Positions 1-64,000 of a stretch of 64,000 bases of DNA are shown one piece after another. Position 1 is the first letter of the stretch, and every line of letters starts with the position of its first letter. The translations under genes and the position numbers were made by a program. Under the pieces are notes generated by a model, which was given only the letters and a program-made list of their open reading frames with translations, was not told the origin of the DNA and did no database searches. Source of the stretch: Nitratireductor kimnyeongensis (GTDB lineage Bacteria > Pseudomonadota > Alphaproteobacteria > Rhizobiales > Rhizobiaceae); assembly GCF_019891395.1 (NCBI RefSeq), contig NZ_CP078143.1:2369001-2433000 (forward strand), given 5' to 3'.

Positions 1-777
1 TGGCAGGTAGAAATCGGATTGGGTGATCGGATCGAGACACTCACGCAGCAGCCGACCGTGTCCTTCGATCACGTCAGTAAGACCCATCAGGCGCAAACTC
101 GCCCAGAAGCAGGCCTGGTTGGAGGTGATGACGGGTTTGCCAAGATCCTGTTCGATCTGCTCGATGACATCGAGCGTGGCGAGGTTGGTGCAGGAGATGA
201 AAATCGCTTCGGCATCAGGCCGGTCGATCATGCGGGCAAGGCGGTAGACCTGCTGCGGCGGAACCCGGCCGATGCCGCGCCGCTCTTCCTGTGTTTCGCC
301 CAGCCGCAATCCGTGCAGGCTGGTGCATTCGAAGCCGTAATCTTCGAGAAACTGCTTTTCGCTCTCGTTGACGAAATCAACATAGGGTGTTCCGACGGCA
401 ACTTTCTTGACCCCGAGGGCATTGAGCGCGGCGATCACCGCGCCCGCCGTAGCGCAGGCCGGGGTGTTGGTTTGTGCCGACATGCTGTCGAGCAATTCCG
501 GCATCGGGCACACGATCGATCCCGACGTGCAGCCATAGACGACGATGTCGACCTCGGCCGTGGCAAGGCGCTCGGCCGCCTGCGCGAGGGCATCGGCCAT
601 CTTGTCGTAGCTTTCCTGCGTGGCATTGCCGAGCAGCAACACCCGGTCGGTGTGGATCGTCACCCCTTCAGGCGCCAGCCGCCAGAATTCCGGCTCGTTG
701 ACCGTGTTGGTGGACGGCAGGATGAGGCCGATTTTTCCGCGCCATCCATAGGCGCTGTACATGGAGACAGCTTTCAT
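1..777 (-). CDS. Maleate isomerase / Asp-Glu racemase family protein (3' end outside window)
   Basis: Reading the minus strand from the ATG at 777 gives 259 residues without a stop up to the window edge, so the last residues are missing. The fold family (maleate cis-trans isomerase, aspartate/glutamate racemase, arylmalonate decarboxylase) uses two active-site cysteines, and both are visible: Cys83 in YGCTSG and Cys196 in SCTNL. The N-terminal IGLILPSTNTVNEPE segment is typical of the maleate isomerase branch. It follows the HpcH aldolase gene by only 23 bases and is probably in one transcript with it and with the TctC-type binding protein. The exact substrate (maleate, a malonate or an amino acid) cannot be told from sequence. 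Confidence 0.8.
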   Translation of the reverse strand, partial: MKAVSMYSAYGWRGKIGLILPSTNTVNEPEFWRLAPEGVTIHTDRVLLLGNATQESYDKMADALAQAAERLATAEVDIVVYGCTSGSIVCPMPELLDSMSAQTNTPACATAGAVIAALNALGVKKVAVGTPYVDFVNESEKQFLEDYGFECTSLHGLRLGETQEERRGIGRVPPQQVYRLARMIDRPDAEAIFISCTNLATLDVIEQIEQDLGKPVITSNQACFWASLRLMGLTDVIEGHGRLLRECLDPITQSDFYLP

Positions 778-800
778 GCGTCTGGTTCCTTTGTCTGGCG

Positions 801-1595
801 TCAGCGTGAGGCCGCGGCCTTGAGCCCGGCGGCAAGCGGCGAAAACGTGTTGAAAATGGCGTTGGCATCGTTGGAGAGCGGCACCCACTGGATCCCGCGA
901 TCGATCCATTTCTTGCCGGCTTCGATGGATTGGCACGAAAAGCCCCAGGGGATGTTCTTCTGGGTGCAGACCTCGATCACCCGCTCGGTGGCTTCGGTCA
1001 TCAACGGATGAGACACCTGGCCGGGAACGCCAAGATTCTGTGAGAGGTCGTCGGGACCGATCATGATGGCGTCGAGTCCATCGACATCACAGATTTCCGG
1101 CAGTGCATCGAGGCTGTCGCGTGTCTCGACCATTGCCACCATCAGTGTCTCGGCGTTGATGTGCGCGATCTGCTTGTCGATGTCTTCGTAGCGCAGATAA
1201 TCGGTATGCGACCCGCGCAGGTTCAGGATGCGCTCGCCGCGCGGGTAGTATTTGGTCACTTTCATGATGGCCTCGAGCTGCTCGGGGCTGTCGATACAGG
1301 GCAGGAGCAGACCTTGCGCGCCGGCATCCAGAAGCCGCGTCATGTCATGCGGCTTGTGGCCGTCGGGCCGAGCGATCGGCACGATGCCGGATGCCCGTGC
1401 AACCAGGGCCATCGCAGACACGTCCGAGATCGAAAAATCGCTGTGTTCCATCTCCAGGAGAACGAAGTCGAGACCGGTCGCAGCCAGAAGCCTCATCATC
1501 TTTGGATTGCTGACGAGGGTGGCCCAGGTGCCAAAAACCGGTTTGCCGTCGCGCAGCAATTTCTTGACAGGGTTGGAGGCAATTTCTTCGATCAC
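801..1595 (-). CDS. HpcH/HpaI aldolase family protein (class II pyruvate aldolase)
   Basis: 264 residues, the usual length for the 2,4-dihydroxyhept-2-ene-1,7-dioate / 2-keto-3-deoxy-sugar aldolase family, TIM-barrel enzymes that cleave or form C-C bonds with pyruvate or a related 2-oxo acid. Expected active-site elements are present: the LEMEH segment around 48-52 with His51, Arg76, the metal ligand Glu157 in MVETRD, and the second ligand Asp183 in GPDDLS. It lies between a TctC-type binding protein gene and the maleate isomerase family gene, which suggests breakdown of a carboxylic acid taken up by the cognate transporter. The true substrate is not evident. Confidence 0.88.
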   Translation of the reverse strand: MIEEIASNPVKKLLRDGKPVFGTWATLVSNPKMMRLLAATGLDFVLLEMEHSDFSISDVSAMALVARASGIVPIARPDGHKPHDMTRLLDAGAQGLLLPCIDSPEQLEAIMKVTKYYPRGERILNLRGSHTDYLRYEDIDKQIAHINAETLMVAMVETRDSLDALPEICDVDGLDAIMIGPDDLSQNLGVPGQVSHPLMTEATERVIEVCTQKNIPWGFSCQSIEAGKKWIDRGIQWVPLSNDANAIFNTFSPLAAGLKAAASR

Positions 1596-1735
1596 TGTGT
1601 TCTCTCCGGATAGGCATGGGAGCCGGGAGGCTGGCGCTCCGGGCTTTGTGAGGTTCGGCTGGTCTGGTGGTGAACGACCGGAATCCCGCTATCGCGGTGC
1701 GCTTGGGGTCGTTCGACGCGACCGGGAGCCGGGAA

Positions 1736-1759
1736 GCGAGACGCCGTATGGCGTCCCGC
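1736..1759 (-). terminator. Intercistronic hairpin after the TctC gene
   Basis: Arms 1736-1745 and 1750-1759 pair around a four-base loop (8 of 10 pairs, core GACGCC/GGCGTC). It lies just downstream of the binding-protein stop on the minus strand and has no T-run, so it more likely limits read-through or protects the upstream mRNA than ends transcription completely. Confidence 0.4.
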
Positions 1760-1768
1760 CTGATGCTT

Positions 1769-2725
1769 TTATTGGTTCCAGGGCGTGGTTTCCCAGAGTT
1801 CGTGGAAGCTTTTGTCCAGGCCCTCAAGGATCGAGACGTAACGATCTGATGGAATGAAGCGTGCTGGAAGATTGGCCTGTTTTGCGATCTTCAGATACTC
1901 CGGATCATCGCTGACCTTCTTGAGTGCGTCTTCCAGCTTCTCTCTGACCTCATCGGGAAGGCCGGCCGGAGCACCAATGCCGCGCAGCGAACCACCGATC
2001 ACCGGATAGCCCGCGGAAGCGAAGGTCGGAACGTCCGAAGCCATCGGCGAAGCTTCGTCGGCCATCACGCCGAGGATGCGCCAATCCGTCCCTTCGGAGA
2101 ATGTCAGAGCCTCACCAAGATTGGCCGTCGTTGCCATGATCTCGCCGGAGAGCAAAGCGTTGCGACCGGCCGAGGAGCCATCAAAGGGGATTGGCAGCAG
2201 GTCGATGCCGGCAGCCTGCTCCAGCAGCAGAGTGTTGATGTGGCCGGCCGAGCCCGCCCCCTGCGTTGCGACCGTGACGCGGCCGGGCTTTTCCTTTGCA
2301 GCGGCTACCAGATCCTCGATCGAACCGATGTCGCTCGACCCGAGAACGTTGATGGTGCCGGGGTCTTCGGCCATCGCAGCGAGGAAATCAAAACTTTCCA
2401 GCGAGAATTGAGCCTCACGCTCGATCGGTATCGTGATGATGCCGGGCGTGTTGATTATACCGATCGTGTAGCCGTCGGGGTCGGAGCTTGCGAGTTCGGA
2501 AAGTCCGATCTCACCGCCAGCACCCGGGCGGTTCACGACAACGACAGGTTCTCCCAGTTCCTTTTCCAGAAATTGAGCGACCGTGCGCGCATTGAGGTCC
2601 GTGCCTCCTCCGGCGGAGAAGGGAACGATCAGCTTGATCTGCCGGTCCGGATATTCGGCAACGGCAGGCGTCGCGGCGATACCGATCGCCATGGCGGCGA
2701 TCAGGGCGAGAGGTTTGAAGGTCAT
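1769..2725 (-). CDS. Tripartite tricarboxylate transporter substrate-binding protein (TctC/Bug family)
   Basis: 318 residues with a clear signal peptide (residues 1-23, ending TPAVA) followed by the family opening YPDRQIKLIVPFSAGGGTD and the RPGAGG segment. Bug proteins bind carboxylates or amides in the periplasm and hand them to TctA/TctB membrane subunits. No TctA/B gene is visible in this window, so it either works with subunits elsewhere or is one of the many orphan Bug proteins of alpha- and betaproteobacteria. It starts a minus-strand cluster with an aldolase and a maleate isomerase family enzyme and is divergent from a GntR regulator. Confidence 0.9.
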   Translation of the reverse strand: MTFKPLALIAAMAIGIAATPAVAEYPDRQIKLIVPFSAGGGTDLNARTVAQFLEKELGEPVVVVNRPGAGGEIGLSELASSDPDGYTIGIINTPGIITIPIEREAQFSLESFDFLAAMAEDPGTINVLGSSDIGSIEDLVAAAKEKPGRVTVATQGAGSAGHINTLLLEQAAGIDLLPIPFDGSSAGRNALLSGEIMATTANLGEALTFSEGTDWRILGVMADEASPMASDVPTFASAGYPVIGGSLRGIGAPAGLPDEVREKLEDALKKVSDDPEYLKIAKQANLPARFIPSDRYVSILEGLDKSFHELWETTPWNQ

Positions 2726-2821
2726 GTAGTTCCCCTGTGTCTTCGGTCTGTTGGCACTCGGCTTCTTCGGCAGATGTGCGGTTTGATTTTCGGGCGCGGC
2801 TCAGCCCGATGGAGCAAGAAT

Positions 2822-2849
2822 ATATATTGCCGATACGCTGTCAATATAT
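2822..2849. promoter_or_regulatory. Inverted repeat between tctC and the GntR gene (candidate operator)
   Basis: ATATATTG (2822-2829) and CAATATAT (2842-2849) form a perfect inverted repeat with a 12-base spacer in the AT-rich divergent promoter region. A further AATATTGG follows at about 2856. It is a plausible binding site for the adjacent FCD-type GntR regulator, which would control both directions. Confidence 0.45.
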
Positions 2850-2971
2850 TAAGTGAATATTGGAGGATTGAGGATTGAGTGCAATTTGGAGGTTGTGCTC
2901 TTGCACTGCTGCAAGAGCCGATAGATACCAAGGCAGGCGGGGCGGAGCGTTGCCAGCCAATGGGGGATGAG

Positions 2972-3631
2972 ATGGCCAATCAGGCAGAAACAAGACTGGC
3001 CGAGGATGCCTATAACCGCATTCTCGCGCACATCATGTCCGGCAAGCTGGCAGCCGGCACTGTCATCCAGGAAAAGGTTCTGGTTGAGGAACTTGGCCTC
3101 TCGCGTACGCCCATGCGGGACGCACTCCTGATCCTCGAAGGCGAGGGGCTTCTGGTGCGCGAGAGCCGGCGCGTGGTGCGGGTCTTGTCGATGGATCTCT
3201 CGCACTATGTCGAAAATCTTGCGATCCGCCGCCTGCTTGAGTGCGAGGCGGCGGCACTTGCGGTGGGCCGAATACCCGAAGACTCTCTCGACCGTATGAA
3301 AGCCGAGATCGAGACGCTGATGAGCAATCACGAAGCCCGCATGCCGGCGGGACGCGACGCGGTGCGCCGGATCGACGAGGAGCTTCACCGGACCATCGCG
3401 GAAGCGGCGGGCAACCGGCAACTCGCCGACATCGTCGCAGGCCTGCGCCGCAAAACCCATATTTTCGATCTCAAGAACATGCCGGAGCGGTTTCTCGAGA
3501 CCTGCCGGGAACATCTGGCGCTCATTGAAGCGTTGCGCCCGGATTCCGAGCCTGAGGTCGCTCGCCAGGCAATGTACCGCCACATCAACGCGATCCGGGA
3601 AAGCATTGTGCGCCGCCTGCTTCAGAATTGA
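2972..3631 (+). CDS. GntR family transcriptional regulator, FCD (FadR) subfamily
   Basis: 219 residues from the ATG at 2972, chosen because GGGGGA lies four bases upstream and the sequence before it does not look like this family; an in-frame ATG at 2960 is possible. Residues 10-70 form the winged helix (EELGLSRTPMRDALLILEGEGLL), and the C-terminal half is an all-helical FCD ligand-binding domain with ELHRTIAEAAGN. FCD regulators usually sense organic acids and repress neighbouring catabolic genes. It is divergent from the tctC-aldolase-isomerase cluster, and an inverted repeat lies between them, so control of that cluster is the likely role. Confidence 0.88.
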   Translation: MANQAETRLAEDAYNRILAHIMSGKLAAGTVIQEKVLVEELGLSRTPMRDALLILEGEGLLVRESRRVVRVLSMDLSHYVENLAIRRLLECEAAALAVGRIPEDSLDRMKAEIETLMSNHEARMPAGRDAVRRIDEELHRTIAEAAGNRQLADIVAGLRRKTHIFDLKNMPERFLETCREHLALIEALRPDSEPEVARQAMYRHINAIRESIVRRLLQN

Positions 3632-3669
3632 ACGATGCAGACGGTGCACAGCGATCTTCTCCGATGCCG

Positions 3670-4890
3670 TCAGGCGCGATAGCGCTGCACCAGTGTCGCC
3701 AGTCGCTCGATGGCTGCCACTGAAGCGGCATGATCTTGCGAAAAGTTCAGACGGATGCTGTCAGCACAATGGGGGCTGAACTCGGTGCCGGGGGTAACGA
3801 TCACACCGGCCTGAAGGCGCAATGCCTTGATGAAATCGCCAGGTGCCACCGTCAGTTCGGGTAGGCGGGCAAACAGATAGCTGCCGGCCTGTGGCACGCG
3901 GAGCGTGCATCCGGGGATACCGCGAAAAAGCGCCACAAGATCATCACGAATCGCCTGATGGCGGGCGATGCGCTCTTCCATCCATCCCTCGGGCTCGTTG
4001 AACCATGTCTTGAGCACCGCCTGCGAATAACCGGCCGCCCGGAGCGAAACGATGGCCTGCAGTTTCTCCATGCGGTTGATGATGGTTTTTGAGCCGAAAG
4101 CGACCCCCAGACGATAGCCGCTCAGCGATTCTGTCTTCGAGGGCCCCATGATCGTGACAACATTTTCAGACGCCGTGCTCACAGCGCGCAAATGCGTATA
4201 GGTCACGCCCTCATATCTGAGACGGGAATAAAGCTGATCGACGATGACTGTGGCGCCGTATTGCTCCGCGAGAGCTGCAATCCGGGACACTTCCTCCGGC
4301 GAGTAGACGACACCTGCCGGGTTGTTCGGATTGGAAAACAGGAAGAGTTTCACGCCGGATTGGAACGCCGCTTCAAGCTCCTCCAGGTCGAGACCGGCCT
4401 CGTCGGTTTCAGCCTCGCCATAGCGAAGCTGGACCGGAACGATTTCACCGTCAAAGAAGGTGACAAGCTTCCTGTTCGCGAAGTAATCGGGCTGGACGAT
4501 CGCCACCTTGTCTCCCCGCGAGACGGTCGAGGCAATGGCCAGAAAAAGCGCCCCTTGCGTGCCTGGCGTTATGATCAATCCGTCGCGGGCATCCACGTCG
4601 GCGCCGGTAAAATCTGCAAGCCGGGGAGCCAGCTCGTCGCGGATATCGAGTGCCCCGCGATATTCCGTATAGGCCTGCGAGCCGCCGCGCATGACACCGG
4701 CGGAGAATTCATCGAACGCGCCCGGAGTTGGCTCGTGGGCATCGACGTCCCCATGGGAAAAGTCGACGCGTTGTCCTTCGAGTGACTCGCCCTTCAGGTA
4801 GCCGTCTTCGAGCTTTGCGGCCTGCCGCACTTCCTGGCCCGGCGCATTGTCCGTTTCCAGTTTTCTGAACTTCTTCTCGATTTCCGACAT
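3670..4890 (-). CDS. PLP-dependent aminotransferase, class I/II
   Basis: 406 residues from the ATG at 4890, which has GGAAA seven bases upstream; a longer open frame to 5265 would run into the LysR gene and is not supported. Fold-type I landmarks are present: SNPNNPAG (186-193), Asp218 in VDQLYSR, the Schiff-base lysine Lys252 in MGPSKTESLSGYRLG, and a C-terminal RLNFS arginine for the substrate carboxylate. It is divergent from a LysR regulator and near an aspartate dehydrogenase, so an acidic amino acid is a reasonable but unproven substrate. The N-terminal 40 residues are rather charged and unlike typical AspC. Confidence 0.88.
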   Translation of the reverse strand: MSEIEKKFRKLETDNAPGQEVRQAAKLEDGYLKGESLEGQRVDFSHGDVDAHEPTPGAFDEFSAGVMRGGSQAYTEYRGALDIRDELAPRLADFTGADVDARDGLIITPGTQGALFLAIASTVSRGDKVAIVQPDYFANRKLVTFFDGEIVPVQLRYGEAETDEAGLDLEELEAAFQSGVKLFLFSNPNNPAGVVYSPEEVSRIAALAEQYGATVIVDQLYSRLRYEGVTYTHLRAVSTASENVVTIMGPSKTESLSGYRLGVAFGSKTIINRMEKLQAIVSLRAAGYSQAVLKTWFNEPEGWMEERIARHQAIRDDLVALFRGIPGCTLRVPQAGSYLFARLPELTVAPGDFIKALRLQAGVIVTPGTEFSPHCADSIRLNFSQDHAASVAAIERLATLVQRYRA

Positions 4891-4949
4891 GGGTGTTTCC
4901 TGCGATGAACTGGCGATATTCGGCAGGGAGTTTAAAGCGGCAATACGAT

Positions 4950-4968
4950 AGAAAAACCTATTTTTTCT
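4950..4968. promoter_or_regulatory. Inverted repeat between aminotransferase and LysR gene
   Basis: AGAAAAA (4950-4956) and TTTTTCT (4962-4968) pair around five bases in the short divergent region, about 30 bases before the LysR start. The size suits a LysR-type T-N11-A box. Part of the symmetry could be chance because the tract is A/T-rich. Confidence 0.35.
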
Positions 4969-4995
4969 TGCTTCAAAAGATGTAAAAACCAATGA

Positions 4996-5910
4996 ATGGA
5001 TATTCGCTTTCTCGAAACCTTTCTGGCGATCGTCGACTGTGGCTCGATTGCCGAGACCGCCCGCAGAACCAACAAGACGCCGGCGGCGCTCTCCCAGCGC
5101 ATTCAGGTTCTTGAGCAGGAGCTTGGCCACAAGCTGATTGTCCGTTCGGGACGGACCGTGCAGCCGACGGCGGCGGGTCTTGCCGTGCTTGAAAGGGCGC
5201 GGGAGCTGGTGGAAAAGACGCGTGACCTCAGCGCACTTGCTGCGAATGGAGCGCCAGCCGGCCAATTGCGCATCGGAGCCACGTCAACCGCCCTGATCGG
5301 TCTTATGCCGGACATCATCACGATGCTGAGCGATCGGTACCCGGCCATCGATTATTTCGTTCAGCCTGGTTCATCGTCTGAACTCTATCATCGCGTGACT
5401 GCCGGGGAGCTTGATGCCGCTCTGATCGTCCGGCCTGATTTTGCACTGCCCAAGGCGATGGGTTGGTGCACGATCCGCGAAGAGCCGCTCGTGTTCATCG
5501 CCCCGCATTCCCTTCCCGAATTGCCCCCGCACGCCCTTATCGCCAGTCAGCGGTTCATTCTCTATGACCGCAACCAGTGGGGTGGGCAGATCGTGGCGCG
5601 CTATCTGGCGGAGAACGGACTTGCGGTTCGTGAGTGGCTGGAGCTCGACGCGCTCGATGCGATTGCCGCGCTGGTCAGCCGCGGCCTGGGTGTCGCCATC
5701 GTTCCCGATTGGGCACCGCCCTGGCCGGAGGGTCTGAAGCTTCGAAAGGTCCTTCTGCCTTCGGGCGGCGTCCGGAAAACAGGCATCTTGTGGCGGCGGT
5801 CCGGTGCGCGCGCCGCTGCTGTTGACGCCTTTGTCTCTGCGTGCCGCGATGTCTCCCTGCGCCACTCAGACGGCAACGATCCCGCCGCCGCCGAGAATCC
5901 GGCGAACTGA
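4996..5910 (+). CDS. LysR family transcriptional regulator
   Basis: 304 residues with the family N-terminal helix-turn-helix (residues 1-60, FLAIVDCGSIAETARRTN, then TPAALSQRIQVLEQELG) and a periplasmic-binding-like effector domain from about 90. It is divergent from the aminotransferase gene and convergent with the aspartate dehydrogenase gene, whose 3' end it overlaps by 45 bases. The obvious target is the aminotransferase, in the usual LysR divergent arrangement. Effector unknown. Confidence 0.9.
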   Translation: MDIRFLETFLAIVDCGSIAETARRTNKTPAALSQRIQVLEQELGHKLIVRSGRTVQPTAAGLAVLERARELVEKTRDLSALAANGAPAGQLRIGATSTALIGLMPDIITMLSDRYPAIDYFVQPGSSSELYHRVTAGELDAALIVRPDFALPKAMGWCTIREEPLVFIAPHSLPELPPHALIASQRFILYDRNQWGGQIVARYLAENGLAVREWLELDALDAIAALVSRGLGVAIVPDWAPPWPEGLKLRKVLLPSGGVRKTGILWRRSGARAAAVDAFVSACRDVSLRHSDGNDPAAAENPAN

Positions 5911-6636
5911 GCCGACCGCCGAATGCGGCGTATAGGAGCCTGTCACTCCGCCGAGGGAACGGGAGGAGACACGAATGTCCCACGACAATCCCGGTCCACT
6001 CACCTCGATCTGATGTTCCATTGTGGGAAGGTCAGGAACAGCAACAATCCGGCTGACCGTCCGGTCAAATCCCAGACCCGCAAGGGCAATGGCCGCGTGA
6101 ACATTGACATTGCGGGGAAAGCGGGCGCAGGCCTCGCGTGTCGCGCCTTCAAACATCAATCCATCGGCTTTGGGGTCGATGCCAAGGCTCTTTCCGCTCT
6201 TCGTGGTTGTTACGGTCACTTGCTCGATGGCCGCCCGGCCATCGGCAATGCCATCCAGGGAAAGGATGGCGCCGTGCGGGACGTAAAACGTGCTGCCGTG
6301 CCGTGCCGTGACGGAGCGAATCTCCTCTTCGGTCTCGCGTCTGGCCATGGCCGTGCTGGAAAAGGCGCAGAAGTCCGCCGTCCGAAGAAATCGCGGAGCA
6401 AGCTCCTGAACGACCGAGGGCATCGCTGCCTCGACAACGAGATCAACCGGCCGCGAAAGAGCCTCGTTCGGGTCATCGGTGACGATACCGTCCGGGAGGT
6501 TGAAGCCTGTCATACGATGGACGCTGGAAACCAGAACGAAAGCGATTTCTGTGTCCGCGGAATTGTCGATCTCGCGGATGATAGCGCCCCCGATCGCGCC
6601 GGCGCCAATGATGCCAATTCGTTTCTTGTCACGCAT
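5866..6636 (-). CDS. Aspartate dehydrogenase family protein (NadX-like)
   Basis: 256 residues matching the aspartate dehydrogenase family, which makes iminosuccinate/oxaloacetate and NAD(P)H from L-aspartate. The N-terminal Rossmann motif IGIIGAGAIGGAI is at 7-19, and the C-terminal catalytic domain carries HGAILSLDGI (121-130) and the conserved NVNVHAA around His180. AAGGAA precedes the start. No nadA/nadB neighbours are seen, so a catabolic role beside the aminotransferase and the racemase-like enzyme is more likely than NAD synthesis. The last 45 bases overlap the convergent LysR gene. Confidence 0.85.
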   Translation of the reverse strand: MRDKKRIGIIGAGAIGGAIIREIDNSADTEIAFVLVSSVHRMTGFNLPDGIVTDDPNEALSRPVDLVVEAAMPSVVQELAPRFLRTADFCAFSSTAMARRETEEEIRSVTARHGSTFYVPHGAILSLDGIADGRAAIEQVTVTTTKSGKSLGIDPKADGLMFEGATREACARFPRNVNVHAAIALAGLGFDRTVSRIVAVPDLPTMEHQIEVSGPGLSWDIRVSSRSLGGVTGSYTPHSAVGSVRRILGGGGIVAV

Positions 6637-7083
6637 GTCTCAATTCCTTGGGGGCTGTTTTTTCGTTGGTAAAGAGGCAACGCGCCTCTGCGTGAGGCCG
6701 CGCCGGAAGACTGGATAGGTCTTGGTAGGCGAGGCGGTCTTGAAAGCCAAGCTTGAGGCATGTCGGAATTTCAGTCCGGTCAAGAGTACGCATCTCCGGT
6801 CAGCGGCGAAGCCGTGCAGCGCATCGTGGACCATCTTGTGGTGAGCGCGGCTGCGCAGCGTTGAAAGGCATGACGTCCGGAACCATCGGATTCGCCAGTC
6901 ATGCCCATTCGACATTGGCGAGGTGATTTGGAAAACGGCAACAAGATGAACCCGCAGGATCCGACTATCTGACGGTCGGTGGGCCACCATTGTGCCGTTG
7001 GCGTCGAGCAGGTTGTTCAATGGGCCTCTACGAGCGGCAGCAAGAAAGGCCGCTGAAGCTCGTTTCAATCACACGCCGAAGCC
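6637..7083. other. 447-base stretch without a supported gene
   Basis: This region lies between the aspartate dehydrogenase start and the LuxR-type gene end. A 142-codon minus-strand frame (6640-7068) ends just before the dehydrogenase start, but it is rich in Arg, Ser and His, has no recognisable domain and no convincing ribosome site. It may be a decayed gene or a long leader. A small GAGGC/GCCTC hairpin lies near 6671-6685. No tRNA, terminator or mobile-element end was recognised. Confidence 0.4.
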
Positions 7084-8214
7084 TTAGTGCCTCATCGCTG
7101 TTACCATGCCCACAATATCGGACTGCCGGCGTGCCTCCATTTTTCCCATGGCAGCGTGAAGCTGGTTCCTCACCGTGCTTATGCTGGTGCCGCGCAGCTC
7201 TGCAATTTCCTTGGGGCTCAACCCTTCTGCCAGATGCGTGGCGACGCGTGCTTCATTGGGTGTCAGTCCGAATGTTTCACACAGCAGCACGGCGACGTCA
7301 GGGCTGTCGGAACGACCCGCGAGCGTGACGAGGAAACAAGGCTCTTCATTGCCAAACAAAATGCCGGATGGTCGATACTCGAGCTCCTCCGTTGCAAGAG
7401 GAGCGATGCGGCAGGTCAGGGGAGGTTTGCCGTCGGAATTCGAGATGCTGAAGGTTTGTGGTTGGCGAAAAGAGCCATCGCTCTTGGCAATGATTGCAGA
7501 GAAGTGACGCTGCCAGGTTTCGGAAGCAAAGGCAAAACGATGCCTCAGGTCGCATCGGATCACATCGCCGGTTTCGAGCAATGTTTCGGCTTGCTGGTTG
7601 GCGAAAACGATTCTGCGGCTGCGTGTCACGACAAGACAGCCGGCAGATGCCGGGTCAACCACATTGACGAGTGCCTTCTTCTCGATCTCGGCTCCAGCCA
7701 CTGTTCGGGCAATCTCGAAAGCCTGTTGCAGATGGGGCAACATATGCCTGACGATTTCCTGCCAAGGCGCTTCCAGCCGCTCGGTGTCTTTGGCGCGAAT
7801 GCTTCCGCTAAATGCGAACAGGCGGCGCTCCTGTTTGAACAGCAATGCCGAACACCCACCAGTAATGTCTTCCTGCGGGCGCACCCAGTCGTCATAAAAT
7901 TCCGTGCGGCGCAAGGCGGGATCCCTCCACACGTCGCCATAGGTGACGAGCTGCCCGGCCCCTGCCGACAACATCCTCCCGGCCAGAAAATCCCGTTCGA
8001 AAAAATAGTCGGCATAGGTCTGTTCAAAGGCCGGATCATAGCCGAACTGCCGTGCCCCCAGATCGATATGGGCGTCCAGATCATAGCCTGTCAGGCAAGT
8101 GCGGACACCGCCTCCTGCCACATCCGAGCACGCCTGCAGAAAGCTGCTCCATTTCCCGGCATCCAGTGCAGCCGCGTAGGCCAGCTTGGTCAGCGTGTCC
8201 AGCTTGTGTTGCAC
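7084..8214 (-). CDS. LuxR-type helix-turn-helix transcriptional regulator
   Basis: 376 residues. The last 65 form a LuxR/GerE helix-turn-helix (LTPNEARVATHLAEGLSPKEIAELRGTS, then STVRNQLHAAMGKM). The roughly 300-residue N-terminal part is not an obvious receiver or acyl-homoserine-lactone domain; it has the look of the PAS-like sensor region found in other orphan LuxR proteins of Rhizobiales. It is divergent from the autotransporter gene, with a shared 180-base region, which makes it the candidate regulator of that gene. The signal is unknown. Confidence 0.85.
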   Translation of the reverse strand: MQHKLDTLTKLAYAAALDAGKWSSFLQACSDVAGGGVRTCLTGYDLDAHIDLGARQFGYDPAFEQTYADYFFERDFLAGRMLSAGAGQLVTYGDVWRDPALRRTEFYDDWVRPQEDITGGCSALLFKQERRLFAFSGSIRAKDTERLEAPWQEIVRHMLPHLQQAFEIARTVAGAEIEKKALVNVVDPASAGCLVVTRSRRIVFANQQAETLLETGDVIRCDLRHRFAFASETWQRHFSAIIAKSDGSFRQPQTFSISNSDGKPPLTCRIAPLATEELEYRPSGILFGNEEPCFLVTLAGRSDSPDVAVLLCETFGLTPNEARVATHLAEGLSPKEIAELRGTSISTVRNQLHAAMGKMEARRQSDIVGMVTAMRH

Positions 8215-8398
8215 GTCTCATCCCCGGTGAAAATTAGCAGTTCAGAATAGGCAATTTGTATCATGAGCCCAGAATGCCCCTCCCGTAAACAGAGTTTCGG
8301 CAAAGCCGGGCAGGCTGTTGCCATCAGCAGGATTATGCCGACGCTCCGAGACGATTTCTACTCTGAGTTTCGGTCCGAGGATGGGGAAATACAGATTC

Positions 8399-11125
8399 AT
8401 GATGATGAATATCATGCCGAAGGTTGCCGTGCGCCACGCATCCGGGCAGCGCTACTTTCACCGTGCTTGTAGCGCAGCCATGTTGTCGACAAGCGCATTC
8501 GTTGTGTGGGCGTCGCCGCCGGTAGTCCCAGATGCGCATGCCCAAACGGTCTGGTATGGAACCAATTCCGGCAGATGGTCCAGCCCATCCAACTGGGTCC
8601 CTGCCACTGTGCCGGACTCCAATGAGAATACATACATCGCGGCGGCCGATCCCAACAACCAGCCGATACTGGACGGCTTCGTCGGCACGGGCGTCGGTCT
8701 GACACGTGATGTTTTCATCGGGTTCGATGGCACAGATCCCAATCTCGGCGTGCTGACCATTCAGAATGGAGGTGTCCTGAACAGCAGCGGAGATGGGCTT
8801 ATCGGCTTCAGCGTGGGCGCGGTCACGGGTGAGGGCCGGGTCATTGTGCAAGACACTGGATCGCAATGGAGACTGCCCAGCAATATCCTGACGGTTGGGT
8901 ACACCCATGAGGGCACTTTGACGATCCGCGATGGCGGCAAGGTTGAGAGCTATCAGGGCAGAATCGGTTTCGCTACGAACGGCGTGGGCATCGTGAACAT
9001 ATGGCGCACGGGGTCTGCGTGGCATCTCACCAGCGACATTGTCATCGGCGAAAGCGGTCGGGGAGAACTCACGATCTCGGACAATGGCAAGGTGACAAGC
9101 TCCAATGGCGTTCTCGGGCTCAACAGCACTGGCAGGGGCGCAGTGACCGTGGCAGGGACGGGAACAAAATTCACCGCTGCCAACAACATGTTCGTCGGCG
9201 TTAAGGGCGAAGGCGAACTGACGGTTTCTTATGGCGGAGAGGTTGAGATCGCTTCCGCGTCGGGAATGGTCAAACTGGCCGACGATGCAAATTCCAAAGG
9301 CACGCTCAATATCGGTGCGGCCTCTGGCGATCCGGCGGCGGAGGCAGGGACGCTGAATGCGCCGAGCGTGGCTTTCGGCAACGGAGAGGGTACGCTTGTC
9401 TTCAATCACATCAACACCGGCTACATTTTTGGTGCGGATCTCTCTGGCTATGGCACGATCCTCCATGAAGCTGGAGAAACGACTTATACGGGGAACGGCG
9501 GCCCACTCTCCGGTGAAACGAAAGTTTCGGGTGGCCACCTGCTGGTGAACGGTTTTCTGGGTGCGATGACAACCGTCAATGGTGGCGTTCTTGGAGGCAG
9601 CGGCAATGTCCTGGACGTTGCCGTCAACTCCGGCGGCACGCTGGCGCCGGGCAATTCCATCGGTACCCTGACGGCCGACAATGCGACCTTCAATGCCGGC
9701 TCGGTTTTCGAGGTGGAATTGAACGACGGGGGCAACACCAAGGGTGTGAACAACGATCTGCTGGATGTGACCTTTAATGCCGGCAACCTTGTGATCAATG
9801 GCGGCACCATACACGTGAAGCCGGAAAACGGCACCGACGACGGGTCGAGCTACACGCCGGGATTGACCTATACGATCATCGAGGCAAACGATCGGACCGG
9901 CGAGTTCGACCAGGTGATCGATGATTTTCCATTGCTCACATTTACCGACATCTATTCCGGCGCGAATGTCTACCTCCAGTCGGCGGCGGCCTCGACCTGC
10001 CCGGGTGGCATGACCTTTAATCAGACCAACACCTGTGGCGGTGTTTTGTCCGTAGGGTCGGGCGGCATGTACAATGCTGTTGTCAATCTCACCGGATCCG
10101 AATTGCCGGATGCTCTCGACCAGCTTTCCGCCGAAATCCATGCTTCGGTCAAAGGGGCTCTGATGGAGGATAGCCGGTTTCCGCGAGAAGCGGCGAACGC
10201 CCGTATCCGCTCGGCTTTCGGTGCAGTGGCTTCGAATCCAGCACCGGTGCTGGCCTATGGAGACGATAGGGAGCTGCCCCCCGTGGCCCCTGGTGATCGG
10301 GGACTGGCCATGTGGGCGCGGGGGTTCGGTTCGGGTGCCAATTGGGATGGAGACGGAAACGCCGCCGACGCGCACCGTTCTACCGGTGGCCTGCTTTTCG
10401 GGGCTGATGGATTTGTCACCGACAGGGTCAACCTCGGTCTGCTGGGCGGCTATTCCCGGTCGTCCATCGATGTCGACGCCCGTAATTCGACTGCCACGGC
10501 CGACAGTTGGCATCTCGGTGTCTATGGCGGCGGCGAATGGGGCGGGTTCGGTCTGCGCGGCGGCGGCATTTACAGCTGGCACGGTATCGACACCAACCGC
10601 TCCGTCGCCTTCCGTGGCTTCTCCGACACTCTGTCTTCGTCATACGACGCAACGACAGCCCAGATCTTTGCCGAGACGAGCTACCGTTTCGATGCCGCGA
10701 CTGCCAGCTTCGAGCCTTATGGCGGTATTGCCCATGTGCGGCTTGCGACCAACGGCTATAGCGACGCTGGAGGGGAAGCGTCTCTTTCGAGCGCCGACGG
10801 GGTTCACAAAAACACGTTCACCACACTTGGCCTGCGTGCCGAAACAGAGATCCAGATTGGTGACGACGCCATGGCTCGCCTGAGCGGCGGCATCGGTTGG
10901 CGGCATGCCTTCGGTGAAGTGACGCCGACAACCGTCCATGCCTTTGCCGGTGGAGACACTTTCACGATCGCCGGTGTACCGATTGCCCGGGATGCTCTGG
11001 TTCTGGAGCTCGGAGCCGACTTTGCGTTGAGTGAGATGTCAAATCTGGGTGTTTCCTATTCCGGGCAGTTCGCCGGCAACACTGCCGATCATGGGGTAGA
11101 ACTGGATCTTTCTGTCTCGTTCTGA
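8399..11125 (+). CDS. Type V secretion autotransporter with C-terminal outer-membrane barrel
   Basis: About 908 residues; the start is uncertain among ATGs at 8381, 8399, 8402, 8405 and 8414. An extended signal peptide ends near DAHAQ. The passenger (about 30-600) contains 45-50 residue repeats of the form GxLTIxxGGxV, IGxxxxGxGxVxVxGxGSxW, then LxVGxxGxGxLTI, the beta-helix repeats of autotransporters, followed by GGxLxGxGxV and LAPGNSIGTL motifs. From about 640 (MWARGFGSGANWDGDG) to the final Phe is a 12-strand autotransporter beta-barrel ending in LDLSVSF. Only two cysteines lie close together, in TCPGGMTFNQTNTCGG. Likely a surface adhesin or biofilm factor; no protease or lipase catalytic motif was seen. 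Confidence 0.9.
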   Translation: MMMNIMPKVAVRHASGQRYFHRACSAAMLSTSAFVVWASPPVVPDAHAQTVWYGTNSGRWSSPSNWVPATVPDSNENTYIAAADPNNQPILDGFVGTGVGLTRDVFIGFDGTDPNLGVLTIQNGGVLNSSGDGLIGFSVGAVTGEGRVIVQDTGSQWRLPSNILTVGYTHEGTLTIRDGGKVESYQGRIGFATNGVGIVNIWRTGSAWHLTSDIVIGESGRGELTISDNGKVTSSNGVLGLNSTGRGAVTVAGTGTKFTAANNMFVGVKGEGELTVSYGGEVEIASASGMVKLADDANSKGTLNIGAASGDPAAEAGTLNAPSVAFGNGEGTLVFNHINTGYIFGADLSGYGTILHEAGETTYTGNGGPLSGETKVSGGHLLVNGFLGAMTTVNGGVLGGSGNVLDVAVNSGGTLAPGNSIGTLTADNATFNAGSVFEVELNDGGNTKGVNNDLLDVTFNAGNLVINGGTIHVKPENGTDDGSSYTPGLTYTIIEANDRTGEFDQVIDDFPLLTFTDIYSGANVYLQSAAASTCPGGMTFNQTNTCGGVLSVGSGGMYNAVVNLTGSELPDALDQLSAEIHASVKGALMEDSRFPREAANARIRSAFGAVASNPAPVLAYGDDRELPPVAPGDRGLAMWARGFGSGANWDGDGNAADAHRSTGGLLFGADGFVTDRVNLGLLGGYSRSSIDVDARNSTATADSWHLGVYGGGEWGGFGLRGGGIYSWHGIDTNRSVAFRGFSDTLSSSYDATTAQIFAETSYRFDAATASFEPYGGIAHVRLATNGYSDAGGEASLSSADGVHKNTFTTLGLRAETEIQIGDDAMARLSGGIGWRHAFGEVTPTTVHAFAGGDTFTIAGVPIARDALVLELGADFALSEMSNLGVSYSGQFAGNTADHGVELDLSVSF

Positions 11126-11140
11126 CCGGCAACCCATTTG

Positions 11141-11170
11141 CCACAGGGGCGCTGCCGACGAGCCCTGTGG
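11141..11170 (+). terminator. Weak hairpin after the autotransporter
   Basis: CCACAGGG (11141-11148) and CCCTGTGG (11163-11170) form an 8-bp stem just past the stop codon. There is no T-run, so termination is only possible. Confidence 0.35.
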
Positions 11171-11295
11171 TAACCCCGTGATAGTCGGGTGTGAGATTGA
11201 GTGCGCCGCATGTTGACGAAACCAACAACAACCGCATCACCCCCTCACAAACCCGCTTGACGCCGGGGCCCGGGTCGCGGATTAATGCGCGCTGC

Positions 11296-11369
11296 GCGGG
11301 TATGATGTAATGGTAGCCTGTCAGCTTCCCAAGCTGAACGCGCGGGTTCGATTCCCGCTACCCGCTCCA
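11296..11369 (+). tRNA. tRNA-Gly (anticodon CCC)
   Basis: A full cloverleaf is visible. The acceptor GCGGGTA pairs with TACCCGC, the anticodon stem TCAGC/GCTGA encloses loop TTCCCAA with anticodon CCC (reads GGG), and the T-arm GCGGG-TTCGATT-CCCGC is intact. The discriminator is T and CCA is encoded (11367-11369). Total 74 bases. Confidence 0.97.
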
Positions 11370-11475
11370 GTTTCCCGATCCAAGCCTGATCCCTGCAAGC
11401 CTTTTCGGATTGCCCGCGCTTGCGCGCCCGGTCGTGTATGCGTATCTGTTTGCGGTCAAGATCAAGGAGCTTCCG

Positions 11476-11739
11476 GTGTCGGCACTGACCAGATTCCTGG
11501 GCGACAGCCCGCTGCGCGTCATCATCAAACTGCTGATTGTTTCGCTTATTGTCGGTTTCGTGATGAGCGCCTTCAACTGGTCGCCATTCGATATTTTCTA
11601 CGCTCTGCGCGACACGGTTGTTCATCTGTGGAACATGGGTTTTGATGCGCTGGGACGCTTTGCAAGCTACATCCTGCTCGGGGCCGCCATTGTCGTGCCG
11701 GCCTTTTTGATCCTGCGCCTTCTGAATTATCGGCGGTAG
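11476..11739 (+). CDS. Small membrane protein of DUF6460 type
   Basis: 87 residues from the GTG at 11476, chosen because a perfect AAGGAG lies six bases upstream; the longer in-frame ATG at 11410 has none and would begin just after the tRNA. The sequence (ALTRFLGDSPLRVIIKLLIVS, then WNMGFDALGRFASYILLGA) has two membrane segments and ends LRLLNYRR. I recognise it as a conserved short Rhizobiales membrane protein; its function is unknown. It precedes the MATE gene by 19 bases, so they may be co-transcribed. Confidence 0.8.
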   Translation: MSALTRFLGDSPLRVIIKLLIVSLIVGFVMSAFNWSPFDIFYALRDTVVHLWNMGFDALGRFASYILLGAAIVVPAFLILRLLNYRR

Positions 11740-11758
11740 GAGGCCCTGGGGGCATCCC

Positions 11759-13105
11759 ATGGATCACGCTCAGCCGCAGACCCGCGTCACGCACCCTTTC
11801 CAGGTGACGAACCGCCTCGTCCTGTCGATTGCCTTGCCGATGACGCTGGCATATCTGACGACGCCGCTGCTGGGCATCGCGGACACGGCCATTGTGGGCC
11901 AGTATGGCGATGCGGCGCTCCTGGGCGGGTTGGCCGCAGGTGCCATCGTCTTCGATGTGGTCTTCACGACTTTCAATTTCCTGCGCTCCGGCACAACCGG
12001 TCTGGTCGCCCAGGCCTATGGTCAGGCAAATGCTCTGGAAGAACAGGCAGTCCTCTGGCGGGCATTGCTTGTCGCCCTGGTCGCCGGACTTCTCGTCGTT
12101 CTCGCCGGCCCGCTCATCATCGCCGGGGGCGCTTACTTCATGGATGCCGGCCCGGAGGTCACGGCCGCTATGCGGGCCTATGTCGCGATCCGCATCTTTG
12201 CCGCGCCGATCTCCCTCATCAACTACGCGATCCTCGGATATGTGCTGGGTCGTGGCGAAGGAGCGCTCGGGCTGGTGTTGCAGGTCATTCTGAATGGCAC
12301 AAACATTGCGCTCTCAATGTATCTCGCGCTTTCGCTCGGCTGGGGAATCGAGGGCGTGGCCTGGGGCACGGTGGCTGGCGAGGCGATCGGCATGTTGGCC
12401 GGGCTCGCATGGCTGGCAAGGCGCTTCCGGCAGGGCCCGCGTGTGTCTCCGAGGTGGATTTTCGACACCCACCAGATCGTTCGCATGGTCGCGATGAACC
12501 GCGACATCATGATCCGATCGTTCTCTCTTCTCGCGGCCTTTGCGCTCTTCACCCGGCAGGGCGCGCAGTTTGGCACCGTCACCCTCGCCGCCAACGCGGT
12601 GTTGCTGAACTTCTTCCTTGTGGCGGGCTACTTCCTCGACGGCACGGCGACCGCCGCCGAGCAGTTGTCAGGTCGTGCGGTGGGCGCGCGTTATCTGCCC
12701 GCTTTCGTGCGTTCCGTCAGGCTGACCATGGCTTGGGGGTTCGGCTTCGCCCTTCTCATGTCGCTCTTCTTTCTTCTGGCCGGCGAGGCCCTCATCGCGT
12801 TCATCACGACAGCACAAGAGGTGCGGGCAGCCGCAAGCGCATTCCTTCCCTGGGCTGCGTTGATTTCCATTTCGGGTGTGCTCGCGTTCCAGATGGATGG
12901 CGTCTTCATTGGCGCCACGTGGTCACGCGACATGCGCAATATGATGCTGCTTTCTTTCGCCGCTTATCTCGTCTGCCTTTTCGTTCTGACAAGAGCCTTC
13001 GGCAATCATGGCCTGTGGGCCGCCTTCCATGTGCTGCTGCTGGTTCGTGGTGTGAGCCTGTTCGCAATCATTCCCTCGCGCATGCGCAAGACATTCGCCG
13101 AATAG
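11759..13105 (+). CDS. MATE family efflux transporter (DinF-like)
   Basis: 448 residues, 12 predicted membrane segments in two similar halves, the normal MATE length. The N-terminal segment PMTLAYLTTPLLGIADTAIVGQYGDAALLGGLA is typical of the DinF/NorM superfamily, which exports cationic drugs or metabolites using a sodium or proton gradient. It ends three bases before the convergent pyrD stop, with no space for a separate terminator. Substrate unknown. Confidence 0.92.
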   Translation: MDHAQPQTRVTHPFQVTNRLVLSIALPMTLAYLTTPLLGIADTAIVGQYGDAALLGGLAAGAIVFDVVFTTFNFLRSGTTGLVAQAYGQANALEEQAVLWRALLVALVAGLLVVLAGPLIIAGGAYFMDAGPEVTAAMRAYVAIRIFAAPISLINYAILGYVLGRGEGALGLVLQVILNGTNIALSMYLALSLGWGIEGVAWGTVAGEAIGMLAGLAWLARRFRQGPRVSPRWIFDTHQIVRMVAMNRDIMIRSFSLLAAFALFTRQGAQFGTVTLAANAVLLNFFLVAGYFLDGTATAAEQLSGRAVGARYLPAFVRSVRLTMAWGFGFALLMSLFFLLAGEALIAFITTAQEVRAAASAFLPWAALISISGVLAFQMDGVFIGATWSRDMRNMMLLSFAAYLVCLFVLTRAFGNHGLWAAFHVLLLVRGVSLFAIIPSRMRKTFAE

Positions 13106-13108
13106 GCG

Positions 13109-14200
13109 TCAGTCGAGTCGGCGTGCCGCCCATTCGTCAACGCGTGTGTCGCGAAGCTGGCGCAGGGAGGAGAGGTTTTCGCGCTGGGCAAAGGCGCTCA
13201 TGTCGGCCAAGATCCTGCCGGGCAGGCATGTGCCGCCGAAAATCAGACCGCTATACATTTGCACCAGGTCGGCGCCGGCCCGAATTTTCTCCAGCGCCGT
13301 CTCGGAAGAGTCCACGCCCCCGACGCCGATCAGCGGCATCGCGGGGCCGATCAGCAGACGCAACTTCGCCAACACGATGGTGGACCGCTCGAAAAGGGGA
13401 AGTCCGGAGAGCCCACCTGTCTCGTGAGCCAGACGGCTCGTTACGCCTGTTCTTGAAAGAGTGGTGTTGCTGACAATCAATCCGTCGATACGCTTGTCCA
13501 GCGCCACATCGGCAATGTCCGAAAGAGCGGCATCGGTCAGATCAGGCGCGATCTTCAGGAAGAGCGGAACGGGAGCGCGCCGCAGCTTGGCCACCTCGTT
13601 GCGCCTGGCCAGCACCCGGGAAAGGAGTTCGGAAAGGTTCGCGCGATCCTGCAGCGACCGAAGACCCGCGGTGTTGGGCGAGGAGATGTTGACGGCAAGA
13701 TAGGAGGCGATGTCTCCAAAAGCCCGCACACCAGCCTCATAGTCGGCGATGCGATCTTCGCTGTCCTTGTTCGCGCCGATGTTCACGCCAACAATTCCAC
13801 CCTTGCCCGCGCGGTCGATAATGCGCTTTCTCACGCTCGCAATGCCGTGATTGTTAAAGCCCATCCGGTTGATGAGCGCGCTGTCTTCCTCCAGCCTGAA
13901 CAAGCGGGGTTTTGGGTTTCCCTCCTGCGGCAGTGGGGTGACAGTGCCGCACTCCACAAACCCGAACCCCAGTTGCAAGAGCCCATCGGCCGCTTCGGCG
14001 TTCTTGTCGAATCCTGCGGCCATACCGAGCGGGTTGGGGAACACCATGCCGCCGACGATGGTTTTGAGACGCTTGCTGACCTGTGGAGGGCGAGCGAGGG
14101 GCATCCCGCTTTTGAATGCCATGATTGCGAGGTTGTGCGCGCGCTCGGAGTCCATCCGAAACAGGGCTTGTCGCGCGATCTTGTCGAGCAGGCTCTTCAT
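13109..14200 (-). CDS. pyrD: Dihydroorotate dehydrogenase (quinone), class 2
   Basis: 363 residues. It oxidises dihydroorotate to orotate at the membrane and passes electrons to quinone (pyrimidine synthesis, step four). Landmarks in order: GFDKNAEA and GTVTPLPQEGNPKPRLFRL, the orotate site INRMGFNN, VNISSPNT with the class 2 catalytic serine, LKIAPDL, SNTTLSR, GGLSG and IGVGGV for FMN phosphate. The N-terminal helical extension of class 2 enzymes is present. The start at 14200 overlaps the stop of the upstream DUF952 gene as ATGA, which indicates translational coupling. Confidence 0.96.
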   Translation of the reverse strand: MKSLLDKIARQALFRMDSERAHNLAIMAFKSGMPLARPPQVSKRLKTIVGGMVFPNPLGMAAGFDKNAEAADGLLQLGFGFVECGTVTPLPQEGNPKPRLFRLEEDSALINRMGFNNHGIASVRKRIIDRAGKGGIVGVNIGANKDSEDRIADYEAGVRAFGDIASYLAVNISSPNTAGLRSLQDRANLSELLSRVLARRNEVAKLRRAPVPLFLKIAPDLTDAALSDIADVALDKRIDGLIVSNTTLSRTGVTSRLAHETGGLSGLPLFERSTIVLAKLRLLIGPAMPLIGVGGVDSSETALEKIRAGADLVQMYSGLIFGGTCLPGRILADMSAFAQRENLSSLRQLRDTRVDEWAARRLD

Positions 14201-14544
14201 TCTGGCAGCTCTGGAAAAACGTGAAGCCCGTCCGAGCCGAGTGGGAGAGGGTGAACCCACTTGACCTTGTCGAGCTCAAGCGGTGCGTAAAGATGCGGGA
14301 AAAGAGCGCCGCCGCGCGAGACTTCGTATTTCAGGGCGCTGCCAAGCGACGCGGCATCAATGGCGATCAGGAGCAGGTCATCCTGCTGCGCAAAGTGTTT
14401 GGCCGCCGTTTCCGCAACCTGCCCGGCGGTGGAGAAATGAATATATCCGTCCGCAAGATCGATCGCCGCGCCGTTGAACACACCCGCCATCTCGGCTTCC
14501 TGCCAGAGCGCACGGGGACAGAGTTTGTAGATCAGGTGAGCCAT
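14197..14544 (-). CDS. DUF952 family protein
   Basis: 115 residues from the ATG at 14544; longer frames run into a tandem repeat and are not supported. The sequence HLIYKLCPRALWQEA, DGYIHFSTAGQVAETAAKHF and KWVHPLPLGSDGLHVFPEL fits the DUF952 family, small cytoplasmic proteins often encoded next to pyrD in Rhizobiales. Function not known. Its stop codon overlaps the pyrD start (ATGA), so the two form an operon. Confidence 0.88.
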   Translation of the reverse strand: MAHLIYKLCPRALWQEAEMAGVFNGAAIDLADGYIHFSTAGQVAETAAKHFAQQDDLLLIAIDAASLGSALKYEVSRGGALFPHLYAPLELDKVKWVHPLPLGSDGLHVFPELPE

Positions 14545-14681
14545 GCCAGCGGCTATACTTGCAATGCGGCGGTAACGAAAGGCCCGAAAAAGCGTTTTCG
14601 GGGGATTGCGGTTTATCCCATTTATGGCGCATTCCTGGCTCATGAACCCATCGTCAGAAGCATGAACGCGGAGCTGCCCCC

Positions 14682-15164
14682 ATGCGCAATACAAGAACGC
14701 GCAATACAAGAACGCGCAATACAATGATGCGCAATACAATCGCAGCGACAGGCACGCTGATCATACTGTCCACGCTGACGAGCGCCACGGCACAGGAGGC
14801 TGAGCGCTTTCAGTTGGAGCGCACGGACGAAGGCTATGTGCGCATGGACACGAAGACCGGAGCCATGTCGCTTTGCCGCGAGCGGTCAGGACAGCTTGTC
14901 TGTGCGCCTGCAGCTGATGAACGCACGGCCTATGAGGAAGACATCGCGGCGCTGCAGGACCAGCTCGGAGCCCTGGAAAAGCGTGTCGAAGCGCTGGAGA
15001 ATGGTTCTGCTGAGGCCAAGTCGGAACTGCCCTCTGAGGATGAATTTGAACAGACCTTGGGTTTGATGGAGCGTTTTTTCCGCAAGTTCATGGGGATCGT
15101 GAAGGACTTTGAAAAGGAGGACAGCACGAGCTCGCCCGATACACCGACCCCTGATCGAACCTGA
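14682..15164 (+). CDS. Conserved hypothetical secreted protein with repeated N-terminus
   Basis: 160 residues if read from the ATG at 14682, which has GGAG eight bases upstream. The first 18 residues are MRNTRTRNTRTRNTMMRN, encoded by a 15-base tandem repeat. The core probably begins at the later MRNT (14727), a normal signal peptide ending near SATAQE. The mature part has RFQLERTDEGYVRMDTKTG and MSLCRERSGQLVC (two cysteines), a coiled-coil at about 85-105, and the acidic/aromatic segment EDEFEQTLGLMERFFRKFMG. It resembles a short exported protein common in Rhizobiales, of unknown function. Confidence 0.75.
   Translation: MRNTRTRNTRTRNTMMRNTIAATGTLIILSTLTSATAQEAERFQLERTDEGYVRMDTKTGAMSLCRERSGQLVCAPAADERTAYEEDIAALQDQLGALEKRVEALENGSAEAKSELPSEDEFEQTLGLMERFFRKFMGIVKDFEKEDSTSSPDTPTPDRT
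14684..14743 (+). repeat. Tandem repeat of a 15-base unit, four copies
   Basis: Copies at 14684, 14699, 14714 and 14729 share GCGCAATACA and differ only in the last five bases. The first two are identical (GCGCAATACAAGAAC). They overlap the start codons of the hypothetical secreted protein and, being a multiple of three, keep the frame open. Confidence 0.9.
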
Positions 15165-15223
15165 GGTTGGCAAGGGCAGGAAAACCATTCCGACCATTGC
15201 CGTCATATTGATGGATCCTGACC

Positions 15224-15598
15224 CTAGGTGGCGGCTCGCACCAGACGCAGCACCATCGAAAATGCAAAGAAACCGCAGCCAACCTGCAGGCTCAGGACGG
15301 CAAAACGCAGATAGATGTCTTTCAGTATTGCTATGAACACCTTCGCTCCCGAACGGCCGACCGGGCGCGCGTCTGGATTGAGATGCATCCAGACCTCGGT
15401 CTTCTTGGGGTTTTGTCTCGCAAGAGCATAAGCCTTGAGTATCAGTAGCTCCGACATGATGAGCGTCATCAGTGCCCCGGCGCTGAAAGCGAGAATCAGG
15501 TCGAACGAAAAGCTCAGCATCACAAGCCCGATGGCAAAGGCGCCGAACAGAACGGCGCGTCCGATGCAGAACATGGCTACCTTGCGGATTTTCTCCAT
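15224..15598 (-). CDS. Conserved hypothetical membrane protein
   Basis: 124 residues from the ATG at 15598. It has a basic N-terminus (MEKIRKVAMF), two close hydrophobic segments between about 10 and 60 (GAFAIGLVMLSF and LILAFSAGALMTLIMSELLIL), a soluble KAYALARQNPKKTEVW stretch, and a third membrane segment near the C-terminus (FAVLSLQVGCGFFAFSMVL). No known domain was recognised. It faces the secreted hypothetical gene and is divergent from the response regulator. Confidence 0.7.
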   Translation of the reverse strand: MEKIRKVAMFCIGRAVLFGAFAIGLVMLSFSFDLILAFSAGALMTLIMSELLILKAYALARQNPKKTEVWMHLNPDARPVGRSGAKVFIAILKDIYLRFAVLSLQVGCGFFAFSMVLRLVRAAT

Positions 15599-15703
15599 AG
15601 CAGGCTCACGGGTTTTCACCCTCGGAGCGAGTCTGTGGCATAGATCTGGGGCAGACAAGTAAATCTTCCGCGAGCAAATTGGTGAGTGGTGGAATGTCTG
15701 ACC

Positions 15704-16453
15704 ATGGCAGAGCTTGAAATGACGGCTATTCCCCGCATAATCGCATCCAGATCCGCGGCAGCAGAAGACACAATAAAGCGGCGGGCGCGGGAGGGACTTT
15801 TGGCATCGGGCTATAGTTTTTTGGTCGCCGACGACCATCCTCTGTTCCGAGGGGCGTTGAAAGGCGCGCTTTCCGGTCTCGACGATGCATGCAAGATATT
15901 GGAAGCGGGCGACTTCGAAGGCGCGAAAGTGCTTTTGGATGATACTATCGATCTCGTCCTGCTCGATCTTACCATGCCTGGTGTGAGCGGCCTTTCAGGA
16001 CTGGTCGCCTTGCGTGGAATGAATGCGGCGGTACCCATCGTTGTCGTTTCCGCACACGATGATCCCGAAACCATCAGACGGGCTCTGGAGCTGGGCGCTT
16101 CCGGTTTCATCTCAAAATCGTCAGGCATGGACGAGATCAGAACGGCGGTTCAGACAATTCTGAACGGCGGAATCTACACGCCTGCCGACATCGATCTGGG
16201 AGCCGAGGCCGATCCGGAGATCGCAGATCTCATCAGCCGACTTCAAACCTTGACGCCGCAGCAGACGAGGGTGTTGAGCATGTTGGCGGAAGGGCTTTTG
16301 AACAAGCAGATCGCCTATGAGCTCAATGTTTCCGAAGCCACGATAAAGGCACACGTCTCTGCAGTCCTGCAAAAGCTGAACGTGGATAGCCGCACCCAGG
16401 CTGTCATTCGTCTGTCGAGGATTGGCACCGACACGATCACCACGGAAAACTGA
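15704..16453 (+). CDS. LuxR/FixJ-type response regulator (CrbR/ErdR-like)
   Basis: About 249 residues from the ATG at 15704; a GTG at 15686 or an ATG at 15719 could also serve. After a 35-residue leader comes a receiver domain with the acidic pair in VADDHPLFR, the phosphoacceptor Asp in LVLLDLTMPG (about 88) and the conserved Lys in GFISKSSG. A LuxR helix-turn-helix follows (LTPQQTRVLSMLAEGLLNKQIAYELNVS and ATIKAHVSAVLQKLNV). It converges tail to tail with a symporter-fused hybrid kinase, the gene pair typical of CrbS/CrbR (MxtR/ErdR), which controls acetyl-CoA synthetase and acetate use in gammaproteobacteria. The acetate link is inferred. Confidence 0.85.
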   Translation: MAELEMTAIPRIIASRSAAAEDTIKRRAREGLLASGYSFLVADDHPLFRGALKGALSGLDDACKILEAGDFEGAKVLLDDTIDLVLLDLTMPGVSGLSGLVALRGMNAAVPIVVVSAHDDPETIRRALELGASGFISKSSGMDEIRTAVQTILNGGIYTPADIDLGAEADPEIADLISRLQTLTPQQTRVLSMLAEGLLNKQIAYELNVSEATIKAHVSAVLQKLNVDSRTQAVIRLSRIGTDTITTEN

Positions 16454-16462
16454 TCCTGACAG

Positions 16463-19400
16463 TTATTCCGCTGAGGCAAGCATTTGACGACAACGCGTCA
16501 AAAGCGTGCGCAGTGAGGCCGGGCGCAAGGGCTTGTTCAGCACCATGGCGGTAAGAGCTTCTGCCTCTGCTCGCACTTCGTTGGAGCGATCGGCTGTGAT
16601 CAGGATTGCCGGTATCGTTCCCCCGTAACGTCCGCGCAGGGCCAAAATCACATCGAGCCCCACCTCATTGTCAAGGTGGTAGTCTGCGAGGATGATGTTT
16701 GGAGGACCGTCCGAGAAATCGGGAAGCGAGCTTGAGCCGGTTGCTGTTGAAACCACACAGCCCCATCCTTCGAGAAGACGACGCATTCCGTCGAGGATGC
16801 GTGCATCGTTGTCAATGCACAACACACGCAGACCTTCCAGCATCGTCTGTTGGATCGCTGCCGGGCGTGCGCGAATGTCGGCTGCTTTGGCTTGGGTGGA
16901 ACTGATTGGCATGATGACGGAAAAGCGCGTCCCGCCATCAATCTGGGAATCGAGCCGTATCTCCAGGTTCAAAACGCGCGCAATGCGATCGACGATGGAC
17001 AGGCCGAGGCCTAGCCCCTGTGCCTGACGCACCCCTTCATCAAGCCGCGTGAATTCGCGAAACACCGTGTTCAGCTTGTCGGAGGCAATCCCGATACCGG
17101 TGTCGATAACCTGCAGCTCAAGCAACGCGCCGCGCCGCCGCACGCCGACAAGAACCCGGCCGCTGGGCGTGTACTTGATCGCATTGGAGACAAGGTTTTG
17201 AACAAGTCGGCGCAACAGGTTTCGGTCGGTGTTCACCGTCAGCGTTGAAGGGATGATTGTAAGCTTCAACCCTTTTTCCTCGGCCAGCGGCATGAAATCT
17301 GTTGTGAGTTGACGCATCAGGCCATCAAGCTGAAACACAGTGGGAGAGGGCTTGAGCGCCCCGGTATCCAGACGCGATATATCGAGCACAGCGCCGAGGA
17401 TCGCCTCCACGGAATCGAGTGACGATTCGATGTTGCCCACATACTCGCGGGTCTCCCCGCCTTCTGCGCGTTCCATCAGCGAAGAGCAATAGAGCCGGGC
17501 GGCGTTGAGAGGTTGGAGGATGTCGTGGCCTGCGGCTGCCAGGAAACGCGTTTTTCCGAGATTGGCTTCCTCCGCGATCACTTGCGCCTGCGCCAGTTCT
17601 TCGTTGACCCGCATCAGTTCCGCTGTGCGATCGGCCACGCGCTGCTCGAGTGTTTCGTTGATGCGCTTCAGCGCAAGGTCCGCCTCCACGCGCGGACTGA
17701 TATCGGTGTAGGTGGCAACGATCCCGCCATCGGGCATCGGGTTTGTGCGCAATTCGATGATACGGCCGCTCTTTTGCAGCCGGATCTCCCATGGCATCCC
17801 GAAGTCGGTAAAGCGGTTCAACGTAACCGTATAGGCGTCGAGAGGTATCTCGCCGCGCACGGTGAGCAGGTTGACGAACCGATCGAGTGACACGCCGACC
17901 TGACCCATTTCATCCGGCAGATTGAAGAGGCTTCTGTATTGCCGGTTCCAGCAGATCAGCTGAAAATCCCTGTCAAAGACCGTGACGCCTTCCTCCATCT
18001 GGTCAAGTGCGGTCTGCAGAAGATCGCGGTTGTGCTGCAATGCCATGGAGGCATCGTCGAGCAGTCGTAGTGCGTCGCGTGGCGATCGATCGTTTCTTTG
18101 AAAGAGCAGGGACAGAATGAGACGTGAGGAGGAGGACCCCACAGCGCTCGCGAGCAATTGTTCTGAAAAGCGCACCAGCGCGATGCCGGTCTGATCGTTC
18201 CCGTTGAGGCGAACGCCATGGGTCGCTTCAAACGTGGCAAAGGAACGCTCCGTGCGTTCAGCTCCCAGATAGCGCGAGATAGTATCTTTCAGATCGTTGA
18301 CGGTGACTGCCGTGCGAAACCGCCGCAGCGTCGGGATAGGGCCTGTATCGCGGGGCACGAAGATCGCGGCCTGAATACGCTCGAGCGGTTGTGCGGCGCG
18401 TGAAAGGGAGCCGAGAACGAAGAAAAGCGTGTTGACGGCAAGGCTCCACAAAACCCCATGGTTCAAAGGCTCGGCGACGGTTCCAAAAAGCGCTTGTGGC
18501 CTCAGTGCAGGCAGGCCGAAGAGACCGTCGGTGATGATGCCTGTGCCCTGTGGGGCAAGCGAGGGAAACAAAAGCGTGTAGGCCCAGATCGCGAAGCCTG
18601 AACCCATTCCCAGAAGAGCGCCGCGGGCATTCGCACCACGCCAGATCAGGCCGCCAAAGAAGGCCGGTGCGAACTGCGCGATGGCCGCGAAGGAGATAAG
18701 GCCAATGGCGGCCAGACGGGTATTGTTGGTGGTTTCGCGATAATAGAGAAACGCCGTGAAAAGGATGATGAAGATCGCGGCGCGACGGATGTTCAGGATG
18801 CTCGTCGACCAATCGTTCTTCTCGTGATGATCAGGACGCAGCAAACGGCGCAGAAAGAGCGGGATCACCAGATCGTTTGAAATCATGATAGAGAGCGCCA
18901 CACTGGCGACAATGACCATGGCCGTCGCAGCTGAGAGCCCGCCGATAAAGGCGATCAGGGCGAGAAGGTCATGCCCGGCAAGCAGTGGAAGAGCGAGCAC
19001 GTAGAGATCCGAGTTGGCATTGTCTCCAACCAGCGCGAGGCCGGCGAAGGCTATCGGGATCACGAACAGGTTGATCAGCACGAGATAGAGTGGGAATAGC
19101 CAACTCGCGGTCTCCAGCTCCGTGGTGCTGCGGTTCTCCACAATGGTGACATAGAACTGCCGGGGTAGCATGAAGATGGCGAAAGCGCTGAGGGTCGTCA
19201 TGACGATCCACGTCGCCAGAGAGGTGGGATAGGTGTAAGCCTTCTGCACCTCTGGAAGGCTGCTTACAGCGCGCGCCAGGTCCAGCGGCCCTCCAAAGAA
19301 AAAATAGGTTATGGCGATGCCCACCGCGAGGAAGGCCGCGAGCTTCACAAGGGTCTCCACCGCTACGGCAAGAACCAGACCCTCCTGATGCTCGGTGGCA

Positions 19401-19951
19401 TCGGCGTGGCGCGTTCCGAACAGAACGGCGAAGATCGCCAGAAGGAAGGTGACGATCAACGCCATGTCTCCAACGAAGAAGTCGATGACCGGTGGTGCGC
19501 CGTCGTAATGCGTGACCATGAGGCTCACGGAATCCGAAATCGCCTTCAATTGGAGCGCGATATAGGGAACCGTTCCGAAGGTGGCGATCAGCGTTGCGAC
19601 CGACGCGACCGCGAAGCTTTTCCCATAGCGTGCCGCCAGGAAATCCGCGATGGAGGTGATCTTCTCAGATTTGGCGAGCCGAATGATGCGTTTGAGGATC
19701 GGGAACCCGAACAGGAAAACCAGCACGGGGCCGATATAGATGGCCAGAAACTCCAGGCCGCGCTCGGAGGCCAGTCCCACCGAGCCGAAGAATGTCCAGG
19801 AGGTGCAGTAAATGGCGATGCTCAGCGCATAGATATAGGGGCGCGAGCCCAGCCCTCCCTGACGGGCAGCCCGATTGTCGCCGAGGCTCGCGATGAAGAA
19901 GAGCAACGTCACATAGGCGACGGCTATGATGGCGATGACCCAGCCCTGCAC
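16463..19951 (-). CDS. Hybrid sensor histidine kinase with N-terminal sodium/solute symporter domain (CrbS-like)
   Basis: 1162 residues from a GTG start. Residues 1 to about 490 are a 12-13 segment sodium:solute symporter (SLC5/PutP-like) unit. A linker and a PAS domain (about 650-770: [25 protein letters not shown]) follow, then a coiled coil and the HisKA box with phosphoacceptor His809 in [13 protein letters not shown]. The ATPase domain has [16 protein letters not shown] and GLGLGLSIV. The C-terminal receiver has Asp1090 in ILADYHLD. Size and order match CrbS/MxtR/CbrA-type kinases. The likely partner is the convergent LuxR-type regulator nine bases away. Confidence 0.92.
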
Positions 19952-20151
19952 CGGTCGAGATTCTCCTCCTCAAAGGTCTATTGAAGGCAAACACAGGCCA
20001 GGTTGCGTGTCCAATGCTTCTTTCGGCGAATTTACTTTGCAGATACCACCGAACAGTTTTTGTTGCGCTTTCCACTCCCGATGCTTCTACTGTTCGCGTG
20101 TTGGTGGCCTATGAGTCGCCGGAGTTGCAGTTAGATTGGGGAGACACCCTT

Positions 20152-20568
20152 ATGATGAAGGAATTTCGGGAGTTCATTGCACGAGGCAATGTAATGGACC
20201 TCGCGGTCGGCGTGATCATCGGCGGCGCGTTCGGTCTCATCGTGAAGTCGTTGACCGACGACATTATCATGCCACTCGTTGGAGCCATCTTTGGCGGCTT
20301 CGATTTTTCCAACTATTTCGTTCCGCTTTCTTCCACCGTGACCGCCACCACGCTGGAGGCCGCGCGGGAGCAGGGGGCTGTGTTTGCCTACGGTAATTTT
20401 CTCACCGTCCTCGTCAATTTCCTGATCCTGGCATGGATCATTTTCCTCATGGTGAAAGGCGTGAATTCACTGCGCCGGAAGGAAGCCGAAACGCCGGCAG
20501 AGCCCGAGGCGCCGCCAGCAGACGTTCAGCTTCTCACGGAAATCCGCGATCTTTTGTCGAAAAAATAG
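20152..20568 (+). CDS. mscL: Large-conductance mechanosensitive channel
   Basis: 138 residues from the first of two adjacent ATGs, with GGGGAG eight bases upstream. It matches MscL throughout: [27 protein letters not shown] (N-terminal helix and the glycine-rich TM1 pore), a periplasmic loop, TM2 ([21 protein letters not shown]), and the cytoplasmic helix ending [12 protein letters not shown]. It releases solutes on hypo-osmotic shock, which complements the NAGGN osmolyte operon 2 kb downstream. A strong terminator follows. Confidence 0.97.
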
Positions 20569-20611
20569 CGCTTTTTAGCGGTTTTCGTAAAAACCAACGA
20601 GAAAAAGCGAA

Positions 20612-20641
20612 AACGCCGTCGAACAGGAATTCGACGGCGTT
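20612..20641. terminator. Bidirectional terminator between mscL and hemA
   Basis: A perfect 12-bp stem (20612-20623 with 20630-20641, core CGCCGTCGAA/TTCGACGGCG) around the loop CAGGAA separates the convergent mscL and hemA. T- and A-rich flanks are short on both sides. Confidence 0.8.
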
Positions 20642-20668
20642 CTCATTGATTTCATTGAGAAAATCAGG

Positions 20669-21946
20669 TCACCCACCCGACTTGGGTACGAGAAGCGAGA
20701 CCACACGCTCGGATTTCGCCTGCTGAGGCTGATCGGCTTCTTTGAACGGAATGCCAAGCGTTTCCCAGGTTTCCAGCAGCGCATCACGCAGTGTCTCGAT
20801 CAGCCCGTCATGGTGAAAAGGCGTCGGCGTGATGCGCAACCGCTCCGTGCCGCGCGGGACCGTTGGATAATTGATCGGCTGGATATAGATGCCGTGCCTT
20901 TCAAGCAAACGGTCAGAAGCCTGTTTGCACAGCTCGGGGTCGCCGACAAGCAACGGAACGATATGCGTCTGCGACGGCATCACCGGCAGGCCAGCGGCCA
21001 GTAGCTTGTCTTTGGTCTGTTGCGCCTGGCGCTTTTGAGCGTCTCGCTCCACTGACGAGGATTTGAGATGCCGGATCGACGCGGTCGCTGCCGCAGCGAT
21101 GGCCGGAGGCAGGGCGGTTGTGAAAATGAAGCCGGAGGCATAGGAGCGCACTGCATCGATCACCGCGCTCGAGCCAGTGATATAGCCACCGATCACACCA
21201 AAACCCTTGGCAAGCGTCCCCTCAATGACATCGATACGGTGCGCCAGTCCGTCACGTTCCGTGATCCCACCACCGCGCGCGCCGTACATGCCGACGGCAT
21301 GGACTTCATCGATGTAGGTCATGGCATTGTACTTGTCGGCCAGATCGGCAATCGCCTCGATGGGCGCGATATCACCGTCCATGGAATAGACGGATTCAAA
21401 AACGATCAGCTTGGCCCGGCTGTGGTCGGCCTCCTTCAAGAGGCTTTCGAGGTGGCCGACATCATTGTGGCGGAAGATTTTCTTTTCGGCGCCAGACCTG
21501 CGCACTCCCTCGATCATGGAGGCGTGATTCAGTTCGTCGGACAGAACCAGACAATTGGGCAGGAGACGGGCAATGGTAGAAATGGAAGCTTCATTGGAGA
21601 TGAAACCGGATGTGAAAACGAGACCGGCTTCCTTTCCATGCAGATCCGCCAGCTCTGTCTCCAGTTCCACCAGCGGGTGGTTGGTGCCGGAGATGTTGCG
21701 CGTGCCGCCAGCGCCCGCACCCATCGAGCCTGCAGCCTCCTGCATGGCGGAGATCACGCGTTCATGCTGGCCCATGCCGAGATAGTCATTCGAACACCAG
21801 ACGGTGATCTCGCGCGCTTGTTCGCCGGAACGCCAGATCGCGCGCGGAAACGCGCCGACAATCCGCTCAAGATCGGCGAAAACGCGATAGCGTCGTTCAG
21901 CGTGAAGTTGATCGATCGCTTCTGAGAAAAAACGCTGGTAATTCAT
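20669..21946 (-). CDS. hemA: 5-aminolevulinate synthase (C4 pathway)
   Basis: 425 residues. It condenses glycine and succinyl-CoA to 5-aminolevulinate, the first heme precursor in alphaproteobacteria. Features: start [12 protein letters not shown] with GGAAGG upstream, [11 protein letters not shown], the glycine-rich [24 protein letters not shown] with the PLP-contacting Asp/His, and the Schiff-base Lys247 in [12 protein letters not shown]. Length is normal for the family. A 7-bp inverted repeat lies about 20 bases before the start codon. Confidence 0.97.
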
Positions 21947-21965
21947 AGAACCTTCCTGCTGTGCG

Positions 21966-21983
21966 GCGCGATCATAATCGCGC
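21966..21983. promoter_or_regulatory. Palindrome in the hemA leader
   Basis: GCGCGAT (21966-21972) and ATCGCGC (21977-21983) flank CATA, 20 bases ahead of the hemA start. It may be an operator or an mRNA hairpin near the ribosome site; it is not a clear FNR (TTGAT-N4-ATCAA) box. Confidence 0.35.
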
Positions 21984-22080
21984 ACCTTGCCCGCGTCCAT
22001 TACGTGTTTCGGGCAAATTGACACGTCTGTGAGATGGGGCTTTGCGCTTGTGCAATATTGACCCGCGCACGACTTCTCAC

Positions 22081-22581
22081 TCAGCGCCGCAAGGTATTTT
22101 CCTGTAGGTCGTCTTTCGGTGCCATTATGTCTGCAATGGTCGTCAGGGCTGAAATAAGCTGGCTGCGCCGCTCGGGAGCGAGAGCCGCAAATCGCCGTCC
22201 GAAGGCGTCGCCCATCGGCTCGGGCGCGCGCTTTAACAATACACGACCTTGCTCCGTCAGCCGGGTGTGGACCACGCGCCGGTCGTGGCGTGAACGATAA
22301 CGCTCGACCAGCAGCCGCGTTTCGAGATTGTCGAGAACGGTGATCACGGTTGCCGCACTCAGATCGACATGGGCCGACAAGACGGTCGTTGTGACCTCCC
22401 CCAGCGCAGCGATCGCCTTTAGGATGATCAACTGCGGCGCCGTTAGACCAATCTGTTTGGCAAGTGCTCTGGAGTGTACATCGTTGGCCCGAACGATGCG
22501 GCGGATGCACTTTTCCACCCCTCGCAACTCCTCATCGCGGAACCCTTTGGTGACCTTGGCAGTTGTCGTCTCGGAAGTCAT
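22081..22581 (-). CDS. MarR family transcriptional regulator
   Basis: 166 residues from the ATG at 22581. It has the MarR winged-helix layout: an N-terminal dimer helix ([20 protein letters not shown]), [13 protein letters not shown], the recognition region [22 protein letters not shown], and the wing [19 protein letters not shown]. It is divergent from the NAGGN operon with 90 bases between starts, and a perfect palindrome lies in that space overlapping the operon promoter. Repression of NAGGN synthesis, probably released by an osmotic signal, is the natural inference. Confidence 0.9.
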
Positions 22582-22596
22582 GCGGACGCCATTAAT

Positions 22597-22623
22597 TTGA
22601 CATCTAATAGTTATAACTATAAC
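22597..22623 (+). promoter_or_regulatory. Promoter with embedded palindrome for the NAGGN operon
   Basis: TTGACA (22597-22602) is followed after 15 bases by TATAAC (22618-22623). Between and across them lies the perfect 12-base palindrome TAGTTATAACTA (22608-22619). A bound dimer there would block the promoter. The -10 assignment and the regulator (the divergent MarR) are inferences. Confidence 0.6.
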
Positions 22624-22671
22624 TAAAATACGCTCCGACGCAACGACAAACAAGGGATCAGATCGCTATCC

Positions 22672-24447
22672 ATGTGCGGAATCTGCGGAGAACTGCGGCT
22701 TGATGGCCGCCCTGCCTCACCTGTCGCTCTTTCGAAAATGATGGACTGTCTTGCGCCGCGTGGGCCTGATGGTGCCGGTGCCGTCATTCATGGCAGCGCA
22801 GCGTTCGGGCATCGGCGGCTGAAAATTATCGATCTGTCGGAAAAGGCCCGGCAGCCCATGGAAGATGCGGAACTGGGGCTTACTATCGCCTTCAATGGCT
22901 GCATCTACAACTACCCGGAACTGCGCGCGGAACTGGAAGGCAGGGGTTATCGCTTCTTCTCCACCGGCGATACCGAGGTCATCCTCAAAGCCTGGCACGC
23001 TTGGGGCGAAGATTGCGTGAACCGCTTTCATGGTATGTTCGCCTTCGTTCTCAGGGAGCGCGAGACGGGTCGTGTGGTGATGGCGCGAGACCGTTTCGGC
23101 ATTAAGCCGCTGTACCTCGCGGAAACGCCGGAACGTGTTCGCTTCGCGTCCTCGCTTCCGGCTCTGTTGGCAGCAGGGGAGGTGGACACTTCCATCGATC
23201 GCAATGCGCTGCATCACTACATGACATTTCACGCGGTCGTCCCCCCACCACGGACCATCCTCAATGGCGTGAAAAAGCTCCCGCCTGCCACCATTCGCAT
23301 CATCGAAGCTGACGGCACGCAGCGGGATCGGGTTTACTGGGATCCGCCATTCGCGCGCGATCCGGGAATGGCTACGCTTTCACCTGACGAATGGCGGGAC
23401 CGGACCCTGGAAGCCCTGCGCCTCGCCGTCAAGCGCCGCATGGTGGCCGATGTACCTGTGGGCGTTCTGCTTTCAGGGGGGGTGGATTCGAGCGTTATCG
23501 TCGGACTTCTCGCTGAAGCCGGACAAAAGGGCCTCATGACCTTTTCTGTCGGTTTCGAGGAGGCCAATGGCGAGAAGGGCGATGAATTCGTTTATTCCGA
23601 TCTGATCGCCAAGGAATTCGGCACCGATCACCACAAGATTTTCGTACCGTCGGCCGATCTGATGGGCGCGCTACCGGGCACGTTTGCGGCTATGTCGGAA
23701 CCGATGGTATCCTACGATAATGTTGGCTTCTATTTGTTGTCCAAGGAAGTCTCCAAACACATCAAAGTTGTGCAATCGGGGCAGGGTGCCGACGAGATTT
23801 TCGGCGGCTATCACTGGTATCCGCCATTGATGAGCTCCAACAATGTGGTCGATGATTACGCCAAGGTTTTCTTTGACCGTTCGCATGAAACTTTGAGCAG
23901 GCAGCTCTCGCCTGAGTGGATCGCGGACCGTGATGCAAGCCGCGAGCTGGTGGCGGCTCACCTCACGCGGGCCGAGGCAGACACACCGGTCGACGCTGCG
24001 CTGCGGCTCGACTCCACCGTCATGCTCGTCGATGATCCGGTCAAGCGGGTTGACAACATGACCATGGCCTGGGGACTTGAGGCGCGGGTGCCTTTCCTTG
24101 ATCATGAACTGGTCGAGCTTGCTGCCCGCATCCCACCCGAAGAAAAGCTCAAACAGGGCGGGAAGGGTGTATTGAAAGAGGTGGCCAGGCAGATCGTGCC
24201 CAACGAGGTCATCGACCGGAAGAAAGGCTATTTCCCGGTGCCGCAACTCAAATATGTCGACGGGCCCTATCTCGACATGGTGCGGGATGCTCTATCGTCG
24301 CAGTCGGCCCGGGAGCGTGGTCTCTTCCGTCAGGATTATCTCGATACGCTATACGCCGCGCCGGCTGATCACATCACGCCGCTGCGCGGCTCTGAACTCT
24401 GGCAGGTAGGTCTGCTCGAACTTTGGCTGCAAACCCACGGGGTGTGA
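22672..24447 (+). CDS. N-acetylglutaminylglutamine amidotransferase (asparagine synthase-like, NAGGN synthesis)
   Basis: 591 residues. The class II glutamine amidotransferase domain begins MCGICGE with catalytic Cys2; the synthase domain carries the ATP pyrophosphatase loop LLSGGVDSSVIVGL and LEARVPFLDHELVELA. It resembles AsnB but belongs to the branch found in a fixed trio with a GNAT/ATP-grasp fusion and an M42 peptidase, which makes the osmoprotectant N-acetylglutaminylglutamine amide. This enzyme forms the terminal amide. First gene of the operon; the next starts four bases after its stop. Confidence 0.93.
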   Translation: MCGICGELRLDGRPASPVALSKMMDCLAPRGPDGAGAVIHGSAAFGHRRLKIIDLSEKARQPMEDAELGLTIAFNGCIYNYPELRAELEGRGYRFFSTGDTEVILKAWHAWGEDCVNRFHGMFAFVLRERETGRVVMARDRFGIKPLYLAETPERVRFASSLPALLAAGEVDTSIDRNALHHYMTFHAVVPPPRTILNGVKKLPPATIRIIEADGTQRDRVYWDPPFARDPGMATLSPDEWRDRTLEALRLAVKRRMVADVPVGVLLSGGVDSSVIVGLLAEAGQKGLMTFSVGFEEANGEKGDEFVYSDLIAKEFGTDHHKIFVPSADLMGALPGTFAAMSEPMVSYDNVGFYLLSKEVSKHIKVVQSGQGADEIFGGYHWYPPLMSSNNVVDDYAKVFFDRSHETLSRQLSPEWIADRDASRELVAAHLTRAEADTPVDAALRLDSTVMLVDDPVKRVDNMTMAWGLEARVPFLDHELVELAARIPPEEKLKQGGKGVLKEVARQIVPNEVIDRKKGYFPVPQLKYVDGPYLDMVRDALSSQSARERGLFRQDYLDTLYAAPADHITPLRGSELWQVGLLELWLQTHGV

Positions 24448-24450
24448 CTG

Positions 24451-26265
24451 ATGGCCAAGAAAGAGGATGTGGCTTTCCGTGCTTCCCGCGGGCGTAGTGA
24501 CAAGGCACTCGGCTACCGTCTGAAACGTCTGCGCAGCGAAACCATGAAGCCGACCAGCGCGCCGGCCGATCAGTCCTCCGCTCAACAGGACAAGCATGTT
24601 TCTCTGGAACTGGGCTGGGGCAGGCTTCTCTTCGCACAGACCTTTGACACCAATGAAGAGCTTGCCGGTGCGCTGCGGGACGAGGGCCCTGCACGACGCG
24701 ACATCGCCTTTTACATACGCGATCCGCACGTCCTCCTCTCGATGGCGCCTCAAGAGCTTTTCCTTGATCCGTCCCATACCTATAGGCTCGATCTCGCGAC
24801 CTATCGGCCTAGCCGGCGGCAGCCGCGCGGTTTTTTCATTCGGCGACTGACCTCTGAGGCTGACGCGAACGCGGTCAACGCCATCTATCAAAGCCGCGGC
24901 ATGGTCACCGTGCGCCCTGATTTCTTCTGGACCAACCGTGACAGCCGCGCCGTCACCTATTTTGTCGCCGAAGACGACCAGACCGGCGGCATTCTGGGAA
25001 CGGTTACGGGTGTGGATCACCGCCGCGTGTTCCAGGATGCCGAGAATGGTTCCTCGCTTTGGTGCCTTGCGGTCGATCCACAATGCCGGCATGCCGGCGT
25101 GGGTGAGATGCTGGTGCGTCGGTTGGCGGAGCATTTCGCAGCGCGGGGCGCAAGCTTCATGGATCTGTCGGTCATGCATGACAATGACCAGGCCATCGCA
25201 CTTTACGAAAAACTTGGCTTCCACCGTGTCCCGGTATTTGCGGTCAAGCGGAAGAATCCGATCAACGAGAGACTGTTCACGCATCCGCCTGCAGATTTCG
25301 ATCGTCTCAATCCTTACGCGCGGCTGATAGTTGATGAGGCTCACCGCCGTGGCGTTGCAGTGGACGTGACGGATGCCGAGGGTGGCTTTTTCCGACTGTC
25401 GTTCGGTGGTCGGTCTATCCATTGCCGTGAAAGCCTGTCTGAGCTCACTTCGGCCGTCGCCATGTCGATCTGCGACGACAAGGCCGTCACTCGCCGCGTG
25501 GTGGTGCGCGCGGGGTTGACCGTGCCGGAGCAGATGGAAGCCGTGGATGACGACGCGGCACTCGAAGCATTCCTGAAGAAGCACGGGCGTGTTGTTGTGA
25601 AACCGGCTCGCGGTGAACAAGGCAAGGGCGTTGCCGTCGGTCTTGAAACATTCGATGAAATGCAGAACGCCATACGCATCGCCCGCGAGCTTTCCGACCG
25701 CGTTCTGATAGAAGCTTGTTTCGAGGGTGAGGATCTGCGTCTGGTGGTGATCGATTATCGACTCGTAGCGGCAGCGGTGCGCCGTGCGCCGCGCGTGGTG
25801 GGCGACGGTCATAAGTCCATCGAAGAACTGATTGAAAAACAGTCGCGCCGGCGCGCGGCGGCAACGGGCGGCGAAAGCCGGATTCCAATCGACGACGAGA
25901 CGAGGCGTTGTGTGGCCGGTCTCGGGTTCGAGATGTCGAGCGTCTTGCCGGAAGGCCAGGAAGTGGTGGTTCGGAAAACGGCCAATCTCCACACTGGTGG
26001 TTCGATCCACGATGTGACGGAGAAGGTGCATCCGGATCTGGTTCGCGCGGCCTGCACCGCGGCGCGCGCCATTGACATTCCGGTGGTTGGCATCGACCTT
26101 ATGGTCAGATCGCCGGGCCATCCCGACTATGTCTTCATCGAGGCCAATGAGCGGCCGGGCCTTGCGAACCACGAACCGCAGCCGACGGCAGAGCGCTTTG
26201 TCGATCTGCTTTTCCCGCGCTCCGGCGTTAAATCGGCGGAACGGGCACTGGCACCCAGAGGGTAG
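24451..26265 (+). CDS. N-acetylglutaminylglutamine synthetase (GNAT plus ATP-grasp fusion)
   Basis: 604 residues in two parts. Residues about 125-270 are a GNAT acetyltransferase (LWCLAVDPQCRHAGVGEML, then YEKLGFHRVPVF). Residues about 330-595 are an ATP-grasp ligase (VVVKPARGEQGKGVAVG, LRLVVIDYRLVAAAVRR, GIDLMV and FIEANERPGLANHEPQ). This fusion acetylates and joins two glutamines to give N-acetylglutaminylglutamine, the substrate of the amidotransferase encoded just before it. It matches the known trio protein in length and order. Cytoplasmic. Confidence 0.93.
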   Translation: MAKKEDVAFRASRGRSDKALGYRLKRLRSETMKPTSAPADQSSAQQDKHVSLELGWGRLLFAQTFDTNEELAGALRDEGPARRDIAFYIRDPHVLLSMAPQELFLDPSHTYRLDLATYRPSRRQPRGFFIRRLTSEADANAVNAIYQSRGMVTVRPDFFWTNRDSRAVTYFVAEDDQTGGILGTVTGVDHRRVFQDAENGSSLWCLAVDPQCRHAGVGEMLVRRLAEHFAARGASFMDLSVMHDNDQAIALYEKLGFHRVPVFAVKRKNPINERLFTHPPADFDRLNPYARLIVDEAHRRGVAVDVTDAEGGFFRLSFGGRSIHCRESLSELTSAVAMSICDDKAVTRRVVVRAGLTVPEQMEAVDDDAALEAFLKKHGRVVVKPARGEQGKGVAVGLETFDEMQNAIRIARELSDRVLIEACFEGEDLRLVVIDYRLVAAAVRRAPRVVGDGHKSIEELIEKQSRRRAAATGGESRIPIDDETRRCVAGLGFEMSSVLPEGQEVVVRKTANLHTGGSIHDVTEKVHPDLVRAACTAARAIDIPVVGIDLMVRSPGHPDYVFIEANERPGLANHEPQPTAERFVDLLFPRSGVKSAERALAPRG

Positions 26266-26361
26266 CGGGTTTCACACACGGTGCAGACCGGTGGGTCTGC
26301 TCGCATGATCGCTGCCGGGCTGATCCAAGGTCGGGCGCAATGGGCAATTCAAGGGGTATGC

Positions 26362-27519
26362 ATGTCGCGACTGAAGATCGACGTTTCCTATCTGGTCGAG
26401 CAACTCAAGGCGCTTCTGGCGATCGACAGTCCCACGGGGTACACCGACACGATCGTCCGGCATGTGACGACGGAACTTGAACGTCTCGGGCTCGAACCCG
26501 AGTTGACGCGCAGAGGCGCCATTCGAGCCGTTGTGCCCGGTGGTCGCCGAGAAGGCGCGCGCGCCATCATCACCCATCTCGATACGTTGGGCGCGCAGGT
26601 CAAGTATCTCAAGGATAATGGCCGTTTCGAGCTCATTCCCATCGGCCATTGGTCAGCGCGTTTTGCCGAGGGCGGCCGGGCGACGCTTTACACCGAAAAG
26701 GGAACCTACAGGGGCACCATTCTGCCGCTCAAGGCATCCGGCCATACGTTCAATGACGATGTGGATACCATGCCGATCGGCTGGGACTATGTGGAATTGC
26801 GGGTGGATGCCATGTGCTGGGACCGTGCCGACGCGCATAATCTGGGCATTGATGTCGGAGATTTCGTCGCCATCGATCCGCAGCCGGAATTTTTGGAAAA
26901 CGGCTTCATCGTTTCACGGCATCTCGATGACAAGGCCGGCGTTGCCATCGCACTCGCAGCATTGGAATCGCTTCTCAGCAACGAGGTGACGTTGCCAGTC
27001 GACACGCACTGGCTGTTCACCATCGCCGAGGAAGTGGGGGTGGGCGCGGCCTCGATTGTCACGCCTGAAATCGCTTCGATGGTGACAATCGACAACGGAA
27101 CCACAGCGCCAGGGCAAAACTCCACGGAATTCGGCGTCACCATCGCCATGGCCGATCAGGCGGGCCCGTTCGACTATCACCTGACCAAGAAGCTCGTCGA
27201 ACTTTGCCGTGAGGAAGACATTCGGTATCAGAAGGATGTGTTCCGCTACTACCGTTCCGATTCGGCTTCCGCCATCGAGGCCGGCCACGACGTGCGCACG
27301 GCGCTGATCGCTTTCGGTATCGATGCGTCTCACGGCTATGAGCGCATCCATGTCCATGCCCTGCGTTCGGTCGCGGAGCTAGCCACCGCCTATGTGGCAA
27401 GCCCGATGGAAATCGAACGCGACGTGGAGGAGGTCTCCGATATCGAGGGCTTCACTGAACAGCCGACCAACGAGGCGGAAATGGCGAGACGCGCCAACAA
27501 TCTGCCAAAGCAGGACTAG
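26362..27519 (+). CDS. Osmoprotectant NAGGN system M42 family peptidase
   Basis: 385 residues from the ATG at 26362, with AAGGGG five bases upstream; the longer frame from 26281 starts just after the previous stop and lacks a site. M42 metallopeptidase landmarks: LLAIDSPTGYTD, ITHLDTLGAQV (zinc-binding His/Asp), HLDDKAGVAIALAAL and the catalytic TIAEEVGVGA. In the NAGGN trio this peptidase is thought to degrade or recycle the dipeptide; its exact role is not established. Its TAG stop lies inside a dispersed intergenic element. Confidence 0.92.
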   Translation: MSRLKIDVSYLVEQLKALLAIDSPTGYTDTIVRHVTTELERLGLEPELTRRGAIRAVVPGGRREGARAIITHLDTLGAQVKYLKDNGRFELIPIGHWSARFAEGGRATLYTEKGTYRGTILPLKASGHTFNDDVDTMPIGWDYVELRVDAMCWDRADAHNLGIDVGDFVAIDPQPEFLENGFIVSRHLDDKAGVAIALAALESLLSNEVTLPVDTHWLFTIAEEVGVGAASIVTPEIASMVTIDNGTTAPGQNSTEFGVTIAMADQAGPFDYHLTKKLVELCREEDIRYQKDVFRYYRSDSASAIEAGHDVRTALIAFGIDASHGYERIHVHALRSVAELATAYVASPMEIERDVEEVSDIEGFTEQPTNEAEMARRANNLPKQD

Positions 27520-27622
27520 AGCATTTTGCAGTCAAGTATAATCACCTGACCTCCGTACAAATGCGGAACAACTGATAGATAGAGCGAAGCAGCGTTTCCA
27601 AGAAACGGTGAACGGCTTCAGC
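27517..27622 (+). repeat. Degenerate Rhizobiales intergenic element
   Basis: The stretch begins TAGAGCATTTTGCA at the peptidase stop codon, continues with AATCACCTGA and TACAAATGCGGAACAA, and ends with CAGCGTTTCCAAGAAACG and GTGAACGGCTT. This follows the order of a roughly 100-base dispersed intergenic element I recall from Brucella and Mesorhizobium-like genomes, here diverged. Identification is from memory of the pattern only. Confidence 0.5.
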
Positions 27623-27844
27623 AGCTTATCATTTGTGCCACGTGAGAACCTGAAAGAAGGCGGCATTTTCTGGTCGCCTGTTTCCGCATTGGTTTTAGTG
27701 CGGGGAGAACCTTGGTCTCGCAGGAACGCGATTTTTTGAGCTTCAAATATCCATTGATCTGCGGCAAGATAAGTGATCATGTGATCAAACAATATCCGAG
27801 CCTCGCAGGGAACAGGGGCCGGTGAGAATGGGAGAAGATCGATC
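27623..27844 (+). other. Leader/promoter region before the amino-acid binding protein
   Basis: Together with the repeat this makes 325 bases without a gene. The only clear structure is TGATCA-TG-TGATCA at 27774-27787, listed separately. No ORF here looks real. Confidence 0.5.
27774..27787. promoter_or_regulatory. Double TGATCA site (candidate operator)
   Basis: Two TGATCA palindromes separated by TG give a 14-base symmetric site about 58 bases before the binding-protein start. GTGATCAT also occurs in the Lrp/aminotransferase promoter region (30307-30314), so a shared regulator is conceivable. Confidence 0.35.
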
Positions 27845-28633
27845 ATGAAGATCCGCGCATTTGCTCTGTCCATCGCGCTCGCAGCGGCCACACTCGTGCC
27901 GGCGGCGTTCGCAGAAACCATCACGGTCGGCGCGTATCCGGCCAACCCTCCATGGGAGTACAAGACCGAGACCGGAGACTTCGAAGGGTTTGAAGTGGAC
28001 GTCGCCCGCGAAGTTGCGAAGCGGCTGGGTATGGAGATTGCGTTCCAGGATCTGGGTTTTCAGGCGCTGTTTGCAGCCACCAGTTCAGGACGGATAGACT
28101 TTGCCATATCGTCGATTTCCATCACCAATGAACGGCTGCAGAACCAGTCTTTCACCCAGCCCTATTACGACAGCGACGGCACCATTGTGGGTCGCGAGGA
28201 TTCCAAGGTCGCGACGCTCGAGGAGCTTGACGGGAAGACGATCGGCGTCGTTGCTGCCACAACGGGTGAAGCTTGGGCCAAAGAGAATGCGGAGGAATAT
28301 GGCATTGCTGATATCCGCTCCTATTCGGCGCAGCAGGATCTTCTGCTTGATGTTCGCGCGGGTCGCCTCGAAGGCGGAGCAGGTGAAATCGCTGGCTTTC
28401 AGTATGCGATGACGCAGGTTCCGGGCCTCAAGATTCTTGTGCGCATCCCGACCGGTGAACGCTTCGCGATGATGACCCGCAAGGATCATCCCCTTCTGGA
28501 AGAGGCAAACGAGGCAATCTCGGCCATGAAGGAGGACGGCACGATGGCAGCCATCCACAAGACCTGGTTCGGCGTTGATCCTGATGAAGGAACGAGCACG
28601 GTCAAGGCAATGTCTATTCCAAAACCGGAGTGA
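27845..28633 (+). CDS. ABC transporter substrate-binding protein, amino-acid type (family 3)
   Basis: 262 residues with a signal peptide (1-23, ending AAFAE) and a family 3 periplasmic binding fold (ITVGAYPANPPWEY, FEVDVAREVAKRLGM, IDFAISSISITNERLQNQSFTQPYY, LDGKTIGVVAATTGEAWA). These bind polar amino acids or opines in the periplasm. No permease or ATPase gene is adjacent and a strong terminator follows at once, so it is a monocistronic orphan that must share membrane components encoded elsewhere or act as a sensor. Confidence 0.9.
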   Translation: MKIRAFALSIALAAATLVPAAFAETITVGAYPANPPWEYKTETGDFEGFEVDVAREVAKRLGMEIAFQDLGFQALFAATSSGRIDFAISSISITNERLQNQSFTQPYYDSDGTIVGREDSKVATLEELDGKTIGVVAATTGEAWAKENAEEYGIADIRSYSAQQDLLLDVRAGRLEGGAGEIAGFQYAMTQVPGLKILVRIPTGERFAMMTRKDHPLLEEANEAISAMKEDGTMAAIHKTWFGVDPDEGTSTVKAMSIPKPE

Positions 28634-28656
28634 GCCCAGAAGCATCCGAAACATCG

Positions 28657-28684
28657 ACGGCGTCCTTTGGAAGGACGCCGTTTT
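28657..28684 (+). terminator. Intrinsic terminator after the amino-acid binding protein
   Basis: A perfect 11-bp stem ACGGCGTCCTT/AAGGACGCCGT (28657-28667, 28671-28681) has loop TGG and is followed by T's. Confidence 0.9.
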
Positions 28685-28767
28685 CATGAGGAGCACATGC
28701 GATTGAACAACTGCACATGTGTGGCTTCCGGCACCTCCGTCATTCGATTGGCATCCATCTAGTCATC

Positions 28768-28783
28768 CCCCCGGCCCCGGGGG
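28768..28783 (-). terminator. GC-rich hairpin after the class V aminotransferase
   Basis: CCCCCGG (28768-28774) and CCGGGGG (28777-28783) lie about 25 bases past the stop on the minus strand. The loop is only two bases and there is no T-run, so confidence is low. Confidence 0.3.
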
Positions 28784-28807
28784 CAGGCCGTTCGCGAGCG
28801 GTCAGGG

Positions 28808-30277
28808 TCAACCCGCCAGCGCGAGGCCCTTGTGGCGGAACCGCGCAGTGCTCGCGTCGAAATCATAGGCGCTTGCATGGCGTTCTGCCTCGCGCGCCAG
28901 CCGGTCGACCGTGTGGATCACAAAGTCAGCCTTCTCGTCCGTCATCAAGTAGCTAAGGTTCAGCCGAACCCAGCCCGGCTTCTCCATCTCCCGCCCGTCT
29001 CGAATGCTCTGCAGAAGCGCAGCCGAGAGTTCTTGATCGATTCCAAGCAGGTGATGCGCATAGGGGCCGGCGCAGGCACAGCCGCCGCGCGCCTGAATGC
29101 CGTGAAGATCGCTCAGCATCCGCGTGAAAAGCTGGTGGTGCAACGTCTCTCCTTCAGGACAAAGAATGCGGAACGAGAAGATTGGCAGCCGTGGGGCAGT
29201 CGGGTTTCCCAGAAGTTGGAGGCAGGGGTTTTGCGACCAGACGCCAAGCGCCCGCGTTCGCAGCTCCTCGTGCCGGCGATCGATGAAATCCTGGCCAAGT
29301 GCTTCCTTCACCAAAAGGACGAGAGCGGCGCGGATGTCGCCCACGACGTTGGGGGTGCCGGCCTCCTCGCGCGCTGAAAGCGAGCGGGAGTAATCATGCG
29401 CCCATGGTGACACGAAGGTCACCGAACCGCCGCCGGGCATAGTCGGCTGTGCGGTACGCGCAATGGCGTTGCGCAGGATCAGAAGGCCCGATGCGCCGGG
29501 CCCGCCGGGGAATTTGTGTGGGGAAAGCACCACGGCATCCTTGGCGCAATCGGTGCCGGGCTTCATGTCGATTTCGAGATAGGGCGCGCCGCCTGCATAA
29601 TCCCAGATGGCGAGCGCATCATGGGCTTTGAGAAGCCGCGTCACCGAATCCGTATCAGTCATTATGCCGGTGACATTCGAGGCTGCTGAAAATGTGCCCA
29701 CCTTCAATGCGGCATCGGCATTGGCTTCAAGCGCAGCCTTGAGGGCATCCATGTCCGGACCGCCACAGGCGGTCTCGGGAATGGCGATGATCGTTGCACC
29801 GCTCTCGCGCCAGGGCAGAATGTTGGAGTGATGCTCATAGGGACCGGTGAACACCACCGCTCCGCCGCCTGCGGCAACGGTCTCTGCAATCTGCAGAAGG
29901 CGCACGAGCCGGTTGATGCCGGATGTGGCGCCCGATCCGGAAAAGACTACGCTCGTCTCGTCATCCGCCCTGACGATGCGGTGTATCTCGGCACGCGCCG
30001 CCTCGCGCAGACGCGTCGAAAATGATCCACAAAAGGACGCTTCGGTGTGGCTGTTGGCGTAAAAGGGCAGCACTTCATCGCGGACGAAATCCTCCATCTG
30101 CGCAAGTGCGCGGCCGGAGGCCACATAATCCGCGTAGACAAGTGGTTTTGGCCCGCAAGGGCCGTCGACCACCGCGTTCTCGCCGATCAGACCAGATTGC
30201 AGATACTTGGCAATGTCCGTGCGTTTGAGGCTTTCCTTGAAGACGTTCAGAACATCACGTGCCATGGTTCGGTCCAT
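28808..30277 (-). CDS. Class V aminotransferase / cysteine desulfurase-like PLP enzyme
   Basis: 489 residues, longer than typical SufS/IscS (about 400). Features: YADYVASGRAL (cofactor end), SGSGATSGINRLVRLL, TGPYEHHSNILPWRE (His stacking on PLP), WDYAGGAPY (Asp), the Schiff-base lysine in LSPHKFPGGPGASG, and a cysteine-containing RGGCACAGPYAHHLLG where desulfurases have their catalytic Cys. It could therefore be a desulfurase, a lyase or a transaminase. It is divergent from an Lrp-type regulator across an inverted repeat, which suggests amino-acid-responsive control. Not part of a suf operon. Confidence 0.85.
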   Translation of the reverse strand: MDRTMARDVLNVFKESLKRTDIAKYLQSGLIGENAVVDGPCGPKPLVYADYVASGRALAQMEDFVRDEVLPFYANSHTEASFCGSFSTRLREAARAEIHRIVRADDETSVVFSGSGATSGINRLVRLLQIAETVAAGGGAVVFTGPYEHHSNILPWRESGATIIAIPETACGGPDMDALKAALEANADAALKVGTFSAASNVTGIMTDTDSVTRLLKAHDALAIWDYAGGAPYLEIDMKPGTDCAKDAVVLSPHKFPGGPGASGLLILRNAIARTAQPTMPGGGSVTFVSPWAHDYSRSLSAREEAGTPNVVGDIRAALVLLVKEALGQDFIDRRHEELRTRALGVWSQNPCLQLLGNPTAPRLPIFSFRILCPEGETLHHQLFTRMLSDLHGIQARGGCACAGPYAHHLLGIDQELSAALLQSIRDGREMEKPGWVRLNLSYLMTDEKADFVIHTVDRLAREAERHASAYDFDASTARFRHKGLALAG

Positions 30278-30316
30278 CAGTTTCGTCAGAACGAAAGGAT
30301 CGCACAGTGATCATCT

Positions 30317-30337
30317 ATCATTTTCACATAAAATGAT
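30317..30337. promoter_or_regulatory. Inverted repeat between class V aminotransferase and Lrp gene
   Basis: ATCATTTT (30317-30324) and AAAATGAT (30330-30337) with spacer CACAT lie in the divergent promoter. Size and AT-richness suit an Lrp/AsnC operator. Confidence 0.55.
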
Positions 30338-30372
30338 GGATAAATCGACAAAAAGGGGTCATATGATCGGTT

Positions 30373-30834
30373 ATGGTCGAAAAAATAGATCAGTTTGACA
30401 GGCGCATACTGCGCGCGCTCCAGCGCGACGCATCTCTCTCGCAAAGGGACCTCGCGGAAAAGGTGGGCTTGTCTCAGAATGCATGTTGGCGGCGTCTAAA
30501 ATCGCTCGAGGAGCGCGGCGTCATCCGTGGCCGCACGCTTCAGGTGGACCGCAACAAGTTGGGGCTGGGGCTGGTCGTTTTCGTTATGGTCAAGACACGC
30601 CATCATTCCACGGCATGGCTGCAGACTTTCCGCCAGCATGTTTCCAGCATTCCCGAAATCGTCGACTTCTTCCGCATCGGTGGCGATTATGATTACATGC
30701 TCCGCATTGTGACGACGGATATGGAAAGCTACGATTCCGTCTATCAGCGTCTGATTCAGAAAGTGGAACTCGAATCCGTCACATCCTATTTTGCCATGGA
30801 GGCCATCGAAGAGCGACGCCCCCTGCCCATATGA
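30373..30834 (+). CDS. Lrp/AsnC family transcriptional regulator
   Basis: 153 residues, normal for the family. The N-terminal helix-turn-helix is QFDRRILRALQRDASLSQRDLAEKVGLS plus CWRRLKSLEERGVI. The C-terminal RAM domain (LGLVVFVMVKTRHH, then FFRIGGDYDYMLRIVTTDMESYD) binds amino acids and forms the oligomer. It is divergent from the class V aminotransferase gene, its probable target. The MFS gene starts 17 bases downstream on the same strand, so export may be co-regulated. Confidence 0.92.
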   Translation: MVEKIDQFDRRILRALQRDASLSQRDLAEKVGLSQNACWRRLKSLEERGVIRGRTLQVDRNKLGLGLVVFVMVKTRHHSTAWLQTFRQHVSSIPEIVDFFRIGGDYDYMLRIVTTDMESYDSVYQRLIQKVELESVTSYFAMEAIEERRPLPI

Positions 30835-30850
30835 CCCTTCAGGCCTGTTG

Positions 30851-32074
30851 ATGAAAACACGTTCCATCTCGTTAGAGCGCATTGCGCTCTACGCGTCTCT
30901 CACATCTCTCACCGCGCTCAGCATCGATGCCGTCCTGCCAGCCCTGCGGATCATCGAGGTGGAGCTGCGTGTGGAGCCGCCTCTTTCCACACAGCACATC
31001 GTGTCGCTTTTCATCTTCGGCATGGTGTTCGGCGAGTTGTTTCTTGGCCCGATCTCCGATGCCATCGGCCGCAAGAAGGCTCTCGTTCTGGGGCTTGGTC
31101 TTTTTATGGCGGGCACATTGGTGGCGATGTTTGCGACGAGCGTCGGCGTGATCGTGGCCGGCCGGATCCTTCAGGGCATCGGCGTGGCAGGACCGAAGAT
31201 CGCCACGCGCGCCCTCATCCGCGACCAGTTCGAAGGCGAGGCCATGGCCCGCATCGTGTCTTTCATGTTCGTGCTGTTCATTCTCGTACCGATGCTCGCT
31301 CCGGCTATGGGACAGTTAGTTCTAGCCATTGCGGGCTGGCGGGCCATATTTGTGGTCTATCTGGCCCTGTCGGTGCTTCTGTGCATTTGGCTGATCGCGC
31401 GACAGCCTGAAACGCTTCCGCCGCAGACTCGTATCCGCTTCCATCCGGTGACGCTTCTACAGAATGGCGCGCGCATCCTGCGCAGCCGGCGCGTGACTTT
31501 ACTGATCATAGCGACCGGCCTCGTCTTCGGTGCGCATCTTCAATATCTAAGCACGGCGGCCGACATCTTTTTCGATGTCTATGGCGTTTCCACCCTGTTT
31601 CCCGCTTATTTTGCAGCTTTTGCCGCAGGCATCGGTCTCGCCTCCATCGTCAACGCCCAAATCGTGCGCCGGTTTGGCATGCAGTCGATGTCCGAGGGGG
31701 CATTGCTCGGCCTCGTCATTCTGGGGTTAAGCCTATTGTCCCTGTCACTTGTCTATCAGGGCCGACCGCCTTTTCTGGCCTTCATGGGGATGGGCTTTTT
31801 GGTATTCTTCTGCATAGGCATCCTGTTTGGCAATCTCAATGCCATGGCGATGCAGTCTCTGGGACAGTTGGCGGGACTCGGCGCTTCGCTTATTGCGTCC
31901 GGGTCGAGCCTCGTTGCTGTGGTCTTTGCGGTCAGCTTCGGCGCGTTCTATAATCAGACGACAATACCGCTCGCATCCGGCTTTCTGACCACTGGTCTGC
32001 TTGGCTTTGTTCTCGTCCGGCTCGCCTCGGGGGCGAGCCAGGAGCCGGTGGTACCGGTCAAGCACAGGGCGTGA
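30851..32074 (+). CDS. MFS transporter, Bcr/CflA-like
   Basis: 407 residues, 12 membrane segments. The motif between segments 2 and 3 is GPISDAIGRKKALVLGL, and segment 4 has GRILQGIGVAGPKIATRALIRDQF, both typical of the Bcr/CflA drug and metabolite exporters. The start at 30851 follows the Lrp gene closely, hinting at an amino-acid or related exporter under Lrp control. Its stop adjoins the stop of the convergent RidA gene with no gap. Confidence 0.88.
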   Translation: MKTRSISLERIALYASLTSLTALSIDAVLPALRIIEVELRVEPPLSTQHIVSLFIFGMVFGELFLGPISDAIGRKKALVLGLGLFMAGTLVAMFATSVGVIVAGRILQGIGVAGPKIATRALIRDQFEGEAMARIVSFMFVLFILVPMLAPAMGQLVLAIAGWRAIFVVYLALSVLLCIWLIARQPETLPPQTRIRFHPVTLLQNGARILRSRRVTLLIIATGLVFGAHLQYLSTAADIFFDVYGVSTLFPAYFAAFAAGIGLASIVNAQIVRRFGMQSMSEGALLGLVILGLSLLSLSLVYQGRPPFLAFMGMGFLVFFCIGILFGNLNAMAMQSLGQLAGLGASLIASGSSLVAVVFAVSFGAFYNQTTIPLASGFLTTGLLGFVLVRLASGASQEPVVPVKHRA

Positions 32075-32425
32075 TCAGACGGCGGCCGCCACGACAATGA
32101 TCTCGACCGTGTAATCGGGTGTGGCCAGCGCGGACTCGCCGCAGGCACGGGCTGGTGCATGTCCTGGCGCGACCCAGGCGTCCCAGACTTCGTTCATCTC
32201 GGCGAAATGCTTCATGTCGGCGAGCCAGATGGTCGCCTGCAGGATGCGGGTCTTGTCAGAACCGTTCTGCTCCAGTAGCGCATCGATCTTCTTGAGAATG
32301 TCTTTGGTTTGCGTGGTCACACTCTCACCCGGCGTTCCCACCTGACCGGCCAGATAGATCGTGCCATTGTGGATGACGGCCTGGCTCATGCGGGCGCCGG
32401 TGGCGACGCGTTTGATTTCGGACAT
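32075..32425 (-). CDS. RidA family enamine/imine deaminase
   Basis: 116 residues from the ATG at 32425. The RidA/YjgF fold is recognisable from YLAGQVG, TTQTKDILKKIDALL, ATIWLADMKHFAEMNEVWDAW and the end PARACGESALATPDYTVEI, with Arg93 and Glu108 at the places of the catalytic Arg and Glu. RidA proteins hydrolyse reactive imines released by amino-acid oxidation. It starts 12 bases after the upstream FAD oxidoreductase stop, so it probably clears the imine that enzyme makes. Confidence 0.9.
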   Translation of the reverse strand: MSEIKRVATGARMSQAVIHNGTIYLAGQVGTPGESVTTQTKDILKKIDALLEQNGSDKTRILQATIWLADMKHFAEMNEVWDAWVAPGHAPARACGESALATPDYTVEIIVVAAAV

Positions 32426-32436
32426 GAATTTTCCTT

Positions 32437-33543
32437 TCAGGACTTGATCAGTCGGTTCGGTGCAAGGGCCTGCACCACGGTGTCGGGAAGGGTGGATGTC
32501 CGCCCCGCACAAAGATCGGCGGCCAAAGCCGAGAGCGCGGGCGAGGTCTGCACGCCATAGCCTCCCTGACCGGCGAGCCAAAAGAAACCTTCCGCATCCG
32601 GTGCGAAGCCGACGGCGGGCGTGCGGTCGGGGAAGAAGCTACGCAGCCCCGCCCAGCTCCGCTCGATGCGTGTGACAGGCACGGTCACGGCCTGCTCGAA
32701 ACGATGCAGCCCTTCCGCGAGCACCATGTCGTCGGGCCAGGCATCGAAGGGCTCGGTCGGGTCTTCGTCTGCCGGCGAGACCATCAGCTTTCCCGCATCC
32801 GGTTTGCAATACCAGCCTTCGCCTGCACAGGCAAAAAGCGGCCAGCCTGTCACGTCATGCCCCTCCGGAGCAGGCAGGATCACGGCCGAGCGGCGCATGG
32901 GCGTCAACCCCAGCGGCTGCACGCTGGCAAGTTTTGCGATCTCATCGGCCCAGGCTCCGCCGGCGTTCACGACCACCGGCGCGGAGAAGGAGCCTTGGGG
33001 CGTCTGTAGCGTCCACGTCCCGTTGGTGCGCGAAATGGCGGTTACAGGCGCCTTGTTGACGATGCTCCCGCCGCGTTGTCGGAGCATTTTGGCAAAGCCC
33101 TGCAAAAGACGGTCGACATCGATGTCCTGTGCGCCCGGTTCGACCGCGGCTGCGGCGATGCTGTCACGCTTTAATATCGGAACACGGGCAACCGCTTGAT
33201 CGGCGCTGAGACGTTCCATGCCGGTTGCACCTTCCAGAATCGCCTCTAGATCCTCCAGATGTTCCTCGAGCGCGACGTATAGAAGGCCACGCGGTGTGAG
33301 CAGACTGTTGTCGGAGATACCTTTCGGCTGCATGAAAAGGGGTTCGGACGCAGCGTTGAGTGCACGCAGGGTGGCATTGCCATAGTTCCGGATGAATATC
33401 GCGGCCGAACGGCCCGTCGAATGGTAGCCAATGGCATCCTCCGCCTCCAGAACGGTGATGCGGGCATCCGCAGCCATGCGCGCTCCCGCGCTGATGCCGG
33501 CGATCCCGCCGCCGATGATAATGATGTCGGATGTCTGACTCAT
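32437..33543 (-). CDS. FAD-dependent oxidoreductase, DadA/glycine oxidase type
   Basis: 368 residues from the ATG at 33543, with GAGGGGAAG upstream. It has the N-terminal FAD Rossmann motif IIIIGGGIAGISAGARMA, STGRSAAIFIRNYG, VVVNAGGAWADEIA, and the C-terminal FAD segment AGLRSFFPDRTPAVGF plus WLAGQGGYGVQTSPALSALAADL. This is the DAO superfamily, which oxidises D-amino acids, glycine or sarcosine-like amines to imines. It is coupled with a RidA deaminase gene. Substrate not evident. Confidence 0.9.
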   Translation of the reverse strand: MSQTSDIIIIGGGIAGISAGARMAADARITVLEAEDAIGYHSTGRSAAIFIRNYGNATLRALNAASEPLFMQPKGISDNSLLTPRGLLYVALEEHLEDLEAILEGATGMERLSADQAVARVPILKRDSIAAAAVEPGAQDIDVDRLLQGFAKMLRQRGGSIVNKAPVTAISRTNGTWTLQTPQGSFSAPVVVNAGGAWADEIAKLASVQPLGLTPMRRSAVILPAPEGHDVTGWPLFACAGEGWYCKPDAGKLMVSPADEDPTEPFDAWPDDMVLAEGLHRFEQAVTVPVTRIERSWAGLRSFFPDRTPAVGFAPDAEGFFWLAGQGGYGVQTSPALSALAADLCAGRTSTLPDTVVQALAPNRLIKS

Positions 33544-33756
33544 CTTCCCCTCACGCGGTTCCATCGTCCGACGCGGCTCCCTGTTCTCATGCAGGGCAGA
33601 CCGGTCGTTCGAGCACTCTCGTCTACGGTGACCCGATACCCGGCTCATGGATACGGGCGATCTGTGTTCGACCACAGATACCGATCGCGGGGGGAAAGCA
33701 ATAGGCTCAACGCCTGGGTGGCGTTATGGCACCGACCGCCAGACAGGAGAAACTTT

Positions 33757-33788
33757 GGAGAGCGCGGCCGGCCGAAAGCGCGCGCTCC
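33757..33788 (-). terminator. Hairpin after the sugar operon
   Basis: Arms 33757-33766 and 33779-33788 pair at 9 of 10 positions (GGAG-x-GCGCG with CGCGC-x-CTCC), 25 bases past the dehydrogenase stop. No T-run follows on the minus strand, so termination is uncertain. Confidence 0.4.
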
Positions 33789-33812
33789 AGCCGGCAATGC
33801 TCGGATTTTGAC

Positions 33813-35051
33813 CTATCGGCGTGCGACCACCGGGATATAGTTCTCCAGGTCGGTATTGGGGAAATGCACCGTGTTTCCGGTTTCCGAGGAGAGGTAGAGG
33901 CCCATCAGTATTTCCATGACCGCGACACCGTCGGCAAAGGTCTCAATAGGTTCTTCGCCCTTGCGGAAACACTCGACCATGTGCCGGTTTTCATCCGTGT
34001 AGCCATAAACGCCGGCTTCGTCTTCCAGCACCGGCATCAGGCCCTGCTCGGCGTTCTGCTTCTCAACCAGATCCTCGCCTTCTTCGCCGGTCACCTCACG
34101 CGACATGAAGATCTTGAGACCGGTTCCGAGCGAGTTGAACTCCATGGCATATTCCGGCCCAAGCAGTTCAAGCTGGATGCGCAGTCCCGCTCCGACATAA
34201 GCCCAAGAGGTGCTGGCCTCGATCATGAGCTGGTTGCCGTCCTCGTCTTCCAGCATAACGTTGCCGCGTGCGAAATCTTCCGAGGGTCGGTTTGCGTAAT
34301 CTACTTCAGGTCCGAACCGCTTCTTGAGATCTTCCACATAGCGTGGCCTGGTCCATTTCAGATTAGCCACGTTGCCTTGCACGGCCTTAAGTTTCAACGA
34401 ATCGCGCTTCTTGCCCGGCTCGGTCAGGAGATGGCGCGCCACTTCCACGCTGTGGCACATCATGTCGAGCAGCACGCCGCCGCCCTGCTTGTCTCCCTGC
34501 CAGAACCAGGGCTCATGCGGGCCGGAATGCTCTTCCGCCGCGCGCGCCAGATAAGGCCGGCCGGTGGTCGAGGCAGCACGCCGCCAGATGATCTCCTTGC
34601 CGCGCAGCACCGGTGTGGCGAAGACCTGATTCTCGAGATAACCATGGTTTAGCTTGGCGGCTTCGGCAAGTCTCAGCATTTCACGTGCGTCGGCCACCGT
34701 CCGTGCCAGCGGCTTCTCGCAGGCCACGGCAAAAACCTTGCTGCGGCCGGCCACCACCTCGTCATGAATAGTGCGCATCGTATCCACGCGCGTGTCATTG
34801 GGCGAGAGGATCCAGATTGCGTCCACATCGTCTGCCTGCACCATCGACACAAGGCTTTCGTGGCTCTTGCATTCGCCAAGCCCCAGTTCGGCCACCAGCT
34901 TGACGATGCGATCGCGGTTCTCTGCCTTGCGGCTGTAGACGGCGGTCACGTCCACATGGCGCACGGCCACCATAGAGCGCAGATGAAATTCGGCGATGAA
35001 GCCCGTGCCGACAAGGCCGATACGCAGGCGTTTTCTGGGCTGTACGGACAT
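33813..35051 (-). CDS. Gfo/Idh/MocA family oxidoreductase
   Basis: 412 residues from the ATG at 35051, with GGGGA seven bases upstream. An N-terminal NAD(P)-binding fold (RIGLVGTGFIAEFHLRSM, AVYSRKAENRD, ACEKPLARTVADAREML) is followed by an alpha/beta sugar domain (HEPWFWQGDKQGGGVLLDMMCHSVEVARHLL). This family oxidises sugars, inositols or derivatives. It is the last gene of an ABC sugar operon and probably performs the first step on the imported compound. Insertions make it longer than the 330-380 residues usual in the family. Confidence 0.9.
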   Translation of the reverse strand: MSVQPRKRLRIGLVGTGFIAEFHLRSMVAVRHVDVTAVYSRKAENRDRIVKLVAELGLGECKSHESLVSMVQADDVDAIWILSPNDTRVDTMRTIHDEVVAGRSKVFAVACEKPLARTVADAREMLRLAEAAKLNHGYLENQVFATPVLRGKEIIWRRAASTTGRPYLARAAEEHSGPHEPWFWQGDKQGGGVLLDMMCHSVEVARHLLTEPGKKRDSLKLKAVQGNVANLKWTRPRYVEDLKKRFGPEVDYANRPSEDFARGNVMLEDEDGNQLMIEASTSWAYVGAGLRIQLELLGPEYAMEFNSLGTGLKIFMSREVTGEEGEDLVEKQNAEQGLMPVLEDEAGVYGYTDENRHMVECFRKGEEPIETFADGVAVMEILMGLYLSSETGNTVHFPNTDLENYIPVVARR

Positions 35052-35065
35052 GATTGGTTCCCCTT

Positions 35066-36085
35066 TCAAGCTGATTTGGGTGGTGCGGTAGTGCCACGTA
35101 CGCGCAGCGTTGCGGGCAGAACTACCGGTTTTGTGGACACATTCGCCCCGGAAAGTATCTTGAGAAGAATGCTCATCGCCTGCCGCCCGATGTCTATGCG
35201 CGGCTGGCTGACAGTGGTGAGTGGTGGATAGAACGCTTCGCTGAGATAAAGATCGTCGAACCCGACAACAGAAACGTCGCCGGGGACATCGCGCCCGGCT
35301 TCACGCAAGTGATGAATGGCGCCGAAAGCCATTTCGTCATTGGCGACAAAGATGGCCGTGGGCGGTTCGGGAAGCGCAAACAGGGCCTCGCAGGCGCGCG
35401 CGCCGCCATGCAAAAGATAATCACCGCGCTGTTCATAGCCCTCAGGGATGGCAAGACCCGCATTGCTCATGGCACGGCGGAAACCCTCTTGGCGGCGAAA
35501 GCTCATCACCTCCGGTACCGGGCCGGATATATGGGCAATGCGCCGATGGCCGAGCCCGATCAGGTGTTCCACCGCCTCGCAGGCCGCCGCGACATTGTCG
35601 ATCTGTACATGGGGAAAGCTGGATCTCTCAATCGTTTCCAACGCCACCACAATGGGAGCGTTGGGAGGCAATCTGTTGCGCGGACCATCCTCTTCGGGCA
35701 ATTTCCCCGTCATCAGGATCATGCCGTCAGCATGCCCATCCCGAAGCATGTCGAAATATTCGATCTCGCGTTCGGGGTCGTTTTCGGTGTTGCCCATCAG
35801 CACGGAATAGCCCGCTGCACGTGCAGTCGCTTCCACGCTCTTCAAGATGTCGAGGTAGAACGGGTTGCCCACATCGCGCACCACCATCAGCACCGCCATG
35901 GAGCGGGCGGTGCGCAGGCTGCGGGCGCTGGCATTGGGACGATAGTTCAGTGCATCTGCCGTCTTGCGCACACGTTCTCGGGTCTCATTCGTCACCAGAT
36001 CGCTGCCGCTCAGGGCGCGTGACACCGTGGCGGCCGAAACGCCCAGCACTTCCGCGATGTCCTTGATCTTGGGACGGCCGTTCAT
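35066..36085 (-). CDS. LacI family transcriptional regulator
   Basis: 339 residues. The N-terminal helix-turn-helix and hinge (PKIKDIAEVLGVSAATVSRALSG, then VRKTADALNYRPNASARSLRT) are standard, followed by a ribose-binding-protein-like effector domain (NPFYLDILKSVEATARAAGY, then SVVGFDDLYLSEAFYPPLTTV). It is embedded in the operon, overlapping the upstream permease by four bases (ATGA). Two LacI-type palindromes in front of the binding-protein gene are its likely sites, giving an autoregulated operon. Confidence 0.94.
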   Translation of the reverse strand: MNGRPKIKDIAEVLGVSAATVSRALSGSDLVTNETRERVRKTADALNYRPNASARSLRTARSMAVLMVVRDVGNPFYLDILKSVEATARAAGYSVLMGNTENDPEREIEYFDMLRDGHADGMILMTGKLPEEDGPRNRLPPNAPIVVALETIERSSFPHVQIDNVAAACEAVEHLIGLGHRRIAHISGPVPEVMSFRRQEGFRRAMSNAGLAIPEGYEQRGDYLLHGGARACEALFALPEPPTAIFVANDEMAFGAIHHLREAGRDVPGDVSVVGFDDLYLSEAFYPPLTTVSQPRIDIGRQAMSILLKILSGANVSTKPVVLPATLRVRGTTAPPKSA

Positions 36086-37038
36086 GCGCGCAGCCCCCGC
36101 CCGCGGCCATAGAACAGCATGAGCACCAGAAGTGTGACGCCAAACACCATTTGCCGGCCAGATTCATCGATGTTGATCGTGGTCAGGATGCTTTGCAGCA
36201 CAACCAGAAGAACCGCACCCGCCATCGTGCCTGTATAGCCGCCTCTGCCTCCGGAGAGCGGGGTGCCGCCGAAGACCACGGCGATGATCGATGGCAACAT
36301 GTATTGCTCCCCGACATTGGCAAAGGAGGAGCCCGAATAGCCAAGCAGGCAAAGCCCGGCGATGGCGGCGAACACGCCCGAAAGCATGAAGAGCGCAATG
36401 CGGATGCGTCGTACCGGAACGCCCGCCATGAAGGCAGCCTGTTCGTTGGAGCCGATCGCATAGATGCGGTGGCCGAACACGGTGCGGTGTAAGATGAAGG
36501 CCATCAGCAGGCCAACCCCGATCCACAGCCAGATGATGCCGGGCAGACCAAGAAGAAAGGGTTTTGTCACGAATTCCGAAAGGGCAGGGGCCGCACGCCC
36601 CGAAGGGATGCCTTGCCGGATCACCACGAGCAAGCCTTGCAATACGCCCAACATGCCGAGCGTCATCACCAGCGGCGGAATGCGCAGCAGCGTGACACCG
36701 AGTCCATTGAACAGGCCGAAGAGCGCACCGGTAGCCACACAGGCAAGAATAGCGAGCGGGATGCCGCCATCCATGCCATTCATCACATTGCCGGCCACGA
36801 TGGCCGATAGCGAAACCACGCCGCCGACCGAAAGGTCGATGCCTTCGCGCCCGCCCAGAATGACAAGGTTCTGCCCTGCCGCCACAATGCCGAGAAGGGC
36901 AGCGACGATAAGCAATCGCAGGATCTGCCCACCCGAGGCGAAGCCCGGCGAAAGCGTGTTGCCGAGGAAGAGGAGCGCTGCAATCAGCACCAGCGCGATG
37001 AGAAGCGGGTTCTTCGCGATTTCGATGGCCCGGTTCAT
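36082..37038 (-). CDS. Sugar ABC transporter permease (RbsC-like)
   Basis: 318 residues with 8-10 hydrophobic segments and the CUT2 permease signature region (VAAGQNLVILGGREGIDLSVGG, VVFGGTPLSGGRGGYTGTMAGAVLL). It forms the membrane channel with the second permease. It overlaps both neighbours by four bases (ATGA), so translation is coupled. Confidence 0.92.
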   Translation of the reverse strand: MNRAIEIAKNPLLIALVLIAALLFLGNTLSPGFASGGQILRLLIVAALLGIVAAGQNLVILGGREGIDLSVGGVVSLSAIVAGNVMNGMDGGIPLAILACVATGALFGLFNGLGVTLLRIPPLVMTLGMLGVLQGLLVVIRQGIPSGRAAPALSEFVTKPFLLGLPGIIWLWIGVGLLMAFILHRTVFGHRIYAIGSNEQAAFMAGVPVRRIRIALFMLSGVFAAIAGLCLLGYSGSSFANVGEQYMLPSIIAVVFGGTPLSGGRGGYTGTMAGAVLLVVLQSILTTINIDESGRQMVFGVTLLVLMLFYGRGRGLRA

Positions 37039-38030
37039 GCGCGCCCCCTGCGGCTGACGAGCACGCCCACCATCAGTGCTGCGAGAATGGCAAGGCCCTG
37101 TACGAAATTCTGCCAGTGCGATGGCGTGCCGGCGAAGAAGACCAACGAGTTGATGAGCCCGATGATCAGCGCCGCGATAACGGAACCCGCAACCGTGCCG
37201 AAACCGCCCGAAAGGGCGCTTCCGCCCAGCACCACGGCCGCCACGCTGAAGAGCGTCATTTTCGCGCCGACGAGCGGGTCGCCGCTTGCCGTGTCACCGG
37301 TGATGCAGAAGGCGGCAAGCGCTGCAAACACGCCGCAAAGCACATAACCTCCAATGCGAATTGTGGTGACGGGAAGCCCGCTCTGGAACGCCGCCTGCTG
37401 CCCGTCGCCCACCGCCAGAAGCTGGGTTGCAAGCCGGGTGCGGGCAAACAGATAAAGCAGGAAGGCAAGCGCCACAGCCGCATAGAAGACGAACGGAATA
37501 CCGAAAAATGTCCCGCCATAGGTGCGCCAGAAAACGGTGGGCGCAGGCATGCCTGCCACCGGGAGAATGACGAGCGCTAGCCCGGTGAAAAAGATGCTGG
37601 TGGCGAAGGTAGCGACGATGGCCTGCAGCCTGAGTGCAGCCACCACGAACCCGTTGACCAGCCCGCAGGCAAGCCCCACGAGAACGCCCACGCCAAGCGC
37701 GGCTAGCACCGAGAGCCCGCCACCGCCCCAATTTTGCATCAACACGATGATCGTCACATTGACCAGCGAGGCGATGGCGCCGACCGAGAGGTCGATTTCT
37801 GCCGCATAGACCACATAGGTCTGCGCCACGGCTAGAAGCATCAGCGCCATATAGGTGCGCACGAGGCCAGTCAGCGAGCGGAAGCTCAGGCTGTTGGGTT
37901 CAAAAATGCCGTTCAGAACCAGAAGCACGACGAGAATGAACAGGGCCGGGAGAAAGGGAAACCGCCCGAGCAGCGTTCGAAAGCCCTGATTTTCCTGTCT
38001 GGTGGAGGTGGAAACACTGGTCATCGTCAT
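37035..38030 (-). CDS. Sugar ABC transporter permease (RbsC-like)
   Basis: 331 residues, same family as the downstream permease (VAQTYVVYAAEIDLSVGAIASLVN; AAVVLGGSALSGGFGTVAGSVIAAL). Two different permeases mean a heterodimeric channel, unlike the single RbsC of the ribose system. It overlaps the ATPase gene by four bases. Confidence 0.92.
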   Translation of the reverse strand: MTMTSVSTSTRQENQGFRTLLGRFPFLPALFILVVLLVLNGIFEPNSLSFRSLTGLVRTYMALMLLAVAQTYVVYAAEIDLSVGAIASLVNVTIIVLMQNWGGGGLSVLAALGVGVLVGLACGLVNGFVVAALRLQAIVATFATSIFFTGLALVILPVAGMPAPTVFWRTYGGTFFGIPFVFYAAVALAFLLYLFARTRLATQLLAVGDGQQAAFQSGLPVTTIRIGGYVLCGVFAALAAFCITGDTASGDPLVGAKMTLFSVAAVVLGGSALSGGFGTVAGSVIAALIIGLINSLVFFAGTPSHWQNFVQGLAILAALMVGVLVSRRGRA

Positions 38031-39529
38031 GCCGCCTCGTAGGCTGCGTGGTAGAGATTGTAGCGGGTGCGCTCTGCGCCGCTCAGCTCGCGGCTCACCG
38101 CACCGCCGTTGAAGACCAAAATCCGGTCGGCATTGTTCAGAAGCTCAGCGTCTTCGGATGAATAAAGCAGGATTGCGAGCCCTTCTTTGGCGAGCTTGCG
38201 GATCAGCGTGAAAAGGTCCGCCTTGGCCGAGAGGTCGATGCCCTTGGTCGGGTCGTCGAGAAGCAAAATATCCGGCTTGTCGATCAGCCAGCGGGCGATC
38301 ACGATCTTCTGCTGGTTGCCGCCCGAGAGCGAGCCTATGGAGTGGGAGAGCCCTGCAAATTTGGTGTTCAGCGCCTTGAGCGCCGGCAACGCCTTTTCCG
38401 AAAGCCTGGTCGGTCTTGCCAGAACGAGTCCGTCTCGCAACGCATGGATGGGGGTGACATTCTCAAGGATGGGGCGTCCGCTGATAACGCCGTCGCGTCC
38501 CCGGTCGCCGGAAACATAGGCGATACCCTGTGCAATGGCTGCGCGCGGATTTTCTGTCCGAAGCGGCTGCCCGCTGAGTTCTATCTGCCCTGCAAGCGCC
38601 GGCGGCGCGCCGAAGAGAGCCTTGAGCAATGCCGATTGCCCCTGCCCATGCAGCCCGCCGAGCCCGAGAATTTCACCGCGCCGCACCGCAAAATTCACAT
38701 CACGGAAGCCAACGCCTGTGAGGCTTTCCACCGTCAACGCGATCTCGTGGGAGGCCTCTTGCGATGGCGGTGCGGCCTGTGGTGCTGCCAGCGTTTCCTG
38801 CTTGCCCACCATCATGTGTATGACCGCTTCAGGACTTGTGTCTGCGATGGCTTCTGTGCCCACCGTTTCCCCATCGCGGATCACCGTCACCCGGTCCCCG
38901 ATTGCAAAAATCTCATCCATGCGGTGCGAGATGAAAACGATGCTGCGCCCCTCTTCCTTGAGGTCGCGCAAAATCTCGAAGAAGCGATCCACCTGCGCCC
39001 GGTCGAGCGCGGAGGTGGGTTCGTCGAAGATCAGGATCGACGCTTCGGTCGCCAGCGCCTTCATGATCTCGACCAGTTGTCGCTGATCTGCCCGCAGGTC
39101 GCCGACAATAGCCGCTGTGTTGAGTTCGGCCCCTGCCACACTTTCAAACAGCGCGATGTAGCGGCTGGCTTTTTCAGCTAGTGCTTCACGGTCGACGAAA
39201 AATCCGTTCTTTCTCGGCAGGTCGGGCAGGCAAATGTTTTCAGCCACGCTGCGATGATCGGCGAGGCTCAGTTCCTGGTAGAAAATGCCGATGCCCAGCG
39301 CCTGCGCTGCACGCGGCCCGCTCACTGTCACCGCGCGCCCGTCCAGCAGTACCTCGCCCGCATCGGGCCGCACGCTGCCGGCAACGATCTTGCAAAGTGT
39401 GCTCTTGCCGGAACCATTGGCACCGATCAGCACATGGACTTCGCCAGTGTCGAGTTCGAGGTCGCCGCGGCGTAGCGCCAGCGTGGCGCCGTAAGCCTTG
39501 CTTACACCGCTGAGCTTCAGCTTGGTCAT
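38027..39529 (-). CDS. Sugar ABC transporter ATP-binding protein (RbsA/MglA type)
   Basis: 500 residues with two fused ATPase domains. The first has Walker A GANGSGKST, an unusual signature zone (VGDLRADQRQLVEIMKAL), Walker B ILIFDEPTSAL and switch FISHRMDEIF. The second is degenerate at Walker A (GLHGQGQSALL) but has SLSGGNQQKIVIARWL and ILLLDDPTKGID. This asymmetry is normal for CUT2 ATPases. Start at 39529 after a 60-base gap that holds a hairpin. Confidence 0.94.
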   Translation of the reverse strand: MTKLKLSGVSKAYGATLALRRGDLELDTGEVHVLIGANGSGKSTLCKIVAGSVRPDAGEVLLDGRAVTVSGPRAAQALGIGIFYQELSLADHRSVAENICLPDLPRKNGFFVDREALAEKASRYIALFESVAGAELNTAAIVGDLRADQRQLVEIMKALATEASILIFDEPTSALDRAQVDRFFEILRDLKEEGRSIVFISHRMDEIFAIGDRVTVIRDGETVGTEAIADTSPEAVIHMMVGKQETLAAPQAAPPSQEASHEIALTVESLTGVGFRDVNFAVRRGEILGLGGLHGQGQSALLKALFGAPPALAGQIELSGQPLRTENPRAAIAQGIAYVSGDRGRDGVISGRPILENVTPIHALRDGLVLARPTRLSEKALPALKALNTKFAGLSHSIGSLSGGNQQKIVIARWLIDKPDILLLDDPTKGIDLSAKADLFTLIRKLAKEGLAILLYSSEDAELLNNADRILVFNGGAVSRELSGAERTRYNLYHAAYEAA

Positions 39530-39549
39530 GACTTCTTTCCGAAGAGAGC

Positions 39550-39575
39550 GCCGCGCCAAGCAATGCCGGCGCGGC
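39550..39575 (-). terminator. Intercistronic hairpin between binding-protein and ATPase genes
   Basis: Perfect 8-bp stem GCCGCGCC (39550-39557) with GGCGCGGC (39568-39575). Such a stem after a binding-protein gene usually stabilises its mRNA and lowers read-through, giving more binding protein than ATPase. No T-run. Confidence 0.55.
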
Positions 39576-39589
39576 ATTCAGGGTACGGG

Positions 39590-40612
39590 TTACTTGAACA
39601 GCGCTTCCGCATCCTCGATGGAAAGTGAGCTCGTGTAGGAATAGTAACCCGGCTTGCCTTCAACCGAGGCTGCCACTTCTTCCAGGTTTTCCGAGCTGAT
39701 GAAGGGAATCGGCAGATACATGGCGTTGTTGTACTGCCCGGCCGTGGCCGGCTCCTTCAATTCCCGCCCCTGCAGCATGAGCACGGCAACGTTGAGCGCG
39801 CTTGCCATCACGCCGGGCGGGTTCACCGAGGCGCCGGAGTTGAGGTCGTTCTCGGTCCATATATCAATGAAGTCCTTGCGGATCTCGCCGGTCGCAGCGA
39901 TGTCGCCAGCCTTGTCGGCATCCATGATTGAGCGCCATGCGCCGGCGGCCATGCCGTCCTGCACCCAAACGCCGTCTATATCGGGATAGGTGGCGAGCAG
40001 GTTCTGCATGGCCTGCTGGCCCTGCGCTTGATCCCAGTTGGCGTTCACTTCATTGACGATCTCGATGCCGTCATGCTCCCCGAACACTTCGCGGTAGCCA
40101 GCAACGCGCATCTCGTTTGCGGGGTGGCCGGCGACGCCGTTGATGGCGACCACCTTGCCTTTGCCTTCCAGCGTCTCGGCCAGCCATTTGGCGCTTTCCA
40201 TGGCCCAACCTTTCTGGTCGAGACCCACATAGATGGCATCGGGCGAAGACACCTCCGCATCCGTGGCGATGACCAGAATGCCGGCTTCCTTGGCCTGTGC
40301 GAAGACCGGGTCAAAGGCTGTGGGGCTGTTGGGGTTAATGATGATCGCATCCACGCCCTGGCTAATGAAATTGCGCACATGGGCAATCTGGCCGGGCACG
40401 TCAACATTTGCGCTCTGGGCGACCACTTCGACATTCACGCCTTTGTCTTTCCAGGCCGCTGCTGCCTGTTCGGCTTCCTCAATCATCTGCGTGCGCCATT
40501 CGCTGCCCACCCAGCCGTTTGACAGGCCGATCTTGAAATCTTCAGCCATGGCCGAAAGGGCGGTGCCTGCAAGGGCAGCGGCGGCCACGGCGACAGTTGC
40601 CAGACGTTTCAT
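39590..40612 (-). CDS. Sugar ABC transporter substrate-binding protein
   Basis: 340 residues from the ATG at 40612, with GGGAGGA upstream. The signal peptide (1-24, ending SAMAED) is followed by a type I periplasmic fold (FKIGLSNGWVGSEWRTQM, QGVDAIIINPNSPTAFDPVFAQAKEAGILVIATDAE, VWVQDGMAAGAW). It belongs to the ribose/galactose/inositol binding group. First gene of the operon binding protein-ATPase-permease-permease-LacI-dehydrogenase. The sugar is not identified. Confidence 0.92.
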   Translation of the reverse strand: MKRLATVAVAAAALAGTALSAMAEDFKIGLSNGWVGSEWRTQMIEEAEQAAAAWKDKGVNVEVVAQSANVDVPGQIAHVRNFISQGVDAIIINPNSPTAFDPVFAQAKEAGILVIATDAEVSSPDAIYVGLDQKGWAMESAKWLAETLEGKGKVVAINGVAGHPANEMRVAGYREVFGEHDGIEIVNEVNANWDQAQGQQAMQNLLATYPDIDGVWVQDGMAAGAWRSIMDADKAGDIAATGEIRKDFIDIWTENDLNSGASVNPPGVMASALNVAVLMLQGRELKEPATAGQYNNAMYLPIPFISSENLEEVAASVEGKPGYYSYTSSLSIEDAEALFK

Positions 40613-40721
40613 GAATTCCTCCCTGATGACGTGCACCGGCGGCGCAGGGAGTTGTTGCCCGTTGCCGATCGTGCGGTTCCTTCCCGTTGACGTGTCCTTT
40701 ACTGGTGACCTGTCACGTCAA

Positions 40722-40735
40722 TGAAATCGATTGTA
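40722..40735. promoter_or_regulatory. LacI-family operator 1
   Basis: TGAAATCGATTGTA fits the LacI-family pattern around a central CG (AATCGATT core). It lies about 110 bases ahead of the binding-protein start and is an inverted counterpart of operator 2. Confidence 0.75.
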
Positions 40736-40742
40736 TGACAAA

Positions 40743-40756
40743 TGTAATCGATTTCA
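40743..40756. promoter_or_regulatory. LacI-family operator 2
   Basis: TGTAATCGATTTCA is an almost perfect palindrome (TG-N-AATCGATT-N-CA). Its centre is 21 bases from that of operator 1, two helical turns, so two repressor dimers would sit on the same face of the DNA. Confidence 0.78.
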
Positions 40757-40981
40757 ACAGGATTTTTTATCGCGCGGAAAGCATTGTTTTGCTTTGCAAA
40801 ATGAAAGCCGGCCATGGTTGGGAGACGAGAGCTTTCTGGCGCGCCGGGTTTGTATCACCGTGAAGCAAACTGTGCGCTCGGCATTGTTGCTCGGCTTACT
40901 TTCAGTCGTCTAGTTTCCGCCTTCTCCCTGTGATTCTGTGCCAGCTGTGATTCTTTGACTTGCAATTCGAGTAGCGTAAAC

Positions 40982-41305
40982 GTGTCTGAAAATGTGTCGC
41001 TGGAAGTGGTCCAGCTTGAGCTCCTGCTCAGCCTCTGCGATGTGATCGCTCAAGGGTTTGAGACGGCCCTTCTGTCGGTGCTGGATCAGGTTGACGGTCA
41101 AATTCTGTTCAATCGCCGGCTGGAAGGGGATCCGCAGTTTCAAAGGGTCGCTGCAGTCATGGTGGGACCGGATGCCGATGTGGCGCTTGTGTTTCTTGAT
41201 CGATCGGGAACCACCATGCAGGTGGAAAATGTGGGCGAAAGCACGCGAACCATAGCGCGTGAAGCCGTCAAGGCGCGCTGCCGGGCGATCGGTGCGAGCG
41301 GTTGA
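40982..41305 (+). CDS. Hypothetical protein
   Basis: 107 residues from a GTG at 40982; an in-frame ATG exists at 40955. Codon third positions are GC-rich and the hydrophobic pattern (VVQLELLLSLCDVIAQGFETALLSVL, then VAAVMVGPDADVALVFLDRSG) looks like a real folded protein, unlike the basic, His-rich minus-strand frame covering the same bases. No domain is recognised and the ribosome site is weak. Nothing nearby suggests a function. Confidence 0.45.
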   Translation: MSENVSLEVVQLELLLSLCDVIAQGFETALLSVLDQVDGQILFNRRLEGDPQFQRVAAVMVGPDADVALVFLDRSGTTMQVENVGESTRTIAREAVKARCRAIGASG

Positions 41306-41359
41306 TCGAAAAACCACCTGGGAAAGCCGTTTAGGGGCTCCATCTGGGGGCCCTTGTGA

Positions 41360-41578
41360 CTACCCGTGACGCGACGACTTGCCCTCCTGCTTACGATGCA
41401 TCGTCGGAAACGGTATCACCGTGCAAGTGGATGTGCGTGCGGAATACTCGGCCTTGAGGGCAGCATCCATTAACAGTCCCACTGCTTCGCGCAATTGCTG
41501 AGTCGCCGGATCCGAGCCGGTAAGGGCGGCCTGGATTTTCTCCAGATGCTCGTGAACGGACGCGAAATCTGTCTGCAT
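41360..41578 (-). CDS. Small hypothetical protein
   Basis: 72 residues from the ATG at 41578, with AAAAGG about eight bases upstream. The first 45 residues predict two amphipathic helices (FASVHEHLEKIQAAL and TQQLREAVGLLMDAALKAEY); the tail is polar and basic. No family recognised. The longer frame from 41638 lacks a ribosome site. Confidence 0.45.
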   Translation of the reverse strand: MQTDFASVHEHLEKIQAALTGSDPATQQLREAVGLLMDAALKAEYSARTSTCTVIPFPTMHRKQEGKSSRHG

Positions 41579-42138
41579 AACGTACCTTTTCTGTGCCCCG
41601 CAATGATCCGACCATGCGCAGAAATTCGTAACCGGCAAACAAACTATATCGAGCAGATTTTAACGACCGCGTCAGTCGTACCCGTCAGTTCAACTCGTGG
41701 AGCGCCTGAGCTCGTTCCGATGGAGACGCTGGTGCCGAAAGGTTCCTGATCTTCCATTCTTCTTGACCTATACCTGAATAGGCCTTGGCTTTCATAGAAA
41801 ACACCGCTTAAATGATCGTCGAGAGTGAACAGGAAAATGCTTTCGGCCATGCTCATGGTCGCAGGCTGGCGCGGGAGGCGTCGCTTGGCGAAGACAATTC
41901 CTTTCATCCGTATGTTTGTTGCGCACCGTGTGCGCGTGTGGCGTTTGCTGCGCCGCACTCCATGTTCCGTTTTACTGTTTCCATCACTTTTTCTCGCATG
42001 GCTCCGGCGCTTGCCGCATCCACGCGCTGAGCCAATGTCCGGCAGTATCTTCAATACAGGTGAGATATCAGGACAGATCGTAACCTAGGACGCTGCTCCG
42101 CCTTCCGCGGAAATGAGCCCAAGGCAAGGGAGGAATAT
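41579..42138. other. 560-base stretch without a firmly supported gene
   Basis: A 70-codon minus-strand frame (41644-41856, beginning MSMAESIFLFTLDDHLSGVF) has protein-like composition but no ribosome site; it may be a small gene or a decayed one. The right part must hold the coxS promoter; AGGGAGGAAT lies just before coxS. No repeat or RNA structure was recognised. Confidence 0.4.
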
Positions 42139-42618
42139 ATGGGTGAAATCTCGATGACCGTGAACGGCAGGGCGGCAAACGCTTCTGTGCCGGACAATAC
42201 GCTATTGGTGGATTTTCTACGTGAGCATCTTCGCCTGACCGGCACGCATGTGGGGTGTGACACCAGTCAGTGCGGGGCCTGCGTCGTTCATGTCAACGGA
42301 CGAGCGGTCAAGAGCTGTACAATGCTCGCCGCTTCTGCCGAAGGGGCGGATGTCACGACCATCGAAGGGCTGGCCAATGGCGAGCTTCATCCCATGCAGG
42401 CGGCATTCAAAGAAAACCACGGTCTGCAGTGCGGCTTCTGTACGCCGGGCATGATCATGTCGGCCACAGATATGGTGGCCAGGTACCGGGCGGCGGGGAA
42501 GGAGCTCACCGAAGAGGCGATCCGCCACGAGCTGGAAGGCAATATCTGCCGCTGCACTGGTTATCACAACATTGTCCGGGCCATTCAGGATGGCGCGGCC
42601 AAGATGGCTTCAAGCTGA
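42139..42618 (+). CDS. Molybdenum hydroxylase iron-sulfur subunit (CoxS-like)
   Basis: 159 residues, AGGGAGGAAT upstream. Two [2Fe-2S] clusters are encoded: plant-type ligands Cys40, Cys45, Cys48, Cys60 ([10 protein letters not shown] and C), and the C-terminal set Cys98, Cys101, Cys137, Cys139 ([14 protein letters not shown]). It passes electrons from the molybdenum centre to FAD. First gene of a small-large-medium operon; the large-subunit gene starts 12 bases later. Confidence 0.95.
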
Positions 42619-42629
42619 GGGAGGGCACC

Positions 42630-44993
42630 ATGAGCGAACAAGGTATTGGCGCCCGTGTTCTCCGCAAGGAAGACAAGCGCTTCATCACCGGAAAGGGCCG
42701 GTACACCGACGACATCCGCAACGAACGGCAGACCTATGCCGCCTTCGTGCGCAGCCCGCACGCGCATGCAAGGGTCAAGTCCATCAGCAGCGCGGAAGCT
42801 GAGAAGATGGACGGCGTCGTCGCCGTTCTCAACGGAAAGCAACTTACCGATGACGGCATCGGAAACCTCATTTGCGGGTGGGCGGTCAATTCAAAGGACG
42901 ATACACCCATGAACATGGGAGCATGGTCCGCACTCGCCACCGAAAAGGTGCGCTATGTAGGCGATGCGGTCGCTATCGTCGTGGCCGAAACGCAGGCCCA
43001 GGCACGCGCTGCTGCCGAAGCCGTGGAAGTTGACTATGAAGAACTCCCGGCCGTCGTGCATGCGGTCGATGCGCTGAAAGATGGTGCACCGCAGGTTCAT
43101 GATAACGCACAAGGCAATCTGATCTTCGACTGGGGATTGGGCGGAGAGCAAGCGGTCGACAACGCACTGGAAGGCGCTGCCCATGTGACCGAGATAAAGA
43201 TCGTCAACAACCGCTTGTCGCCAAACCCGATGGAGCCGCGCTCGGCGATCGCCACCTATGACGAGGCGGAAGATCACTACACGCTCTACACCACCAGCCA
43301 GAACCCGCATGTGGCAAGGCTGGTGCTCTCCGCCTTTTATCAGGTCGCGCCCGAACACAAATTGCGCGTCATCGCTCCCGATGTCGGCGGTGGCTTCGGC
43401 TCCAAGATCTACATCTACCCGGAGGAGATCGCGTGTCTCTGGGCGTCGATGAAGACCAGGCGCTCGGTCAAATGGACATCGAGCCGGTCGGAGGCCTTCC
43501 TCACGGATGCGCATGGTCGGGATCACGTCTCCACGGCGAAAATCGGCTTTGATGCACAAAACCGCATTGTCGGTCTCAAGGTCGACACCGTCGCCAATCT
43601 CGGCGCCTATATGTCGTTGTTCTCTTCGGCAGTGCCGACCTATCTCTATGCGACGCTTCTTTCGGGCCAGTACGACATCGCCAACATCTATTGCAATGTG
43701 CGCGCGGTCTACACCAACACGGCGCCGGTTGATGCCTATCGGGGTGCCGGTCGCCCGGAAGCCTGCTTCCTCATCGAGCGCATCATGGAAACGGCAGCAC
43801 GCGAACTGGGTGTCGATCCGGCAGAGCTACGCCGCATCAATTTCATCCGCCAGTTCCCGCATGAAACGCCCGTCATCATGACCTATGATGCAGGCGACTT
43901 TGCCGGCAATCTCGATCAGGCACTGGAGGCGGCGGACTACAAGGGCTTCCCCGCCCGGCGCTCGGAAGCTGCCAAACGTGGAAAGCTGCGCGGCATCGGG
44001 CTCGCCTCCTATATCGAAGCCTGCGGCATCGCGCCCTCGGCGGCGGTCGGTTCGCTGGGTGCTGGCGTCGGCCTTTGGGAGAGTGCCGAGGTGCGGGTCA
44101 ATCCCGTCGGCACGATCGAGGTTCTGACCGGCAGTCACAGCCATGGGCAGGGCCACGAAACCACCTTTGCCCAGGTGGTGGCGGAGCGGTTCGGCCTGCC
44201 GATCGACAACATCCAGATCGTGCATGGCGACACCGACAAGGTACAGTTTGGCATGGGCACCTATGGCTCGCGTTCCGGCCCGGTCGGCATGTCGGCCATC
44301 GTCAAGGCGCTCGACAAGGTGGAAGCCAAGGTCAGGAAAATCGCCGCCCATGTGCTCGAGGTTTCCGAGGACGATCTCGTCATCGAGAATGGCGAGGTGA
44401 AGGTGGCCGGAACCGATCGTGCAATGGCCTGGCATGAGGTAGGCCTTGCCGCTTACACCGCTCACAATCTGCCGGCCGGTATGGAGCCGGGGCTGAAGGA
44501 GGGCGCGTTCTACGATCCCGCAAACTTCACCTTCCCCGCCGGCACCTATGTCTGCGAAGTGGAGGTAGACCCCGAAACGGGCGAGACGAAAATCGTCCAG
44601 TTCGTCGCTTCCGATGATTTCGGCACCATCATCAACCCGATGATCGTGGAGGGGCAGGTGCATGGTGGCATTGCACAGGGTGTCGGCCAGGCGATGCTTG
44701 AAAACGTGGTCTATGACGAGGACGGCCAGCTCCTGTCGGCCAGCTACATGGATTACACCATGCCGCGTGCCGACAATGTGCCGAGCTTCGTCATTCACCA
44801 CCATTCCACCAAGAGCCCGTCAAACCCGCTCGGCATGAAGGGCTGCGGCGAGGCGGGCGCCATAGGCACACCGCCGGCGGTCATCAACGCCATCACGGAT
44901 GCAATCGGCAACAATGATCTCCAGATGCCGGCCACGCCGCCGCGCGTCTGGGCCGCGTTCCAGGCCGCTTCGACAAAGATCGCGGCAGAATAG
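42630..44993 (+). CDS. Form II CoxL-like molybdenum hydroxylase large subunit
   Basis: 787 residues from the ATG at 42630, with GGGAGG five bases upstream. It carries the xanthine-oxidase-family molybdopterin domains: RFITGKGRYTDDI, PDVGGGFGSK, and AYRGAGR at 369-375. True CO dehydrogenase (form I) has AYRCSFR there, so this is a form II enzyme whose substrate is probably not CO. The catalytic Glu is at about 741 in GCGEAGAIG. It binds a molybdopterin cytosine dinucleotide cofactor. Substrate likely a small aldehyde, N-heterocycle or similar; unknown. Confidence 0.93.
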   Translation: MSEQGIGARVLRKEDKRFITGKGRYTDDIRNERQTYAAFVRSPHAHARVKSISSAEAEKMDGVVAVLNGKQLTDDGIGNLICGWAVNSKDDTPMNMGAWSALATEKVRYVGDAVAIVVAETQAQARAAAEAVEVDYEELPAVVHAVDALKDGAPQVHDNAQGNLIFDWGLGGEQAVDNALEGAAHVTEIKIVNNRLSPNPMEPRSAIATYDEAEDHYTLYTTSQNPHVARLVLSAFYQVAPEHKLRVIAPDVGGGFGSKIYIYPEEIACLWASMKTRRSVKWTSSRSEAFLTDAHGRDHVSTAKIGFDAQNRIVGLKVDTVANLGAYMSLFSSAVPTYLYATLLSGQYDIANIYCNVRAVYTNTAPVDAYRGAGRPEACFLIERIMETAARELGVDPAELRRINFIRQFPHETPVIMTYDAGDFAGNLDQALEAADYKGFPARRSEAAKRGKLRGIGLASYIEACGIAPSAAVGSLGAGVGLWESAEVRVNPVGTIEVLTGSHSHGQGHETTFAQVVAERFGLPIDNIQIVHGDTDKVQFGMGTYGSRSGPVGMSAIVKALDKVEAKVRKIAAHVLEVSEDDLVIENGEVKVAGTDRAMAWHEVGLAAYTAHNLPAGMEPGLKEGAFYDPANFTFPAGTYVCEVEVDPETGETKIVQFVASDDFGTIINPMIVEGQVHGGIAQGVGQAMLENVVYDEDGQLLSASYMDYTMPRADNVPSFVIHHHSTKSPSNPLGMKGCGEAGAIGTPPAVINAITDAIGNNDLQMPATPPRVWAAFQAASTKIAAE

Positions 44994-45004
44994 GGAGGCC
45001 AGTT

Positions 45005-45793
45005 ATGTATGATGTAACCTATCACCGTGCCGCAAGCGTCGACGATGCGGCGGCTAAATTCTCTGCCGCCTCCGACGGGCAGTTGCTCGCCGGCGGTCAG
45101 ACCCTGCTTCCTACCATGAAGCACCGCCTGGCCGCCCCTTCGGACCTCATCGACCTGCGCGGCATCGCAGATCTCGTTGGCGTGAAGATATCGGGACGCA
45201 AGGTCACCATCGGTGCCATGACCACCCATGCGGCGGTCGCCGAAAATGCCGAACTCGCAAAAGTCTGCCCGGCCATCGTCAAGCTGGCTGGCGGCATTGG
45301 CGACCCGGCGGTCCGCCATCAGGGAACCATCGGCGGATCCATCGCCAACAACGATCCGGCGGCGGATTATCCGGCAGGTCTTCTGGCGATCGCCGCCACG
45401 ATCCACACCAATCGGCGGGAGATTGCCGCGGGTGATTTCTTCACCGGGCTTTTCTCCACCGCGCTGGATGAGGGGGAGATCATCACCGCGGTCAGCTTTG
45501 AGGCTCCGGAAGCCTGCGGCTACGCAAAGTTCCCCAATCCAGCCTCGCGCTATGCCATGACCGGGGTCTTCGTGGCCAAAACCGGTAGCGGTGTGCGCGT
45601 TGCCGTCACAGGAGCCGGATCGGATGGCGTGTTCCGGCATGAGGGGTTGGAACAGGCCCTGTCGAAGGACTGGTCTGCCGCGGCGGTGGACGGGGTGGAC
45701 ATTTCGGCTGACGGGCTCATGTCCGACATCCATTGCGATGCCGCCTACCGCGCCAATCTGATCCGGGCGATGGCCAAACGCGCGATCGCCTGA
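45005..45793 (+). CDS. Molybdenum hydroxylase FAD-binding subunit (CoxM-like)
   Basis: 262 residues. FAD-binding motifs of the CO dehydrogenase medium chain are present: AGGQTLLPTMKHRL and GTIGGSIANNDPAADYPAGLLAI. It receives electrons from the iron-sulfur subunit. Third gene of the operon, 11 bases after the large subunit. No coxDEF/XdhC-type maturation gene follows; a strong terminator ends the unit. Confidence 0.93.
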   Translation: MYDVTYHRAASVDDAAAKFSAASDGQLLAGGQTLLPTMKHRLAAPSDLIDLRGIADLVGVKISGRKVTIGAMTTHAAVAENAELAKVCPAIVKLAGGIGDPAVRHQGTIGGSIANNDPAADYPAGLLAIAATIHTNRREIAAGDFFTGLFSTALDEGEIITAVSFEAPEACGYAKFPNPASRYAMTGVFVAKTGSGVRVAVTGAGSDGVFRHEGLEQALSKDWSAAAVDGVDISADGLMSDIHCDAAYRANLIRAMAKRAIA

Positions 45794-45810
45794 AAAGGAA
45801 GCGAAAACAG

Positions 45811-45841
45811 CAAAGCCCGGGCGCCATCCGCCCGGGCTTTG
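45811..45841. terminator. Strong bidirectional terminator between coxM and M20 gene
   Basis: Perfect 13-bp stem (45811-45823 with 45829-45841, CAAAGCCCGGGCG and its complement) around CCATC; the A/T ends of the stem supply T's on both strands. Confidence 0.9.
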
Positions 45842-45869
45842 TTATGGAAAAGGGATTGTTGAGCTCGGC

Positions 45870-47060
45870 TCAGCGCTTCATCAGGTCGATGGCCGCTGCC
45901 GCGATGGCCTTCACCGCCGTTGGAATACACGCCTCGTCCAGGTCGAAATCGCTACGATGGAGCATTGTTTTGCGGTCCTTGAGACGCGAGCCGATCCTCA
46001 GATGCGCGCTTGGTACACGGGTAGAAAACTCCGCGTAATCCTCACTGCCCATGGACCCTTGCGGCAGTTCGATCACCTTGTCGTCGCCGATCATGCTACG
46101 CGTGGTTTCGAGCACGGGGTGCAGGATGTCAGGATCGTTCACAACAGGCGGAACGCCGGTCAGGAACATCGGCTTGCAGGTCACCCGATGGGTCAGCGCA
46201 ATGCCTGCGCAGACGCGTTCAATAGCAGCCTTCACCGCCTCGCGCACGGCCGGGTTCTGGCTGCGCGTTGTGCCTTCAAGTGTCACACTGTCGGGGATTT
46301 GGTTGCGCGCCGATCCGCCCTTGATAGAACCGATGGTCACCACCGCCGCTTCCAGCGGGGCGATCTCGCGGGCGACGATCGTCTGAAGCGAGGAAACGAG
46401 GTTGCCGGCAGCCACGATGGGATCGACCGCTAGGTGCGGGTGCGCCCCATGCCCTGATTGACCGGTGATGGTGATGTCGAACGGATCGGTGGAAGCAAAG
46501 GCCGTCTTGGGATGATAGCCAATCGTGCCGCCGTCGATCAGCGGCCAGTTGTGGTAGCCCAGCATGATGTCGGGTTCCACCCATTCGAACAATCCGTCCT
46601 CCAGCATGGCGCGCGCGCCGCCCAGCCCTTCTTCCGCCGGTTGAAACACCATCAGAGCCCGGCCCGGCAATGCATCCGCGAGGCGTGAGAGCACCTCGCT
46701 CACACCCAGTGCAATGGCTGTGTGCGCGTCGTGACCGCAAGCGTGCATCTTGCCCGGATTGCGTGATTTGTATTCAGGCGAAGCGGTTTCCTGGATCGGA
46801 AGCGCATCCATGTCGCCACGAATGCCGATCGTCTTGCCATTGCCTTGCCCGATCGTGGCTGCAACACCGGTTTTGCCGATACCAGAGCGATGATCGACAC
46901 CCAGCCGCGTCAGCTCCCGCATAACCAGTGCTGAGGTCTCATATTCTTCGAAGCCTAGCTCCGGATTGGCATGGAGGTGCCGGCGGATTTCGATCAGGCG
47001 CGGCGTGATCTCGGCAGTGATCTCTTCAATGCGCGCACGCAGGTCTTGCTCTTCTCTCAT
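45870..47060 (-). CDS. M20 family amidohydrolase/peptidase
   Basis: 396 residues from the ATG at 47060; the ribosome site is weak. It is of the hippurate hydrolase/IAA-amino acid hydrolase group: IRRHLHANPELGFEEYETS, RGDMDALPIQE, MHACGHDAHTA (metal His/Asp), QPAEEGLGGA (catalytic Glu), and GQSGHGAHPHLAVDPI. These enzymes cut N-acyl amino acids or amides. It lies downstream of the TRAP binding-protein gene, beyond a terminator-like hairpin, and may act on the same imported amide compound. Confidence 0.9.
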   Translation of the reverse strand: MREEQDLRARIEEITAEITPRLIEIRRHLHANPELGFEEYETSALVMRELTRLGVDHRSGIGKTGVAATIGQGNGKTIGIRGDMDALPIQETASPEYKSRNPGKMHACGHDAHTAIALGVSEVLSRLADALPGRALMVFQPAEEGLGGARAMLEDGLFEWVEPDIMLGYHNWPLIDGGTIGYHPKTAFASTDPFDITITGQSGHGAHPHLAVDPIVAAGNLVSSLQTIVAREIAPLEAAVVTIGSIKGGSARNQIPDSVTLEGTTRSQNPAVREAVKAAIERVCAGIALTHRVTCKPMFLTGVPPVVNDPDILHPVLETTRSMIGDDKVIELPQGSMGSEDYAEFSTRVPSAHLRIGSRLKDRKTMLHRSDFDLDEACIPTAVKAIAAAAIDLMKR

Positions 47061-47086
47061 GGCTGGGCTGCAGTCCTTGATAGGTA

Positions 47087-47124
47087 AAAAATGGCCGGCG
47101 CAGCCTGTCAGGACCACGCCGGCA
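47087..47124 (-). terminator. Intrinsic terminator after the TRAP binding protein
   Basis: On the minus strand GCCGGCG (47124-47118) pairs with CGCCGGC (47101-47095) and is followed by CATTTTTT (T-run 47092-47087). Some read-through into the M20 gene is possible. Confidence 0.65.
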
Positions 47125-47143
47125 GTTGTCGTCAGGGGATCGG

Positions 47144-48094
47144 CTATTCCTTGCCGATTTCGACGATCTGCTTGTAGACGTCTTCGCCCCACACACCCTT
47201 GCCAAGGTTGTCACGCACGGATTGCGTGGCTTCCATGAATGGCGCCTTGTCGGGGTGGGTGACCGTTACGCCGGCCGATTCCATCTCGGCGATGTACTTC
47301 TTGGTCTGGTCCGGCATCAGCTCGTTGACCTTTGCAGTCGAGGCATCGTTCGCCTGCCGAAGAAGTGCCTGCTCTTCCTCTGAAAGCCCCTGCCAGAACT
47401 GATCGCTGATGACCACATAAGCGGGCTTGTTGATGTAATCGACCATCGCCACGCCCTTCTGCACTTCGTAGAATTTCTGCGCATAGATCGTTTCGATCGG
47501 GTTTTCCTGCCCGTCAACGATGCCCGTCTGCAAGGCGGTGTAAACTTCTGCGAAGGCCATCGGAGTGGGGTTGGCGCCCAGGGCCCGCAGCGATTCCACG
47601 TAGTAGTCGCGTTCCGGCGCGCGCAGCTTTAGACCGTTGAGATCATCCATGGAGTTGATGACGACGTTGGCGCTGATTTGGCGCGGGCTGCGGGGCATGA
47701 AGCCGAGCATTCGCACCTGACGTTCAGCCGTCAGACGCTCGTTCCATTCCTTGCCGAAATCCGTATCGAGCACCTTCTTGTAGTTGTCGATGCCGTTCAT
47801 GAGATAGGGCAGGGCGAGATATTCGATTTCCTTGAGGCCGGGGTCGCCACTTGCCAGCATTTGCGTCGAGCCGAGCGCCATCTGCGCGTAAACCTCACGC
47901 GGGGTGCCCAACTGGTCACCCGGGAAAATCGTCACCGTATGATCGGAGTTTTCCTCCACAACGCGTTTGAATTCCATCGCGCCTTCATACTGCGCTTCAC
48001 CCGGCTGAGCCCAAAGCGCATAGCGGATTTCCTCCGCCTGTACGCTGGCTGTCGCCAGAAGAACGGCGCTGACTGCGAGTGCTTTCATCTTCAT
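47144..48094 (-). CDS. TRAP transporter substrate-binding protein (DctP family)
   Basis: 316 residues from the ATG at 48094, with GGGGAG upstream. Signal peptide 1-20 (ALAVSAVLLATASVQAEE) and the DctP fold (FPGDQLGTPREVYAQMALGSTQM, LNGLKLRAPERDYYVESLRALGANPTPMAFAEVYTALQTGIVDGQENP). The conserved Arg of LRAPE normally binds a carboxylate. It overlaps the creatininase gene by four bases (ATGA). Ligand unknown. Confidence 0.93.
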   Translation of the reverse strand: MKMKALAVSAVLLATASVQAEEIRYALWAQPGEAQYEGAMEFKRVVEENSDHTVTIFPGDQLGTPREVYAQMALGSTQMLASGDPGLKEIEYLALPYLMNGIDNYKKVLDTDFGKEWNERLTAERQVRMLGFMPRSPRQISANVVINSMDDLNGLKLRAPERDYYVESLRALGANPTPMAFAEVYTALQTGIVDGQENPIETIYAQKFYEVQKGVAMVDYINKPAYVVISDQFWQGLSEEEQALLRQANDASTAKVNELMPDQTKKYIAEMESAGVTVTHPDKAPFMEATQSVRDNLGKGVWGEDVYKQIVEIGKE

Positions 48095-48921
48095 GCTGCA
48101 AACTCCCCTTTTGATTTCGCTTTTGTGGATGAAGAAACGGACCGCATGTGCTCGACGAAGTCGGAGCAAAACGTCACGAGGTGATCGACGAAACGGGCGC
48201 CCTTGTCGGCCGAAGACCGTGAGGCGTCACCTCCGGCAATCCCGTTGGAGCAGTGATCGTCCACATTAATCGGGAGACCAATCTCCGTACCTTGAAAGCG
48301 CACCGCGGCAAGTCCGGCGGTGGGCAGGTCGATCATCTTTCCGAACTGGGCATCGATTTTCACGGCATCCATGCGGGTGAGATCCGGGAAGAGGTGCAGA
48401 TAGACCGAGGTAATCGGATCGCCCCCATGCGCAAACGCCTTCTTGCCGAATTCGCCATGGACCTCTTGCCAGAGTGGATCGGGAATGGAACGCCATAGAT
48501 TGATACAGGGGACCAGTACATCATGCTCGCGGCGGACCGCGCGTATGACCTGATCGATCAGCGGTGCATTGCCACTGTGGCCGTTGACGATCACAAGCTT
48601 CGTGAGCCCATGGTCGAGAAAATTGTCGAGCATGTCGCGTAGCGTGGCGCGGAACGCATCGGCCGAAAGCGCAATTCCTCCCGGCACCGAGCGGAAATAT
48701 TCCGCATAGCCAAAGGGCATGGTGGGTGCCGCAATGGCTCCACTTTTCTCTGCCACGCGGCTGGCGATTTCACGGGTCAGCATGAAGTCGCCCATCGGCA
48801 CCATCGGCCCCTGGATTTCCTGCGAACCAAGGGGGATGAGGATCACCGGATCCTCACCCATCCGCTCCTGGAATTCCAGAAAGGTCATGTCCTCCAGGAG
48901 GTGCTTCTTCGTGGTACTCAT
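48091..48921 (-). CDS. Creatininase family protein
   Basis: 276 residues. It matches the creatininase/creatinine amidohydrolase family: ILIPLGSQEIQGPMVPMGDFML (metal-binding Glu and Asp), TMPFGYAEYF, LVIVNGHSGNAPLI (the NGHxGN motif) and FAHGGDPITSVYLHL. The family hydrolyses cyclic amides such as creatinine or acts on formamide-type bonds. It is sandwiched between the TRAP large permease and binding-protein genes, so it probably acts on the imported compound. Real creatinine use would need creatinase, which is not seen here. Confidence 0.9.
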   Translation of the reverse strand: MSTTKKHLLEDMTFLEFQERMGEDPVILIPLGSQEIQGPMVPMGDFMLTREIASRVAEKSGAIAAPTMPFGYAEYFRSVPGGIALSADAFRATLRDMLDNFLDHGLTKLVIVNGHSGNAPLIDQVIRAVRREHDVLVPCINLWRSIPDPLWQEVHGEFGKKAFAHGGDPITSVYLHLFPDLTRMDAVKIDAQFGKMIDLPTAGLAAVRFQGTEIGLPINVDDHCSNGIAGGDASRSSADKGARFVDHLVTFCSDFVEHMRSVSSSTKAKSKGEFAA

Positions 48922-48951
48922 TGATGCTTAGACTCCAAAGTCATTGAACGC

Positions 48952-50229
48952 TCAGTTTCCGAACACGAGGTTGGGAATGAAAAGGCTGATCTGCGGGAAC
49001 AGAACCAGCAGCACCACCGCCGTGAAAAGGGGGATGTAGAATGGCAGCATCGCCTTCACCATCTGGCCGTGCGAGATCTTTGCGATGTCCTGTGCGATGA
49101 ACATCAGCACACCCACAGGCGGTGTTGCGCCGCCGATGATCAGGCTGAACACCATCAACACGCCGAAATGCACCGGATCGATGCCGAATTGAAGGATCAC
49201 CGGAACGAGGATCGGTGTTAGAACGATCTCGGCGGAGGAGGCGACCATGAGAAGCCCGACGCCGAGAAGCATGGCAACGATCACGAAGAGCGCGATCACC
49301 GGATTCTCCGAGATGGTGGAGATGCCATCGGCGATGGCCAGCGGCACCTGCTCACGCACCATGATCCACGAAAAGGCCGACGCCACCGCAATGATGGAAA
49401 GAATGCGTGCCGTTCCGAGCGCCGTGTTCTGGATCGCGCCCCAGATGTCGGCGGCCTTCACATTGCGGTAGAATAGGCTGAGAAGCAGGCCATAAAGCAC
49501 CGCAACGGCTGCCGCCTCGGTGGGCGAGAATATGCCGAACAGTATGCCTGCCACGATGATGACCGGGAAGAGAATCGCCGGCCCGCCGCCCTTGATGGCG
49601 GCCGCAAGCTCCGGCAGTGTCGCGCGCTCATAGCGGGGGAATTCCCGTTTGCGCGCATAAAAATACGTGAACAGCATTTGTGTGCCGATGATCACAAAGC
49701 CCGGCAGAATGCCCGCCAGAAGCAGGCGACCGATCGAGACGTTGGCAAGCGTACCGTAGATCACGAGCGCGACGCTCGGCGGGATCATTGGCCCCACCAT
49801 GGAGGAGGCTACGGTAACCGCGGCGGAGAACGGCGCGGGATAACCTTCCTTCTTCATGGCGGGGATCAGCACGGAGCCGAGCGCAGTCGTGTCGGCGGTG
49901 GGCGAACCTGACATTCCCGAAAAGATCAGGCTGGCAAAGATGTTTACCTGGGCAAGACCGCCATGGATGTGGCCGACAATTGCCTTCGCCATGGCAATGA
50001 TACGGTCGGTCAGCTTGCAGGCATTCATCAGTTCCCCGGCGAGAAAGAAGAAAGGGATCGCCAGAATGAGGAAGGAATTGATAGAGGCCGTCATGCGCTG
50101 GGTCAGAAGCGCCAGATTGATGTCGGCAAAGAAGAAATACACCATGGAGGATATGCCGATGGAAAACACCAGCGGCAGCCCCATGAACAGGAGGACGAGG
50201 AGAAGTCCGATAATCGAGATGGTCAGCAT
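48952..50229 (-). CDS. TRAP transporter large permease (DctM family)
   Basis: 425 residues, about 12-13 membrane segments. DctM landmarks: IPFFFLAGELMNACKLTDRI, IFASLIFSGMSGSPTADTTALGSVLIPAMKKEGYP, PPSVALVIYGTLANVSIGRLLLAGILPG, and FSPTEAAAVAVLYGL. It forms the sodium-driven channel with the small permease encoded 16 bases upstream. Confidence 0.95.
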   Translation of the reverse strand: MLTISIIGLLLVLLFMGLPLVFSIGISSMVYFFFADINLALLTQRMTASINSFLILAIPFFFLAGELMNACKLTDRIIAMAKAIVGHIHGGLAQVNIFASLIFSGMSGSPTADTTALGSVLIPAMKKEGYPAPFSAAVTVASSMVGPMIPPSVALVIYGTLANVSIGRLLLAGILPGFVIIGTQMLFTYFYARKREFPRYERATLPELAAAIKGGGPAILFPVIIVAGILFGIFSPTEAAAVAVLYGLLLSLFYRNVKAADIWGAIQNTALGTARILSIIAVASAFSWIMVREQVPLAIADGISTISENPVIALFVIVAMLLGVGLLMVASSAEIVLTPILVPVILQFGIDPVHFGVLMVFSLIIGGATPPVGVLMFIAQDIAKISHGQMVKAMLPFYIPLFTAVVLLVLFPQISLFIPNLVFGN

Positions 50230-50244
50230 TGTGGGGTCCGCGGA

Positions 50245-50763
50245 TTACATGGGATCTTCATGGCCATAGGCCGGATCGGTCTGGCGGTGCATTGGTCGGA
50301 CATAGACGATGCGTCCGATGATCGCTGCGATCATCAACGCGGCGCCGACAGTTGCAGCCAGTCGCACCACGCCCGCAGGAAGCGGCAGGGCGGAGAGGTC
50401 CTGCATGTTTTCAAGGATCACCAGCTTCACACTGGTCCACCCTAGAATTGCAAGAAAACCGATAGAGAGGGTCGCATTGATGTACCGCACGATCGTGCGC
50501 AACCGTTTGGGCAACATCAGATAAAACACATCGACATTGAGATGCCTGCCGTCCCAGCAAACTGCCGCCGCTCCGATGAAGGCAATCCAGACGATCAGAA
50601 GCTTCGCGAGTTCCTCGCTCCACACGAGTGGTGCATTGAAGAAATATCGCAGGAAAATCTGAAGCAGCGTCACGCCCACGACGATGGTGAGCAGGACGCC
50701 AACCGCAATCCTCAGCGGACGCACCAGGTCCATTGGTTTTTGGTCTTTCACGATGGTCCCCAT
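50245..50763 (-). CDS. TRAP transporter small permease (DctQ family)
   Basis: 172 residues if started at the ATG at 50763; an ATG at 50787 (180 residues) or a TTG at 50808 are alternatives. Four membrane helices, with the DctQ signature FLRYFFNAPLVWSEELAKLLIVWIAFIGAA and DGRHLNVD. First gene of the TRAP operon (dctQ-dctM-creatininase-dctP), divergent from a LysR gene. A TTG start would fall inside the candidate operator, so a later start is more likely. Confidence 0.9.
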   Translation of the reverse strand: MGTIVKDQKPMDLVRPLRIAVGVLLTIVVGVTLLQIFLRYFFNAPLVWSEELAKLLIVWIAFIGAAAVCWDGRHLNVDVFYLMLPKRLRTIVRYINATLSIGFLAILGWTSVKLVILENMQDLSALPLPAGVVRLAATVGAALMIAAIIGRIVYVRPMHRQTDPAYGHEDPM

Positions 50764-50793
50764 TCTCTTTTTCAGTAACGGAAGCATGCGTAA

Positions 50794-50811
50794 ATATTGG
50801 TTGTCCAATAT
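50794..50811. promoter_or_regulatory. Inverted repeat between dctQ and the LysR gene
   Basis: ATATTGG (50794-50800) and CCAATAT (50805-50811) are perfect arms around TTGT, close to both start codons. A likely regulator-binding site controlling the TRAP operon, probably for the divergent LysR. Confidence 0.55.
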
Positions 50812-50858
50812 ATTTATCGACGCTATTTTTCTGTTCTAGGTATTAATCGGGCATTGCA

Positions 50859-51770
50859 ATGCAGTCACTCGGCGCCATCGAGTTTCGCCATCTACGCTAT
50901 TTCATGCGGGTCGCGCAGGAGCTGCATTTCGGCAGGGCCGCCGAAATGCTGGGTGTCTCGCAGGCGCCGCTGAGCCTGCAGATACGCCAGTTGGAAGAAC
51001 GTCTTGGTGTCAGGCTGTTTGACCGCACCACCCGCAGCGTGACGCTCACACCGGCCGGTCGCGTTCTGTTTGAAAAGGCGCAGCAGGTTCTGGTCTCGTT
51101 GGAAGAGGGAATTCGAGAGACCCAGGCGGCGGGCGGACTTTCTTCCGGCCGTCTGCGTATCGCCGCTGTCTATGTGGGGCTCTATAATTTCATGTCGAAA
51201 GCGATGCGTGAGTTCAGCCGTCGCAACCCCTCGGTCCTCCTGGACATGCAGATCCATACCACGGAAGAGCAGCTTGCCCTCTTGAAGGATAGAAAGGTGG
51301 ATGTGGCTTTCGTTCGCCCTCCGCGAACGGCCTCGGGCATTTCCTATCGGGAAATCTATCGCGAGGGCTTCGTCGCCGTGCTTCCGGCAGAATCGCCCCT
51401 TGCCACACGGAAGAGCCTGGAAGTCGAAGACCTGCGAGACGAAAACTTCATCACCTATTCTTCCATTGTCGGGGTCAGTTATCAGGACGTGGTCCTGCAG
51501 CACTGCCGCAAGGCGGGTTTCGTGCCGAAAGTCGTGCAGGAGGTCAGCCACACGATGACGGTCGTGGCCATGGCGTCTGCCGGCATTGGTGTTGGCATTG
51601 TCCCGGCCTGGGTTGTCATGACGCCGATGGAAAACGTGGTTTACCGCGAGCTTCCGAAACTTCCGAAAGCTGTATCGCTGGTTGTCGCCTGGCGCGAAGA
51701 CAGCATGAATCCCTTCGTGCGCGATTTTGTGAAATGCACGCTCGCTGCCGTCGGCGAAACCGGCCGCTGA
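50859..51770 (+). CDS. LysR family transcriptional regulator
   Basis: 303 residues, with the family helix-turn-helix at 8-65 (IEFRHLRYFMRVAQELHFGRAAEMLGVSQAPLSLQIRQLEERLG) and an effector domain of the BenM/CatM-like type (SKAMREFSRRNPSVLLDM, VAFVRPP, GFVAVLPAESPLA). It is divergent from the TRAP operon across an inverted repeat and presumably activates it in response to the imported compound. Confidence 0.93.
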   Translation: MQSLGAIEFRHLRYFMRVAQELHFGRAAEMLGVSQAPLSLQIRQLEERLGVRLFDRTTRSVTLTPAGRVLFEKAQQVLVSLEEGIRETQAAGGLSSGRLRIAAVYVGLYNFMSKAMREFSRRNPSVLLDMQIHTTEEQLALLKDRKVDVAFVRPPRTASGISYREIYREGFVAVLPAESPLATRKSLEVEDLRDENFITYSSIVGVSYQDVVLQHCRKAGFVPKVVQEVSHTMTVVAMASAGIGVGIVPAWVVMTPMENVVYRELPKLPKAVSLVVAWREDSMNPFVRDFVKCTLAAVGETGR

Positions 51771-51785
51771 GGTCGAGCCATACCA

Positions 51786-53012
51786 TCAGATGCCCGATGC
51801 AGGGCTGGAGGGAACAGCCCCTGGATCGTTGCAATATGAACCCTGCAGAGGGTCGGACATGATACGATCGCGGCCAGCTTGCTTGGCGCTATAAAGATGA
51901 CGGTCCGCCCGCATCAGCAGGGTTGCGAGATCGTCGTCGGCATTCTTCAGCGCAATGCCGAAACTTGCCGAAAGCTGGATATTCTTTCGGGGGATCGAAT
52001 GTATCTTCGATGACAGTGCTTGGCGCAATCGTTCGGCGAGATCGCGGGCGCCCGCGATGTCTGTATGCGGTAGAAGGAGCGCGAACTCCTCACCACCGAT
52101 CCGGCCGACAATATCGCTCGAGCGCGCGCATTTCCGCAACATACCTCCGAATTCTCTGAGTGCTGCGTCTCCGCCGTGATGGCCGAGCGTGTCGTTGATC
52201 TGTTTGAAATGATCGAGATCGCAGACGATGAGAGAGAGCGGAGCTTTGCGCCGCGATTTCATATGGCGGCGTGCCTGCTCTTCAAAGCCTCGACGGTTCA
52301 GCACGCCGGTCAGCCCATCCAGGTCTCGATCCCGCCGCAACGCATTCATTACGTCCGTCAGGATAGTGGCGAGGACAGTTAAGGCAAGTGCAGCCCCCAT
52401 GACAGACAGCGAAAGTTGCAGCGTTTGCCAGAACAATGAATCGCCCGGAGCCATGGCCAGCTTTGGCAAAGAGCTTTTTGCCGTCAGCAATGTTCGCGGA
52501 AAGAAATGCAAAGCAAAGGCAAGCAGGACCCAAAAGAGAACATGGTCGGCTCTGCCGGTCTTGCGGGTTGGCAAGATGCGCAGCGCCACGACGAGGAGAA
52601 CTGCACCGTAGCTGAAGTTCTGCACATAGATCCGCGCCAACAGATTGGGCTGAACATATGCGAAATACCACAACGACGTCATGATCGCCGCGATGAGAGC
52701 TATTCCGGCGATGAACCCGAGCCTTTTGCCGGCGCGACGTAAAATGCCCACGCTCGCCAGCATCACGGCCAGCGTGTAGAGAAACCCGGAGAAGAGCGCA
52801 TTCGGCCCGATTCCCGTAGGCCATTGCAGAACTTGGGAAAGCATGGCGAGACCGAACAGAGCGGACGCGCCGGCGAGAACGGCAGAATGCAGGTGACGCC
52901 TGTCCACCGACCAAACCCACATGAAACCAAACGCAAACAAGAGCAGAATGGTCGGACCGATCAAGCCGGTCATGCTGATCTCAGGGCTATTCTCCATTGG
53001 GGCATCCAGCAT
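51786..53012 (-). CDS. Membrane-bound diguanylate cyclase (GGDEF domain)
   Basis: 408 residues. The first about 215 residues hold 6-8 membrane segments with no named sensor domain; the rest is a GGDEF domain making cyclic di-GMP (LDGLTGVLNRRGFEEQ, LIVCDLDHFKQINDTLGHHGGDAAL, the active-site motif GGEEF in RIGGEEFALLLP). The product-inhibition site RxxD is present (RSSD, five residues before GGEEF), so feedback control is expected. Start could be at 53012, 52997 or 52973. Convergent with the LysR gene. Confidence 0.92.
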   Translation of the reverse strand: MLDAPMENSPEISMTGLIGPTILLLFAFGFMWVWSVDRRHLHSAVLAGASALFGLAMLSQVLQWPTGIGPNALFSGFLYTLAVMLASVGILRRAGKRLGFIAGIALIAAIMTSLWYFAYVQPNLLARIYVQNFSYGAVLLVVALRILPTRKTGRADHVLFWVLLAFALHFFPRTLLTAKSSLPKLAMAPGDSLFWQTLQLSLSVMGAALALTVLATILTDVMNALRRDRDLDGLTGVLNRRGFEEQARRHMKSRRKAPLSLIVCDLDHFKQINDTLGHHGGDAALREFGGMLRKCARSSDIVGRIGGEEFALLLPHTDIAGARDLAERLRQALSSKIHSIPRKNIQLSASFGIALKNADDDLATLLMRADRHLYSAKQAGRDRIMSDPLQGSYCNDPGAVPSSPASGI

Positions 53013-53229
53013 GCTAAGGAGCGCCGGGCCTGGGCGCGGCGCTCAAAGTCCTTCACGCTTTCCCTAATGTCAGATTCACAACAAAGGTTGAAGAGATGTC
53101 GGTGACGCACCCCAGTGTCGTTGCCGGAGACTGGATCACCTGCACCAATCGCTGATGCGCAGAGGCCATTGGCCCTTTGATTCCTTTGGGTTAGTGCGTC
53201 GCTGGCAAACACATGGAATCGGGAGCGGC

Positions 53230-53967
53230 ATGGAAGATTATCTTATTCTGGCAGTTGCAGCTTTCTTCGCGGGCACGTTGAACACCGTGGCGGGTGGAGG
53301 AACCTTCCTGACCTTCCCGGCTCTCGTCTATGCAGGTATTCCAATTGTCTCTGCCAACGCCACCAGCGCTGTCGCCGTGTTCCCCGGCTATCTAGGGGGC
53401 GCGCTTGGTTTCCGATCCGAGATCGCTGCCTTCGACCGTCGCCGTCTCGTGCACATTGCCGCCCTCACGGCCCTTGGCGGGTTGGTCGGCTCGCTTCTCC
53501 TGCTTGTGTCCTCCAACAAGGCATTCTCGCTCGTTGTCCCATTCCTGCTGGCCATCGCCACGGTCACCTTCGCCTTCGGTACGAAGATTCAAAGCATCGC
53601 CCGCCGTTTTGGCAGCGGAACGGGGAAGGGCTGGTTCAGCACTCTTCTGATTTCGATCTACGGCGGCTATTTCAATGGCGGTCTGGGCATCGTCCTGTTG
53701 GCGCTCTTCTCGCTCTGGGGCATGCGCGATCTGAACACGATGAACGGCCTGAAAAGCGGCCTTTCTTTCATCCTCTCGGCCATTTCCGTGATCACCTTCG
53801 CGGTTGCCGGCATTGTTGCCTGGCCGCAGGCGCTGGTCATGATGGTTGCGTCCACGATCGGCGGATATGCAGGCGCTCCGTTGGCCCGCGCGCTCCCGGC
53901 TTCTGTGGTGCGGTTGGTGGTTATCGTGGTCGGAACGGTGATGAGCCTGATCTTCTTTTCAAGATAG
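53230..53967 (+). CDS. Sulfite exporter TauE/SafE family protein (TSUP permease)
   Basis: 245 residues from the ATG at 53230, with GGGAG upstream. 7-8 membrane segments and the family motif AGTLNTVAGGGTFLTFPALVYAGIPIVSANATSAVAVFPG in the first half and FNGGLGIVLLALFSLWGMRDLNTMNGLKSGLS in the second. TSUP proteins move organosulfonates, sulfite or organic acids. It stands alone with no related neighbour, so the substrate is open. Confidence 0.9.
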   Translation: MEDYLILAVAAFFAGTLNTVAGGGTFLTFPALVYAGIPIVSANATSAVAVFPGYLGGALGFRSEIAAFDRRRLVHIAALTALGGLVGSLLLLVSSNKAFSLVVPFLLAIATVTFAFGTKIQSIARRFGSGTGKGWFSTLLISIYGGYFNGGLGIVLLALFSLWGMRDLNTMNGLKSGLSFILSAISVITFAVAGIVAWPQALVMMVASTIGGYAGAPLARALPASVVRLVVIVVGTVMSLIFFSR

Positions 53968-54319
53968 TTTTAGGTGCTTGGGGGGCGGCGTTCGCGATTA
54001 TGGCGTTAGCTTATGTGGCGCCGTCATTCGGGCGAGGGGATATGCTGGCAACTTGATTCAGTCATGATTTGCCGTTCGGCGAGCGCAATGAAGGGCCTTC
54101 CGGTTCCTGCCGCATAACCCGGGCTGCGCCGAAAGCTCTTTTGTTCAACCCAGCCTTGCTTTTGACTCAATCTGCCGCTAAATGATGCCTATCGAAATTG
54201 CTGTTGAACTTTGTTTTTGCGCTGTCAAGCGCCCCTACGATCTTCCCTCAAATTCGAACTCTCTGATGCACGGCAGTTGCCAGCATCAATTCCCTATGAC
54301 GATTTGAAAGGAAAATCGT
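53968..54319 (+). other. 352-base region upstream of the cold-shock gene
   Basis: No supported gene. It probably includes a long 5' leader of the csp gene, as is usual for cold-shock genes, with a small GCGCT/AGCGC hairpin at 54219-54232. AAAGGAAAA precedes the csp start. A terminator for the TSUP gene was not clear. Confidence 0.45.
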
Positions 54320-54529
54320 ATGACTATTGGTACCGTAAAGTTCTTCAACGCCACCAAAGGTTTTGGCTTCATCGCGCCTGACAATGGCGACAATGATGTC
54401 TTCGTCCACATCTCTGCCGTTGAGCGTGCTGGCATGCAGAACATCGTGGAAGGCCAGAAGCTGAGCTTCGACATTGTTCAGGACCGTCGGTCCGGCAAAA
54501 GCGCTGCAGACAATCTGCAGGCTGCATAG
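54320..54529 (+). CDS. Cold-shock protein (CspA family)
   Basis: 69 residues. Single OB-fold nucleic-acid-binding domain with RNP1 KGFGFI (14-19) and RNP2 VFVHIS (27-32), start MTIGTVKFFNATKGFGFI and end NLQAA. These proteins bind single-stranded RNA or DNA and act as RNA chaperones. Monocistronic, with a long upstream region and an intrinsic terminator downstream. Confidence 0.96.
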   Translation: MTIGTVKFFNATKGFGFIAPDNGDNDVFVHISAVERAGMQNIVEGQKLSFDIVQDRRSGKSAADNLQAA

Positions 54530-54587
54530 TTTTCATTTCTGCGGCGTGACCACGGATGTACTGGCACGCTGTATTGAGATGATCAGG

Positions 54588-54615
54588 AAGGTCGGGTTAG
54601 CGCCCGGCCTTTTTT
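54588..54615 (+). terminator. Intrinsic terminator after the cold-shock gene
   Basis: AAGGTCGGG (54588-54596) pairs with CCCGGCCTT (54603-54611, one G-T pair), followed by TTTT. Confidence 0.85.
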
Positions 54616-54641
54616 GCGTTTGCTCTTTGGTTCGGATTTCT

Positions 54642-56489
54642 TCAGCTCTGGTGAGCTGGGCCGGAAGCACCGTTTCCAGCATGGTCCTCCCACACCATGT
54701 GCCCGTCGCCAATGTCGCGCGCGATCTGCTGCTGCGGCACATGGTCGAGTTCATGCACAGGGCTTGGCAAATCCTCGGCCCTTTCCATGAAGGCGCGGCG
54801 CGGGCGTGAGGGATCGGCCACCGGTACCGCCGCCATCAGTTTTTTCGTGTAATCATGCTGCGGGTTCTCGAAAATCTGCGCCCGGCCGCCCATCTCCACG
54901 AAGCGCCCCATATACATCACCGCGACGCGGTGGCTGATCTGCTCCACCACGGCCATGTCGTGCGAGATGAAAAGATAGGACATACCCGTCTCGTTCTGGA
55001 TGTCCTGCAACAGATCGAGCACCTGCGCCTGAATTGAAACGTCGAGTGCGGCTACCGATTCATCCGCCACGATCAGTTTTGGCGACAATGAAAGCGCGCG
55101 GGCGATGCAGATGCGCTGGCGCTGGCCGCCGGAGAATTCATGCGGATAGCGCCGCATTTGGTCGGTTGAAAGCCCGACGCGCTTAAAGAGATAGGCAACC
55201 CGGTCTTCCAGCTCGCTGCCGCTTGCAAGCCCGTGAATTTGCAGTGGCTCAGCCACCAGATCGCCCACCCGCATGCGCGGATCGAGCGAGGCATAGGGGT
55301 CCTGAAAGATCATCTGCACATCGCGCAGCACCGGCCGCATGGCGCGCGGTGCAAGCCCGCGCGTGGAACGCCCGCCGACGCGAATGTCGCCCTTCCACGG
55401 GATCAGGTTCAACAGCGCCTTGCCGGTGGTGGACTTTCCGCAGCCCGATTCCCCCACCAGCGAAAGCGTCTCGCCCGGCCTGATGTCGAAGGAAACACCT
55501 TCCACTGCGTGCACACGTTGCACCGGGCGCTGAAGGATGCCGCCCTTGATGTCGAAGCGCACGGTCAGGTCTTTCACGGAAACCAGAGGTTCGGGAACAA
55601 GTGGCGTATCCGGCCCGGTTCCGGGTCGCGCTGCCACGCGCTTCGGCTCCGTGGTGCCGGTCATCTCGCCCAGCCTTGGCACTGCAGAGAGCAGCTCTTG
55701 GGTATAAGGGTGACGCGGTTCTGAGAAAATCACGCTGGCAGGGCTGTGTTCCACCATACGCCCGTGCTGCATCACCAGCACATCGTCTGCCATCTCGGCC
55801 ACCACGCCCATATCATGGGTGATCATGATGACAGAGATGCCGAGATCGGCCTGCAGCTTGCGGATCAGCGCCAGTATCTGTGCCTGCACGGTTACGTCGA
55901 GCGCTGTGGTGGGCTCGTCGGCAATCAGGATCTGCGGGCTTTGGGCCAGCGCCATGGCGATGACCACACGCTGGCGCATGCCGCCGGAAAGCTCATGCGG
56001 ATATTGTTTCAAGCGCCGTGCCGGCTCGGGGATCTGCACCTGATCCAGCAGTTCCAGCGCGCGGGCGCGGATTGCACTGTCGGAAAGTCCCCCATGGGCG
56101 GAAATCGCACCGGAAAGCTGCTTGCCGATGGAAAGCACCGGGTTGAGCGAGGTCATCGGCTCCTGAAAGATCATGCCGATATGCTGCCCACGCACCTGCC
56201 GCATTTCGGTTTCCGGAAGGGCAAGAATGTCCCGCCCCGCCAGCATGGCGGTGCCGCCTGAAACCCGTGCCATGGGTTTTGGCAAAAGCTGCATGAGGGA
56301 AAGCGCGGTCATAGATTTGCCGGAACCGCTCTCGCCCGCAATGCACAGTGTCTTTCCGCTCTCCAGCGTGAAGGACAGATCGTCGACGACCGTGCGCGCG
56401 CCTGCTGGCGTGGCCACCTGCACGGTGAGCCCACTCACCTCCAGAAGGCCGGTAGCTGAAGTGATGTCTTTGGCACGCGCTTTGGTCAT
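54642..56489 (-). CDS. Fused dipeptide/oligopeptide ABC transporter ATP-binding protein (DppD-DppF fusion)
   Basis: 615 residues with two complete ATPase domains. First: Walker A GESGSGKS, signature [16 protein letters not shown], Walker [13 protein letters not shown]. Second: GESGCGKST, FSGGQRQRICIARAL, LIVADESVAALD. A DppD/OppD C-terminal extension follows each (HPYTQELLSAVP; HDYTKKLMAAVPVADP). The Walker B Glu of the second domain is followed by Ser-Val rather than Pro-Thr, as often in DppF. It is the last gene of the amide/peptide operon and energises the two permeases encoded upstream. Confidence 0.94.
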   Translation of the reverse strand: MTKARAKDITSATGLLEVSGLTVQVATPAGARTVVDDLSFTLESGKTLCIAGESGSGKSMTALSLMQLLPKPMARVSGGTAMLAGRDILALPETEMRQVRGQHIGMIFQEPMTSLNPVLSIGKQLSGAISAHGGLSDSAIRARALELLDQVQIPEPARRLKQYPHELSGGMRQRVVIAMALAQSPQILIADEPTTALDVTVQAQILALIRKLQADLGISVIMITHDMGVVAEMADDVLVMQHGRMVEHSPASVIFSEPRHPYTQELLSAVPRLGEMTGTTEPKRVAARPGTGPDTPLVPEPLVSVKDLTVRFDIKGGILQRPVQRVHAVEGVSFDIRPGETLSLVGESGCGKSTTGKALLNLIPWKGDIRVGGRSTRGLAPRAMRPVLRDVQMIFQDPYASLDPRMRVGDLVAEPLQIHGLASGSELEDRVAYLFKRVGLSTDQMRRYPHEFSGGQRQRICIARALSLSPKLIVADESVAALDVSIQAQVLDLLQDIQNETGMSYLFISHDMAVVEQISHRVAVMYMGRFVEMGGRAQIFENPQHDYTKKLMAAVPVADPSRPRRAFMERAEDLPSPVHELDHVPQQQIARDIGDGHMVWEDHAGNGASGPAHQS

Positions 56490-56499
56490 GGGGCCCTTC

Positions 56500-57444
56500 T
56501 CAAGAGAAAACGATGCGCGGGAAGTAGAACGAAATCACCCAGTTGGGCTGGTCGACGATCTCGCTGATGCGCAGGTCGCCGCATACCGAACACAGCATAT
56601 AGGCGTCCTCGGGCGAGAGTCCGCGCGTGGCGCACAGAAGGTCGATCATGCCGGAAAGGGCGGCGCGCGCTCCTTCCATGAGGTCGGAACCGATGCCCGT
56701 CGTCACCTCATAGCCTTCCGCATCCAGATGCCGCGTCACCGGCCCCGGTGTGGTGAAACGCGGCATGGCAAGATTGGCATCCTTCACCACGTCGAGCTTT
56801 ACCGCCACATTCATCTGGCTCTCAATGGCGGTGCCGCACACCTCGCCATCACCCTGGGCAGCATGCGTATCGCCGATGGAGAACAGCGCGCCCTCCACCT
56901 CGACCGGCAGATAAAGCGTGGTGCCCGCTGCCAGATCGCGAATGTCGAGATTGCCCCCCATGCGCCGCGGTGGCACCACGGAATGCAGCCCCGCTTCCGC
57001 CGGTGCCAGACCGATGGTTCCGGCGAAGGGTTTGAGCGGAACACGGCCATGTTCGCCGAAGGCAGCCGGCGCGAGGCTTGCCGTTTCATAGTTCCATAGC
57101 GTCAGCGCCGGGTCCTTGAACTGGTCCGCCAGAAGCCCGAAGCCGGGAATATTCGCCGTCCAGCCGAAGCCGGACGGTTTGAACGATAAGATTTCCACCT
57201 TCAACGCATCGCCGGGCTTGGCCCCATCCACATAGATGGGGCCATTGACCGGATTGACCTTGGAGAAATCCAGCGTGGTGATGTCATCCACGGTGCTGTC
57301 GGGTGAAAAATGGCCGGAGCCGGAATCCAGACATTCAAATTCCAGCGTTGAGCCCGGCGTCACCCTTTCTGCGGGCGGGATCGAATGATCCCACCCGAAA
57401 TGGTGATGACGCCCGTGGATGGTGTAGTCGCAGTTACTGCACAT
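56500..57444 (-). CDS. Acetamidase/formamidase family protein
   Basis: 314 residues from the ATG at 57444; starts at 57453 or 57465 would overlap the binding-protein gene. It matches the FmdA/AmdA zinc-dependent amidase family: YTIHGRHHHFGWDHSIPP, VNPVNGPIYVDGAKPGDALKVEIL, GGNLDIRDLAAGTTLYLPVEVEGALFSIGDTHAAQGDGEVCGTAIE and the C-terminal SVCGDLRISEIVDQPNW. It releases ammonia from formamide, acetamide or related amides. Encoded within an ABC importer operon led by an AmiC/AmiR pair, so amide breakdown after uptake is the likely role. Confidence 0.9.
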   Translation of the reverse strand: MCSNCDYTIHGRHHHFGWDHSIPPAERVTPGSTLEFECLDSGSGHFSPDSTVDDITTLDFSKVNPVNGPIYVDGAKPGDALKVEILSFKPSGFGWTANIPGFGLLADQFKDPALTLWNYETASLAPAAFGEHGRVPLKPFAGTIGLAPAEAGLHSVVPPRRMGGNLDIRDLAAGTTLYLPVEVEGALFSIGDTHAAQGDGEVCGTAIESQMNVAVKLDVVKDANLAMPRFTTPGPVTRHLDAEGYEVTTGIGSDLMEGARAALSGMIDLLCATRGLSPEDAYMLCSVCGDLRISEIVDQPNWVISFYFPRIVFS

Positions 57445-59062
57445 CTTTGGCATAAACCTCGTCATAGTGGACGGGAATGTGCACCGGATCGACGAACAAC
57501 TTGTCGTCGCCGCCGATGCGTTCGGAACGGATGGTGAAGCGCTCTTCGTTGAAGATCGGCGCCCATGGCGCGTCTTCCATCACTTTCAGATAGATATCGC
57601 GCCACATAACCTCGCGCTCGCCGGCTTTGGCCGGGTCGACCATGGCATCGGCGTCCTTGGCCATGGCATCGAGATCCTCGTTACAATACCAGGCCCAGTT
57701 CCAGCCGCCCGGCACCGCGCCGTCACAGCCGAGGATCGGACCGTAGAAGTTGGACGGATCGGGGAAGTCGGCAATCCATGCCATGCCGCCCGACCAGATC
57801 ATCGGAGCCTGATCTTCCTCGCCGCCTGCCGCGATCACATTGGCCTGCGCCAGTGACTTGATCGAGGCGTTGATGCCGATGGCCTTCAGATCCTGCTGAA
57901 TTGCCTGCGCGATGCGTGGCTGCGGGTCGGTGTTCATCACATAGAGCTCGGTCTCGAACCCGTCGGCAAGCCCGGCCTCGGCCAGAAGCGTCTTTGCCGC
58001 TTCCGGATCATAGGCATAGCCCTCGTAATCCTTGGCATAGCCCGGCATGGAGGGCGGCAGAGGTTGGTTGGCGGCAACAGCACGGCCATTGATGATACGC
58101 AGAATGCGGTCCTTGTTGATGGCCATGTTCACGGCCTTGCGCACTTCCGGTTTGTCGAAGGGCTCCATCTTCACATTCATGGTCACATAGCCGGTGTGTA
58201 GCTGGCCGCCCTGAATGATCAGATCCTTGAATTTGGGGTCGTTCTTCACCTCGATGAACTTCGCCGGCGGAATGCCGTCGCCCGGTACGTCCACTTCGCC
58301 ATTTTGCAGGCGCAGAAGCGCAACCACCGGCTCCTGTCCGACCTCGAAGATGATCTGGTCGAGTTTCGGCACGCCAGGGTTCCAGTAATCCTCGAACCGC
58401 TCGAACACGAGGCGCTGGCCGAGCGTCCATTCGGAGAGCTTGAAAGCGCCGGAACCGACCGGATGCTTGCCGAAATCAGCTCCGTGTTTCTCCACCTCTT
58501 CCTTGGGCACCACATGGGCGAAGTTCAGCGCCAGCACATGCAGGAAGGTCGCGTCGGGGCGGGAGAGCTCGAACTTGATGGTGTGGTCGTCCACCACGGT
58601 GATGCCGGAGAGCCCATCCGCATCGCCGCTGGAGGCATCCTCAAAGCCCTTGATGGAACCGAAGAAGCCTGCGCCCGGGCTCTGGGTCTTCGGGTTCACC
58701 GTGCGCTCGATGGAGTACTTCACATCCCCGGCGGTCAGATCGCGGCCATTGTGGAATTTCACGCCGTCGCGCAGCTTGAAGGTGAAGACAGTGCCGTCGT
58801 CGGAAATCTCGTAGGATTCGGCGATCTCCGGGCGCAGTTCGGTCGTGCCCGGCACATAGTCCATCAGCCCGTCAAACAGCGATTTGATCATCGACCAGTT
58901 CTGCCAGTCATAGCCGATAGCCGGATCGAGCGTGGAGACATCATCCTTGTAGGTCACGGTCATGGAGCCGCCCTGCTTGATGTCTTCTGCAAGTGCAGGG
59001 GCAAGCATGGCGGAGGTGGAAAGGGCAGCGGCGGCAACGCCGGCCAGAAGCAGTTTTCTCAT
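57434..59062 (-). CDS. ABC transporter substrate-binding protein, peptide/DppA type (family 5)
   Basis: 542 residues. Signal peptide 1-25 (LLLAGVAAAALSTSAMLAPALAED), then the family 5 fold (GGSMTVTYKDDVSTLDPAIGYDWQNW, YEISDDGTVFTFKLRDGVKFHNGRDLTAGDVKYSIER, HPVGSGAFKL). Binds peptides, amides or other substrates in the periplasm. In the same operon as two permeases, an amidase and a fused ATPase. Ligand unknown, though the context suggests an amide. Confidence 0.93.
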   Translation of the reverse strand: MRKLLLAGVAAAALSTSAMLAPALAEDIKQGGSMTVTYKDDVSTLDPAIGYDWQNWSMIKSLFDGLMDYVPGTTELRPEIAESYEISDDGTVFTFKLRDGVKFHNGRDLTAGDVKYSIERTVNPKTQSPGAGFFGSIKGFEDASSGDADGLSGITVVDDHTIKFELSRPDATFLHVLALNFAHVVPKEEVEKHGADFGKHPVGSGAFKLSEWTLGQRLVFERFEDYWNPGVPKLDQIIFEVGQEPVVALLRLQNGEVDVPGDGIPPAKFIEVKNDPKFKDLIIQGGQLHTGYVTMNVKMEPFDKPEVRKAVNMAINKDRILRIINGRAVAANQPLPPSMPGYAKDYEGYAYDPEAAKTLLAEAGLADGFETELYVMNTDPQPRIAQAIQQDLKAIGINASIKSLAQANVIAAGGEEDQAPMIWSGGMAWIADFPDPSNFYGPILGCDGAVPGGWNWAWYCNEDLDAMAKDADAMVDPAKAGEREVMWRDIYLKVMEDAPWAPIFNEERFTIRSERIGGDDKLFVDPVHIPVHYDEVYAKDVQ

Positions 59063-59108
59063 CTCAAGTGTTCCTTTCTCTGGTGCTGCACATTTTGTTG
59101 GTCTTGCA

Positions 59109-60029
59109 TCAGCGCAGCTTGATGCGCGGGTCGATCAACGGGGTGATCAGATCGGCAAGAAGATTGCCGAGCACGATGGCGCAGGCTGAAACCAGTGTGA
59201 CGCCCATGATGATGGGAATGTCGACGCGCTGGATCGCCTGCCAGGCGAGCTGGCCGATGCCCGGCCAGCCGAACACGCTTTCCACCACCACAATGCCCGA
59301 CATGAAGAGCCCGATGTCGATGCCGATCATGGCGATGATGGGCAGGATGGCGTTGGGCAGCGCATGTTTGAAAAGCACCTTTGCGCGGGTCACACCGGTG
59401 GCGCGGGCGGTGCGGATATAATCCTGCCGGAGCACGTCGATCAGCGATGAGCGCATCATGCGCGAATACCAGCCGGCCCCCAGGAAGCCGAGCGTGATGG
59501 AGGGCAGGACAAGATGTGCGAAGGTGCCGTAGCCGCCGATCGGGAACCAGCCGAATTTCACTGCAAACACGTAGAGCAGCAGAATGCCGATCACGAATTG
59601 CGGGGCCGACACGCCCACGAAAGAGGCAATCATCAGCGTATCATCGGTGCGCGAGCCGCGTTTCAACGCGGCCACCACGCCCATGGTCAGGCCCAGCACG
59701 AGTTCGCAGAAGATTGCTCCCACCATCAGGAGAAGGCTCGCGGGCAGCCGCGAGGCGATGAGTTCGGAAACCTCTGTCTTTTGCAGATAGGAGCGGCCGA
59801 GATCGCCATTCAGAAGTCCGCCGAGATAGCGCAGATATTGCTCATAGAAGGGCAGGTTAAGCCCAAGCTGTTCGCGGATGTTCTCCACCGTCGCGGCCGT
59901 TGCACTGCGGCCGGCGATCTGGCGGGCCGGGTCAGCCGGCACGAGATAAAGCAGCACGAAGGTCACGAAGCTGATGCCCAGCAGGATCAGCGCGGTCTGG
60001 ATCAGGCGGCGGGCGACATAGGCAAGCAT
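59109..60029 (-). CDS. ABC transporter permease, DppB type
   Basis: 306 residues, six membrane segments. The start YVARRLIQTALILLGISFVTFVLLYLVPADPAR is the classic DppB opening, and the EAA loop is ARATGVTRAKVLFKHALPNAILPII. It touches the upstream permease gene at TGATG (ATG 60029). Confidence 0.95.
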   Translation of the reverse strand: MLAYVARRLIQTALILLGISFVTFVLLYLVPADPARQIAGRSATAATVENIREQLGLNLPFYEQYLRYLGGLLNGDLGRSYLQKTEVSELIASRLPASLLLMVGAIFCELVLGLTMGVVAALKRGSRTDDTLMIASFVGVSAPQFVIGILLLYVFAVKFGWFPIGGYGTFAHLVLPSITLGFLGAGWYSRMMRSSLIDVLRQDYIRTARATGVTRAKVLFKHALPNAILPIIAMIGIDIGLFMSGIVVVESVFGWPGIGQLAWQAIQRVDIPIIMGVTLVSACAIVLGNLLADLITPLIDPRIKLR

Positions 60030-60919
60030 CAGTGGCGCCCCTGCTGTGTCGGGTCGAGAATGTCGCGCAGCGCATCGCCCACAAGGTTGAAACCCAGTGC
60101 CAACGCCAGAATGGCAACACCCGGAATGAAGACGAGCCAGGGCGCGGAGGTGAAATAGGTCTGGTTCTCGAAGATGATGTTGCCCCAGGAGGGAATGGGC
60201 GGCTGAACGCCGATGCCAAGGAAGGAAAGCGTTGCTTCAAGGAGAACTGTGGTGGCGATGCCGAGCGTCGCCCAGACGATGATGGTTGACAGAAGATGCG
60301 GCAGGATATGGCGGAACAGGATGCGGCCCGCACCTGCGCCCATGGCGCGCTCTGCCACAACGAAATCACGTTCGGCGATGGAGCGCGTCTCGGTATAGGT
60401 CACGCGGGCGATCTGCACCCAGTTCACCATCGCGATCACCATGGCCACGATCCACAGGCTGGGGCTGAAGATCGCTGCCAGAACAATGGCCAGAAGCAGC
60501 GCCGGAAAAGCCATCATCAGATCTGTGAATCGCATCAGCACCGTGTCGACCCAGCCGCGGAAGTATCCAGCGGAAATGCCAACCGCCGAGCCGATCACCA
60601 CGGCGATGCCATTGGCCACAACGCCGATGATCAGGGATGTCTGCGCACCATAAATCAGGCGGCTGAAGAGATCGCGCCCAACGAGATCGGTGCCGAACCA
60701 GAACTGCGCATTGGGTGGCAGCGGAGCACCCTCGATGGTCAGCCCCTCGAAGAACTGCTCATAGGGATTGTAAGGCGCAAGCCACGGAGCGAAGACTGCG
60801 GCTAGCACCACCACCGCGATGATGATCAAGCCTGTCAACGCCAGCGGCCGCCGCAAAAGGCGCACCATCACCGAAGGCGTCTGCGTCCCGGTGTTTTTTT
60901 CAGCGACCGTTTGTGACAT
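60029..60919 (-). CDS. ABC transporter permease, DppC type
   Basis: 296 residues from the ATG at 60919. N-terminal LLRRPLALTGLIIIAVVVLAAVFAPWLAPYNPYEQ, FWFGTDLVGRDLFSRLIYGAQTSLIIG and the EAA loop VVAERAMGAGAGRILFRHILPHLLSTIIV are typical. The start lies inside the last 20 bases of the upstream ANTAR gene, so transporter and regulator are translated from one message. Confidence 0.94.
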   Translation of the reverse strand: MSQTVAEKNTGTQTPSVMVRLLRRPLALTGLIIIAVVVLAAVFAPWLAPYNPYEQFFEGLTIEGAPLPPNAQFWFGTDLVGRDLFSRLIYGAQTSLIIGVVANGIAVVIGSAVGISAGYFRGWVDTVLMRFTDLMMAFPALLLAIVLAAIFSPSLWIVAMVIAMVNWVQIARVTYTETRSIAERDFVVAERAMGAGAGRILFRHILPHLLSTIIVWATLGIATTVLLEATLSFLGIGVQPPIPSWGNIIFENQTYFTSAPWLVFIPGVAILALALGFNLVGDALRDILDPTQQGRH

Positions 60920-61517
60920 TCGTCCGTCCGTTTGTGTCCAGGCTTGCAATGATGCCGGCGGCAGCCTTCTCGATGGAGCGACGCTCACCCATGGCGGTCT
61001 TGCGAAGATGGTTGTAGGCGGTTTCGGCATCACAATTGTGCTTCAGCATCAAGATGGCGGTCGCCTCTGCCACAACCTGTCTCTTGGCAAGTTGATCCTT
61101 CAGTCGGGCGATCTCTTCCGTCTGGGCCGTGCGCCGCAGAAAAGCCTGACTTGCCACGACAAGTGCACTGTAGAGCCCGGCGCTGCCGATCGGCTTCAGA
61201 AGCTGAGCATCCGCCCCTTGCCCGATCGTCCAGGCAATGCGGCCTGGAGCTTCGGAGCCGATCAGCGCTATGATGGGCATCGGCGCAAGCCCTGGCGCCC
61301 AGGGAAATTGCTCGTCATGGCCCATATCGGCATCGATCAGGAGCACGTTAAAGTCCCGCATCGCCTCCTGATCTTCAAGCGTCGGCCAGGCCTGTTCAGC
61401 GGCGATGCCGATGCGTGCGCATTGCGCGGTCAGCGCATCCACGTTCTGGTGCGGCCGATGCAGGATCAGCGCCCGCCAGCCGACGAAATTGGGTGTATGG
61501 GCAAGGGCCGGGCTCAT
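60900..61517 (-). CDS. amiR: ANTAR-domain antiterminator (AmiR-like)
   Basis: 205 residues. The N-terminal about 125 form a pseudo-receiver like that of AmiR (RALILHRPHQNVDALTAQC, NVLLIDADMG, PMPIIALIG, DAQLLKPIG). A coiled coil (TAQTEEIARLKDQLAKRQVV) leads into the ANTAR RNA-binding domain (AEATAILMLKHNCDAETAYNHLRKTAMGERRSIEKAA). ANTAR proteins bind paired hairpins in nascent RNA and prevent termination. Its start overlaps the amiC-like stop (ATGA). In Pseudomonas AmiC holds AmiR inactive until amide binds; the same logic is inferred here. Confidence 0.9.
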   Translation of the reverse strand: MSPALAHTPNFVGWRALILHRPHQNVDALTAQCARIGIAAEQAWPTLEDQEAMRDFNVLLIDADMGHDEQFPWAPGLAPMPIIALIGSEAPGRIAWTIGQGADAQLLKPIGSAGLYSALVVASQAFLRRTAQTEEIARLKDQLAKRQVVAEATAILMLKHNCDAETAYNHLRKTAMGERRSIEKAAAGIIASLDTNGRTNVTNGR

Positions 61518-62674
61518 CGCACCACCCTCAGCTGCCGCGCATCGGCGGCGGTGCTGGCATAGAGCCGGTCAAGCGGCGTTGCCGTCAGGAACGGGTCCGG
61601 CGCGATAGCACTCGGGCAATGGTGCACGATCTCGAAATCGCCATCGGCACGGGTGCGGCCGATATGAGCGTGGAGACTGACGTGATTGGTCGCAGGGTCG
61701 ACGCGCAGCGAGCCAAGCGGAGTTGCCGTCCCGTGATCGCGCACGGCTTCCAGAACGCTCTGCGCATCGTCGCTTCCGGTGCGGCGGATTGCATCGGCAA
61801 TCATCACCACGGCGGCATAGGCCTGTACAAAAAATGCGTCCGCCACCTGCGTGGGGTTCTCGGCTTTCATCCGGGCGGCAAAGCGGTCATTCCCTTCGCT
61901 TGCCAGCGCCCGGAAATAGCTCGATACGGTGTATTGTCCCTCGGCGATGGTGCCGAGCCGCGTGGTCTCGTTCTCACATAGATTGCAGCTTACCACCGGG
62001 CAGTTTTCCGGCAGGAAAGCCGGATCTTCCTTCCCGAGCGTCTGATAGGCGGCGAGGAAAGCGTATGAGGAATTGCCGATCAGATTGTTTAGGATGAAAT
62101 CCGGACGCTTTTCGCGGATTTCATCAATCAGATGCCCAATGTCATGATCGCCGATAGGCACGTAGCGTTCGCCCAGAACGCTACCGCCGGAGCGGGTCAG
62201 CACATCGCGCGCAATGCGATTGGTTTCCCACCCCCAGATATAGTTCGCGCCCGCCAGGAAACCCCGCGCGCCAAAGCGTGGCACGATATAATCGAGCAAC
62301 GGCACGAGCTGCTGGTTGGCGCAGGCGGCGATATAGACGAGGTTTTCCGAGACCTCGAAGCCCTCATAGACACATGGATACCATAGAAGGGCGTCGAGTT
62401 TTTCGACGACCGGGATCACCTCCTTGCGGCTCCATGAGGTGGTGCAGCCGACAATGTGCTGTGCGCCCGTCTGGCGGATCAGGTCGCGGCAGAGTTCCGC
62501 ATAGCGGTCGGCATTGCCCTTCGGGTCGGCGTGGTGGGCTTCAAGCCGGAAGGGGTAGCTCTCATCGGCGTTGATGTCGGTCACTGCCGCCAGCGCACCA
62601 AAATAGCCCTGTTCCGCCGGGCGGCTATAGCCGCCGGATCGCGAAAACAGAACGCCGATCGAATAAGTGTTCAC
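61514..62674 (-). CDS. amiC: AmiC-like amide sensor / transporter substrate-binding domain protein
   Basis: 386 residues from the GTG at 62674, chosen because GGGGAA lies upstream at the right distance and upstream codons fall in the leader hairpin. No signal peptide, so cytoplasmic, as for AmiC. Type I periplasmic-binding fold of the amide/urea group (YSIGVLFSRSGGYSRPAEQGYFGA, GCTTSWSRKEVIPVVEKLDALLWYPCVYEGFEVSENLVY). AmiC binds short amides and sequesters AmiR; the amiR-like gene overlaps its end. First gene of a seven-gene operon. Confidence 0.88.
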   Translation of the reverse strand: MNTYSIGVLFSRSGGYSRPAEQGYFGALAAVTDINADESYPFRLEAHHADPKGNADRYAELCRDLIRQTGAQHIVGCTTSWSRKEVIPVVEKLDALLWYPCVYEGFEVSENLVYIAACANQQLVPLLDYIVPRFGARGFLAGANYIWGWETNRIARDVLTRSGGSVLGERYVPIGDHDIGHLIDEIREKRPDFILNNLIGNSSYAFLAAYQTLGKEDPAFLPENCPVVSCNLCENETTRLGTIAEGQYTVSSYFRALASEGNDRFAARMKAENPTQVADAFFVQAYAAVVMIADAIRRTGSDDAQSVLEAVRDHGTATPLGSLRVDPATNHVSLHAHIGRTRADGDFEIVHHCPSAIAPDPFLTATPLDRLYASTAADARQLRVVR

Positions 62675-62685
62675 ACTCGTTCCCC

Positions 62686-62733
62686 AAAACGCAAAGGGCC
62701 CCGGCGGGAACAACAATATTCCCGGCGAGGCCC
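62686..62733 (-). terminator. Leader terminator hairpin upstream of amiC (candidate antitermination target)
   Basis: On the minus strand a long stem spans 62733-62696: outer GGGCC/GGCCC, then a nearly continuous inner stem ending GGGAA/TTCCC around an 8-base loop, with one mismatch and one G-T pair. It is followed by TTTGCGTTTT (62695-62686). It stands between the promoter and the amiC start codon, where an ANTAR-controlled terminator is expected. The two A-xx-G hexaloop hairpins typical of ANTAR targets were not clearly resolved. Confidence 0.65.
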
Positions 62734-62759
62734 AGATGCCAAAATCTTATTATGGCTTA

Positions 62760-62787
62760 AGCCTAGCTGGCGAAACGAAACTGTCAA
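62760..62787 (-). promoter_or_regulatory. Promoter of the amiC-amiR-ABC-amidase operon
   Basis: On the minus strand, TTGACA (62787-62782) is followed after 16 bases by TAGGCT (62765-62760). This would give a leader of about 80 bases that contains the terminator hairpin. The -10 is imperfect. Confidence 0.5.
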
Positions 62788-63040
62788 GCCATGTGAGCAG
62801 GATGATTTTATCGCTCGTTTCACGCGCGCGAAAATAGGGATCAGGCGAGGGCAGAACCAATTTCACTCGTCTTCAATGATAATTTATTGACAAAATGTTT
62901 GGAAATGTTTTCTTTTGCCGGCAGGGCCGCTCACGAATGCGCGGAAACCATGCGTCTCCCAACAGTCTGGTCTAAAGACTAGGGCCAGCCGCAGCCGGGT
63001 TCAATGGGTTTTTGGGCCTGTCCTTCAGATTGGAGTTTCT
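62788..63040. other. Intergenic region between the amiC promoter and the second peptide ATPase gene
   Basis: With the leader this makes about 366 bases without a gene. AT-rich tracts near 62870-62910 (AATTTATTGACAAAATG includes a TTGACA) may hold the plus-strand promoter for the downstream ATPase gene. TGGAG lies five bases before that start. No repeat was recognised. Confidence 0.4.

Positions 63041-64000
<960 letters not shown>

What the first reader, a model, noticed from the sequence alone, without database searches (positions are those of the whole stretch)
54642..62787. AmiC/AmiR antitermination pair heading an operon with a complete peptide-type ABC importer and an amidase
Seen: one minus-strand run of seven overlapping or closely spaced genes, amiC-like, ANTAR amiR-like, two Dpp permeases, DppA-type binding protein, acetamidase/formamidase, fused DppDF ATPase. 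Known: in Pseudomonas amiEBCRS the amide-bound AmiC releases AmiR, which reads through a leader terminator before amiE, and uptake is by AmiS. Here the regulators come first, amidase is of the FmdA class, and the transporter is a peptide ABC system. Inference: a whole uptake-and-hydrolysis system for an unidentified amide (perhaps a short peptide amide or formamide derivative) under ligand-gated antitermination, with positive feedback since amiC/amiR lie after the terminator.
Basis: partly seen in the sequence, partly recalled or inferred. Interest (0 to 1): 0.75.

Follow-up and report, generated by a model that had tools for sequence, protein, structure and literature searches.

The report
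Amide uptake operon with one-hairpin switch
A Nitratireductor bacterium carries a ready-made operon that probably imports and splits amino-acid amides, and the RNA switch in front of it seems to work with one hairpin where the textbook version of this switch has two.

Summary
Seven minus-strand genes (amiC, amiR, dppC, dppB, dppA, fmdA, dppDF) form one operon in a Nitratireductor genome. The order recurs in 27 of 27 related loci (dppDF in 26, one contig ends first). The "unidentified amide" is probably an L-amino-acid amide: DppA has a close ortholog in the PDB, 8UPI, solved with "aminoserine".

The new part is the leader. A sigma-70-like promoter is followed, about 13 nt after the inferred start, by one 3-bp hexaloop hairpin whose 3' arm is part of the 5' arm of a strong intrinsic terminator. 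This matches the antitermination hairpin (P2) of ANTAR targets, but the recruitment hairpin (P1) is missing, and so is loop base G4, required in EutV. Many related AmiR-dpp leaders keep a P1-like hairpin. On an AmiR tree of 103 rows the P1-less state needs at least six changes, four forced by well-supported branches. None of 40 P1-less leaders has G4.

I read it as AmiC/AmiR antitermination through a single hexaloop. Start site, binding, induction and substrate are untested. New variant of a known kind.

The parts
62782..62787 (-). -35 box TTGACA
   Evidence: TTGAC within 39-60 nt upstream of P2 in 31 of 31 type-A leaders, against 5 per 6389 positions elsewhere upstream (typing itself asked for a TTGAC- or TTGA-like box within 140 nt)
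62760..62765 (-). -10 box TAGGCT (16-nt spacer); start of transcription inferred near 62753
   Evidence: TSS inferred as the seventh base after the -10 box, not measured; the stricter consensus scan did not list this promoter
62741..62753 (-). 13-nt stretch between inferred TSS and P2, with no hairpin of 3 or more Watson-Crick pairs at loops of 4-9 nt (slot where P1 would lie)
62729..62740 (-). P2-like antitermination hairpin GGC[AUCUGG]GCC, loop 62732-62737
   Evidence: arms invariant and A1 at least 90% conserved in 22 of the 28 distinct type-A leaders
62696..62733 (-). intrinsic terminator stem-loop, 5' arm overlapping P2; T-rich tail 62686-62695
   Evidence: MFE -33.5 against -18.2 kcal/mol with P2 forced
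61514..62674 (-). amiC: Peripla_BP_5 amide sensor (GTG start), no evident signal peptide
   Evidence: AmiC 1PEA, E=8.2e-52
60900..61517 (-). amiR: AmiR_N pseudo-receiver plus ANTAR RNA-binding domain
   Evidence: AmiR 1QO0, E=1.9e-13; only ANTAR match in genome
60029..60919 (-). dppC permease (start ATG 60919)
59109..60029 (-). dppB permease
57434..59062 (-). dppA: SBP_bac_5 binding protein, ortholog of 8UPI
56500..57465 (-). fmdA: FmdA_AmdA amidase
54642..56489 (-). dppDF: fused double ATPase

Best explanation
An inducible operon for uptake and hydrolysis of L-amino-acid amides as a nitrogen source. DppABC-DF imports the amide, FmdA splits it to the amino acid and ammonia, and cytosolic AmiC senses it. 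Without ligand AmiC holds AmiR and the short leader folds into the terminator ahead of amiC. With ligand AmiR is freed, binds the single hexaloop GGC[AUCUGG]GCC as it leaves the polymerase, and blocks the terminator because the hairpin's 3' arm is part of the terminator's 5' arm. Since amiC and amiR lie behind the terminator, induction feeds itself. Unlike the published ANTAR terminator targets there is no upstream recruitment hairpin and no G at loop position 4. Shown: genes, gene order, promoter-hairpin-terminator layout, lack of a stable P1, loop composition. Inferred: start site, AmiR binding, ligand gating, amidase substrate.
For: Families; order conserved 27 of 27. Terminator is the default fold, with the P2 3' arm paired into it in 30 of 31 type-A leaders. 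P2 arms invariant and A1 at least 90% conserved in 22 of 28 distinct type-A leaders. -35 box 39-60 nt upstream, 31 of 31. P1-less state: 31 of 93 typed leaders, then 40 of 103 rows, at least 6 changes on the AmiR tree, 4 forced by starred branches. EutV binds isolated P1 and P2 with similar affinity (PMC8934654, passages). DppA ortholog 8UPI, 941 bits over 516 residues, solved with 'aminoserine'. AmiC position 83 (Tyr in P. aeruginosa AmiC) is changed in 79 of 79 AmiCs of types A-C, 71 of them with dppC as the next gene, but is Tyr in 14 of 14 of the outside branch, as expected if the ligand differs from acetamide.
Against: No expression, binding or start-site data. The P2 stem never varies in the type-A alignment, so there is no covariation support. 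Sixteen of 31 type-A leaders have at least a 3-pair hairpin, mostly A/U, in the P1 slot, and 9 of 31 one with 4 pairs; one, L017, reaches -2.4 kcal/mol. Conversely the P1 call in relatives is not always strong: 25 of 26 type-B and 19 of 19 type-C stretches hold a hairpin of at least 4 pairs, but only 9 and 12 fold better than 95% of shuffles. L077's minimum-energy fold has P2 rather than the terminator. Published work found one hairpin bound more weakly and, for EutV, P1 needed (PMC3369931, PMC7496416, passages). The window's U tract is interrupted, and the generic scans list neither this promoter nor the full terminator.
Confidence: 0.65

Rival explanations
1. The element is an ordinary dual hairpin: a weak A/U-rich P1, or one from a start site further upstream, is stabilised by AmiR and was missed.
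For: Hairpins of at least 3 pairs, mostly A/U, in 16 of 31 type-A leaders, for example Brucella/Ochrobactrum and Stappia rows. Start sites are inferred only.
Against: No such hairpin in the window, the other Nitratireductor rows (L002-L008) or the Sinorhizobium/Ensifer rows (L010, L011, L026). Pre-P2 length is 7-23 nt in 40 P1-less leaders. TTGAC lies 39-60 nt upstream of P2 in 31 of 31. P1-bearing relatives have hairpins of at least 4 pairs in 25 of 26 type-B leaders.
Confidence: 0.18
2. The terminator is real but AmiR does not act on this hairpin; the conserved GGC-N6-GCC is a site for another factor and AmiR acts elsewhere.
For: No binding data; the loop lacks G4, the base that EutV contacts (PMC8934654).
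Against: The only ANTAR match in the genome lies in the operon. Of 20 own-genome matches to promoter box plus hexaloop (16 for the reversed control) only the operon leader's best terminator candidate has 6 or more T in the tail; L159 has 5 T at -30.8 kcal/mol. The same hairpin position, with A1 in 57 of 60 P1-bearing and 39 of 40 P1-less leaders, occurs before amiC across the family.
Confidence: 0.12
3. The importer handles short peptides or simple amides (formamide, acetamide), not amino-acid amides.
For: NCBIfam's best matches for permeases and binding protein are generic peptide, dipeptide or nickel families below their cut-offs; the amidase family is named formamidase/acetamidase.
Against: DppA is a close ortholog of 8UPI, bound to 'aminoserine'. 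AmiC position 83 differs from the acetamide sensor.
Confidence: 0.13

Closest known systems
Pseudomonas aeruginosa amiEBCRS operon (AmiC/AmiR, leader of amiE)
   Same: AmiC-like sensor next to an ANTAR AmiR; leader terminator
   Different: Regulators come first; FmdA-class amidase; peptide-type ABC importer instead of AmiS; leader lies before amiC; the amiE leader has two A1/G4 hairpins (PMC3369931, passages), this one has one without G4
Dual-hexaloop ANTAR targets (EutV/eut, NasR/nasF)
   Same: Hexaloop hairpin with 3-bp stem and A1 that excludes an intrinsic terminator
   Different: No P1; loop AUCUGG has U4 and G5
Single-hexaloop ANTAR sites suggested in PMC8934654 (passages read): EutX small RNA, Mycobacterium tuberculosis stem-loops that do not always obey the dual motif
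   Same: One hexaloop may suffice for binding
   Different: The passages concern sequestration or sites over ribosome-binding sites and 5' UTRs; here the single hexaloop overlaps a terminator
Mesorhizobium sp. AP09 binding protein 8UPI with its FmdA_AmdA-linked ABC system (recalled: Frkic et al. 2024, Biochemistry; text not held, nothing read)
   Same: Orthologous binding protein; amidase of the same family beside the importer (the latter recalled)
   Different: As recalled, that work treats ligand binding; I do not know whether it describes the AmiC/AmiR genes or the leader
NasS-NasT nitrate system (PMC6759348, passages)
   Same: Sensor protein releases an ANTAR antiterminator
   Different: Senses nitrate; the sensor belongs to another protein family (recalled)

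Membership tests
ANTAR dual-hexaloop antiterminator element (Ramesh 2012) | ANTAR-domain regulator in the genome | tested here: met
   PF03861 in amiR, E=5.9e-13; one match in genome
ANTAR dual-hexaloop antiterminator element (Ramesh 2012) | P2 hairpin, 3-bp stem and hexaloop, overlapping an intrinsic terminator | tested here: met
   (predicted folds)
ANTAR dual-hexaloop antiterminator element (Ramesh 2012) | A at loop position 1 | tested here: met
   window A; 39 of 40 P1-less leaders
ANTAR dual-hexaloop antiterminator element (Ramesh 2012) | G at loop position 4 | tested here: not met
   window U; 0 of 40 P1-less and 6 of 60 P1-bearing leaders; 14 of 14 in the outside AmiR branch
ANTAR dual-hexaloop antiterminator element (Ramesh 2012) | Second hairpin P1 upstream of P2 | tested here: not met
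ANTAR dual-hexaloop antiterminator element (Ramesh 2012) | Regulator binds the leader and allows read-through | not testable with these tools
   needs in vitro transcription
Pseudomonas-type ami operon | AmiC-AmiR pair | tested here: met
Pseudomonas-type ami operon | amiE nitrilase-class amidase in the operon | tested here: not met
   the amidase is FmdA_AmdA
Pseudomonas-type ami operon | AmiS amide channel in the operon | tested here: not met
   the transport genes are ABC permeases, binding protein and ATPases; the rest of the genome was not searched for AmiS
8UPI-type amino-acid-amide importer with FmdA_AmdA amidase | Binding protein orthologous to 8UPI | tested here: met
   E=1.6e-282, residues 27-542
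8UPI-type amino-acid-amide importer with FmdA_AmdA amidase | FmdA_AmdA amidase in the same operon | tested here: met
8UPI-type amino-acid-amide importer with FmdA_AmdA amidase | Binds L-amino-acid amides | not testable with these tools
   only the entry title of the ortholog was seen

The most novel reading that the evidence does not exclude
ANTAR antitermination can run on a single promoter-proximal hexaloop with no recruitment hairpin and without G4. P1 was lost several times in AmiR-dpp operons of alphaproteobacteria (at least four changes of state are forced by starred branches), so P1 is dispensable, and these AmiRs read a different loop code (A1 and usually G5).
Probability: 0.48. Interest if true: 0.7.

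Novelty: new variant of a known kind. Interest (0 to 1): 0.55.

Why it matters
The EutV structure paper (PMC8934654) holds that an ANTAR dimer must contact each hexaloop individually to prevent termination, calls P1 the recruitment hairpin and G4 the only base-specific contact, and asks how far single hexaloops act. This family supplies natural leaders with and without P1 under related AmiRs, which makes the question directly testable. Searches for ANTAR regulons that demand two A1/G4 hairpins would miss these operons. It also gives a probable inducer class, amino-acid amides, for a nitrogen-scavenging operon found in many alphaproteobacterial genera.

Tried and rejected
Rfam at gathering scores found nothing at the leader. 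The promoter/terminator scan listed pieces of the terminator only, did not list the TTGACA/TAGGCT promoter, and found no more terminator-like sites than shuffles (7 against a mean of 8.9). RNAalifold on 22 leaders returned only the invariant P2 stem, no covariation. The DppA model was poor (mean pLDDT 45.9), so no structural claim rests on it; only the title of the sequence-identified entry 8UPI is taken. A residue code for G4 (EutV K149 and E160; numbering moved by counting from the conserved Met172, EutV itself not aligned) was considered: the 29 main-clade type-A AmiRs have T149 (29 of 29) and A, P or S at 160 (26, 2, 1), with Arg142 kept in 29 and Tyr or Phe at 164. But five P1-bearing type-B rows also have A or S at 160 and four have T149, so it is not diagnostic. 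Paper searches for 8UPI, aminoserine and amino-acid amides found no such paper; the DOI tried was not held. In the listings I saw no report of a single-hairpin ANTAR terminator leader; this covers only that open-licence library and the entries shown. Supplementary figures were not seen.

Rows dropped before counts: 123 locus records gave 106 distinct upstreams; L001 (own locus) was dropped, leaving 105; 11 had no P2-plus-terminator candidate; L079 and L080 were found but not typed; L073, L035 and L130 were typed by eye and five outside-branch rows without a promoter were labelled by hand, giving 93 typed. For four outside-branch rows (L050, L051, L138, L140) the loop counted is the upstream hairpin. 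In one search L136 was left out (AmiR cut), L077 (same locus as L180), and L171, L177, L178, L190 as unclear; L169 and L174 were set to P1-bearing by eye. Alignment A3 holds 22 of the 28 distinct type-A leaders.
Full report
Observation. The set reads as one transcript: amiC/amiR, amiR/dppC, dppC/dppB and dppA/fmdA overlap, and the other gaps are 46 and 10 nt. amiC most likely starts at GTG 62674; the longer TTG ORF begins inside the terminator. AmiC and FmdA have no evident signal peptide while DppA begins with one (read from sequence, no predictor run). The genome is a Nitratireductor by its relatives: the best named matches of AmiC are Nitratireductor loci at 94%. One ANTAR domain was found in it.

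Conservation. AmiC found 27 loci in named genomes. All 27 have amiC-amiR-dppC-dppB-dppA-fmdA in order on one strand, and 26 also have dppDF (the other contig ends in fmdA). They include Nitratireductor, Stappia, Sinorhizobium/Ensifer, Mesorhizobium, Rhizobium, Shinella, Ochrobactrum/Brucella, Paracoccus and a Rhodospirillaceae MAG.

Substrate. DppA matches PDB 8UPI over residues 27-542 with 941 bits. The entry title is 'Structure of a periplasmic peptide binding protein from Mesorhizobium sp. AP09 bound to aminoserine'. I recall, without having read it here, a 2024 Biochemistry paper (Frkic et al.) that reports binding of L-amino-acid amides and not the free acids by this protein and links it to operons with FmdA_AmdA amidases. 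The library did not hold it. AmiC is a relative of P. aeruginosa AmiC (1PEA, E=8.2e-52). At the position of Tyr83 (a pocket residue, recalled) 79 of 79 AmiCs of types A-C differ (Thr in 30 of 31 type-A rows), while 14 of 14 in the outside branch keep Tyr; Ser85 is kept in 93 of 93 and Tyr150 in 92 of 93. Of the 79, 71 have dppC as the next gene found. That fits a sensor retuned from acetamide to another amide. It is inference.

Leader. In the window TTGACA (62787-62782), a 16-nt spacer and TAGGCT (62765-62760) are followed by a 13-nt stretch after the inferred start, then GGC[AUCUGG]GCC (62740-62729), whose last bases begin a terminator (62733-62696) with tail TTTGCGTTTT. The terminator is the default: -33.5 against -18.2 kcal/mol with the small hairpin forced. 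In 31 of 31 type-A leaders TTGAC lies 39-60 nt upstream of the hairpin, against 5 per 6389 positions elsewhere upstream; the typing asked for such a box within 140 nt, but the 27 named loci showed it before any typing. In an alignment of 22 of the 28 distinct type-A leaders the only invariant columns are the two arms of the small hairpin and one G of the terminator; loop A1 and G5 are at least 90% conserved and no column before the hairpin is. The finder looks for GGC/AGC arms, but the GGC-N6-GCC hairpin was visible upstream of amiC in all 27 named loci. The stem never varies, so covariation cannot support it.

What is missing. Published ANTAR targets are two hexaloop hairpins, P1 and P2, each with A1 and G4 (PMC3369931 and PMC8164766, passages read; the latter notes more than 50% conservation of A1 and G4 in actinobacteria). 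EutV stacks Tyr164 on a flipped G4 held by Arg142, Lys149 and Glu160, and P1 is called the recruitment hairpin; the authors state that a dimer must contact each hexaloop individually to prevent termination, yet find similar affinity for isolated P1 and P2, redefine the minimal binding motif as one hexaloop and ask for further work (PMC8934654: outline with abstract, passages, sections 21 and 24). NasR binds one hairpin more weakly (PMC7496416, passages). The counted loop has G4 in 0 of 31, 1 of 26, 5 of 21 (L073 had no finder hit) and 14 of 14 respectively, and G5 in 30 of 31 type-A and 19 of 26 type-B leaders. The outside branch thus serves as a positive control for the finder.

How firm is the P1 call? 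The window, L002-L008 and the Sinorhizobium/Ensifer rows have none.

Repeated loss. On the first AmiR tree (92 rows) 29 type-A rows form one starred clade (100/92) whose sister L115 and further neighbours keep P1. A search of 295 genomes of the family of G351 (unnamed; its AmiR groups with that of Paracoccus L027) found a match in 32; of the 30 loci fetched plus L027, 27 were used, 16 with P1 and 11 without. On the joint tree of 103 AmiRs (40 P1-less, 63 P1-bearing) the label needs at least 6 changes, of which 4 are forced by starred branches; P1-less clades of 29 (99/95), 5 (100/99) and 3 (100/99) rows stand apart (its bootstrap had not fully settled). Some changes could be regains. P1-less leaders leave 7-23 nt between inferred start and P2; P1-bearing ones 20-77 nt (58 measured) (P1-less was defined by fold energy above -2 kcal/mol).

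Limits. Start sites are inferred. In this genome 20 places match the promoter box plus hexaloop (16 for the reversed control), and only at the operon leader does the best terminator candidate carry 6 or more T (L159 has 5). So AmiR seems to control only its own operon, but targets without this exact layout would be missed.

Verdict. An ordinary-looking catabolic operon whose substrate class is largely settled by a solved ortholog, under an unusual, repeatedly evolved, single-hairpin version of ANTAR antitermination. The anatomy is well supported, the mechanism is inferred.

Noticed in passing
54497-54618 (+): Rfam ar35 (alphaproteobacterial sRNA) at 47 bits, just over its gathering score of 45, right downstream of dppDF and beside a cold-shock-protein-like reading frame on the + strand (the frame was read by eye).
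   Followed up: no
63041-64000 (+): A second, divergent peptide-type ABC operon begins upstream of the leader (ATPase-like frame read by eye); in L002-L004 dppDF-, dppA-, dppB- and dppC-like genes (27-53% identical to those here) lie upstream on the other strand.
   Followed up: partly
62871-62920: An A/T-rich block between the two divergent operons is nearly identical in L002, L003 and L004; perhaps the other operon's control region.
   Followed up: no
L050, L051, L138, L140: A different AmiC-AmiR-fmdA-like operon whose leader has P1 and P2 hexaloops about 52-54 nt apart with a predicted hairpin between, although a 20-nt linker extension abolished EutV antitermination.
   Followed up: partly
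L040, L042: Type-C leaders carry, further upstream, a stretch that repeats (L040) or resembles (L042) the P2 loop, separated from P2 by another hairpin.
   Followed up: no
L119: Its P1 is GGC[ACUUGG]GCC, the same 12 bases as the P2 of P1-less L016, which suggests that P1 and P2 share one loop code in this family.
   Followed up: no
L002:13113-14737: dppA of Nitratireductor aquibiodomus is matched in two overlapping pieces, possibly a frameshift or assembly error.
   Followed up: no
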